From contig MEMX01000100.1 in the NCBI GenBank assembly GCA_001768075.1, forward strand, positions 1 to 37,990: DNA of 37,990 bases. Reading direction: 5' to 3'. Source of the stretch: Anaeromyxobacter sp. RBG_16_69_14. GTDB lineage: Bacteria; Myxococcota; Myxococcia; Myxococcales; Anaeromyxobacteraceae. Below, in pieces: positions 1 to 37,990 of the stretch (position 1 is the stretch's first letter; each line of letters opens with the position of its first letter). The notes under the pieces are model-generated. The model was not told the DNA's origin. It did not search any database and was given only the letters and a program-made list of their open reading frames with translations. The position numbers were made by a program, and so were the translations under genes.

Positions 1-21
1 TTCATGTGGCATGCGCTATCA
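1..21. repeat. Intergenic repeat R1, terminal fragment at window edge
   Basis: TTCATGTGGCATGCGCTATCA, identical to the R1 end. Confidence 0.9.
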
Positions 22-40
22 CAGCGGCGACCAGTTGATG

Positions 41-168
41 TGATTCTCCAGCGTCACCGCCGCCGCTGTGAGCTGATATCCGGCGCCTTGCGGCGCCTCA
101 AGCGAGGGGAGAACTCTCCCCCCGCGCCCCCCATCTCGAGCGTCAGTTCATGTGGCATGCGCTATCAG
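41..168. repeat. Intergenic repeat R1, full copy a
   Basis: TGATTCTCCAGCG...GGCGCCTTGCGGCGCC...GGGGAGAACTCTCCCC...GAGCGTCAGTTCATGTGGCATGCGCTATCAG; matches 5033..5161 almost throughout. Confidence 0.95.
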
Positions 169-273
169 CGCGGCCTTGGCGCGCTTCTCGCGGAAGACAG
201 AGGAAGCGGCTGGCCACGAAGTTGAACGCCGTTCCGGCGAGCACGCCGATGATCGCGGGGATCTGCTTGACAG
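165..273 (-). pseudogene. Fragment resembling the C-terminus of a GtrA-family membrane protein, frameshifted
   Basis: Minus strand reads VKQIPAIIGVLAGTAFNFVASRFL in one frame then VFREKRAKAALIA in another; about 35 residues between R2 and R1. Confidence 0.5.
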
Positions 274-552
274 TCGAGTCCCTCCGGGTCGCGGTGGCAC
301 TGCGGTCGACCGCAGATCTCCCCTTCGTGCGAAGGGGTCAAGCCCCAGCCCGGTGTCCAGGGGACAAGGCGGCCGAGGGTGCTGGAGACCAGTCGCCAGC
401 CAGAGCCTGCTTCGGCCGTGGAACTTGGAAAAGTGCCGAAAACGCGGCTCCTCGATCTCGACCCATTGGACGCCAGGGAGCCCCGTCGTCTGGCGCAGCG
501 CCCGGGCAGTCCACGGCGAAACGGCACACCGCTCGCACGCCTCGATCGTCGC
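274..552 (-). repeat. Repeat R2, copy a (minus orientation)
   Basis: Reverse complement shares both ends with 5181..5374: ...GATCGAGG.G.G.GA.CGGTG.GCCGT.T.GCCGTGGACTGCCCG... and ...GG.CGACCG..GTG.CACCGCGACC...GAGGGACTCGAC. Confidence 0.75.
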
Positions 553-711
553 GGGCCGGCTCAAGTCCGTGCAAAAGGGTGATGGACAAAAGAGGGAGAA
601 ACGAGGCAAGTAAAGCGAGTCACGCCCGATGCGAAGTCCAATACCGAAAACCGACTGGCCGACTCCAGTAAGAACGCCGCGAGATCCGAGGTCCCGCGCG
701 TGGTGGGTGCG

Positions 712-755
712 ATGAGCAAGATCCCTGACTTCGATGAGCAAGATCCCTGACTTCC
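712..755 (+). repeat. 22-bp tandem duplication spanning the start codon of the A-T-TE gene
   Basis: ATGAGCAAGATCCCTGACTTCG followed directly by ATGAGCAAGATCCCTGACTTCC. Confidence 0.95.
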
Positions 756-3325
756 TCGAGAAGTTCTCCGAAACTGCTGCGCGTCGGAGGGACTGGGCCG
801 CGGTTGAAGCCGCGGACGGCACGCTCACGTACTCGGAGCTGGATCTACTGTCGAACCAGCTGGCGAACCGGCTGCGCGGGCTCGGCGTCGGTCGCGATTC
901 ACCCGTGGCCATCTCGTTGCCGCGCGGTGCCGGCGAACTGCTCGCGCTCCTCGCCACCGCGAAGGCGGGTGGTGCCTACGTCCCCCTCGATCCGTCGCAC
1001 CCGGCCGACCGGCTGCTCGGGATCGTAGAAGACGCGGCGCCTCACGTGCTGGTAGTGCACCCGCAATCGCCGCTGCGCGAGGCGGGGAGCACCGGCGCCC
1101 GCGTCGTGGTGTTCGAGGACATCGCGGGTGCCACGGAGGGGCACGCGGCCACGCCGCCGGACGTCCGGTCCGATCCTGAGCAGCTCGCGTACATCCTGTT
1201 CACCTCCGGCTCCACGGGGCGGCCAAAGGGCGTGGAGGTGACGCGCGGCGCATTCGGGAACTTCCTTCAGTCGATGGCCCACACGCCAGGGATGTCCGAG
1301 GACGCGCGGCTCCTCGCCATCACGACCACCTCCTTCGACATCGCCGGCCTGGAGCTGTTCCTTCCACTGTGGGTCGGAGCGACCGCCGTGATCGCCGACC
1401 GGGAGACGGTGCGGGACCCCCGTCGGCTGCGACGGCGGCTCGAGAGCGACAGGATCTCGATCATGCAGGCGACCCCTGCCGCCTGGAGGCTGCTGCTCGA
1501 GGCCGGTTGGAGAGGGGACGGCACGCTGCGCATGCTGTGCGGCGGCGAAGCTCTGTCGCCGGCGCTGGCAGATCGGCTGCTCGCGTCGGGGCGCGAGCTC
1601 TGGAACATGTACGGCCCGACGGAAACGACAGTGTGGTCGACGCTCGAGCGGATCGCGCCGGGATACGATCGCATCACCATTGGGCGACCCATCGACGAGA
1701 CGCAGGTCTACGTCCTCGATGAGGACCTGAACCCTGTGCCCGCGGGTGGGGAGGGCGAGATCTCGATCGGCGGACAAGGTCTGGCGCGCGGCTACCGCGG
1801 CCGACCCGACCTCACCGCGCAGCGGTTCGTGCAGAACCCTCGCAGCTGCGTTGGCGATCGGATTTACCGCACCGGAGATCTCGGGCGAACGCTCCCCGAC
1901 GGGCGTTTCGAGTGCCTGGGTCGACTGGACCACCAGGTGAAGATCCGCGGCTTCCGGGTGGAACTGGGGGAGATCGAGACGGTCCTGCGCTCTGTCCCGG
2001 GCGTCGCGGAAGCACTTGTCGTCGCGGACGTTCGGGACGACGGCGATCCTCGGCTCTTAGCCTACTACGTGGGTGAGGCGGATCGCGACGCGCTCATCGC
2101 GGAGGCCCAGCGCAGGCTCCCGGCCTACATGGTGCCCGCCGCCTATGTCGCGCTGACCGCGTTCCCCTTGAACACGAACGGGAAGATCGACCGCAAGCGG
2201 CTCCCCCGGCCCGAGGTGCTGCACCAGGACGGTTCGCCGTACCACCGCCCCAGGACGGACACGGAGACGCGCATCGCAGCTGTGTGGCGGGACGTCCTCG
2301 GGCTCGAGCGCGTGTCCGTCGACGAGAGCTTCTTCACCATCGGCGGGACCTCGATGCTCGCCATGCAAGTCGTCGCGCGCATCGAGGAGGAGATGTGCGT
2401 GGACGTGTCGCTGCAGGCGTTCTTCGATACCCCTACGGTAGAGGGCGTCACCGCGAGCATCGGGGAGTCCTTCTCGGCGGGCGATCCCATCGTCGTTTGG
2501 CTCCGGCGCGGCGCGTCGGAACAGCCGCCCCTGTTCTGCGTATTCGGCGTGAATCTCTACCAGGATCTGGCGCTCGCGCTTGGCGGGGATCGCTCGGTCG
2601 TGGGTGTGCACGTGCCGTTCCGATACGTGCCGGGTCGGGAGCGTCCTCCCACGCTGGCGGACATCGCGCTACGCTACCTCGAACTCGTCCGGCGCCTCCA
2701 GCGCAGCGGCCCGTACCACCTGCTCGGGCTCTGCTTTGGGGGGATCGTCGCGTACGAGATCGCCCGGAAGCTGGAGGCCATGGGCGAGACGGTGGCCATG
2801 GTGGTGGTCCTCGATGCCGTTCTGCCGAACGCCGTCCGCGTGGACCAGGGAAAGCGCCTGCGCAGCTACGCCCTGCAGGCCTGGCGGGATTGGCCAAGAG
2901 GGTGGGGGCTGGTGCGAGGCGTACCCAAGACCGTAGGGCGATGGCTCGTCTCGCGTCGACCGGTGCTGGGCGGTCTGAAGTGGCTGGGCGTGGTCGCCAA
3001 CGCTGCTCACGCCATCTTCCTCCCGGTCAATGGGCCCGAGATGGATGCCGCCGTTGCACGGTTCGCATCGGAAGCGAGCTGGTTGTCCAGCCGCCTGCTC
3101 ATCGTGCGCGCCACGAAGGAACCCATGCCGACATGGTTGTCGATCGACCCCGACCATGGGTGGGGCAAGCGAGCGGCGGAGGTGATCGTGTGCGATATCC
3201 CCGCCAACCATATGGAGATCTTGCGGGAGCCGCACGCTAGCGCGCTCGGTCGCGCGGTCACGGACGTCGCGGAGTCGCGGATGCCCTCGCCTGCGTCGGT
3301 CCGGACGACGACCCAGGGGTGTTGA
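734..3325 (+). CDS. NRPS-like protein, adenylation - carrier - thioesterase (A-T-TE)
   Basis: A-domain motifs LAYILFTSGSTGRPKG, NMYGPTETT, YRTGDLG, NGKIDRK; carrier FFTIGGTSMLAMQ; TE-like LLGLCFGGIVAYEIA. No condensation domain. Confidence 0.93.
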   Translation: MSKIPDFLEKFSETAARRRDWAAVEAADGTLTYSELDLLSNQLANRLRGLGVGRDSPVAISLPRGAGELLALLATAKAGGAYVPLDPSHPADRLLGIVEDAAPHVLVVHPQSPLREAGSTGARVVVFEDIAGATEGHAATPPDVRSDPEQLAYILFTSGSTGRPKGVEVTRGAFGNFLQSMAHTPGMSEDARLLAITTTSFDIAGLELFLPLWVGATAVIADRETVRDPRRLRRRLESDRISIMQATPAAWRLLLEAGWRGDGTLRMLCGGEALSPALADRLLASGRELWNMYGPTETTVWSTLERIAPGYDRITIGRPIDETQVYVLDEDLNPVPAGGEGEISIGGQGLARGYRGRPDLTAQRFVQNPRSCVGDRIYRTGDLGRTLPDGRFECLGRLDHQVKIRGFRVELGEIETVLRSVPGVAEALVVADVRDDGDPRLLAYYVGEADRDALIAEAQRRLPAYMVPAAYVALTAFPLNTNGKIDRKRLPRPEVLHQDGSPYHRPRTDTETRIAAVWRDVLGLERVSVDESFFTIGGTSMLAMQVVARIEEEMCVDVSLQAFFDTPTVEGVTASIGESFSAGDPIVVWLRRGASEQPPLFCVFGVNLYQDLALALGGDRSVVGVHVPFRYVPGRERPPTLADIALRYLELVRRLQRSGPYHLLGLCFGGIVAYEIARKLEAMGETVAMVVVLDAVLPNAVRVDQGKRLRSYALQAWRDWPRGWGLVRGVPKTVGRWLVSRRPVLGGLKWLGVVANAAHAIFLPVNGPEMDAAVARFASEASWLSSRLLIVRATKEPMPTWLSIDPDHGWGKRAAEVIVCDIPANHMEILREPHASALGRAVTDVAESRMPSPASVRTTTQGC

Positions 3326-3416
3326 GGGCCGCGGGCGTAGCTTCAAGGACACGAGGCAAGCATGCGGAAGATCGGTCACCGAGCCAGGTGTCGAGGCCAC
3401 AAGTATTGCACCCGGC

Positions 3417-4943
3417 TCAACGCGCGAACCCGGACACGAGATCCCGGCAGGATACGCCCGGCGCGAGGGCCCGCATGCAGAGATCGCTCGTACCCGACCC
3501 ACAGCGGTAGACCGCGTGCAGAACGCCGTCTCCTTCCTGATGAGGATGGAAGCCCGACTCCATCGCATACACGTCAGTGATCCTGCTGGCCACGAATGAG
3601 TTTTCCGCAGAGGCGCGGATACGGAACTGCTGGCTCGCGGGCTCGTAGTTCATGAAGTCGAAGCACCGGCCGACGCAAGCTCTCGAGATGAGGTGAGTCG
3701 GCGAAATCCGCGCGAGGTTCCGTTCGTGCCAGCCGACGAGAGCGGGGATCCGGCGAGCCCAGACTTCGATCCTCTGCGCGACGCGCTCCGTGAGAAACGG
3801 GTGCTCCTCCACCCCGAGATCTGGCACGCAGGCGACGAGCCGCTGGCCGAAAGGAAGGGTGCTGACCAGCGATTCCATCTTGGACTCGATCCGCGCCGCC
3901 TTCGCCACGTCCCCGTGCAGCACGCCAAAGAAGCACCCTGCCGTCGCGAAGCCCGCCAGCAAGATGGTCGCTCGCCGCCGGCGAGCGCCGAGTACAGCCA
4001 ACAGGAGCACGAACGAGAACAGCGACAGGCGCTGAGACAAGAAACCAACCCACGCGCTCTTGGGCGCCATTCGGAAGCTCGACGGAACGAGCGCAATGGC
4101 CACCGAGGTGAGACCGTACAGCTGCGCGAGAACACTCCTCCACTGACAGAAGCGATCCGGCCGTCTATCGGTCAGCGCCAATGTCACAAGAAGCGCAACA
4201 ATCGCGACGGCCGGAGGCGCGTAGCGCCATCCAAAGAGCAGGGCCTGGTCAGCGCCGGTCGTCGATACGAGTTGGAAGAGACTCCAGCCATGCTCATGTG
4301 CTGTCGCGAGGACGTACCTCCGAACGCCGTAGAGAGCGACAACCCCACCGAAGAAGAGTAGCCCCTGAGTGCGCGCGCTCGACCTCCCCGCCAGCTCGCG
4401 ATATGTGACCATCGCCAGAAGCCACAGCGGAGGTATCGGGTGCGCGGTCGCAGCCAAGAGGCCCAGGGCGCATGCTATTGCCAGATGCCGTCGGTCGGCG
4501 TCCCATGACAACGCGAGCGCCCATAGGACAACCCCAGCCGAGAGGTAGAAGTTCAGGAGACCGAGCTGGAAGACGTACCCATAGCTCAGGACGGCCAGCC
4601 ACGGCGCTAGGCAGTAAGGCGGGTAGCGGTGGGCTGCGCGGATGAACCTGAAGGCGCCCCAGAAGAACACCAGGACGACGCCAGCCGTGAGAGCCCGCTC
4701 AGCCGTGGAAGCGCCCCACCGCGCCACGAGCCCTGCGAGCACGAGGTCCACCGCCACGTTGGTGCTCTGGTGCACGATCCGGAGGCCAGGCGTCCGCCCG
4801 GCCTCGACCAACTGGGCGAGCCAAGCATTGTACAGGTGACTCTGCAGATCTGCAGTGGATACGATCGGGAGCCAGAAGCAGGGAATGAGCAGGAGCGTCG
4901 AGATGAGGACGACCAGGCCGAATCTTTCTTTCGACGTCCACAA
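3417..4943 (-). CDS. Multi-pass membrane protein, function unknown (glycosyltransferase-like hydrophobic layout)
   Basis: Long ORF with many hydrophobic segments (VVLISTLLLIPCFWLPIV, APWLAVLSYGYVFQLGLLNFYLSAGVVLWALAL); compatible with hydrophobic polyisoprenyl-dependent enzymes but no diagnostic motif. Confidence 0.7.
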   Translation of the reverse strand: MWTSKERFGLVVLISTLLLIPCFWLPIVSTADLQSHLYNAWLAQLVEAGRTPGLRIVHQSTNVAVDLVLAGLVARWGASTAERALTAGVVLVFFWGAFRFIRAAHRYPPYCLAPWLAVLSYGYVFQLGLLNFYLSAGVVLWALALSWDADRRHLAIACALGLLAATAHPIPPLWLLAMVTYRELAGRSSARTQGLLFFGGVVALYGVRRYVLATAHEHGWSLFQLVSTTGADQALLFGWRYAPPAVAIVALLVTLALTDRRPDRFCQWRSVLAQLYGLTSVAIALVPSSFRMAPKSAWVGFLSQRLSLFSFVLLLAVLGARRRRATILLAGFATAGCFFGVLHGDVAKAARIESKMESLVSTLPFGQRLVACVPDLGVEEHPFLTERVAQRIEVWARRIPALVGWHERNLARISPTHLISRACVGRCFDFMNYEPASQQFRIRASAENSFVASRITDVYAMESGFHPHQEGDGVLHAVYRCGSGTSDLCMRALAPGVSCRDLVSGFAR

Positions 4944-5032
4944 TAGGAGCCCATTCCCGCCCGCGCCATCGGCGAGCTCGAGCGGTGCACCCTACATGAA
5001 CTGCCGGGCTCGCGCTCCTTCTCGTGCTCCGC

Positions 5033-5161
5033 TGATTCTCCAGCGGCACCGCCTCCGCTGTGAGCTGATGTCCGGCGCCTTGCGGCGCCTCAAGCGGAGG
5101 GGAGAACTCTCCCCCCGCGCCCCCCATCTCGAGCGTCAGTTCATGTGGCATGCGCTATCAG
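5033..5161. repeat. Intergenic repeat R1, full copy b
   Basis: Near identical to 41..168. Confidence 0.95.
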
Positions 5162-5180
5162 TAGCCGCTGCTTCCCCCCG

Positions 5181-5374
5181 GCGATCGAGGTGCGGGAACG
5201 GTGCGCCGTCTTGCCGTGGACTGCCCGCGCCTCACGCGGCAGCGCGCCCGGGGGGACGCCCAGTCAAGGGGTTGACGCGTTCGGCTTCCCTGCTACGCTC
5301 TGGCCGCCTCGTCTCTGTGTCACCGGAGACCTTCGGCCGACCGGCGTGTCACCGCGACCGCGAGGGACTCGACA
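5181..5374 (+). repeat. Repeat R2, copy b
   Basis: See 274..552; ends just before ATG 5376 of the acetyltransferase. Confidence 0.75.
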
Positions 5375-5375
5375 T

Positions 5376-6134
5376 ATGGAACGCGCTCGCCCCGCTGTAT
5401 CCTCGCCCCCCCTCCTGGTGCGGAACGCTCTCTCCCTGATCGTCCGGGCGCTGACTCGCCGCCTCGCGTGGAGGGCGCCGTCGACTCCGGTGCAAGCGCC
5501 GTCGCACGACGCGCCGCGCCCGCGCGGCGACCGCAACATGAACCCGCGCGGTATCGGATTCCTGGAGTTGCTTGCGGAGGACTACCGGACACACGAGCAC
5601 AAGCTGCTCGAACCCGGGTTCTGGGCCATCGCGGTCCACCGTTTCGGCAACCTACGCATGGACGTCCGGCCCAAGTTGCTGCGAGCGCCGTTGTCCCGGG
5701 CGTACTTGCTGCTATCCACCGCGGTGAACTGGACATGGGGAATCGACCTCCCATACACGGTGCGTCTCGGGCGTCGCGTCCGCATCTGGCACCACGGAGG
5801 CATCGTGCTCGGTGCGCGCTCCATCGGCGACGACGTGCACATCCGGCAGAACACGACGTTCGGCGTGCGAAGCCGGCAGGCCCTGGAGAGCATCCCCATC
5901 ATTGGCGACCGCGTCGACATCGCCGCGGGCGCCTGCGTCGTAGGCGCGGTGACGGTCGGGGATGACTGCGTCATCGGACCGAATTCCGTCGTGCTCCGGG
6001 ACGTTCCTCCCGGCTCGACAGTGATGGGCGCCCCGGCGCGGCTGGCGACCTTCGGAGCGGGGGATGCGCCCGGCGCGGGCGCCACCACTCGGACGGACGA
6101 CCGAGGGCGCGGAAGCGTTGGGCCCCCGGGCTGA
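5376..6134 (+). CDS. Serine acetyltransferase-like left-handed beta-helix (hexapeptide) acyltransferase
   Basis: IWHHGGIVLGARSIGDDVHIRQNTTFG...IIGDRVDIAAGACVVGAVTVGDDCVIGPNSVVLRDVPPGSTVMGAPAR; start could be ATG 5376 or ATG 5538. The longer ORF from 5145 runs into repeat sequence. Confidence 0.82.
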   Translation: MERARPAVSSPPLLVRNALSLIVRALTRRLAWRAPSTPVQAPSHDAPRPRGDRNMNPRGIGFLELLAEDYRTHEHKLLEPGFWAIAVHRFGNLRMDVRPKLLRAPLSRAYLLLSTAVNWTWGIDLPYTVRLGRRVRIWHHGGIVLGARSIGDDVHIRQNTTFGVRSRQALESIPIIGDRVDIAAGACVVGAVTVGDDCVIGPNSVVLRDVPPGSTVMGAPARLATFGAGDAPGAGATTRTDDRGRGSVGPPG

Positions 6135-6291
6135 GCTGCCAGAGCCACCGCGGGAGCCGAACCATGCGCAGAGAGCGGAGCGTGCCACGCTGCGTCGCGT
6201 CGCAAGGCACCGAACGGCGCGACCGGGGATTCAGGCTGACCCGCGTCGGGGCCTCGACCCTGGATGGTCCCCGCCCAGCCGCACCCGCCCT

Positions 6292-7626
6292 TCAGTTGGT
6301 GACGGTGAAGGCACCGCAGGTCGTGGTGACGGTGGCAGAGAGCTGGGCCGTGCCACCCTGCGACGCCGTGACGGTCTGCGGATTCACGGCGACCGAGACG
6401 ATTCGCTCGGTGACCGTCACCGTCGCGGTTGTGGTCTTGGTCGTGTCGGCCTGGCTGGTCGCAACAACGTGATACGTGCCGGCCGTCGCGGGCGCGGTGT
6501 AGACACCCGTCGTGCTGATGCTCCCACCCGTCGGGCCCTCGAGCGTCGACCACGTCACGGCGGTGTTGGACGTGCCGGTGACCGAGGCCGTGAACGTATA
6601 GGTCTGGCAGGCATCGACGTCGGCCGTGGCAGGGGAGAGGGACACGGCGACCGCGGCTGGGGCAGGGGTAGGGGCGGGGGCTGGAGGCGGCGTGCTCGCG
6701 GTCACGGTGGCGGTGTCGCTCTTGGCAGGATCCGCGTGGCTCTGGGCGATCACGTGGTAGGTGCCGGCGGTCTGCGGGGCGGTGTAGAGGCCCGCGCTTG
6801 TGACCGAACCTCCGGCGGGGCCCTCCTGGACCGACCATGTGACTGCTTTGTCGGTCGACCCGGTCACGGTCGCCGTCAGCTGCGCCGTCTTGCCCACCGT
6901 GATGGACGAGGTCTTCGGGGTGACCGCGACGGCGACGGTGGTCGTCCCCTGAGTCGAATAGACGCTGCTGCGCCACGACCCGCCGCACATCTCGGAAGGA
7001 TTTGCCGAGCACTTCGTGTTGCAGTCGCTGTCACTGACCAGGTTGTAACCTAAAGTGTTTCCAGCCCAGCACTCGCCGCTGTACTGGAGCCCTGCGTACG
7101 CGAGGTTCTTGGCCTTGGCTGCCGCCACGCAGGTCTCGACCGTCGCGTTCGACCAGCCAAGCTGGGTGGGCAGCGCGCGGGTGGAGCTGTCCGTGTAGCA
7201 GCCCACATACTTGGCCGCCGGTGCCGGAGGAGTGACCGCTGCGGCGGAGTAGACGCTATTGCGCCACGACCCACCGCACGTCTCGGAAGAATTTGCCGAG
7301 CACTTCATGTTGCAGTCGCTGTCACTGACCAGGTTGTAACCCAGGGTGTTGCCGGCCCAGCACTCGCCTCTGTACTGGAGACCCGCGTATGCGAGGTTCT
7401 TGGCCTTCGCTGCCGCCACGCAGGTCTCGACCGTGGCATTCGACCGGGCCAGCTGGGTGGGCAACGCGCGGGTGGAGCTGTCCGTGTAGCAGCCCGCGTA
7501 ACCAGCTGCAGACAGGGCGGCGGAGACACCATCCGGTGCCCCCCCGGACACGGGACCACCGCACGCAGCGAGGGCGCCGGACAGGGTGACGAGCGCTAAG
7601 ACTAAGAGATACCGTGACTTGTGCAT
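6292..7626 (-). CDS. Lipoprotein with two WSC domains and two Ig-like (bacterial Big-type) domains
   Basis: MHKSRYLLVLALVTLSGALAACGG lipobox; two GCYTDSSTRALPTQL...CWAGNTLGYNLVSDSDCN.KCSANPSEMCGGSWR.SVYS units; two VTWS..EGP.GG.....G.YTAP..AGTYHV repeats. Confidence 0.88.
   Translation of the reverse strand: MHKSRYLLVLALVTLSGALAACGGPVSGGAPDGVSAALSAAGYAGCYTDSSTRALPTQLARSNATVETCVAAAKAKNLAYAGLQYRGECWAGNTLGYNLVSDSDCNMKCSANSSETCGGSWRNSVYSAAAVTPPAPAAKYVGCYTDSSTRALPTQLGWSNATVETCVAAAKAKNLAYAGLQYSGECWAGNTLGYNLVSDSDCNTKCSANPSEMCGGSWRSSVYSTQGTTTVAVAVTPKTSSITVGKTAQLTATVTGSTDKAVTWSVQEGPAGGSVTSAGLYTAPQTAGTYHVIAQSHADPAKSDTATVTASTPPPAPAPTPAPAAVAVSLSPATADVDACQTYTFTASVTGTSNTAVTWSTLEGPTGGSISTTGVYTAPATAGTYHVVATSQADTTKTTTATVTVTERIVSVAVNPQTVTASQGGTAQLSATVTTTCGAFTVTN
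6959..7210 (-). repeat. WSC domain tandem duplication, C-terminal copy
   Basis: Near identical at DNA level to 7250..7501, offset of 291 bp (97 codons). Confidence 0.9.
7250..7501 (-). repeat. WSC domain tandem duplication, N-terminal copy
   Basis: Near identical at DNA level to 6959..7210. Confidence 0.9.
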
Positions 7627-8152
7627 CTTTTTAACTCCACGGTTTGTTCGCCGGATGGCGCGGCTTGGGGGAGCAACTCTATTGTGACGCCAGCGACCAG
7701 AAGGCGCCGACTTCAGGAAGGCCGCGGGACGGTGTCGGAACTCCTGTATCCCGTGACATGGGTACACGATGGCAGACTGCTCGGGTGCGTCTCAAGACCT
7801 GCGCGTAGTGAATCTGCGCGAAAAGCACGACATCGGCGCCATTTCCTCGGTCCGCGGACCGATCCGATGCTCATGCTGGAGCGCGATCCGACGACACGAC
7901 CGGAACTCGCTCCCCGCCCAGTGCGCATTGCGCAGGCCTGGGACGAGATCCCTCCCCACGATGAGGACAGATGGACGTAGAATCTTGGCTCAACCGTCCG
8001 GTACAGTGGAGCTGGGCAATCACCAGGATTTCAAACCGTTCGAGCCGAGATCGACAGGCTCGCGCCAGGCCCCGTTCGGGGCATGTGGAGTGAATTGACC
8101 CTGATGCATGGTCTTGAACCTCGCCCACCATTCCCGATATGGAATACAGAAC

Positions 8153-8761
8153 ATGACGTCGCGCCAACACACCAGTCCTGCGCCTCTCCTCGCTGCAGCC
8201 GTCGTGGCCTGCGGTCTCTCGTGCAAGGGGCCTGGCAATTATGTCTGGGTCGACGCCTACGCGAGCGCAGGCGAACCCGAGCGGTCGTACGTGATCGCCC
8301 CGGGCGACCTGATCCAGGTCAGGGTTTTCAACCAGGAGCAACTGTCAACGCGGGCGCGTGTTCGCGGCGACGGCAAGATCTCGCTCCCGCTCGTGAACGA
8401 CGTAGGCGCTGCTGGGTTGACGCCCGGGCGGCTAGCAAAAGACCTGGAGGTGCGCCTGACAGACTTCGTCAAGACACCGCTCGTCACGGTGTCGCTGGAG
8501 GAGACGCGGCCACCCAACATCTACGTCATCGGCGAAGTGACGAGACCGGGCGTGTATCCGCTCGAGACGGCACTCGGCGTGCTCACCGCGCTCGTCAACG
8601 CCGGTGGGCTGACCCAGAACGCGAGATCGGACCGTGTCTTCGTGCTGCGCCAGGGACCGCCCGAGACGCGAATCCGCTTCACCTACGACGCCCTCGTTCG
8701 CTTGGAGGGCAAGGCCACCACCTTCCGGCTGCGCCCAGGCGACGTGGTCGTGGTCGAGTAG
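8153..8761 (+). CDS. Polysaccharide biosynthesis/export lipoprotein (Wza-like)
   Basis: Signal plus lipobox-like AVVACGLSC; YVIAPGDLIQVRVFNQEQLSTRARVRGDGKISLPLVNDVGAAGLTPGRLAKDLEVRL; SLBB-like IYVIGEVTRPGVYPLE. Confidence 0.92.
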   Translation: MTSRQHTSPAPLLAAAVVACGLSCKGPGNYVWVDAYASAGEPERSYVIAPGDLIQVRVFNQEQLSTRARVRGDGKISLPLVNDVGAAGLTPGRLAKDLEVRLTDFVKTPLVTVSLEETRPPNIYVIGEVTRPGVYPLETALGVLTALVNAGGLTQNARSDRVFVLRQGPPETRIRFTYDALVRLEGKATTFRLRPGDVVVVE

Positions 8762-8765
8762 CGGC

Positions 8766-9947
8766 ATGCCCTCCACCGCTCTTGCCGCCGGCCTCTTGCT
8801 CGTTCTGGGTCAGTTACCGTGGGAGATCGGGCTCCGCAGCGAGGCGCGTGGCTTCACGGATAGCGCGGGAGGAGCGGGTGACCTTCAGCTCGATCCGCGG
8901 GTCACGCTAGGATACGAGACCCGCGACCTCGTCGTCCACGCGCTCTACAGCCCGGAGCTGGTCCTGCGGCAGCCGCGCTCCCGGGGGGCATTCGATCACC
9001 TCCAGGCAGGAGCCCTGCTGGGATCTCTGCGCCTCCATCGCGATACGAGCCTCCGCGCAGAGCAGACTCTTTCGGTTGGCTCCACCAGCCTGTCGTGGCT
9101 CGCGCTCTTGCCCGACGAGCCGCCGCCATTCACCACCCGCGACGCGAATGCACCGAGCGTGGACATGCTCAACGAGAGTTCGTCCTTGTCGGTCGATCAG
9201 GTGATCACGCACCGCATCCACGCCAGCGGAACGGCCCGCTATGCGATCGCCGGCGGTTTCGGAGACGGCCTTCGAACCCTCCCGCGCACCAGGACGGCGG
9301 AGCTCCGCGCTTCGGGGTCGTGGATCGAGCGCAGCGACGCCTTCTCCCTCGCTGCCGGAGGCAGTCGCGGGTGGACCTCAGCAGCCTCGGCCAGGACCTG
9401 GCTGCTCGACGCTTCAGGCGTGTGGCGGCACGCGTTCACGCCTGCCAGCGAGAGTGCGCTCGGGGGCGAGGGGCTTCCGCGCCTGGAGGAACGCCCGCAG
9501 CCACGTTACGAAACGGAGCTTGCCGCCGGCGCGGCGGTCCTGGGAGGAAGCGCGGGGGCGCAGCACGGGGTCGTCCCCATAGCGGTGGTCGCGCTGCGCC
9601 GCGACGAGCCGACGCTTCGCGCGGGCGCCTACGGCGCGCGGGTCCTCTTGCGCTACGCTCCCGTCATGGATGTGACCACTGGTGCACTCACGCCGCGTTA
9701 CGAGACCTCCGCCTTGGCCAACTTGCGGCTCGGGAGGCAGCTGGTTGCCTTTGCAGGCGGGGGTGTCGCCGTGGCGCCCAGCCCGCCCCCTCCCCTTCCC
9801 ACCACGCTCGCCCAGGGCGCCCTTGGCCTGACCTACGAACCCGTCGCTGACGTGAGCATCTCAGCCGCCGCGCGAGTCGCGAGGTTGCCGGACGTCGAGT
9901 GGGCCGGAGTGGTGACGACCACCGTGGTCCAGCGCGGCCGCTTCTGA
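8766..9947 (+). CDS. Putative outer-membrane beta-barrel protein of exopolysaccharide locus
   Basis: Signal-like N-terminus; alternating amphipathic strands; sits 4 bp after the Wza-like gene and before the Wzz-like gene. Confidence 0.65.
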   Translation: MPSTALAAGLLLVLGQLPWEIGLRSEARGFTDSAGGAGDLQLDPRVTLGYETRDLVVHALYSPELVLRQPRSRGAFDHLQAGALLGSLRLHRDTSLRAEQTLSVGSTSLSWLALLPDEPPPFTTRDANAPSVDMLNESSSLSVDQVITHRIHASGTARYAIAGGFGDGLRTLPRTRTAELRASGSWIERSDAFSLAAGGSRGWTSAASARTWLLDASGVWRHAFTPASESALGGEGLPRLEERPQPRYETELAAGAAVLGGSAGAQHGVVPIAVVALRRDEPTLRAGAYGARVLLRYAPVMDVTTGALTPRYETSALANLRLGRQLVAFAGGGVAVAPSPPPPLPTTLAQGALGLTYEPVADVSISAAARVARLPDVEWAGVVTTTVVQRGRF

Positions 9948-9974
9948 GGTCGACGGTAATAGGGAGTTCGGCAA

Positions 9975-11366
9975 ATGCGCAACTACGGATCTCAGCTGGA
10001 TTTGCCGGGCTACGAGGGCGACGGCGCGCCGGAGCCGGCGCCCGGGCCCTCGCTGCCCGACTGGGGTAGGCTCGTGCTGGGTGCGGTCTGGCGCCGCAAG
10101 GCTCTCGCCGCGGCAGTATTCCTGCTGGGTGTCACTGCTTCAGCGGTGTATTATTGGCTGAGAACTCCGCTCTACCATGTCGAAACCAAGATCCTGGCAC
10201 AGCGACAGCAGACGCTGCCGTCCATCGTGCGACCTGGGGGACCAGACGAAGCGCCGACGCGCTCGGCCCACGAGCTCGTGCACCGGCGCGAGAACCTGAT
10301 CAACCTCGTCAAGCAGACGAACCTCTTCGTCGGACCCGGCACCGCCACCTCGAAGAGCTGGCTCGAGCGGATCACGTCGCCTTCCACCAGTCCTTCTCGA
10401 GAGGACGAGGACCCTCTGAACGCGCTCGTCCTCGAGCTCGATCGCGCGCTCGTGGTCACGACCGCAGAGGGGGTCATCACGATCGAGATCGACTGGCCCG
10501 ATCCCCAGCAAGCCTATCACCTTCTTCAGACAGCCCAGGAGAACTTCCTCGAGGCGCGCCACCTGCAGGAAATCACGGTGATCGACGACGTGATCTCCCT
10601 TCTGCGGGGGCGCGCCGCGACGCTCGCCGCGGACCTGCAGAAGGTCATCGAAGAGGTACAGCTAGGAGTCGTCCGCGGCGGCGACGGCTCCCCACGCTCG
10701 GCGGCGCCGCGAGCGGGGACGAGCGAGGATCTGGCGCAGCTCAGGGCGAAGATCGACGCCAAAGAGCGCGCCATACTGGACGTCGAGGAGTTCCGCCGGC
10801 GGCGCTTGGCGGATCTGCAAGCCCAGCTCGACGAGAAGCGGGGGGTTTACTCCGACGCCTACCCGAGCGTGGTCAGCCTGCGTCAGGACATCGAGGCGCT
10901 CACGGGGGAGTCCCCTCAGGCCGCACGACTTCGCGAGGACGAGCGAAAGCTGCGAGCTGAGTACGCGGCACGCCTCGGCGAAGCGGGCCAGCTGCGCGCG
11001 CCTGCCCCGCTGGCCCCCGCGCCGCGCCGCGGCACCGACGCCTCGCTCGAACAGAACGAGCGCGTGCGGGAAGCGCGGCTCCAGTACCAGCAGATGCTGG
11101 AACGCGTGAACGTAGCGCAGCTCGAGCTGGACACCGCGCGCGCCGGCTTCAAGTACCGCTATACGATCGTCTGGCCCGCGGAGGTGCCCACGAAGACCTC
11201 CAGCCCAAGACCGCTCAAGACTTTCGGGCTGGGGATGATCGTATCGCTGCTGCTCGCTCTCGTCGCGGCCGTCGCGCCCGATCTGCGGTCAGGCCGGGTC
11301 GTGGAGCGCTGGCAGGTCGAGCGCACCCTCGACCTTCCGGTGCTTGCCGAGGTCAACCCAAAGTGA
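9975..11366 (+). CDS. Chain-length determinant / Wzz-GumC-like protein, no C-terminal kinase domain
   Basis: N-terminal TM (ALAAAVFLLGVTASAVYYWLRTPLYHVETKILA), long coiled-coil centre, C-terminal TM (TFGLGMIVSLLLALVAAVAPDL). Confidence 0.85.
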   Translation: MRNYGSQLDLPGYEGDGAPEPAPGPSLPDWGRLVLGAVWRRKALAAAVFLLGVTASAVYYWLRTPLYHVETKILAQRQQTLPSIVRPGGPDEAPTRSAHELVHRRENLINLVKQTNLFVGPGTATSKSWLERITSPSTSPSREDEDPLNALVLELDRALVVTTAEGVITIEIDWPDPQQAYHLLQTAQENFLEARHLQEITVIDDVISLLRGRAATLAADLQKVIEEVQLGVVRGGDGSPRSAAPRAGTSEDLAQLRAKIDAKERAILDVEEFRRRRLADLQAQLDEKRGVYSDAYPSVVSLRQDIEALTGESPQAARLREDERKLRAEYAARLGEAGQLRAPAPLAPAPRRGTDASLEQNERVREARLQYQQMLERVNVAQLELDTARAGFKYRYTIVWPAEVPTKTSSPRPLKTFGLGMIVSLLLALVAAVAPDLRSGRVVERWQVERTLDLPVLAEVNPK

Positions 11367-11457
11367 GCAACGCCGGAGTGGGTCGGCTTCCCTGCGTACT
11401 CCCGCCGCGCCCCCCGCCATCGAAATCGTCGCGCGACTCGACAGGCTCGCTACGATC

Positions 11458-14400
11458 TCACCGGTCGTGCCCAGTGGGCTTCTGGTGCAGGTGCTTCACC
11501 CTCCTCGCGATGGACTCGGCGATCGGCTCGAACGCTTCCTTGCTGCGGACGATACTGAGGTGGTCGCCGGGCACGCTCTCGACCTCCAGGCGCCTAAACT
11601 CGCTCGCGTCCCAGCCGTTGCCGGCGACTCCGTTGTCGTCGTCCGCCGCGCAGACGAGCAGGGTGTCCACGTCCAGAAAGGGCGGCGCGTGGCGCCGCCC
11701 GACCAGTTCGTACATGCCGAGGACATAGCGCGAGCGATCGGCGATGGGCACCCTGCCCCTCCTCACGAGTTCGAGCTCCGCGCGAGCGATGTCGCGAAGG
11801 AGGCCGGCCCCGTCGATGGCATGCCGCACAGACCGGCGCACCCGCCTCAGGCCTGGAGGAAAGGGGTTCTTGAAACACCGGGGATGCGCTGTGTCGATGA
11901 GGACGAGAAGATCGACGGGGAGCCCCGCCCTCCGCAACAGGTACGCGACCTGGTGCGCGACGAGCCCGCCAAAGGAATGCCCTGCGATGATGCAGGGTAC
12001 CCCCTTCTCCGCCGCCATCCATTCCGCATGGCACTGGCCGGCCAGCGCCTCGACGGAACGAAGCCGGATGCGTTCCCCGTCCGAGCCCTGGTGCGCGTAG
12101 CCGTAGATCGACTGCCCGGCCGGCAACAACGGTGGCAGGAGATCGTTGCCGAGGTCGCCGTGGATGAGTAGCAAGGGGAAGCGCCCGTCACCGCGGCGGA
12201 GGGGGAACAGCCCGCGAAAGTCTCCCAGAGCCCCGGTGCGTGGCGATGGCGCCACCTCGCGATGAGCTCGAGCTGTTCGCTCGCGAATCGCCGCGGCGAG
12301 CTTGTCGACGGTGTTGAACTGGGAGAGCTGCGCGAAGCCGATGGTGATCGCGAACCGCGCGGTGAGGACCTCGGCGAGCTGGACCAGGAAGAGCGAGTCA
12401 AGGCCCAGGCTCGAGAAGGGCAGTGCGGGATCCAGGGCCTCTCGCGCGATCCCCGACCTGTCATGGACGAGATCGACGAGCTGGTCGCGGAGATCATCTG
12501 CGCTCGCAGCCGCGCCGGCGCCGGTGGCTGGTCCGACCCTTTCGGCGTCCGCGAGCGGCTGCCTGGTCGCGCGGCGCGCGGCGGGGGCGTCCTTCCAGTA
12601 CCGCTGGCGCTGGAACGGATAGGTGGGCAGCGTCGGAGCGGCCGTCCCGGGGTCCAGATCGCCCAGCAGATCCACGTCGATCCCGCAGGCCCATAGCTCG
12701 TTCAACCCACGCTGCAAGCGTTCCGGCGCCCAGCCCGCCGCGTCGCGAGGTCTCCCCAGGAGCGGGAGCGCGCGCTGCCTCTTCGGATTGCGAAGTCGCG
12801 CCCTGACGAGGGTGGTGAGGCTGTCACCCATGCCCACCTCCAGCGCGACACAGCACGGCTCCTCGAGCAGGGTCGTGACAGCGGCGTCGAACCGCACCGG
12901 CAACCGCGGCTGCGCTGCCCAGTAGTCCGGGCTCGTGACCTCCCCGTCGAGCATCCACTTCCCCGTCACGGGCGACAGGAGCGGGCGGTCGGGTGCGTGC
13001 CAGCGTCGCGCCGGGAGTTCGCGGCGCAGGCTCTCGACAACCGGGTTCATGAGCGGCGAATGAACCGCGACGTCGATGGGCACGGCTCGAGAGACGACGC
13101 CATCGGCAGCGAGCCGAGCTGCGCACCTCTCGATGGCTTCGGGGCGCCCACTGAGGAGGCACAGCTGCGGTCCGTTGACGCACGCGACCGCCACCTCGCC
13201 TTGCAGGTAAGGAGCGGCGTCTGCCTCCGACAGGCGCGCGACGAGAGCAGCTCCGGGACCGGTCTCTTGCATGAGCTGCCCGCGGCGATGGACCGCCCAC
13301 AGCGCGTCCTCCGCCGTGAGCACTCCGGCGAGGTGGGCACCCACCCACTCCCCGAGCGAGTGACCGACGAAGCCGTCTGCCCGCACCCCGCGCGACTCGA
13401 GCCACCGCGCCAGCGCGACGTCCACGCAAAAGACCGCCAGCTGCGCCTTGGCGTTGTCGCGGCGCAGGGGCTCCGCGTCGGCGCTCGGATCGGTGGCCCA
13501 GCCCAGGAGGTCGAAGCCGGCGAGCTCAGAGGCGGCGCGGGCCAGCGGCTCGAAGTACCCGCGGAGACCCGGCTCCTCGGCGAGCGGGCGCGCCAGCGCT
13601 CCCGCGTGCAGGCTACCCTGGCCCGGGAATGACATCACCAGCTTGGGGCGGCCTTCGAGCGCCGTCTCCGTGTCCCATCGCTCGGGGTCCCGCAGCGCAG
13701 AGCGCGCGTCTGCCCAGCTGACCACGCGGACGGCGCGTCGATGCGAGAAGAGCTTGCGCCTCTGCTGGAGCGCGCACGCCACCTCGGTGAGCGGCCGCGG
13801 CGCCTGCCCACCTCCGCACTGCGCATCCACCCAACCCGCGACGCGGCCGGTATACGCGTCGAGCGCCGCGCGGCTGCGGGCCGACAGGAGCAACGTCGTC
13901 TTCTCCGGAACATGCAGATCGCAGGCGCCTTCGGGATCGACCGGGGCCTCCTCCAGGACGACATGGGCATTGGTGCCGCCGATGCCGAACGAGCTCACTC
14001 CTGCGCGACGCGGGTGGGGCCCTTCGGGCCACGGCCCTGTTTCACGGTTGACGAAGAACGGGGAGTCCTCGAGCCGGAGCTCCGGGTTCGGACGCTCGAA
14101 ATGCGCGGTGGCAGGGAGCCGTCGATGGCGCAGGGCGAGCACCGCCCGCATGAGGCCCGCGACCCCCGCAGCAGCGTCGAGATGCCCGATGTTGCCCTTG
14201 ACGGACCCGAGACAGCAGGACTCCTTTCGCGTCGCCTGCCGGAACGCGAGCTTGAGCGCCTCGACCTCGATCGGATCCCCCATCGGCGTCGCCGTGCCGT
14301 GCCCCTCGACATAGCCGATCGTGCCTGGGTCCACCCCGGCCAGCGCCTGGGCAGTCGCGATGACCTCGGCCTGCCCCTTCACGCTGGGCGCGAAGTAGCT

Positions 14401-15267
14401 CACCTTGTCGTGCCCGTCGTTGTTGACGGCCACCCCGCGGATCACGGCCAGCACGGGGTCTCGATCGCGGCGAGCGTCGGCGAGCCGCTTGAGCACGACC
14501 GCGCCCGCTCCGTTGCCGAACACGGTGCCGCAAGCGTTGGCGTCGTACGGCCGGCAGATGCCGTCGCGGGACTGGATCGCACCTTCCTGGAAGAAATACC
14601 CGGTCCGCTGGGGGACGGCGATGCAGACCCCTCCGGCGATGGCCATGTCCGTCTCGTAGCTGGACAGCCCCTGCACGGCGAGGGCGACGGCCACGAGCGA
14701 GGTGGAGCAGGCCGTCTGGACGTTGATGGCCGGACCGCGCAGGTTCAGCTTGTAGGCAGTGCGACTGGGCAGGAATGCCGGATCGCTCTGCACCAGGAGG
14801 CCGAAGGACTGGGCCCGTCGCATGCGCACGAACTCCTCCACGGCCGCGCGGTCGGGGAGGAGATTGTGATGCAGGTACGTGTTCGGAAAGCTCCCGGCAT
14901 ACACCGAGACCATCTGCTGGTGCCGGTCGTGCGCGTAGCCCGCCGCTTCGAGCGCCTCCCAGGCCACCTCGAGCCAGACGCGATGCTGGGGATCGAGCTG
15001 CGCTGCCTCCACCGGGTTGACGTCGAAGAAGTCCGCGTCGAAGTCCTCGATACCTTGCAGTACACCTCGCGCGCGGACGTACTGCTCGCCATCACGCGGC
15101 CCGTCCAGGTCCGAGTCCTCGGCGCCGTCGTCGGCATCGAAGCGGCTGATCGTGTCCCGCCCCTCGGCGATGACACGCCAGAAGGCATCGAGGTCCTCTG
15201 CGCCGGGAAAACGCCCGGCCATCCCGATGATGGCGATGTCCCTGTCTTCGGAGGATTCGGTGGTCAT
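11458..15267 (-). CDS. Type I polyketide synthase, KS-AT-ACP-TE
   Basis: KS VQTACSTSLVAV, VEGHGTATPMGDP, KGNIGHLDAAAG; AT GHSLGEW; ACP LGLDSLFLVQL; TE AGHSFGGLVAHQ. Start ATG at 15267 (MTTESSEDRDIAIIGMAGRFPG) overlaps the asnB-like stop. Confidence 0.94.
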   Translation of the reverse strand: MTTESSEDRDIAIIGMAGRFPGAEDLDAFWRVIAEGRDTISRFDADDGAEDSDLDGPRDGEQYVRARGVLQGIEDFDADFFDVNPVEAAQLDPQHRVWLEVAWEALEAAGYAHDRHQQMVSVYAGSFPNTYLHHNLLPDRAAVEEFVRMRRAQSFGLLVQSDPAFLPSRTAYKLNLRGPAINVQTACSTSLVAVALAVQGLSSYETDMAIAGGVCIAVPQRTGYFFQEGAIQSRDGICRPYDANACGTVFGNGAGAVVLKRLADARRDRDPVLAVIRGVAVNNDGHDKVSYFAPSVKGQAEVIATAQALAGVDPGTIGYVEGHGTATPMGDPIEVEALKLAFRQATRKESCCLGSVKGNIGHLDAAAGVAGLMRAVLALRHRRLPATAHFERPNPELRLEDSPFFVNRETGPWPEGPHPRRAGVSSFGIGGTNAHVVLEEAPVDPEGACDLHVPEKTTLLLSARSRAALDAYTGRVAGWVDAQCGGGQAPRPLTEVACALQQRRKLFSHRRAVRVVSWADARSALRDPERWDTETALEGRPKLVMSFPGQGSLHAGALARPLAEEPGLRGYFEPLARAASELAGFDLLGWATDPSADAEPLRRDNAKAQLAVFCVDVALARWLESRGVRADGFVGHSLGEWVGAHLAGVLTAEDALWAVHRRGQLMQETGPGAALVARLSEADAAPYLQGEVAVACVNGPQLCLLSGRPEAIERCAARLAADGVVSRAVPIDVAVHSPLMNPVVESLRRELPARRWHAPDRPLLSPVTGKWMLDGEVTSPDYWAAQPRLPVRFDAAVTTLLEEPCCVALEVGMGDSLTTLVRARLRNPKRQRALPLLGRPRDAAGWAPERLQRGLNELWACGIDVDLLGDLDPGTAAPTLPTYPFQRQRYWKDAPAARRATRQPLADAERVGPATGAGAAASADDLRDQLVDLVHDRSGIAREALDPALPFSSLGLDSLFLVQLAEVLTARFAITIGFAQLSQFNTVDKLAAAIRERTARAHREVAPSPRTGALGDFRGLFPLRRGDGRFPLLLIHGDLGNDLLPPLLPAGQSIYGYAHQGSDGERIRLRSVEALAGQCHAEWMAAEKGVPCIIAGHSFGGLVAHQVAYLLRRAGLPVDLLVLIDTAHPRCFKNPFPPGLRRVRRSVRHAIDGAGLLRDIARAELELVRRGRVPIADRSRYVLGMYELVGRRHAPPFLDVDTLLVCAADDDNGVAGNGWDASEFRRLEVESVPGDHLSIVRSKEAFEPIAESIARRVKHLHQKPTGHDR

Positions 15268-17294
15268 GCAGATCCGGGTTCGATGACGACATCGACCGTG
15301 CGTGGAGAGGTGGGGGCGTGGCGCGGCGTCCGCGCTCGGGCGTGCTCGGCCGCGATCTGGGTGGAGAGGAGGAAGCAGAAGACCATGTTGTCGCGATAGC
15401 CGAGGCGCGCGGGCACCCCGCGAGCGAACTTGGCCGTGAAGCGCTGGACCATCCGCGCGTCGAACAGACCTACGGACTCGATCGCCCGCGGGTCGAGATG
15501 CTCCTGCGCCAGCGGGCACAGGCGGCCCCCGGGGAAGAAGGCCTTGAGGTCGGGTGCCTGGTACGGCTGCTTTGGGCGGTCGACGATGTCCGGTGGAAGG
15601 TCGTCTCGAAAGGCCTCGCGGAGCAGGTGCTTGTGCGAGAGCAGCGGCAGCTTGAAGTGATCGGGCAGCTGGAAGGCCCATTCCACCAGTTCGTGGTCGA
15701 GGAACGGGTAGCGGCCCTCGACGCCGTTCGCGAGCGACATGCGGTCTGCCTGGCAGGACAGGAGGTACCCTGGCAGCAGCGTTTGCATCTCCAGGATCTG
15801 GTTGCGCTGCAGCAAGGTGAGGCCGGATGCGTCCGGAGGCAGGAGCGCCCGCACGCGCTCGAGCAGGGCCTCGCCGGTCAGGCTCGCCTGGTGCTCCGGG
15901 CGCATGTAGGTCCTCAGGATCCCGTTGTTGTGCACGCGGAAGTTGAGGCCGCCGAGCGCGTTGTCGTACGTGTCCAGGAAGCCCTCGTAGAACATACGCA
16001 TCAGGCCGAACTGCGCGCTGTCGCGGTAGTGAGCGAGGTGCGGGTAGAGCGTCCGGATGAGCTGCGGGCGCATCCTGGACTGCGGAAACCTCGCCCAGAA
16101 GCGCAAGAGCTTCAGCTCCTTGAAGGAATCGTAGCCCCAGAGGATCTCATCCGCCGCCTCGCCGGTCAGCACGACGCGTATCCCGCTCTCGCGGACGTGC
16201 CGCGAGAGGAGCAACAGGGGCACGGGCGCCGTCCGGAAGACCGGACGCTCTCCGTGGAGGATGGCTCGCTCGAAGTTCTGCTCGATGTCCGCGTCGCTGA
16301 CGGTCAGCGTGAAGGGCTCGGTGCGCAGCCTGGCGGCCATCTGGACCTGATACCTCGATTCGTCGTAGGCAGGGTCCGCGAAGGCGATGGAGAAGGTCCG
16401 GAACTTGTCGGTGCGCAGCCGATCGGTGAGCAGCGCGATCACGGACGAGTCCACGCCCCCGCTCAGGTAGTTGCCGACCGGCACGTCGCTTCGCAGGCGC
16501 AGCGCGACGGCGTCGCTCAACTTCTGTCGAAGCAGCCGCTTCGCTTCGTCGAAGGTCGCCGGCACCGGCTCGCGCGAGCCCTCGCCGAGGCGGTAATACC
16601 GCACCGTTCGCTCGGGAGCGGAGGGCCCCGGAGTTCCAAAAAGCACGCAGGTTCCTGCCTCGACCGAGCGGATGTCCGCGTAGACCGTGCGGTCCTCGAG
16701 CGTGTTCCACAACAACCCGTGCTCGAGCACGTTGGCAGGCTCGAGGCGCCGCCCGAATCCCGGCACCGCGTCGAAAGCCTTGAGCTCGGACGCGAAATAG
16801 ACCCGACCCCTATGTGACGTATAGTAAAGCGGCAGGATGCCGTAGCGATCGCGCGCGGCGACGAGCCGCCGCTGGGTGGCATCCCAGTACAGGAAAGCGA
16901 ACTGACCGTTCAGCCGCGGCAGGGCGTCGAGACCCCAGCGCTGCAGGGCCCGCAGCAGCACCTCCGTGTCGCTCCTCGTGTGAAAGCGCTCGCCGAGCCC
17001 CTCGAGCTGCCGCCTGAGCTCGATGTGGTTGAAGACCTCGCCGTTGTAGCTTAGCGCGTCTCGCCCCGCGTCATGCCCCGCCTCTCGCCCCGCTCGCCCG
17101 ATCACGAGCGGCTGGTGTCCATCCGTCACGTCGATGACGGAGAGGCGAACGTGCCCGAGGGCCACGCACGGATTGACGTAGGTGCCCCAGGCATCCGGCC
17201 CGCGATGGGCGATCGGGCCGAGCATGAAGGCGAGCTGTTCGCGGCGCTCGGCCAAGGACAAGTCACTGCCGAGGATGCCGGCGATCCCGCACAT
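15264..17294 (-). CDS. Asparagine synthetase-like amidotransferase (glutamine-hydrolysing, AsnB type)
   Basis: MCGIAGILG N-terminal Cys, RHRGPDAWGTY-like glutaminase region, YNGEVFNHIELR, PP-loop YLSGGVDSSVIALL. Confidence 0.94.
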   Translation of the reverse strand: MCGIAGILGSDLSLAERREQLAFMLGPIAHRGPDAWGTYVNPCVALGHVRLSVIDVTDGHQPLVIGRAGREAGHDAGRDALSYNGEVFNHIELRRQLEGLGERFHTRSDTEVLLRALQRWGLDALPRLNGQFAFLYWDATQRRLVAARDRYGILPLYYTSHRGRVYFASELKAFDAVPGFGRRLEPANVLEHGLLWNTLEDRTVYADIRSVEAGTCVLFGTPGPSAPERTVRYYRLGEGSREPVPATFDEAKRLLRQKLSDAVALRLRSDVPVGNYLSGGVDSSVIALLTDRLRTDKFRTFSIAFADPAYDESRYQVQMAARLRTEPFTLTVSDADIEQNFERAILHGERPVFRTAPVPLLLLSRHVRESGIRVVLTGEAADEILWGYDSFKELKLLRFWARFPQSRMRPQLIRTLYPHLAHYRDSAQFGLMRMFYEGFLDTYDNALGGLNFRVHNNGILRTYMRPEHQASLTGEALLERVRALLPPDASGLTLLQRNQILEMQTLLPGYLLSCQADRMSLANGVEGRYPFLDHELVEWAFQLPDHFKLPLLSHKHLLREAFRDDLPPDIVDRPKQPYQAPDLKAFFPGGRLCPLAQEHLDPRAIESVGLFDARMVQRFTAKFARGVPARLGYRDNMVFCFLLSTQIAAEHARARTPRHAPTSPRTVDVVIEPGSA

Positions 17295-17454
17295 GAGCTA
17301 CTCTCCCCCCGCAGTTCGCTCCTCGGCGAGGCCTGTGTGCATGGTATACCGCTGGCGGAGCGCGTGAAGTACCGTGCTCGCGGTTCGTCACCCACACGGC
17401 GTTTTCTCCGCGTCGGACCAGCAACTTCGACCACGCGACGGGTACAGCACGATC

Positions 17455-17772
17455 ATGTCTTCGACAGCCTGCACCATACCTCCGATGCCGCAGCACGAAG
17501 ATGCGCACGCAGCGTCCCAGATCGACGAGGTGCGTTCGGCGCTGCTGGCGTTCGTGACGCGCAGCTTCATGGTGAACGAAGCGGACATCGACCGTGACCG
17601 GTCGCTCATTGACCAAGGGGTCATCGACTCCTTCGGGCTCGTCGAGATCACCGCCTTCATCTTCCAGCAATTCGCGGTGGAGGTGCGGGAGGAGGACATG
17701 ACCCGCGAGGCGTTCGGATCCTTGAACAAGATGGCCAGGTTCGTCGCCCGGCGAATGCGAGAGCACGCGTGA
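17455..17772 (+). CDS. Stand-alone acyl carrier protein
   Basis: DRSLIDQGVIDSFGLVEITAFIFQQFAVEV (DSF phosphopantetheine site). ATG 17455 preferred to the ORF start at 17374. Confidence 0.85.
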   Translation: MSSTACTIPPMPQHEDAHAASQIDEVRSALLAFVTRSFMVNEADIDRDRSLIDQGVIDSFGLVEITAFIFQQFAVEVREEDMTREAFGSLNKMARFVARRMREHA

Positions 17773-18812
17773 GCTCCGCACGCTGCACGCGGTGTGTGCT
17801 GTCGTCGTCCTTCCCGGGGCTGACCTTCGACGGCGAGGGCGTGTGCAGCTTCTGCCGCGGCGAGCTCATGCTCACGAGCGAGGAGAGCGCCGTCGAGCAC
17901 GCACGCCGGCAGGTGGAGCAGCTCTTCGCCGTGCGGACCCGTCCCTACGACGCGGTCTTGTGCAACAGCGGGGGCAAGGACAGCTCGTACACGCTCAAGC
18001 TCGCCGTCGAAAAGTACGGGCTCCGGGTACTGTCCTTCACGCTCGACAACGGCTTCATCTCCCCGAAGGCCTTCGAGAACATACGCTGCGTGGTCGACGC
18101 GCTCGGCGTGGACCACCTCACGGTCCGGCCATCCATGCAGATCCTGCGCCGGATCTTCAAGGCGGCTGCGCTCTTGCCCATCTACCGCGACAAGACGCTC
18201 ACCCGCATCTCGGCGGGTTGCAACGCGTGCATCTCGATCGTCAACACCACGGGGCTCCGCCTGGCCCTCGAGAAGAGTGCCCCGTTCATCCTCGCCGGCT
18301 TCACGCTCGGTCAGATCCCGGCCAACGCCATCGTCTATCGCAACAACTTCAGATTCCTGGCCGAGAGCCGCGAAGAGAGCCTCGGGCGGCTGCGAGCCGC
18401 GGTCGGCCGGGAAGTCGACGAGTACTACGGGATCGGCGACAGCCTGCTCGATCGCGCAGGCCCGTCCCCGCACAACGTCAACCTCCTCTGTCTGGAGCGC
18501 GTCACCGACGAGGAGATCGTCCAGGCCGTACAGGTGCTCGGGTGGCAGCGCCCGAAGGACGTGGATGGCTGCTCGTCCAACTGTCAGCTCAACACGTTCA
18601 ACAACCACGTGCACCAGCGCCGGTTCGGCTACAGCCCCTACGAGCTCGAGCTGAGCCACCTGATCCGCAAGGGGCTCATGAGCCGCGAGGAAGCACTGGA
18701 GAAGATCGCGGACCAGCCGCTGGAGCAGCTGGCGGCGATCGCCTCGCGCCTGGAGCTGAGCCCGCCGGAGCGCGTGGCCCTCTGGATCCCGCCGGGCCGA
18801 CCGCCAGCGTGA
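17769..18812 (+). CDS. PP-loop ATPase / adenine nucleotide alpha-hydrolase-like protein, resembling WbpG-type amidotransferases or sulfur-transfer AANH enzymes
   Basis: Zinc-ribbon CTRC...CSFC, PP-loop NSGGKDSS, then GCNACIS and GCSSNCQ; GTG start overlaps the ACP stop. Confidence 0.85.
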   Translation: MSSARCTRCVLSSSFPGLTFDGEGVCSFCRGELMLTSEESAVEHARRQVEQLFAVRTRPYDAVLCNSGGKDSSYTLKLAVEKYGLRVLSFTLDNGFISPKAFENIRCVVDALGVDHLTVRPSMQILRRIFKAAALLPIYRDKTLTRISAGCNACISIVNTTGLRLALEKSAPFILAGFTLGQIPANAIVYRNNFRFLAESREESLGRLRAAVGREVDEYYGIGDSLLDRAGPSPHNVNLLCLERVTDEEIVQAVQVLGWQRPKDVDGCSSNCQLNTFNNHVHQRRFGYSPYELELSHLIRKGLMSREEALEKIADQPLEQLAAIASRLELSPPERVALWIPPGRPPA

Positions 18813-19657
18813 CCAGCGCGCGGATCTGCCTGCGGCGAAGCGTCGGGGCCGCCGTCGTGTCGCTGCTGGCCGTGCTGACCGGCTGCCGCGGCAGAACCGC
18901 TCCACCGTCCGAGCAGGTGCGTGCGCTCGCCGCGCAGATGGCGCCAGGGAGGTTCGAAGGAGCCGGTCGCGCTTACGCGCTCCCGTACCGGCTCTTCGTC
19001 CCCAGGGGTTACCAGGCGAGCCGTGCCTACCCGCTGGTGCTCTACCTGCATGGCGCGAGCGGCTCGGGCGACGACGGCGTGGCCCACCTCTCGTCCGACG
19101 TCGCCGCCCTCGTCTCCGAGCGCGTGCAGGCGCTCAGCGCTGCGTTCGTGCTGGCCCCGCAGTGTCCGCGCGACGACGAATGGGTCAATCGCCACGACCG
19201 ACCGCCCTTCGCGAACTACCTGCAGGCGAACGTGCCGGAGAGCGACGCCTCGAAGATGACGTTCGAGGTGCTGGAGAGGGTCCGTGCCCGGTACAATGTG
19301 GACCCGAGCCGCCTCTACGTGACCGGGCCGTCGATGGGCGGCTCGGGCACCTGGGACTTCATCACCCGCCACCCCGGGGTCTTTGCGGCCGCGGTCCCGG
19401 TCACTGGCGTGAACGACCCTTCGCGCGCCCCGGTCATCGCCGGCCTCCCGATCTGGGCCTTTCACGGCTCGCGCGACGCCATCTCGAGCGCGGCCAACAC
19501 ACGTGCGATGGTGGAAGCGCTGCGCCGGCTCGGGAGCCCGGTGAGGTTCACCGAGTTCGAGGCGGTGGGCCACGACAGCTGGACCCACGCCTACGCCAAC
19601 CTCGAGCTGTACCGCTGGCTGTTCGCACAGCGAGGCCGGGTCGATCCCCGGCGCTGA
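18809..19657 (+). CDS. Secreted lipoprotein alpha/beta hydrolase (esterase/peptidase-like)
   Basis: GTG start overlapping previous TGA; lipobox VLTGC; YPLVLYLHGASGSGDDG, nucleophile elbow TGPSMGGSGTW, late GHDSW histidine. Confidence 0.83.
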   Translation: MTSARICLRRSVGAAVVSLLAVLTGCRGRTAPPSEQVRALAAQMAPGRFEGAGRAYALPYRLFVPRGYQASRAYPLVLYLHGASGSGDDGVAHLSSDVAALVSERVQALSAAFVLAPQCPRDDEWVNRHDRPPFANYLQANVPESDASKMTFEVLERVRARYNVDPSRLYVTGPSMGGSGTWDFITRHPGVFAAAVPVTGVNDPSRAPVIAGLPIWAFHGSRDAISSAANTRAMVEALRRLGSPVRFTEFEAVGHDSWTHAYANLELYRWLFAQRGRVDPRR

Positions 19658-19674
19658 GCGCGCTGCGCCAGACC

Positions 19675-19740
19675 GGAGGGGAGAACTCTCCCCCCGCGCC
19701 CCCCATCTCGAGCGTCAGTTCATGTGGCATGCGCTATCAG
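19675..19740. repeat. Intergenic repeat R1, partial copy c (right-hand 66 bp)
   Basis: GGAGGGGAGAACTCTCCCCCCGCGCCCCCCATCTCGAGCGTCAGTTCATGTGGCATGCGCTATCAG. Confidence 0.95.
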
Positions 19741-22700
19741 TCAGTTGCGGCGTCGCGCAGGGGGGGTCGGGCGGAGGGCGCGGCGGTGCTCGGCCCGCAG
19801 CCGTGCCGTCGCCAGCGGGTCGACCGGGTCGGCGGAGAGGTCGGCGCGTGCACCCAGGTGGACGGCCAGCGCCTCGATGGTCGGGTGCTCGAAGATGCGG
19901 ACCAGGGGGACGTCGGCGTCGAGGCGCTGGCGGATGCGGCCGATGAGCTGAGCAGCCATGAGGGAGGTGCCGCCGGCCTCGAAGACGTTGTCGCGAAGGC
20001 CCATCTGCTGCACGTCGAGGAGCTCCCGCCACTGGTCGAGGAGCCACCCCTCGATCGCGTTGCGAGGAGAGGCGAGCTCGGCGCCGACGGAGATGATCGA
20101 CGGCGGCTCGGGGAGGGCCTTGCGATCGACCTTTCCGTTGGCGTTCAAGGGCAGCCGGTCGAGGACCAGGACGCGCTGCGGGACCATGTAGCTCGGCAGG
20201 CGCTCGGCGGCGTGCGAGCGCAGCGCGTCGGCGAGGGCTACCGCTTCCCCGGCCACGTCGTCGGCCACGACGTAGGCGACGAGCTGGGTGTCGGCCGCGC
20301 CGGTGGCACGAGCGACGACCACGCTCTGTCGAACGCGTGGGTGCTGGTCGAGCACCGCCTCGATCTCGCCCAGTTCGATGCGGAGACCGTGGAGCTTCAC
20401 CTGGTGGTCGAGCCTACCCAGGAAGCCGATGGTTCCGTCCTGGTTCCAGCGGGCGCGGTCTCCGGTGCGGTAGAGACGGGCGCCTGGCGCGTCGACGAAG
20501 GGATCGGGGATGAAGCGCTCGCGCGTCAGCTCGGGGCGATGGATGTAGCCGAGGGCCACCTGGATACCGCCGATGAACAGCTCGCCGGGCACACCAACGG
20601 GGACGGGCTGCCCGTGCGCGTCGAGGACGTAGAAGGTGGTGTTGGCGATGGGGCGGCCTATGGGCATCGGCTCCCGACCCAGGTCGCTCCGGCATCGCCA
20701 CCAGCTGACGCCCACGGCCGCCTCGGTGGGGCCGTACAGGTTGTCGAGCTCGGCGTCGAGCAGACGGCAGCAACGGCGGGCGAGCTCGCCACTCAGCGCC
20801 TCGCCGATGGAGATGACCCGCCGCAGGGTGTGGCACCGCGAGGCGTCGGGGTGCTCGAGGAAGGCCTGGAGCATCGACGGAGAGAACAGGATCGTCGTGA
20901 CCTCCGCGCGGCGAACGAGCTGCGCGAGCGCACCGGAGTCGCGGTGCGCGCCGGGGGGCGCGATCTCGAGCTGCGCTCCCACGCAGAGCGGCCAGAAGAA
21001 CTCCCACAGCGACACGTCGAAGCTGAAGGGCGTCCGCTGCAGGACCACGTCCGAGGGGCCGAGGCGGAAGGCGTCCTGCATCCACAGGGTGCAGTTGACG
21101 ATGCCGCGGTGGCTGTTCGCCACGCCCTTGGGTCGGCCGGTCGAGCCCGAGGTGAAGATCACGTAGGCCGTGTCGTCGGGCGCGATGGCGCAGGAAGGCC
21201 CCTCGGCTGCCATGGCCAGCTCGTCAACCCGCACCTCCCGCAACGGGACCGCGCCCTGGGGCCAGCTCCTGGCCAGCTCACCCTGCGTGAGCACGCACCT
21301 CGGGCGGGCGTCCTCGAGCATCTGCTGGATACGGTGCGGCGGGTACTCCGGATCGAGGGGCACGTACGCCCCACCCGCGAGCACGGTGGCGTAGATGGCG
21401 GTCACCATCTCGAAGGAGCGCTCCATGTAGAGGCCCACCCGGTCGCCCGGCTCCACCCCCGCTGCCCGGAGCTCCAGCGCCAGCGCCTGCGCGTGACCGG
21501 CCAGCTCCCGGTAGCTCCACCTTCGCTCGCCCATGCGCAGCGCCGGCGCGTCCGGGGTTCGCTCCACCTGCTGCAGGAAGAGCTCGCGCAGGCTGGGCGG
21601 CGCCGCGTAGGGGACCTCGGTCGCGTTCCAGGCGCGCACCACCCGCTCGCGCTCCGAGGGATGCAGGATCCCGAGCCGCGAGACGGGAATCGCCTTCGCG
21701 GCCTCCGGCTCCAGCACGTGCTCGAGCAGGGGCTGGTAGCTCTGGACGAGCCGCTCCATGGTCGCGGGCTGGAACAGGTCGGTGCAGTACTCCAGCTGCC
21801 CGGCGAAGCCCGTCTCCGTCTCCCACAGCGTCATGAAGACGTCGAGCTGCGCGCCGCCCGCATGGGCCTTGAAGCTCGTGACCTCGAGCTCCTCGAGCTC
21901 CAGGGCCATGGGGGGCTCGAAGGTGAATCCCGCCTGGAAGAGGAGATTGCGGCTCGTGTCGCGCGCCGGCCGACAGCGGGCGACGATGCGCTCGAACGGC
22001 AGCTCCTGGTGGCGGTGGTGGCCCAGAAACGTGGCACGAACCCGCCGCAGCAGCTCGAGGAAGGGCGGATCCCCCGCGCGATCGACAGTCACCGGTAGGA
22101 CGTTGACGAAGCAGCCGACGGTCGACTGGCTCGCCTCACGCCGGCGGTTCGTGAACGGGACACCGACCGCGACTTGCTCCTCGTCGCCGTAGCGCGAGAG
22201 CAGCAGCGCGTAGGCGGTGAGGAGGACGAGGAAGGGCTTCGTCTGCCATTCCGCGGCGGCGCGCTCGAGCCTCCGGCCGAGCGCCGTATCGAGCTGGAAG
22301 GGAACGTACGCGCCGCGGGGCGACTGGACCGGCGGTCGAGGCTGGTCCTCCGGCAGGGCAAGCGGAGGGGGTACCAGTGCGAGCTGTCGGGCGAAATAGT
22401 CCTCCGCGCTGCGCGCGGCGTCGCTCTCCAGCCAGACCCTCTCCCACTCGGCGAACGCCGGATACTGCTCGGCCGGGACCACGGGTGCGGACGGCGGCGC
22501 GCCCCCGGCCCGGCGCAGGGCGTAGCGCTCCGCCAGCTCCCGGGCGAGGATGGACTTCGAGGCGAGATCGGTGACGGCGTGGTGCATCGTCCAGACGAGG
22601 ACGGCGTCGTCCGGTGCGCAGCGCCACAGCCGCACGCGCAACAGCGGGCCGCGCGCGAGGTCGAAGGGGCGGCGCAGCTGCGCCGCCACCTCCGGGCCCT

Positions 22701-22977
22701 CCGGCTCGACCCGGAGCGCGATCTCCTCGAAATCCAGCGGCAGCGCGCCAGAAACCTCTTGATGCAGCGCCCCGTCCTGTTCCCGGAACGTGCTGCGCAG
22801 CGCCGCGTGCCGCGCCACCAGATCCTGGAAGGCGCCCTTCAGGGCGGAGACCTCCAGCGCACCGCGGATCCGGAACACCGACCCGACGTGATAGGCGCGC
22901 GTCTCCGGCAGGAGGCTCTGGAGCAGCCAGAACTGCCGCTGCAGACTCGACGCGCCGGAGCCAACGGGATCGCTCAT
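19741..22977 (-). CDS. NRPS module, condensation - adenylation - carrier (C-A-T), no TE
   Basis: C domain SSLQRQFWLLQ, MHHAVTDLAS, GCFVNVLPV; A domain TAYVIFTSGSTGRPKG, NLYGPTEAAV, YRTGDRAR, NGKVDRK; carrier FEAGGTSLMAAQL. Start ATG at 22977. Confidence 0.94.
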   Translation of the reverse strand: MSDPVGSGASSLQRQFWLLQSLLPETRAYHVGSVFRIRGALEVSALKGAFQDLVARHAALRSTFREQDGALHQEVSGALPLDFEEIALRVEPEGPEVAAQLRRPFDLARGPLLRVRLWRCAPDDAVLVWTMHHAVTDLASKSILARELAERYALRRAGGAPPSAPVVPAEQYPAFAEWERVWLESDAARSAEDYFARQLALVPPPLALPEDQPRPPVQSPRGAYVPFQLDTALGRRLERAAAEWQTKPFLVLLTAYALLLSRYGDEEQVAVGVPFTNRRREASQSTVGCFVNVLPVTVDRAGDPPFLELLRRVRATFLGHHRHQELPFERIVARCRPARDTSRNLLFQAGFTFEPPMALELEELEVTSFKAHAGGAQLDVFMTLWETETGFAGQLEYCTDLFQPATMERLVQSYQPLLEHVLEPEAAKAIPVSRLGILHPSERERVVRAWNATEVPYAAPPSLRELFLQQVERTPDAPALRMGERRWSYRELAGHAQALALELRAAGVEPGDRVGLYMERSFEMVTAIYATVLAGGAYVPLDPEYPPHRIQQMLEDARPRCVLTQGELARSWPQGAVPLREVRVDELAMAAEGPSCAIAPDDTAYVIFTSGSTGRPKGVANSHRGIVNCTLWMQDAFRLGPSDVVLQRTPFSFDVSLWEFFWPLCVGAQLEIAPPGAHRDSGALAQLVRRAEVTTILFSPSMLQAFLEHPDASRCHTLRRVISIGEALSGELARRCCRLLDAELDNLYGPTEAAVGVSWWRCRSDLGREPMPIGRPIANTTFYVLDAHGQPVPVGVPGELFIGGIQVALGYIHRPELTRERFIPDPFVDAPGARLYRTGDRARWNQDGTIGFLGRLDHQVKLHGLRIELGEIEAVLDQHPRVRQSVVVARATGAADTQLVAYVVADDVAGEAVALADALRSHAAERLPSYMVPQRVLVLDRLPLNANGKVDRKALPEPPSIISVGAELASPRNAIEGWLLDQWRELLDVQQMGLRDNVFEAGGTSLMAAQLIGRIRQRLDADVPLVRIFEHPTIEALAVHLGARADLSADPVDPLATARLRAEHRRALRPTPPARRRN

Positions 22978-23371
22978 CCTGTCCTCACCAAGAGTAGACC
23001 GCCCCGCGACGTGGCGCGGGCCAGCGGGCGCTCCACCACACGGCGCTGGCATCGCTTCGGGCATTCAGGCGGCGGCGGAAGGGTCGATCATCGCGATGGA
23101 GTTGGGATGGTAGGTGAACTGAGAGTGCCTATGGTGTCAATACCGCAAATCGGGGACACCGCCCCTCCCCGACCTTCTTGCGATGCGGCCGTGAACCGTT
23201 GTAATATTTCGTCCCGCGCGAGGATCTCCCGCTCCCCCGGCCCCCCACCGAAGCGAGAAGAGCGAGACACGACTCTGGCGGGTTTCCGGCGGGCGCGCGA
23301 GCAGCGTGCGCTGTCGCCGTGGACCCTCAAGGCGTCCTGCGCCAAAGCGCGAGGGCTCGGGTTTGTCCTTC

Positions 23372-23403
23372 CGAGCGTCAGTTCATGTGGCATGCGCTAT
23401 CAG
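23372..23403. repeat. Intergenic repeat R1, terminal copy d
   Basis: CGAGCGTCAGTTCATGTGGCATGCGCTATCAG. Confidence 0.93.
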
Positions 23404-23993
23404 ACGAGCAAGCACCCAGCGATCCGTTCGCGGCCGACGAGCTCGATCGTCCGGCGTGCAGACGCGAGGTGTGTGCGCCCCATCTCGACGCACAGGATCG
23501 AAGTATCCGCGGCCTGCGTCACCGCCAGGCCGAGCGGCTCCGCGACCACCGGCTGGATCGCGATGATCACCTTGCCGATCGCGGGTCGCGTGCTGCCCCG
23601 CCCGGTCGACGCGGCGCTGGCGACCATCTGCACGGCGGACGCGTACCCCAGCGAGTTCGCGGGGGTAATCGGTGCGTTGCTCCCCTCCTCCCCACCCCCC
23701 TGCGTGGATGCAGCGGTGGTGACGATCTGCAGTGCAGGCCAGTAATCGAGCGGATTTGCCATGACGAAGAGCGTCACCGGAAACTCGTGCAATTGCCGGC
23801 CTACCTCCGCGAGCGAGGTCGCAGCGGCGGCTGCAGATTCACCTGCATCCGCAGGTACCAGGACGACGGACCTCCACTCTCTCCGGGCCAGCGCGAACCA
23901 GAGCTCCTGGAAAGCGCGGCGGGGACGGTCCGAACCGCTCACCGTGCCCTCGCGTGCAAGGCGGCGGGCTTCGGAGTCATCTGCTTCATGCAC
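23400..23993 (-). CDS. CpsD/BY-kinase-like protein with degraded P-loop, copy 1
   Basis: FQELWFALARREWRSVVLVPADAGESAAAAATSLAEVGRQL matches the layout of the CpsD Walker A region without GKS/T; C-terminal ADTSILCVEMGRTHLASARRTIELVGRERIAGCLL resembles the end of CpsD. Homology inferred by eye. Confidence 0.6.
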   Translation of the reverse strand: MHEADDSEARRLAREGTVSGSDRPRRAFQELWFALARREWRSVVLVPADAGESAAAAATSLAEVGRQLHEFPVTLFVMANPLDYWPALQIVTTAASTQGGGEEGSNAPITPANSLGYASAVQMVASAASTGRGSTRPAIGKVIIAIQPVVAEPLGLAVTQAADTSILCVEMGRTHLASARRTIELVGRERIAGCLLV

Positions 23994-24568
23994 TTCTCCC
24001 GAAACACGGGCAACCCGTCCAAGGCCATCCGCTGGCTCAGTTCAAGCGGAACGGCTGATTGACAGGCACGCTATCGTAATGGCGACCGAGGTCTGGCTCA
24101 CGCGCTGGTGACGAGTGTACTGCATCGCCAGGGAGGGGGACAGTCGTCGCCCGCCCGGGGTGCGCCGGACCGGGTGTGGCCACACCGAGACCCCGCCCCG
24201 GGATCACGAGGAGCGAGGGCCGGCACCGGGTCGGCACCCGGGCCGGCGGTCCCGATACCGCTTCGGCGCCGGCCCCGACCGAGAGAGGTGCGCTCTCCAG
24301 CACCTAGGGTCGAACGGTGGCGTCGCACAGCGCCCTCGGCCGCCCATCGCGTACTGCGATCGTGGGCTAATTCGCGCGGATCACGTGCAGTACGTTGTCG
24401 GCTCCAAGCAGGAGCGGGACAATGAATGTGGGCCGGAGGTGGGCTGGTGAACGTGCCTGCCCTCGCGATCGCGTGCGGCCGTGGTGGCGGAGGAGGCGGG
24501 GCGAGGACGAGAGCGGCACCACCGGTGCGAAAATGGGTGCAGGCGTCATACACCACGAGTCCCACTTT

Positions 24569-24604
24569 CGTGTGTGCCTATTTTGACGTGTGTGCCTATT
24601 TTGA
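24569..24604. repeat. Perfect 18-bp tandem direct repeat, 2 copies
   Basis: CGTGTGTGCCTATTTTGA x2. Confidence 0.95.
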
Positions 24605-24612
24605 TATATGCT
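24583..24612 (+). promoter_or_regulatory. Candidate sigma70-like promoter upstream of the PPTase gene
   Basis: TTGACG - 18 nt - TATGCT in an AT-rich pocket within an otherwise GC-rich window; pattern only. Confidence 0.4.
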
Positions 24613-24716
24613 AATGATATAAAATGGTGTGAAGCTTAAGTTCGATTGTCACCCGTTCCGGGAGAGCGCTTGGGGGTGGATTCGGTGCATTCGAATTCGG
24701 AGATGGCTTGGTCGTG

Positions 24717-25346
24717 ATGACGAGCGGCAGCGAGAATATAGGGCGTGTCGGAGAGGTGGACCTCTGGCTCCTGCACCTCGACCTGCCGGATCCAGAGCTG
24801 TCGCAGCGCTGGTCGGATCTCTCGACCGCGGAGCGCGAGCGAGCAGACCAGCTCTCGCGACCGGAGGTGCGCCGCCGCTTCATCGCTGCCCGGTCCGGCC
24901 TGCGCCGCGTCCTGGCGAGCTATCTCTCGGTACCTCCGCGTTCGCTCGAGTTCTTCAAGGGCCCGCAGGGGAAGCCGGCACTTCCGGGCGGCCCCCAGTT
25001 CAACCTGTCACACTCCGATGACCTGGCCCTGTGCGCGGTAGCGCACGGCCGCCAGGTGGGGATCGACCTGGAGCGACTGCGGCGCATCCCGGAACGTGAC
25101 GACATCGCCCGGCAGTGGTTCCGCGAGGAGGAGCGGGAGGCGTACCACGCCGAGAGCGCGTCGCGGGACAGCGCCTTCCTCCGCCTGTGGACGCGCCGGG
25201 AGGCCTATCTGAAAGCCATCGGCACGGGGCTCGCGGGCCTCGAGACTTCGAGCGCCATCGATCCCGAGCGCTGGGAGGTACACGAGCTTCGGCCTTTCGA
25301 TGGCTATGTCGGCGCTCTGGTCGTCGAGCGGATCCTGGGATCGTGA
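24717..25346 (+). CDS. 4'-phosphopantetheinyl transferase (Sfp type)
   Basis: FNLSHSDDLALCAVA, VGIDLERLR, FLRLWTRREAYLKAIGTGL. Confidence 0.93.
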   Translation: MTSGSENIGRVGEVDLWLLHLDLPDPELSQRWSDLSTAERERADQLSRPEVRRRFIAARSGLRRVLASYLSVPPRSLEFFKGPQGKPALPGGPQFNLSHSDDLALCAVAHGRQVGIDLERLRRIPERDDIARQWFREEEREAYHAESASRDSAFLRLWTRREAYLKAIGTGLAGLETSSAIDPERWEVHELRPFDGYVGALVVERILGS

Positions 25347-25387
25347 CCGGAGCGTGCTCGCCACCGGAGGGATGAGATGCATCTGCC

Positions 25388-25969
25388 TCAAGACGTCGTG
25401 AGCAGGCACCCAGCAATCCGTTCGCGGCCGATGAGCTCGATCGTCCGGCGTGCGGATGCGAGTTGTGTGCCTCCCTTCTTGACGCACAGGATCGCAATAT
25501 CAGCGGCCTGGGTCACCGCCAGACCGAGAGGCTCCGCGACCACCGGCTGGACCGCGACGATCACCTTGCCAGTAAGGGGACGCATGACGCTCTGCTCCGC
25601 CGATGCGGCGCTGGCGACGATCTGCACGGCGGAAACGTAGTCGAGCGCGTTCTCCGGCGCGGGTGGTTCGACGATCCCCGTATCCGTCGAAGCGGTGGTG
25701 ACGATCTGCAACGCAGGCCAGTAGTCGAGCGGATTCGCCATGATGAAGAGCGTGACCGGAAGCTCGTGCAGCTGCCTGCCCACCTCCGCCAGCGAGGTCG
25801 CTGCGGCCGCTGCAGATTCACCGGCATCGGCAGGAACCAGGACGACCGACCTCCAGTCCCTCCGGGCCAGCGCGAACCAGAGCTCCTGGAATTCGCGGCT
25901 GGGCGGCTGCCGTCGGCGCCCCGCAGCCGGACTCAGTTCCATCGCGACCTGGTTGACCCTGCTCGTCAT
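25388..25969 (-). CDS. CpsD/BY-kinase-like protein with degraded P-loop, copy 2 (paralogue of 23400..23993)
   Basis: High amino-acid and DNA similarity to 23400..23993 over most of its length. Confidence 0.6.
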   Translation of the reverse strand: MTSRVNQVAMELSPAAGRRRQPPSREFQELWFALARRDWRSVVLVPADAGESAAAAATSLAEVGRQLHELPVTLFIMANPLDYWPALQIVTTASTDTGIVEPPAPENALDYVSAVQIVASAASAEQSVMRPLTGKVIVAVQPVVAEPLGLAVTQAADIAILCVKKGGTQLASARRTIELIGRERIAGCLLTTS

Positions 25970-26296
25970 CCTTCCCCCTTCATGACATCACCCCATAGCA
26001 TGTAAGGATCAACGCTCGCCTGGGTCAAGCGTCACGCCCCGTGTCCCTCGGTCCAGGGTCCCGCTACTGTCCCCTACCGATGGGGCCCATGATCAGACTC
26101 GCCCGCATCGCGCTCGGATTCGCGAGCATCACGACGACCGCCCGATGGCACGCTCTGTCGTTTTCCGTTGCTCGACTTCGGCGAGCGCTCAGGATGGCCG
26201 ACATCCGACCCTACGGCACAGGATCGGATCGAGTGTCCGCGTGGCGGGCCCGGTAGACCTGCCCTGATCTCCCTGATGCCATGGATGCCGCGCATG

Positions 26297-26396
26297 TGAC
26301 TCACCTTTCGCCGCTTTTTGTGCTCGCCGGGCGCTCCGCCGTTCCCCCGATGCCCACCGGGAGTTCGCTGTGAAGAAGGGCGAAAGGCAAATCAGA
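26297..26396. repeat. Repeat R3, short copy
   Basis: TGACTCACCTTTCG...TGCTCGCCGGGCGCT... and CCACCGGGAGTTCGCTGTGAAGAAGGGCGAAAGGCAAATCAGA, resembling 36774..36928. Confidence 0.7.
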
Positions 26397-26402
26397 CAGC
26401 CG

Positions 26403-27182
26403 ATGGATGCGAAGCCGGGGCGCCCTCGGCTGCGCCTCGGGTGGCTCGAGATCGATCCAGTGACGCTGGCCGGCGCGCTCGACGCGATCGAGGAGCTGGT
26501 CCGTCGCGGAGGTGGTGGCGTGGTCGTCACGCCCAACGTCGACCACGTCGTCATCGCCGAACGACGGGAGGATTTCAGGGCGGCCTACGCCGCCGCGGAC
26601 CTTTCGCTCGCGGACGGGAAGCCCATCGTCTGGGCCTCGCACCTCCTCGGCGCGCCGCTGCCGGAGAAGGTCTCGGGCTCGGACCTCCTGCTCCCGTTGC
26701 TGGACCGCGCCGCCGCCCGCGGCTGGCGCGTGTTCCTCCTGGGCGCCTTGCCAGGAGTGGCGGACACCGCAGCCGATCGTCTGCGGGAGCGCGGCGTGAG
26801 CGTGGCGGGTACGGCTGCGCCCTTCGTGCGGATCGGGCCTGGCGAGCGCGACCAGGAAGGCGACGCCGCCATCGAGGTCATCCGCGCCGCTCGACCCGAT
26901 CTCGTGCTGGTGGCCTTCGGCGCCCCCAAGCAGGAACTTTGGATGCACCGGCGCCGCGGGACGCTCGCGCCTGCGGTCCTGGTCGGCGTCGGCGCCGGCC
27001 TCGATTTCCTTGCCGGGCGCGTTCGCCGCGCGCCGAAGTGGGTCTCCCACGCCGGCCTCGAGTGGCTCTGGCGCCTCGGGCGCGAGCCACGCCGGCTCTG
27101 GCGCCGCTATCTCGTGGAGGACCCGCGATTCCTGGCCGTGCTCCTGCGAACGATGCGCGAGCGCCGTCGGAACGCCCCTTAG
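26403..27182 (+). CDS. WecG/TagA/CpsF family glycosyltransferase
   Basis: VVVTPNVDHVVIAERREDFRAAYAAADLSLADGKPIVWASHLLG, LVAFGAPKQELWMHRRR, GVGAGLDFLAGRVRRAPKWVSHAGLEWLWRL. ATG 26403 preferred to GTG 26370. Confidence 0.92.
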   Translation: MDAKPGRPRLRLGWLEIDPVTLAGALDAIEELVRRGGGGVVVTPNVDHVVIAERREDFRAAYAAADLSLADGKPIVWASHLLGAPLPEKVSGSDLLLPLLDRAAARGWRVFLLGALPGVADTAADRLRERGVSVAGTAAPFVRIGPGERDQEGDAAIEVIRAARPDLVLVAFGAPKQELWMHRRRGTLAPAVLVGVGAGLDFLAGRVRRAPKWVSHAGLEWLWRLGREPRRLWRRYLVEDPRFLAVLLRTMRERRRNAP

Positions 27183-27229
27183 CCGAATCGTCTCCTCTCC
27201 GACCCTCCCGGTGATAGCCTCGGCTGGCC

Positions 27230-28474
27230 ATGCTTCCAGACCGAGCGAAAGTCCTCATCGTCGGCGGCGGTGTCATCGGCCTCACGCTCGCGCGGGAGCT
27301 CTCCTCCGCGGGACAGGGCGACATCGTCGTCCTGGAGAAGGAGGACGAGCTCGGGCGCCACGCCTCGGGCCGGAACAGCGGCGTGCTGCACGCTGGCATC
27401 TACTACGCTCCCGACAGCTTGAAGGCGCGGTCCTGCCTCGCCGGGAACCGCCTCATGCGCGCCTATTGCAAGGAGCGCGGGATCGCGGTCCGCGAGGCGG
27501 GCAAGGTGATCGTCGCTCGCGTCGAGGCGGAGCAGCCCACGCTCGAGGAACTCCACCGCCGCGCCAGCGCCAACGGCGCGCGGGTCGAGTTCGTGGACGA
27601 GCGGCAGCTCGCAGACATCGAGCCCTCGGCCCGCACCGTGGGCAAGGCGCTCTTCTCGCGCGACACGGCCGTCGTCGATCCGAAGGTGGTGCTCTCCGCG
27701 CTGCGGGCGGACCTCGAGGCGACGGGGCGCGTCCGCATCGTCACGAGTTGCCGCTTCACTGGCCTCGCCAAGCCTTCCACGGCCGAGACCAGCCTGGGCC
27801 CCATCGCGTTTCAGCGTTTCGTGAACGCCGGCGGCGCGCACTGCGATCGCATCGCCCGCGTCTTCGGCCTCGCTCGCGACCTCCGGCTCATCCCGTTCAA
27901 AGGCATCTACCGCAAGCTCCGCAAGGGCGCCGCCTTCCCGGTGAACGGGAACATCTACCCCGTGCCCGACATCCGGAACCCGTTCCTCGGCGTGCACTTC
28001 ACTTGCAGCGCGGCGGGGGACGTCTACCTCGGTCCGACGGCGATCCCAGCGCTCGGACGCGAGAACTACGGCCTCTTCTCCGGCATGGACGCGAGCGCGC
28101 TCGGCATCGTGGTCGCCGACGCCGTGCTCTTTTTCAAGAACCCGGCCTTCCGCTCGGTGGCGCTCACCGAGCCGCGCAAGTACCTGCCGGCCTACTTCTA
28201 CAGGGACGCGGCGCAGCTCGTCCGCTCGTTCGACCCCTCCCTCTTCGAGCGCGCCGCGAAGGTCGGCATCCGTCCCCAGCTCGTCGACTGGAACACGAAG
28301 CAGCTCATCATGGACTTCCGCGTCGAGGCGGCGGATGGATCTGTCCACGTCCTCAACCCCATCTCGCCCGCCTTCACGAGCTCGATGGACCTCGCCCGGA
28401 CGATCGCCCGGGAGCATTTTGGGGTGCGAGCTGCCGGCGTCAGCGCGCCGGAGGCGCGTCCCCCGCCTTCCTGA
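27230..28474 (+). CDS. lhgO: L-2-hydroxyglutarate oxidase (FAD-dependent)
   Basis: VLIVGGGVIGLTLARELS, LEKEDELGRHASGRNSGVLHAGIYYAPDSLKARSCLAGNRLM, FKGIYRKL, HFTCSAAGDVYLGPTAIPAL. Confidence 0.88.
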   Translation: MLPDRAKVLIVGGGVIGLTLARELSSAGQGDIVVLEKEDELGRHASGRNSGVLHAGIYYAPDSLKARSCLAGNRLMRAYCKERGIAVREAGKVIVARVEAEQPTLEELHRRASANGARVEFVDERQLADIEPSARTVGKALFSRDTAVVDPKVVLSALRADLEATGRVRIVTSCRFTGLAKPSTAETSLGPIAFQRFVNAGGAHCDRIARVFGLARDLRLIPFKGIYRKLRKGAAFPVNGNIYPVPDIRNPFLGVHFTCSAAGDVYLGPTAIPALGRENYGLFSGMDASALGIVVADAVLFFKNPAFRSVALTEPRKYLPAYFYRDAAQLVRSFDPSLFERAAKVGIRPQLVDWNTKQLIMDFRVEAADGSVHVLNPISPAFTSSMDLARTIAREHFGVRAAGVSAPEARPPPS

Positions 28475-29960
28475 ACAGGTCCACCACCGCCGCCTCGCGC
28501 CCGGCGGTGCGGGCCCGGCCTCGCGCCCACTCGCGCAACGCCTTGATCTGCTCCTCGTAGGTCCGGTACAGGGGCACGAGGTCCTGCGCAAGCCGCCGGA
28601 GGTCCTGGGGCTCCAGCTCGCGCCCGAGCGCGTATGCGCGGTGCAGCGCGCCCACCACCACCTGCTCCAGCTCGGCGCCGGAGTAGTCGCCGCACTGCTC
28701 TGCGACCGCGGCGAGCTCGAAGCGCTCCGGGTCGCGCCCGCGCTTCGCGAGGTGCAGGCCGAGAATGGCGCGCCGCGCCTCGAGGTCCGGCAGGTCCACG
28801 AAGAACAGCTCGTCGAAGCGGCCCCGCCTGAGCAGCTCCGGTGGCAGCCGCGTCACGTCGTTGGCCGTCGCCACCACGAAGACGGAGCCGCGCCGCTCCT
28901 GCAGCCATGTCGAGAAGGAGCCCAGGAGCCGCGCCGCGCGCGCGTCCCCGCCCTGTCCGGGCGCGCTGCCGGCGAAACCCTTCTCGATCTCGTCCACCCA
29001 GAGCGCCACCGGCGCGATGGCCTCGGCCGACTCGAGCGCCCGCGCCAGGCCCTCCTCCGCGCCGTCGCCGGCACCGAGCACGCGCGCCAGCTCGAGCCGG
29101 AGGAGCGGCACCCCGAGCAGGCCGGCCACCGCCTTGGCCGCGAGGGACTTCCCGCAGCCCTGCACCCCGAGGAGCATGACCCCGCGTGGCGCCGGCAGCC
29201 CGAACTTGCGCGCGTCGGGCGCGAAAGCGAGCGCGCGCTCGCGGATCCACGTCTTGAAGGTGTCCAGGCCGCCCAGGTCCTCCGGCCGCTCCTTCACCTC
29301 GACGAGCTCGAGCCCCCGGTCGCGCGCCAGGAGCCGCTGCTTCTCGTCGAGCACGGCCGCCACCGCCGCCGGGCCCAGCGCAGGATCGACGTGCAGCGCG
29401 CGGTTGAATGCCCGTTGCGCCTGGGTGTAGGTGAGGCCCGCGGCGGCGATGATCGCGGCGTGGACGGCCGCCTCGCCGGCCCGCCCCCCCGGCGGGAGCA
29501 TCGAGGCGAGCACGTGAGCGAGCTCGTCGTGGTCGGGGAGCGGGAGACGCAGCACCGTCGCCTCGCCGGTGAGGCCCTCGGGCAGCCGCAGGCGCGGCGC
29601 GATCACCACCACGCAGCGCCGCTGAGGGTAGAACGAAGGCAGTAGGTCGCGCAGCCGGCGCGCCACGGCGCGATCCTCGAGCTCGAGGTGGAAGTCGAGC
29701 AGCACGCCCACCAGGGGGCGCTCGCCACCGCGGAAGAGGGCCTCGAGCGCAGCCCCTCCGCTGCGCGCCATGGGGTCCACCGGGTCGAGCCCTCGCGTGC
29801 GCGACCAGATCGCCACCGCCGGCCCGTCACCCCGCCCGTGGCCCTCCAGTGCTGTCCGGCACAGCGCTACGGCTCGCTCTTCCTCGTCGGTGACGACGTA
29901 GATGATGCGCGCCCCGGTCCGGTGGAGCTCCGCGAGCTTCTCGACGAAGTCCCCGGCCAT
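28440..29960 (-). CDS. AAA+ ATPase (Ycf46-like)
   Basis: [26 protein letters not shown] Walker [13 protein letters not shown] Walker [30 protein letters not shown] 29960. Confidence 0.9.
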
Positions 29961-29989
29961 GGCTAGGGCTCCTCTGTGCGGCTGTAGGG

Positions 29990-31819
29990 TCACCGCCACC
30001 CCTCCGCGTCCGCGGTCCCGTGCAGAGCCTCCTCGAAGGAGGTCGCGCCCGCTGCCACCTTGCGCACCGCATGCTCGCGCAGCGAGCGCAGCCCGTCCTG
30101 GCGCGCGGTCCTCGTCAGCGCCTCCGGCGTGGCACCCTCGGCGACGAGATGCCTGAGCCGCGCGTTCAGGGGCAGCACTTCGAAGATCCCGATCCGGCCG
30201 TAGTAGCCGGTGTAGCGGCACTTCGCGCAGCCCTGGCCCCGCCGCCCGAGGAGCTTCCCGGCCCAGTCCTCCGGGTGCGTCACCCCGAGCTGCGCAACCT
30301 CGTCGGCCGTGAGCGGGACGTCCTCTGCGCAGGAGGGGCAGACCTGGCGCACCAGGCGCTGTGCCACCACCCCGGTCAGCGTCGCGGCGATGAGGAAGCT
30401 CGGCACGCCCAGGTCCCGGAGGCGCGCCACCGCCCCCACGGTGTCGTTCGTGTGCAGGGTGGTGAGCACCATGTGCCCCGTGAGCGCCGCCTGCACCGCC
30501 TGGCTCGCCGTCTCGGCGTCGCGCACCTCCCCCACCATGATCACGTCCGGATCCTGCCGCAGCACGTGCCGCAGGGCCTCCGCGAAGCCGGTCCCGGTCT
30601 TCGGGTTGGCCGCGATCTGGTTGAAGTCCTCGTGCACCATCTCGATAGGGTCCTCGATGGTCACCACGTTCACCTCGGGAGAGGCGAGCGCCTGCAGCGC
30701 CGAGTAGAGCGTCGTCGTCTTGCCGCTGCCGGTCGGTCCCGTCACCACCACCAGGCCGTGCGGGCGCTCCAGCCAGCGCTCGAAGACGTCGCGTTCGTCC
30801 TGGAGGAACCCGAGCTCGGACAGGTCGCGCACGAGCACGTTCGGGTCGAGGATACGGATGACGATCTTGTCACCGAAGGCCGTGGGCACGGTCGAGACGC
30901 GCAGCTCCATCTCCGCGTCGCCGCGCGCGGTCCGGATGCGCCCGTCCTGCGGGCGCCTGGCGGCGATGTCGAGCCGGCTCATGATCTTGAACCGGTTGGC
31001 GATGGCCCCGTGCACACCCTTGGGGATGCGGTAGACCGCGTGTAGCACCCCGTCGATGCGCATGCGGATGATCGACTCCTCCCGGCGCGGCTCGACGTGG
31101 ATGTCGCTCGCGCGCTGCTCGAACGCGTAGTGGAGGAGGTACTCCACCGCGGCGATGATGGGCTCGCTCGAGGCCTCGAGCGCGTCCAGGGCAGCCAGGT
31201 TCACGAACTGCTCGAGGTTGCCGACGTCGGTGGCGCCGCCCTGGAGCTGCGTCTGCGCGTCGCGGATCTGCTGGCGGAAGCCGTAGACCTCGGCGATGGC
31301 GCGGTGGATGTCAGAGGGCGCTGCCAGCACCGGCTCGATCTCGGAGCCGGTGAGCCCGCGCAGGTTCTCGAAGAGCTCGCGGTCGAACGGGTTCGCGGCC
31401 GCCACCACCAGCTTCCCGTTCCGCCTTTCCAGCGGCAGCACCGCGTGGCGCCGCGCGTAGGGCCGCGACAACGTGCGGGTGATGAGCAGCGCGTCGAGCT
31501 TGAGCGGGTCGATCTTGCGGTACGGGACGCCGGACGCCTTGGAGACCGCGCGCGCGGCCTTGTCCTCGTCCACCGCCTCGCCTTCGCGCCGGGCGTCGCC
31601 GAAGCCGAAGGAGGCTATGAGCTCGATGGGCGAGAGCTCGGCGCGGCGCAGCGCGCGTCCGCCAGAGCGGCTCGCCTGCTCGCGCAGGAGCCGCGCTCGC
31701 TGGGCCGCCTCGCGTGCGAACGCCGTGCGGCGGGCGTCATCCGAGATGACGCCGTGCTGGGCGAGGGCGTTGGCGACGTATTCGAGGGTGAAGTCGGAGG
31801 CCCGCAGGGTTCGCTGCAC
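29990..31819 (-). CDS. Type II secretion / type IV pilus assembly ATPase (GspE/PilB family)
   Basis: GLVVVTGPTGSGKTTTLYSAL, VVTIEDPIEMVHEDFNQIAANPKTGTGFAEALRHVLRQDPDVIMVGEVRDAETA, CPSC..C..C zinc site. Confidence 0.93.
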   Translation of the reverse strand: MQRTLRASDFTLEYVANALAQHGVISDDARRTAFAREAAQRARLLREQASRSGGRALRRAELSPIELIASFGFGDARREGEAVDEDKAARAVSKASGVPYRKIDPLKLDALLITRTLSRPYARRHAVLPLERRNGKLVVAAANPFDRELFENLRGLTGSEIEPVLAAPSDIHRAIAEVYGFRQQIRDAQTQLQGGATDVGNLEQFVNLAALDALEASSEPIIAAVEYLLHYAFEQRASDIHVEPRREESIIRMRIDGVLHAVYRIPKGVHGAIANRFKIMSRLDIAARRPQDGRIRTARGDAEMELRVSTVPTAFGDKIVIRILDPNVLVRDLSELGFLQDERDVFERWLERPHGLVVVTGPTGSGKTTTLYSALQALASPEVNVVTIEDPIEMVHEDFNQIAANPKTGTGFAEALRHVLRQDPDVIMVGEVRDAETASQAVQAALTGHMVLTTLHTNDTVGAVARLRDLGVPSFLIAATLTGVVAQRLVRQVCPSCAEDVPLTADEVAQLGVTHPEDWAGKLLGRRGQGCAKCRYTGYYGRIGIFEVLPLNARLRHLVAEGATPEALTRTARQDGLRSLREHAVRKVAAGATSFEEALHGTADAEGWR

Positions 31820-31947
31820 CCCGGGAGTCTAGCAGCGATGCGCTCGCCCCCCCAAGCAAGGGGGCGTGCTCGACAGGCAGGGTGACGAGCCCCCCGCCTG
31901 TCGTTCGAACCGACGTTGTCCCGCGCGACCGCGCGGGGCTAGACGCC

Positions 31948-32151
31948 TCAGCCCACCGGTCCGCAGCCGCGCGGCGGCCGCGGTGCGGCCGCACCGCCAG
32001 TGCTGCGCGGCGCTGCCGTGCGGGACACGATCCGGTCCAGCTCAAGGCTCTTGCACGACGGGCAGGCCAACTCCTGCGCGTCCGTCGAGCTGACGACTAT
32101 TCTCTCGAACGACGTCTGGCAGCGGCGGCAGGCATACTCGTAGATGGGCAT
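31948..32151 (-). CDS. FmdB-type zinc ribbon protein
   Basis: MPIYEYACRRCQTSFE...CPSCKS. Confidence 0.87.
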   Translation of the reverse strand: MPIYEYACRRCQTSFERIVVSSTDAQELACPSCKSLELDRIVSRTAAPRSTGGAAAPRPPRGCGPVG

Positions 32152-32367
32152 GGCTCAAGTGGGAGCCGCGCGGTCACCCGAGGATTCGGCGTCGAAACGC
32201 GGCTGCTGGTCATCGTAGCACAGCTCCCCAGCCTGCCTCGATCGCGACCGACAGCCCCGTATCCATTGGATTTTACAGAAGTAAAATAGACCGATCACCA
32301 CCATACCAAACGGGGGCCTTCTCCCCTGCTGCTCGAAGTGCAAGGCTCAGTCATTCGAGGTGCGCAC

Positions 32368-32760
32368 ATGAACCTGCAGCCTGCCGAGGCAGCGCGGTTG
32401 GCCGAAGTTGTCCCTTCCTGGCGTAGAGGTTTGCCCTCCGTCGAACCGCACTGCGCAGGGTCACTGCACGGTGCCACCTTGACGGGCGAAGCCTCGCGAC
32501 GCCAGCTCTCCGTACGGATCGGCCTGTGGTTGGACGAGGCCGGCTGGGTACGCCAGGCGCGCTGGCGCCCTGTAGAGGATCCCACCCTGCGCGGGTACGC
32601 CGAGGCGGCTTGCAAGCTGCTCGAGTCGGGCGCCGATCCGGCGCGCCTGGACGGCGAGGCGCTACGGCATGCCGTTCCCGGCCCGATGGCTGGGCACGGG
32701 GACCGCGCCGACCTCGTCGCGTGCGCCCTTCAGGCGGCCCTGCTCCTGCGCGGCAGTTAG
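32368..32760 (+). CDS. Small protein, possibly NifU/IscU-like, function uncertain
   Basis: ORF with sound codon usage; weak resemblance to NifU-N proteins; adjacent to EpsC/CysE-type gene. Confidence 0.55.
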   Translation: MNLQPAEAARLAEVVPSWRRGLPSVEPHCAGSLHGATLTGEASRRQLSVRIGLWLDEAGWVRQARWRPVEDPTLRGYAEAACKLLESGADPARLDGEALRHAVPGPMAGHGDRADLVACALQAALLLRGS

Positions 32761-32853
32761 CCCTGAGCGTGTAGTCCCGAACTGGGCTGCCAGATCGTCC
32801 GCGGAGTACAGTTAGTAAACGATTCGCCACCGCCCGCATCCTCGAGGCGGGGC

Positions 32854-33783
32854 TCATATGCCGCTGCCGTGCTCGAAACCGGCCTCACGCACCTCGGCCT
32901 GCGTGACGCGGCTGCCGGGTGGGACGCCGTGGGTGAGCCAGACGTTGCCGCCGATGGAGGAACCGCGACCGATGGTGACGCGACCCAGGATGGTCGCGCC
33001 CGCGTAGATCACGACGTCGTCCTCGACGATGGGGTGCCGGTCGATGCCCTTGATGGGCGTGCCCTTCTCGTCCTTGGGGAAGCTCTTGGCGCCCAAGGTG
33101 ACGCCCTGGTAGACGCGCACGTTCGATCCGATCACCGCCGTCTCGCCGATGACGACCCCGGTGCCGTGGTCGATGAAGAAGCGCTCCCCGATGCGCGCAC
33201 CGGGGTGGATGTCGATGCCGGTGACGGCGTGGGCGTGCTCCGTGATCATGCGCGGGATGAGCGGGACCCCCAGCACGTGGAGCTCGTGCGCGATGCGCTG
33301 GCTCGTCACCCCGAGGACCCCCGGATAGCTGAAGATGGCCTCGTCCTTGATCTTGAGGGCGGGGTCGCCATCGTAGGCGGCCTCCACGTCGGAGGCGACC
33401 AGTCGTCTCACGTCGGGGAGCCGCGCCAGGAATGAGCCCGTCACGCTGGCGGCGGTCTCGGCGCAATGCGCGCAGGTCTCGAAGTCGTGACGCTCGGCGA
33501 AGGCGATGCCCCTGCGCACCTGATCCTCCAGCGCGTGCAGGGCGCGGTCGAGCGCAGCCCCGATGTAGTAGTGCAGGTGCTCGTCGGAGAGGTCGGTCGC
33601 GCCGAAGTAACCGGGGAAGAAGGTGGCCCGCAGCTCTTCCACGCAGCCGAGGACGACGTCGCGCGAGGGCAGCACGATGCGCCCGCCACCGTTGCGGTTG
33701 CTCCCCAGCTCGCCGGCAGCTCGGGCCAGCTCGTCCACCACGGCGGCGAGGCCGAAATCGGATGGCTTGCGATGGTCGCCCAC
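32854..33783 (-). CDS. cysE: Serine O-acetyltransferase (EpsC/CysE)
   Basis: GVTSQRIAHELHVLGVPLIPRMITEHAHAVTGIDIHPGARIGERFFIDHGTGVVIGETAVIGSNVRVYQGVTLGAKSF. GTG start. Confidence 0.93.
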   Translation of the reverse strand: MGDHRKPSDFGLAAVVDELARAAGELGSNRNGGGRIVLPSRDVVLGCVEELRATFFPGYFGATDLSDEHLHYYIGAALDRALHALEDQVRRGIAFAERHDFETCAHCAETAASVTGSFLARLPDVRRLVASDVEAAYDGDPALKIKDEAIFSYPGVLGVTSQRIAHELHVLGVPLIPRMITEHAHAVTGIDIHPGARIGERFFIDHGTGVVIGETAVIGSNVRVYQGVTLGAKSFPKDEKGTPIKGIDRHPIVEDDVVIYAGATILGRVTIGRGSSIGGNVWLTHGVPPGSRVTQAEVREAGFEHGSGI

Positions 33784-33893
33784 GGTGCTTTCTCCCGGTG
33801 CGTCGAAAGGTGAAGCACCCTGATAAGCGAGCGCGCAGTCAGTAGCAACCGCGACGGGAGCCTGAAGCCCTCTCCCCTACCCTTCTCCATGCC

Positions 33894-33925
33894 GGGGACA
33901 AGCCCCCGCTCTACACGCAGGGACG
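33894..33925. repeat. Short repeat R4, intergenic copy downstream of uvrC
   Basis: GGGGACAAGCCCCCGCTCTACACGCAGGGACG. Confidence 0.85.
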
Positions 33926-33987
33926 ATGGGGACGGGATTTCCGCCTTTTCCTCGTTTTGCGGGGCGAAGCGCCATCGCTCCACGCTC

Positions 33988-36132
33988 TCACCCTTCCGCG
34001 CCCGCCGCCTCCTCCGCCAGGGCCTTGTCGATGTCCGCCTCGGACACGTCATCCGAGCTGGGCCTGCCGGGCTCGCCAGGCCTGTCAGGCTCGCCGGTCT
34101 CCTCCACCACCGCGGCCGGCGCGGGCGCGCCCTCCGACGGGTGGAAGAAGTCCCACACCGCCTTCGCCGCCTTCGGCCCGAACCCTTCCACGTTCGAGAT
34201 TTCCTCCAGGGTCGCGTCCTTGACGCGCTTCAGGGAGCCGAGGGCCCGCAGCAGGGCCTTGCGGCGGCCGGTGCCGATGCCCGGGATCTCCTCCAGCATC
34301 GACTGGAAGTTGCGGGAGCGGCGCAGCTTGCGGTGGAAGGTGATGGCGAAGCGGTGCGCCTCGTCGCGCAGCCGCGTGACGAGGTACAGCTCGGCCGAGT
34401 TCTGGCGCAGGACGACGGGGTCCTTGCGGCCAGGGAGGAAGACGCGTTCCGGTGTGCGCTCCAGCTCCGAGACGAAGCCCCGCTGAGCCTGGTCTGCGGC
34501 GTCAGCGAGCTCGGAGGCCGGGCCTTGCTCTCCGCGGCGCCGCCCCGAGATCACGCGCGCCGTGCCGTAGTCCAGGAGCCGGCTCTTGGCGAGGCCGACC
34601 ATCTCCACGAAGGGGATTCCCTCGTTTCCGGGCGCGGGCTTCGTCGGCACGCCGAGGTCGTGCGCCGCCGCCAGCGCGGCGTTGAGCTGCCCCTTCCCGC
34701 CGTCGATGACGAGGAGATCGGGGAAGGCAGCCTCCGCCAGACCGCGCTTGAGGCGCCTGGTGATCACCTCGTGCAGCATGGCGAAGTCGTCCTGCCCCGG
34801 CACTCCCTTCACCTTGTAACGCCGGTAGTTCGCGCGGTCCGGCTCGCCGTCCTTCATCGAGACGCCCGATCCCACCGCGAGGGCGCCCTGGAAGGTGGAG
34901 ATGTCGTAGCATTCCATCCAGCGCGGCTCCCTGGCCAGGTGAAGAGCGCGCGTGAGCGCCGCCAGCGCCTCGTCGCGTCGTTCGTCCCTCTCGTGCCAGC
35001 TCTTGAAGCCTTGCGCCGCGTTCCGCGCGGCGACCTCGAGCAGGTCGGCCTTGGCGCCGCGCTGCGGCGTGAGGAGCTTCACCTTTCGTCCGCGCCGGTC
35101 GGAGAGCACCTCGGCGAGAGCCGACGCGCCTTCCGGTTCGAGCGGCAAGAGCACCTCCTCGGGCACCGGATTCTGCTCGTAGTAGAGGCCGAGGAAGGAC
35201 GAGAGCGTCTCCTCGTCCGGGAACTCCTGCTGCCGGAAGGGATAGGTGCGCGCGTCCTGCAGCTTCCCGCGGCGCATGGAGAGGACGGCGATGACGAGGT
35301 CCGGGCCCTCGCGGTAGAGGCCGAACACATCGCGGTCCGCGTCGTCGGCCATCAGCACCCGCTGCTTCTCCAGGCTGCGCTCGACCGCCACCAGCTGATC
35401 GCGCAGCCGCGCCGCGTCCTCGAAGCGGAGCGCGTCGGCGGCCTCGGCCATGCGCCGGCGCAGGCGCTCGGTGAGCTCGCCCTCCCGCCCCTCCAGGAAC
35501 TCCACCGCGTCCTCCACGCTCGGCCGGTACTCCTCGGGTGCGATCTCGTACACGCATGGTGCCGGACAGCGGTGGATCTGGTACAGGATGCACGGGCGCT
35601 TGCGGTGATCGAAGACGTGATCGGTGCAGGTCCGCAGCTGGAACCAGCGGTTGACGATGCGCAGGGTCTCGCGGATCGAGCTCGCGCTCGAGTAGGGCCC
35701 GAAGTAGCGGGCGCCGTCGTCCTTGCGCTGGCGTGCCCGTCGAACCTCCAGACGCGGGTAGGCGTGCCGCTCGTCGAGGCGCAGGACGATGAAGTCCTTG
35801 TCGTCGCGCAGCCGGACGTTGAAGCGCGGCTGGTGCTTCTTGATGAGCTCGTTCTCGAGGAGGACCGCCTCCTTCTCGGAGCGCGTGACGATGACGTCGA
35901 TGTCCCCGAGCAGGTCGTCGAGGAGCGCAACGAAGGCGCGGGCGTCGCCCCGTCCCGCGTGTAGGACGGGGGCTTGTCCCCCACCGCGAAGCCCTTCGAA
36001 ATAGCTCCGGACGCGCGCGCGCAGGCTCTGCGCCTTGCCGACGTAGACCACGGCCGAAGCCCGGTCCTTCATCAGATAGCAACCGGGCTCGGCGGGGAGG
36101 TCGTCGAGCTTCTGGCGGAGCGCAGCGTCCAT
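33988..36132 (-). CDS. uvrC: Excinuclease ABC subunit C
   Basis: GIY-YIG region GCYLMKD...[65 protein letters not shown]-terminal Hh[14 protein letters not shown]. Confidence 0.96.
35951..35981 (-). repeat. Short palindromic repeat R4, copy inside uvrC coding sequence
   Basis: Minus strand GGGGACAAGCCCCCGTCCTACACGCGGGACG, matches 33894..33925. Confidence 0.85.
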
Positions 36133-36257
36133 CGGATGGTCGCAATTCTAAGCTGTTCCGAGCGCTTGCGCTGTCATGTTGCTGCTACGTGGCGGTGGTC
36201 AGAACCTGTAGGACAGATTCCCGTAGCCCGCGATCCGCATGGTAACCTCGCAGGGCC

Positions 36258-36776
36258 ATGATGAACGAGCTTCGAGCCCGAATCCGCGACATCCCCGACT
36301 TCCCGAAGAAGGGCATCGTCTTCAAGGACATCACCCCCGTGCTGGCGGACGCGGCGCTCTTTCGCCACGTCGTCGACGCGCTCGCCGACCGCTACCGCGG
36401 GGAGCGGATCTCGAAGGTGGTGGGCATCGAGTCGCGCGGGTTCCTCTTCGCCGCTCCGGTGGCGATCGCGCTCGGCGCTGGTCTCGCGATCGTCCGCAAG
36501 CCGGGGAAGCTTCCCTGGCGCACCGCGCGCGAGGTGTACGCGCTCGAGTACGGTGAGGACGCGCTGGAGATGCACATCGACGCGGTCGGCCCGGGCGAGC
36601 GCGTGCTGGTCGTGGACGACGTTCTCGCGACCGGCGGCACCGCCGACGCGGTCGGAAAGCTGGTGACTGGGCAAGGCGCGGACCTGATCGGCTTCGCCTT
36701 CCTGCTCGAGCTCGGCTTCCTCCATGGGGCGCGCCGGCTCGGGCCGCAGAAGGTCTACTCGCTGCTCCAGTACTGA
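36258..36776 (+). CDS. apt: Adenine phosphoribosyltransferase
   Basis: [48 protein letters not shown]. Confidence 0.96.
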
Positions 36777-36928
36777 CTCGCCTTTCCACGTCTTTCGTGC
36801 CCACCGAGCGCTTCAGAGGCGAGTCACGGCGGCGACCGGTTGATGTGATTCTGCCGCGTCCCTGCGCAAATCAGAGTGATTTCCCGCCACCGGAAGCCGC
36901 TGTGAAAAGGGGCCAAGCACGAATCAGA
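36774..36928. repeat. Repeat R3, long copy between convergent genes
   Basis: TGACTCGCC...GGCGAGTCA inverted repeat; CCACCGGAAGCCGCTGTGAAAAGGGGCCAAGCACGAATCAGA; internal block TCACGGCGGCGACCGGTTGATGTGATTCT resembles positions 19-47. Confidence 0.75.
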
Positions 36929-37990
36929 TGACGCGCTCGTTTCCCCCGTCGATCGGGATCTGCGCGCCGGTGGTCTTCGCGAAGAGCGGTCCGCACAGCT
37001 CCGCAGCCAGCTCCGCGACGTCGACAGAGCGCACCTCGGTCCTGAGCAGGTTCTTCTTCTTGTACTGCTCGACCGTCATGCCGTAGCTCCTGGCGCGCGC
37101 CTCGAGCACATCTGGCGTCCAGATTCCGGTGTCGAACACGGCGTCCGGGTGGAGCGTGTTCACGCGAACGCCCTGCCCTGCCCATTCGAGCGCGGCCACC
37201 CGAGCCAGCTGCGTGAGCGCGGCCTTCGAGGCAGAGTAGGCCGCCGCGCCGGGCCCCGGCGCCGAGACGTTCTTCGATCCGATGACCACCACGCGCCCGC
37301 CGTGCGGCGCGAGCGCGAGGAGCGGATGGGCCTCTCGCAAGAGAGCGAGGTTCGCGTCGAGGTTCACCCGCAGGACCCGCCGCCACTCGTCGTCCGCGAG
37401 CGACTCGATGCGACGCGCGCCCGGGAAGATTCCGGCGTTCAGGACGAGCATGTCGAGCCCACCGAAGGCGCGGGCGCCTGCGTCGAGCGCCCGGGAGAGC
37501 TCTTCGGTGCTCGCCACGTCGCAGACGAGCCCGAGGAATTCGGCGCGCGCGTGCAGCTTCTCGATGGTGGGGCGGAGGTCGAGCCCGATCACGGCCGCCC
37601 CGCGCCCGAGCAGCGCGTCGACGACGGCCTTGCCGATGCCCGATGCGGCTCCGGTGACGAGCGCGACCTCGCCGGCGAGCGGCAGTGGCTTCCCCGCCGC
37701 GCGCAGCTTCGCCTGCTCGAGGTCCCAGTACTCGACGTCGAACAGATCCTTGGCCGGCAGCGCCCGCCAGCCGCCGAGCATGGCCGCGCGCTCGACGATG
37801 TCCATGGTGTGCGCGTAGACGTCGAAGACGGTGGCCGCGTCCTTGGCGCAGCGCCCGACGGTGCAGAGGCCGAGGTCGGCGTCGAGGATCACCCGGGGCG
37901 CGGGGTCGAGCATGGTCTTGGGCTCGCGCGCCGACGGCGCGTGCTCGTCGAAGTAGCGGCGGTAGGCCGCGGCGTAGGCATCGACGCCGC
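36924..37990 (-). CDS. Bifunctional aldolase / short-chain dehydrogenase (RhaD-SDR type), 5' end beyond window
   Basis: VALVTGAASGIGKAVVDALL, LDMLVLNAG, AAYSASKAAL; the reading frame continues unbroken to position 37990 (GVDAYAAAYRRYFDEHAPSAREPKT...). Confidence 0.85.
   Translation of the reverse strand, partial: GVDAYAAAYRRYFDEHAPSAREPKTMLDPAPRVILDADLGLCTVGRCAKDAATVFDVYAHTMDIVERAAMLGGWRALPAKDLFDVEYWDLEQAKLRAAGKPLPLAGEVALVTGAASGIGKAVVDALLGRGAAVIGLDLRPTIEKLHARAEFLGLVCDVASTEELSRALDAGARAFGGLDMLVLNAGIFPGARRIESLADDEWRRVLRVNLDANLALLREAHPLLALAPHGGRVVVIGSKNVSAPGPGAAAYSASKAALTQLARVAALEWAGQGVRVNTLHPDAVFDTGIWTPDVLEARARSYGMTVEQYKKKNLLRTEVRSVDVAELAAELCGPLFAKTTGAQIPIDGGNERVI

What the first reader, a model, noticed from the sequence alone, without database searches (positions are those of the whole stretch)
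17455..19657. ACP - PP-loop enzyme - lipoprotein hydrolase operon that could install sulfur or nitrogen on a carrier-bound acyl group
The three genes overlap by GTGA at both junctions, implying translational coupling. The PP-loop protein has, besides the N-terminal CTRC/CSFC zinc ribbon, CNAC (residues 151-154) and CSSNC (268-272) after the NSGGKDSS loop. PP-loop enzymes of the TtcA/TtuA type use later cysteines for an Fe-S cluster in thiolation, and AANH-like enzymes are implicated in thioamide formation on carrier-bound substrates in closthioamide biosynthesis. WbpG-like amidation is the alternative.
Basis: partly seen in the sequence, partly recalled or inferred. Interest (0 to 1): 0.74.

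Follow-up and report, generated by a model that had tools for sequence, protein, structure and literature searches.

The report
Carrier-bound amide-modifying PP-loop enzyme cassette
Next to a small antibiotic-type assembly line sits a three-gene set whose middle enzyme probably alters an amide group held on a carrier protein, most likely turning it into a nitrile (possibly a thioamide); it belongs to a group of enzymes with an iron-sulfur-type cysteine site that is widespread, usually mis-named as sugar enzymes, and this subgroup has not been tested.

Summary
In detail: ACP (17455-17772), PP-loop protein (17769-18812) and lipoprotein esterase (18809-19657) overlap by GTGA at both junctions. 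Divergent to them, AsnB and a KS-AT-ACP-TE PKS overlap by ATGA. The arrangement recurs in two other Myxococcales MAGs.
The PP-loop protein is not a WbpG-type sugar amidotransferase: true members lack C151, C154 and C272. Those cysteines match the [4Fe-4S] ligands of TtuA and of the thioamide synthetase CtaC (C154/C157/C284). C268 is not conserved.
The same triad is also in the AMDH domains inserted in NRPS adenylation domains (cystobactamid CysH; homologous to albicidin AlbIV), which dehydrate carrier-bound asparagine to cyanoalanine. So the triad does not prove sulfur chemistry.
Genome context points to a primary carboxamide substrate. Asn/Gln-coded A[PP-loop] loci never carry AsnB (0/12); acidic-type codes always do (7/7). 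26/29 stand-alone loci carry AsnB or a NadE-like amide synthetase.
Best reading: AsnB amidates a carboxylate on the ACP and the PP-loop enzyme dehydrates it to a nitrile (about 0.5); thioamide is the main rival (about 0.25). Phylogeny alone does not decide. I found no characterised member of this clade in the open-access papers searched.

The parts
11458..15267 (-). PKS module KS-AT-ACP-TE; start ATG 15267-15265 overlaps the AsnB stop by ATGA
   Evidence: Pfam domains; start and overlap; KS 65-67% and AT 49-51% identical in L019/L024
15264..17294 (-). AsnB-type glutamine amidotransferase/amide synthetase, Cys2 (MCG) and SGGVDS intact; proposed to amidate an ACP-bound carboxylate
   Evidence: TIGR01536 434 bits, above cut-off 267; motifs
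17455..17772 (+). stand-alone acyl carrier protein, Ser59 attachment site (GVIDS)
   Evidence: PF00550 22.2 bits; best NCBIfam AmcB and DltC-type ACPs below cut-off; serine position
17769..18812 (+). PP-loop (AANH) enzyme, GTG start in a GTGA overlap; proposed carrier-bound amide dehydratase, rival thioamide synthetase
17967..17984 (+). SGGKDS PP-loop, residues 67-72
18219..18230 (+). codons of C151 and C154 (CNAC), predicted [4Fe-4S] ligands
   Evidence: aligned with CtaC C154/C157 and with TtuA CSYC
18582..18584 (+). codon of C272, predicted third cluster ligand, aligned with CtaC C284
18809..19657 (+). lipoprotein alpha/beta-hydrolase (PHB-depolymerase/esterase type), lipobox LTGC, GPSMGG; accessory role unknown
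   Evidence: PF00756, PF00326, PF01738 over cut-off; motifs; homologues beside the cassette in L019, L021-L024
19741..23064 (-). NRPS module C-A-T, A-domain code DVWLIILVG
   Evidence: Pfam, code; L024 keeps a homologue, C 49% and A 60%
24708..25346 (+). Sfp-type phosphopantetheinyl transferase, likely activates the carriers
   Evidence: PF01648 60.7 bits

Best explanation
A two-enzyme device that works on an acyl group held on the small ACP. AsnB uses glutamine to convert a free carboxylate of the ACP-bound acyl group into a primary carboxamide. The PP-loop enzyme then activates the amide oxygen with ATP and eliminates it, giving a carrier-bound nitrile, as the AMDH domain of CysH does with asparagine. 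Its active site includes a three-cysteine [4Fe-4S]-type site. The nitrile-bearing acyl-ACP then feeds the neighbouring NRPS (C-A-T) and PKS (KS-AT-ACP-TE); the esterase acts outside the cytoplasm, role unknown. Shown by sequence: gene set and overlaps, family placement outside WbpG, cysteine triad, context rule. Inferred: identity of the acyl group, nitrile as product, cluster occupancy, order of assembly.
For: (1) C151/C154/C272 align with CtaC C154/C157/C284; C151/C154 also align with TtuA CSYC. True WbuX proteins lack all three. (2) The Cys-bearing clade inserted in NRPS A domains includes a CysH: L143 lies in a locus with PABA synthase, B12-radical SAM, O-methyltransferase, dioxygenase and PABA-type NRPS genes. 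CysH dehydrates carrier-bound Asn to cyanoalanine, and purified CysH is dark brown (PMC7966384). (3) Context rule: Asn- or Gln-type codes, AsnB 0/12; DARH/DPRH codes, AsnB 7/7 (Fisher p = 2e-5, not corrected for kinship). DPRHLALLAK is listed for alpha-aminoadipate. (4) 26 of 29 stand-alone loci with enough flank carry AsnB (21) or only a NadE-like amide synthetase (5). (5) Residues 181, 264, 269, 271, 275, 291 are shared by window and AMDH clades and differ in the CtaC clade; one residue shows the reverse. Window and AMDH clades are sisters at 84/83.
Against: The sister relation is only moderately supported and a window+CtaC clade is not rejected (AU p = 0.39). No stand-alone member of this clade has been assayed as far as I could find. 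The acyl group on the ACP is unknown. AsnB could act elsewhere in the pathway. CysH also shows aminomutase activity, so the outcome need not be a nitrile. Fe-S binding is predicted, not measured, also for CysH.
Confidence: 0.5

Rival explanations
1. Thioamide synthetase like CtaC: the Fe-S cluster delivers sulfide to the ATP-activated amide on the ACP, giving a (primary) thioamide.
For: Same triad as CtaC, which is carrier-dependent and Fe-S-dependent (PMC6772006). AU test does not reject window+CtaC. TtuA is the next structural relative after the Legionella amidotransferase.
Against: Window shares G181, D264, S269, N271, N275, Y291 with AMDH and not with the CtaC clade. Neither wide-flank CtaC-clade locus, L133 (CtaC) or L136, has AsnB nearby. 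No sulfur-carrier gene was recognised near the cassette, though closthioamide lacks one too.
Confidence: 0.25
2. WbpG/WbuX-type amidotransferase: amide to amidine with ammonia supplied by AsnB.
For: The best curated NCBIfam hit is WbuX (122 bits); closest fold in the PDB is the Legionella N-acetyl sugar amidotransferase (TM 0.6).
Against: Below the WbuX cut-off of 203. True WbuX lack the triad and fall in a separate 100/100 clade. Where NadE-like replaces AsnB there is no glutaminase domain, and Asn-coded loci have no AsnB at all.
Confidence: 0.08
3. Aminomutase or cyclisation catalyst: the activated amide is attacked internally (as in isoasparagine formation by CysH), giving an isomerised or cyclic product.
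For: AMDH is bifunctional, aminomutase or dehydratase depending on prior hydroxylation (PMC7966384).
Against: No CysJ-type hydroxylase was recognised in the window cluster; needs an amine neighbour on the acyl group, unknown.
Confidence: 0.1

Closest known systems
AMDH domain of cystobactamid CysH / homologous domain of albicidin AlbIV
   Same: PP-loop fold with zinc ribbon, the C..C...C triad (seen in the CysH-type domain of L143), carrier-bound primary carboxamide substrate, same near-invariant residues
   Different: AMDH is inserted inside an Asn-activating A domain; the window enzyme is a separate protein with its own ACP and a neighbouring AsnB that could make the amide
CtaC, closthioamide thioamide synthetase (R. 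cellulolyticum)
   Same: Stand-alone, carrier-dependent, same three cysteines and PP-loop
   Different: 22% identity; different residues at 181, 264, 269, 271, 275, 291 in its clade; acts on backbone amides of a peptidyl-PCP; cluster without AsnB
WbpG/WbuX N-acetyl sugar amidotransferases (TIGR03573)
   Same: Overall fold, zinc tetracysteine motif, PP-loop
   Different: No Fe-S-type cysteines; window protein below family cut-off
TtuA/TtcA tRNA thiolases
   Same: CxxC...C cluster ligands and PP-loop
   Different: tRNA substrate; low sequence and fold similarity (TM about 0.35)

Membership tests
WbuX/WbpG N-acetyl sugar amidotransferase (TIGR03573) | score above the curated cut-off | tested here: not met
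   122.4 bits against 203.2
WbuX/WbpG N-acetyl sugar amidotransferase (TIGR03573) | zinc tetracysteine motif plus SGGxDS | tested here: met
   C6, C9, C26, C29; SGGKDS 67-72; motif as in PMC10607449
WbuX/WbpG N-acetyl sugar amidotransferase (TIGR03573) | phylogenetic nesting among sugar amidotransferases | tested here: not met
   WbuX rows form a separate 100/100 clade
CtaC-type thioamide synthetase | PP-loop and three cluster cysteines at CtaC 154/157/284 | tested here: met
   C151/C154/C272
CtaC-type thioamide synthetase | clade with CtaC to the exclusion of AMDH | tested here: inconclusive
   best tree says no (84/83 for window+AMDH) but AU p = 0.39
CtaC-type thioamide synthetase | sulfur insertion on a carrier-bound amide | not testable with these tools
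   needs enzyme assay
AMDH amide dehydratase/aminomutase domain | inserted in an Asn-activating A domain | tested here: not met
   stand-alone protein; inserted forms make a separate clade
AMDH amide dehydratase/aminomutase domain | shared near-invariant residues incl. G181, D264, S269, N271, N275, Y291 | tested here: met
AMDH amide dehydratase/aminomutase domain | dehydration of carrier-bound carboxamide | not testable with these tools
   inferred from AsnB/NadE context only
TtuA/TtcA Fe-S sulfurtransferases | three cysteines clustering around a [4Fe-4S] | tested here: inconclusive
   sequence positions match; distances in the model could not be measured, no metal data

The most novel reading that the evidence does not exclude
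A widespread portable cassette (loading enzyme, ACP, AsnB or NadE-like amide synthetase, PP-loop enzyme with a [4Fe-4S]-type site) converts a carrier-bound carboxylate to a nitrile in two steps; the same kind of cluster serves both nitrile formation (AMDH, this clade) and thioamide formation (CtaC), so the brown colour of CysH comes from a TtuA-type Fe-S cluster.
Probability: 0.38. Interest if true: 0.78.

Novelty: new variant of a known kind. Interest (0 to 1): 0.62.

Why it matters
It ties three lines together: carrier-bound thioamide synthesis (CtaC), the unexplained metal-coloured amide dehydratase of cystobactamid/albicidin-type NRPSs, and a large set of stand-alone ACP-linked genes now annotated as sugar amidotransferases or 7-cyano-7-deazaguanine synthases. 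It gives a direct prediction (three named cysteines, a Fe-S cluster, -18 versus +16 Da on the ACP) and a genome-mining rule (PP-loop enzyme plus carrier plus AsnB/NadE) for nitrile- or thioamide-bearing natural products in many phyla.

Tried and rejected
WbpG-like amidation: rejected as best reading (cysteines, tree, score, context). C268 as a ligand: rejected, not conserved. An alignment of all eight first homologues failed as a genome query for lack of a conserved stretch; a three-sequence alignment worked. My own first conclusion, thioamide because of the triad, was dropped after finding that Asn-coded A[PP-loop] proteins are AMDH domains. An AU test to exclude a window+CtaC clade did not succeed. 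Measuring Cys-Cys distances in the AlphaFold model was not possible, no coordinates were exported. TIGR03573 hits as one clade also failed: L147 (above the WbuX cut-off) does not group with the other WbuX rows.

Full report
What is there. The window is the start of a 126-kb contig of a 5.64-Mb genome. ACP, PP-loop protein and lipoprotein esterase run on the + strand with GTGA overlaps. Divergent from a 160-bp gap, AsnB and a KS-AT-ACP-TE PKS run on the - strand with an ATGA overlap. An NRPS C-A-T module and an Sfp-type PPTase lie downstream. Two Myxococcales MAGs from a fen, L019 and L024, keep the same divergent layout: PP-loop 65-66%, AsnB 58-64%, ACP 56-72%, hydrolase 43-50% identical; L024 also keeps the NRPS. 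Four more distant bacteria (L020-L023: Pseudoalteromonas, Spirochaetales, Marinilabiliaceae, Alteromonadaceae) have AsnB-ACP-PP-loop next to NRPS and KS-AT genes, PP-loop 52-56% identical. The unit is therefore real and kept by selection.

Which family. The only strong curated hit is WbuX, and far below its cut-off; every one of 62 relatives hits the same model, which is why such proteins are labelled sugar amidotransferase or, on Bacillus plasmids, 7-cyano-7-deazaguanine synthase. The AlphaFold model (pLDDT 95, pTM 0.93) is closest to the Legionella N-acetyl sugar amidotransferase, then to TtuA. In an alignment of 121 sequences, 107 have Cys at positions 151, 154 and 272; those above the WbuX cut-off and their kin have none. 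I recovered CtaC from a genome whose single 4,068,724-bp contig fits R. cellulolyticum: its cysteines fall at 154, 157 and 284 and its PP-loop at 73-78, exactly as numbered in PMC6772006. The window triad aligns with these; CNAC also aligns with CSYC of Pyrococcus TtuA. C268 is not conserved.

Tree. A careful 58-row tree gives four clean groups: WbuX (100/100), CtaC clade (100/99), A-domain-inserted clade (100/99) and the window clade of stand-alone carrier-linked enzymes (98/99); window and inserted clades are sisters at 84/83. Holding window with CtaC is not rejected (p-AU 0.39). So the order of the three triad-bearing clades is open. The window clade shares residues G181, D264, S269, N271, N275 and Y291 with the inserted clade against the CtaC clade (N271 is Gly in all CtaC-clade rows); only F96 goes the other way.

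The turning point. In the inserted clade the PP-loop domain sits between A8 and A10 of an adenylation domain. Ten such loci from many phyla have the specificity code DLTK(I/V)GE(V/I)G, two have DxQDxGxxD. PMC12283262 lists DLTKIGEVGK with cyanoalanine, notes the AANH-type insertion in albicidin AlbIV, lists DAQDLGVVDK for Glu/Gln and DPRHLALLAK for alpha-aminoadipate. PMC7966384 reports that the AMDH domain of CysH dehydrates carrier-bound Asn to cyanoalanine in vitro, that homologues sit in Asn-specific A domains, that the mechanism is unknown, that CysH is dark brown, and that no CxxCxxxC motif was found. One of my loci, L143, is a cystobactamid-type cluster: PABA synthase, B12 radical-SAM methyltransferase, methyltransferase, dioxygenase, NRPS, then the A-AMDH-T protein. 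Its domain has the triad (VCNGC, STNC). Hence the triad does not separate sulfur insertion from dehydration, and it offers a candidate for the unexplained metal of CysH.

The context rule. Of loci with Asn- or Gln-type codes none of 12 has AsnB; of those with DARH/DPRH codes all 7 have it upstream (Fisher p = 2e-5; the seven fall in about two lineages, so the p value overstates independence). Among 29 stand-alone loci with at least 5 kb upstream and 4.5 kb downstream, 21 have AsnB and 5 more have a NadE-like synthetase instead; nearly all AsnB with a complete N-terminus keep Cys2, the exception being a split copy in L038 that sits beside a NadE-like gene. The window genome has five AsnB above the family cut-off, so chance would put one within 10 kb in about 2% of cases. 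These NadE-like proteins (about 325 aa) show no glutaminase domain, so they can make an amide but not feed ammonia to a partner. Together: the PP-loop enzyme needs a primary carboxamide, bought in as Asn/Gln or made in place.

Mechanism. Shown: anatomy, conservation, family placement, context. Inferred: AsnB amidates a carboxylate of the ACP-bound acyl group; the PP-loop enzyme adenylates the amide oxygen; elimination gives a nitrile, as in CysH (confidence 0.5), or sulfide attack a thioamide, as in CtaC (0.25). In this subgroup the neighbouring C-A-T and KS-AT modules would take the acyl-ACP as starter. Malonyl to malonamoyl to cyanoacetyl is one possible acyl series (my guess, untested). Several non-NRPS members sit in polysaccharide loci with a stand-alone AMP-ligase close to the exosortase-A type, so the cassette is not confined to antibiotics.

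Verdict. The sulfur reading is possible, not best. Novelty: new variant of a known kind.

Noticed in passing
window 19709-19740 and 23372-23403: Exact 32-nt direct repeat (CGAGCGTCAGTTCATGTGGCATGCGCTATCAG) flanks the NRPS gene, suggesting the module was inserted or moved as a unit.
   Followed up: partly
window 23406-23924 and 25400-25903: Two copies (81-89% identical) of a minus-strand ORF flank the PPTase gene; a duplicated neighbour around an inserted PPTase.
   Followed up: no
window 5145-6134 and 9975-11366: Exopolysaccharide-type genes (EpsC-like acetyltransferase, EpsV-like chain-length protein, both below cut-off) lie left of the cluster.
   Followed up: no
window 734-3325: Separate A-T-TE protein with Gly-like code DILQLGMVW; whether it belongs to the same pathway is unknown.
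   Followed up: no
L143 (G056:C40:36000-53707) 12123-15184: Cystobactamid-type CysH whose AMDH domain carries a CxxC...C triad not recognised in the 2021 paper, a candidate for its unexplained brown metal cofactor.
   Followed up: yes
L013 13834-30280 (B. thuringiensis HD1002 360-kb plasmid): Hydrolase-ACP-PP-loop-two ligases-two carriers-KS-FabZ-KS-FabG-AsnB-PPTase-radical SAM cluster on a conjugative plasmid.
   Followed up: partly
L107, L125, L126/L135: Inserted PP-loop domains with the catalytic Asp of the PP-loop replaced (SGGKGS, SGGRGA) in Clostridia, probably inactive or altered.
   Followed up: no
L025, L036, L038, L041, L047: NAD synthetase-like gene near the PP-loop gene (directly adjacent in L025, L036, L038, L047; 3 kb away in L041), apparently replacing AsnB in some loci.
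   Followed up: partly
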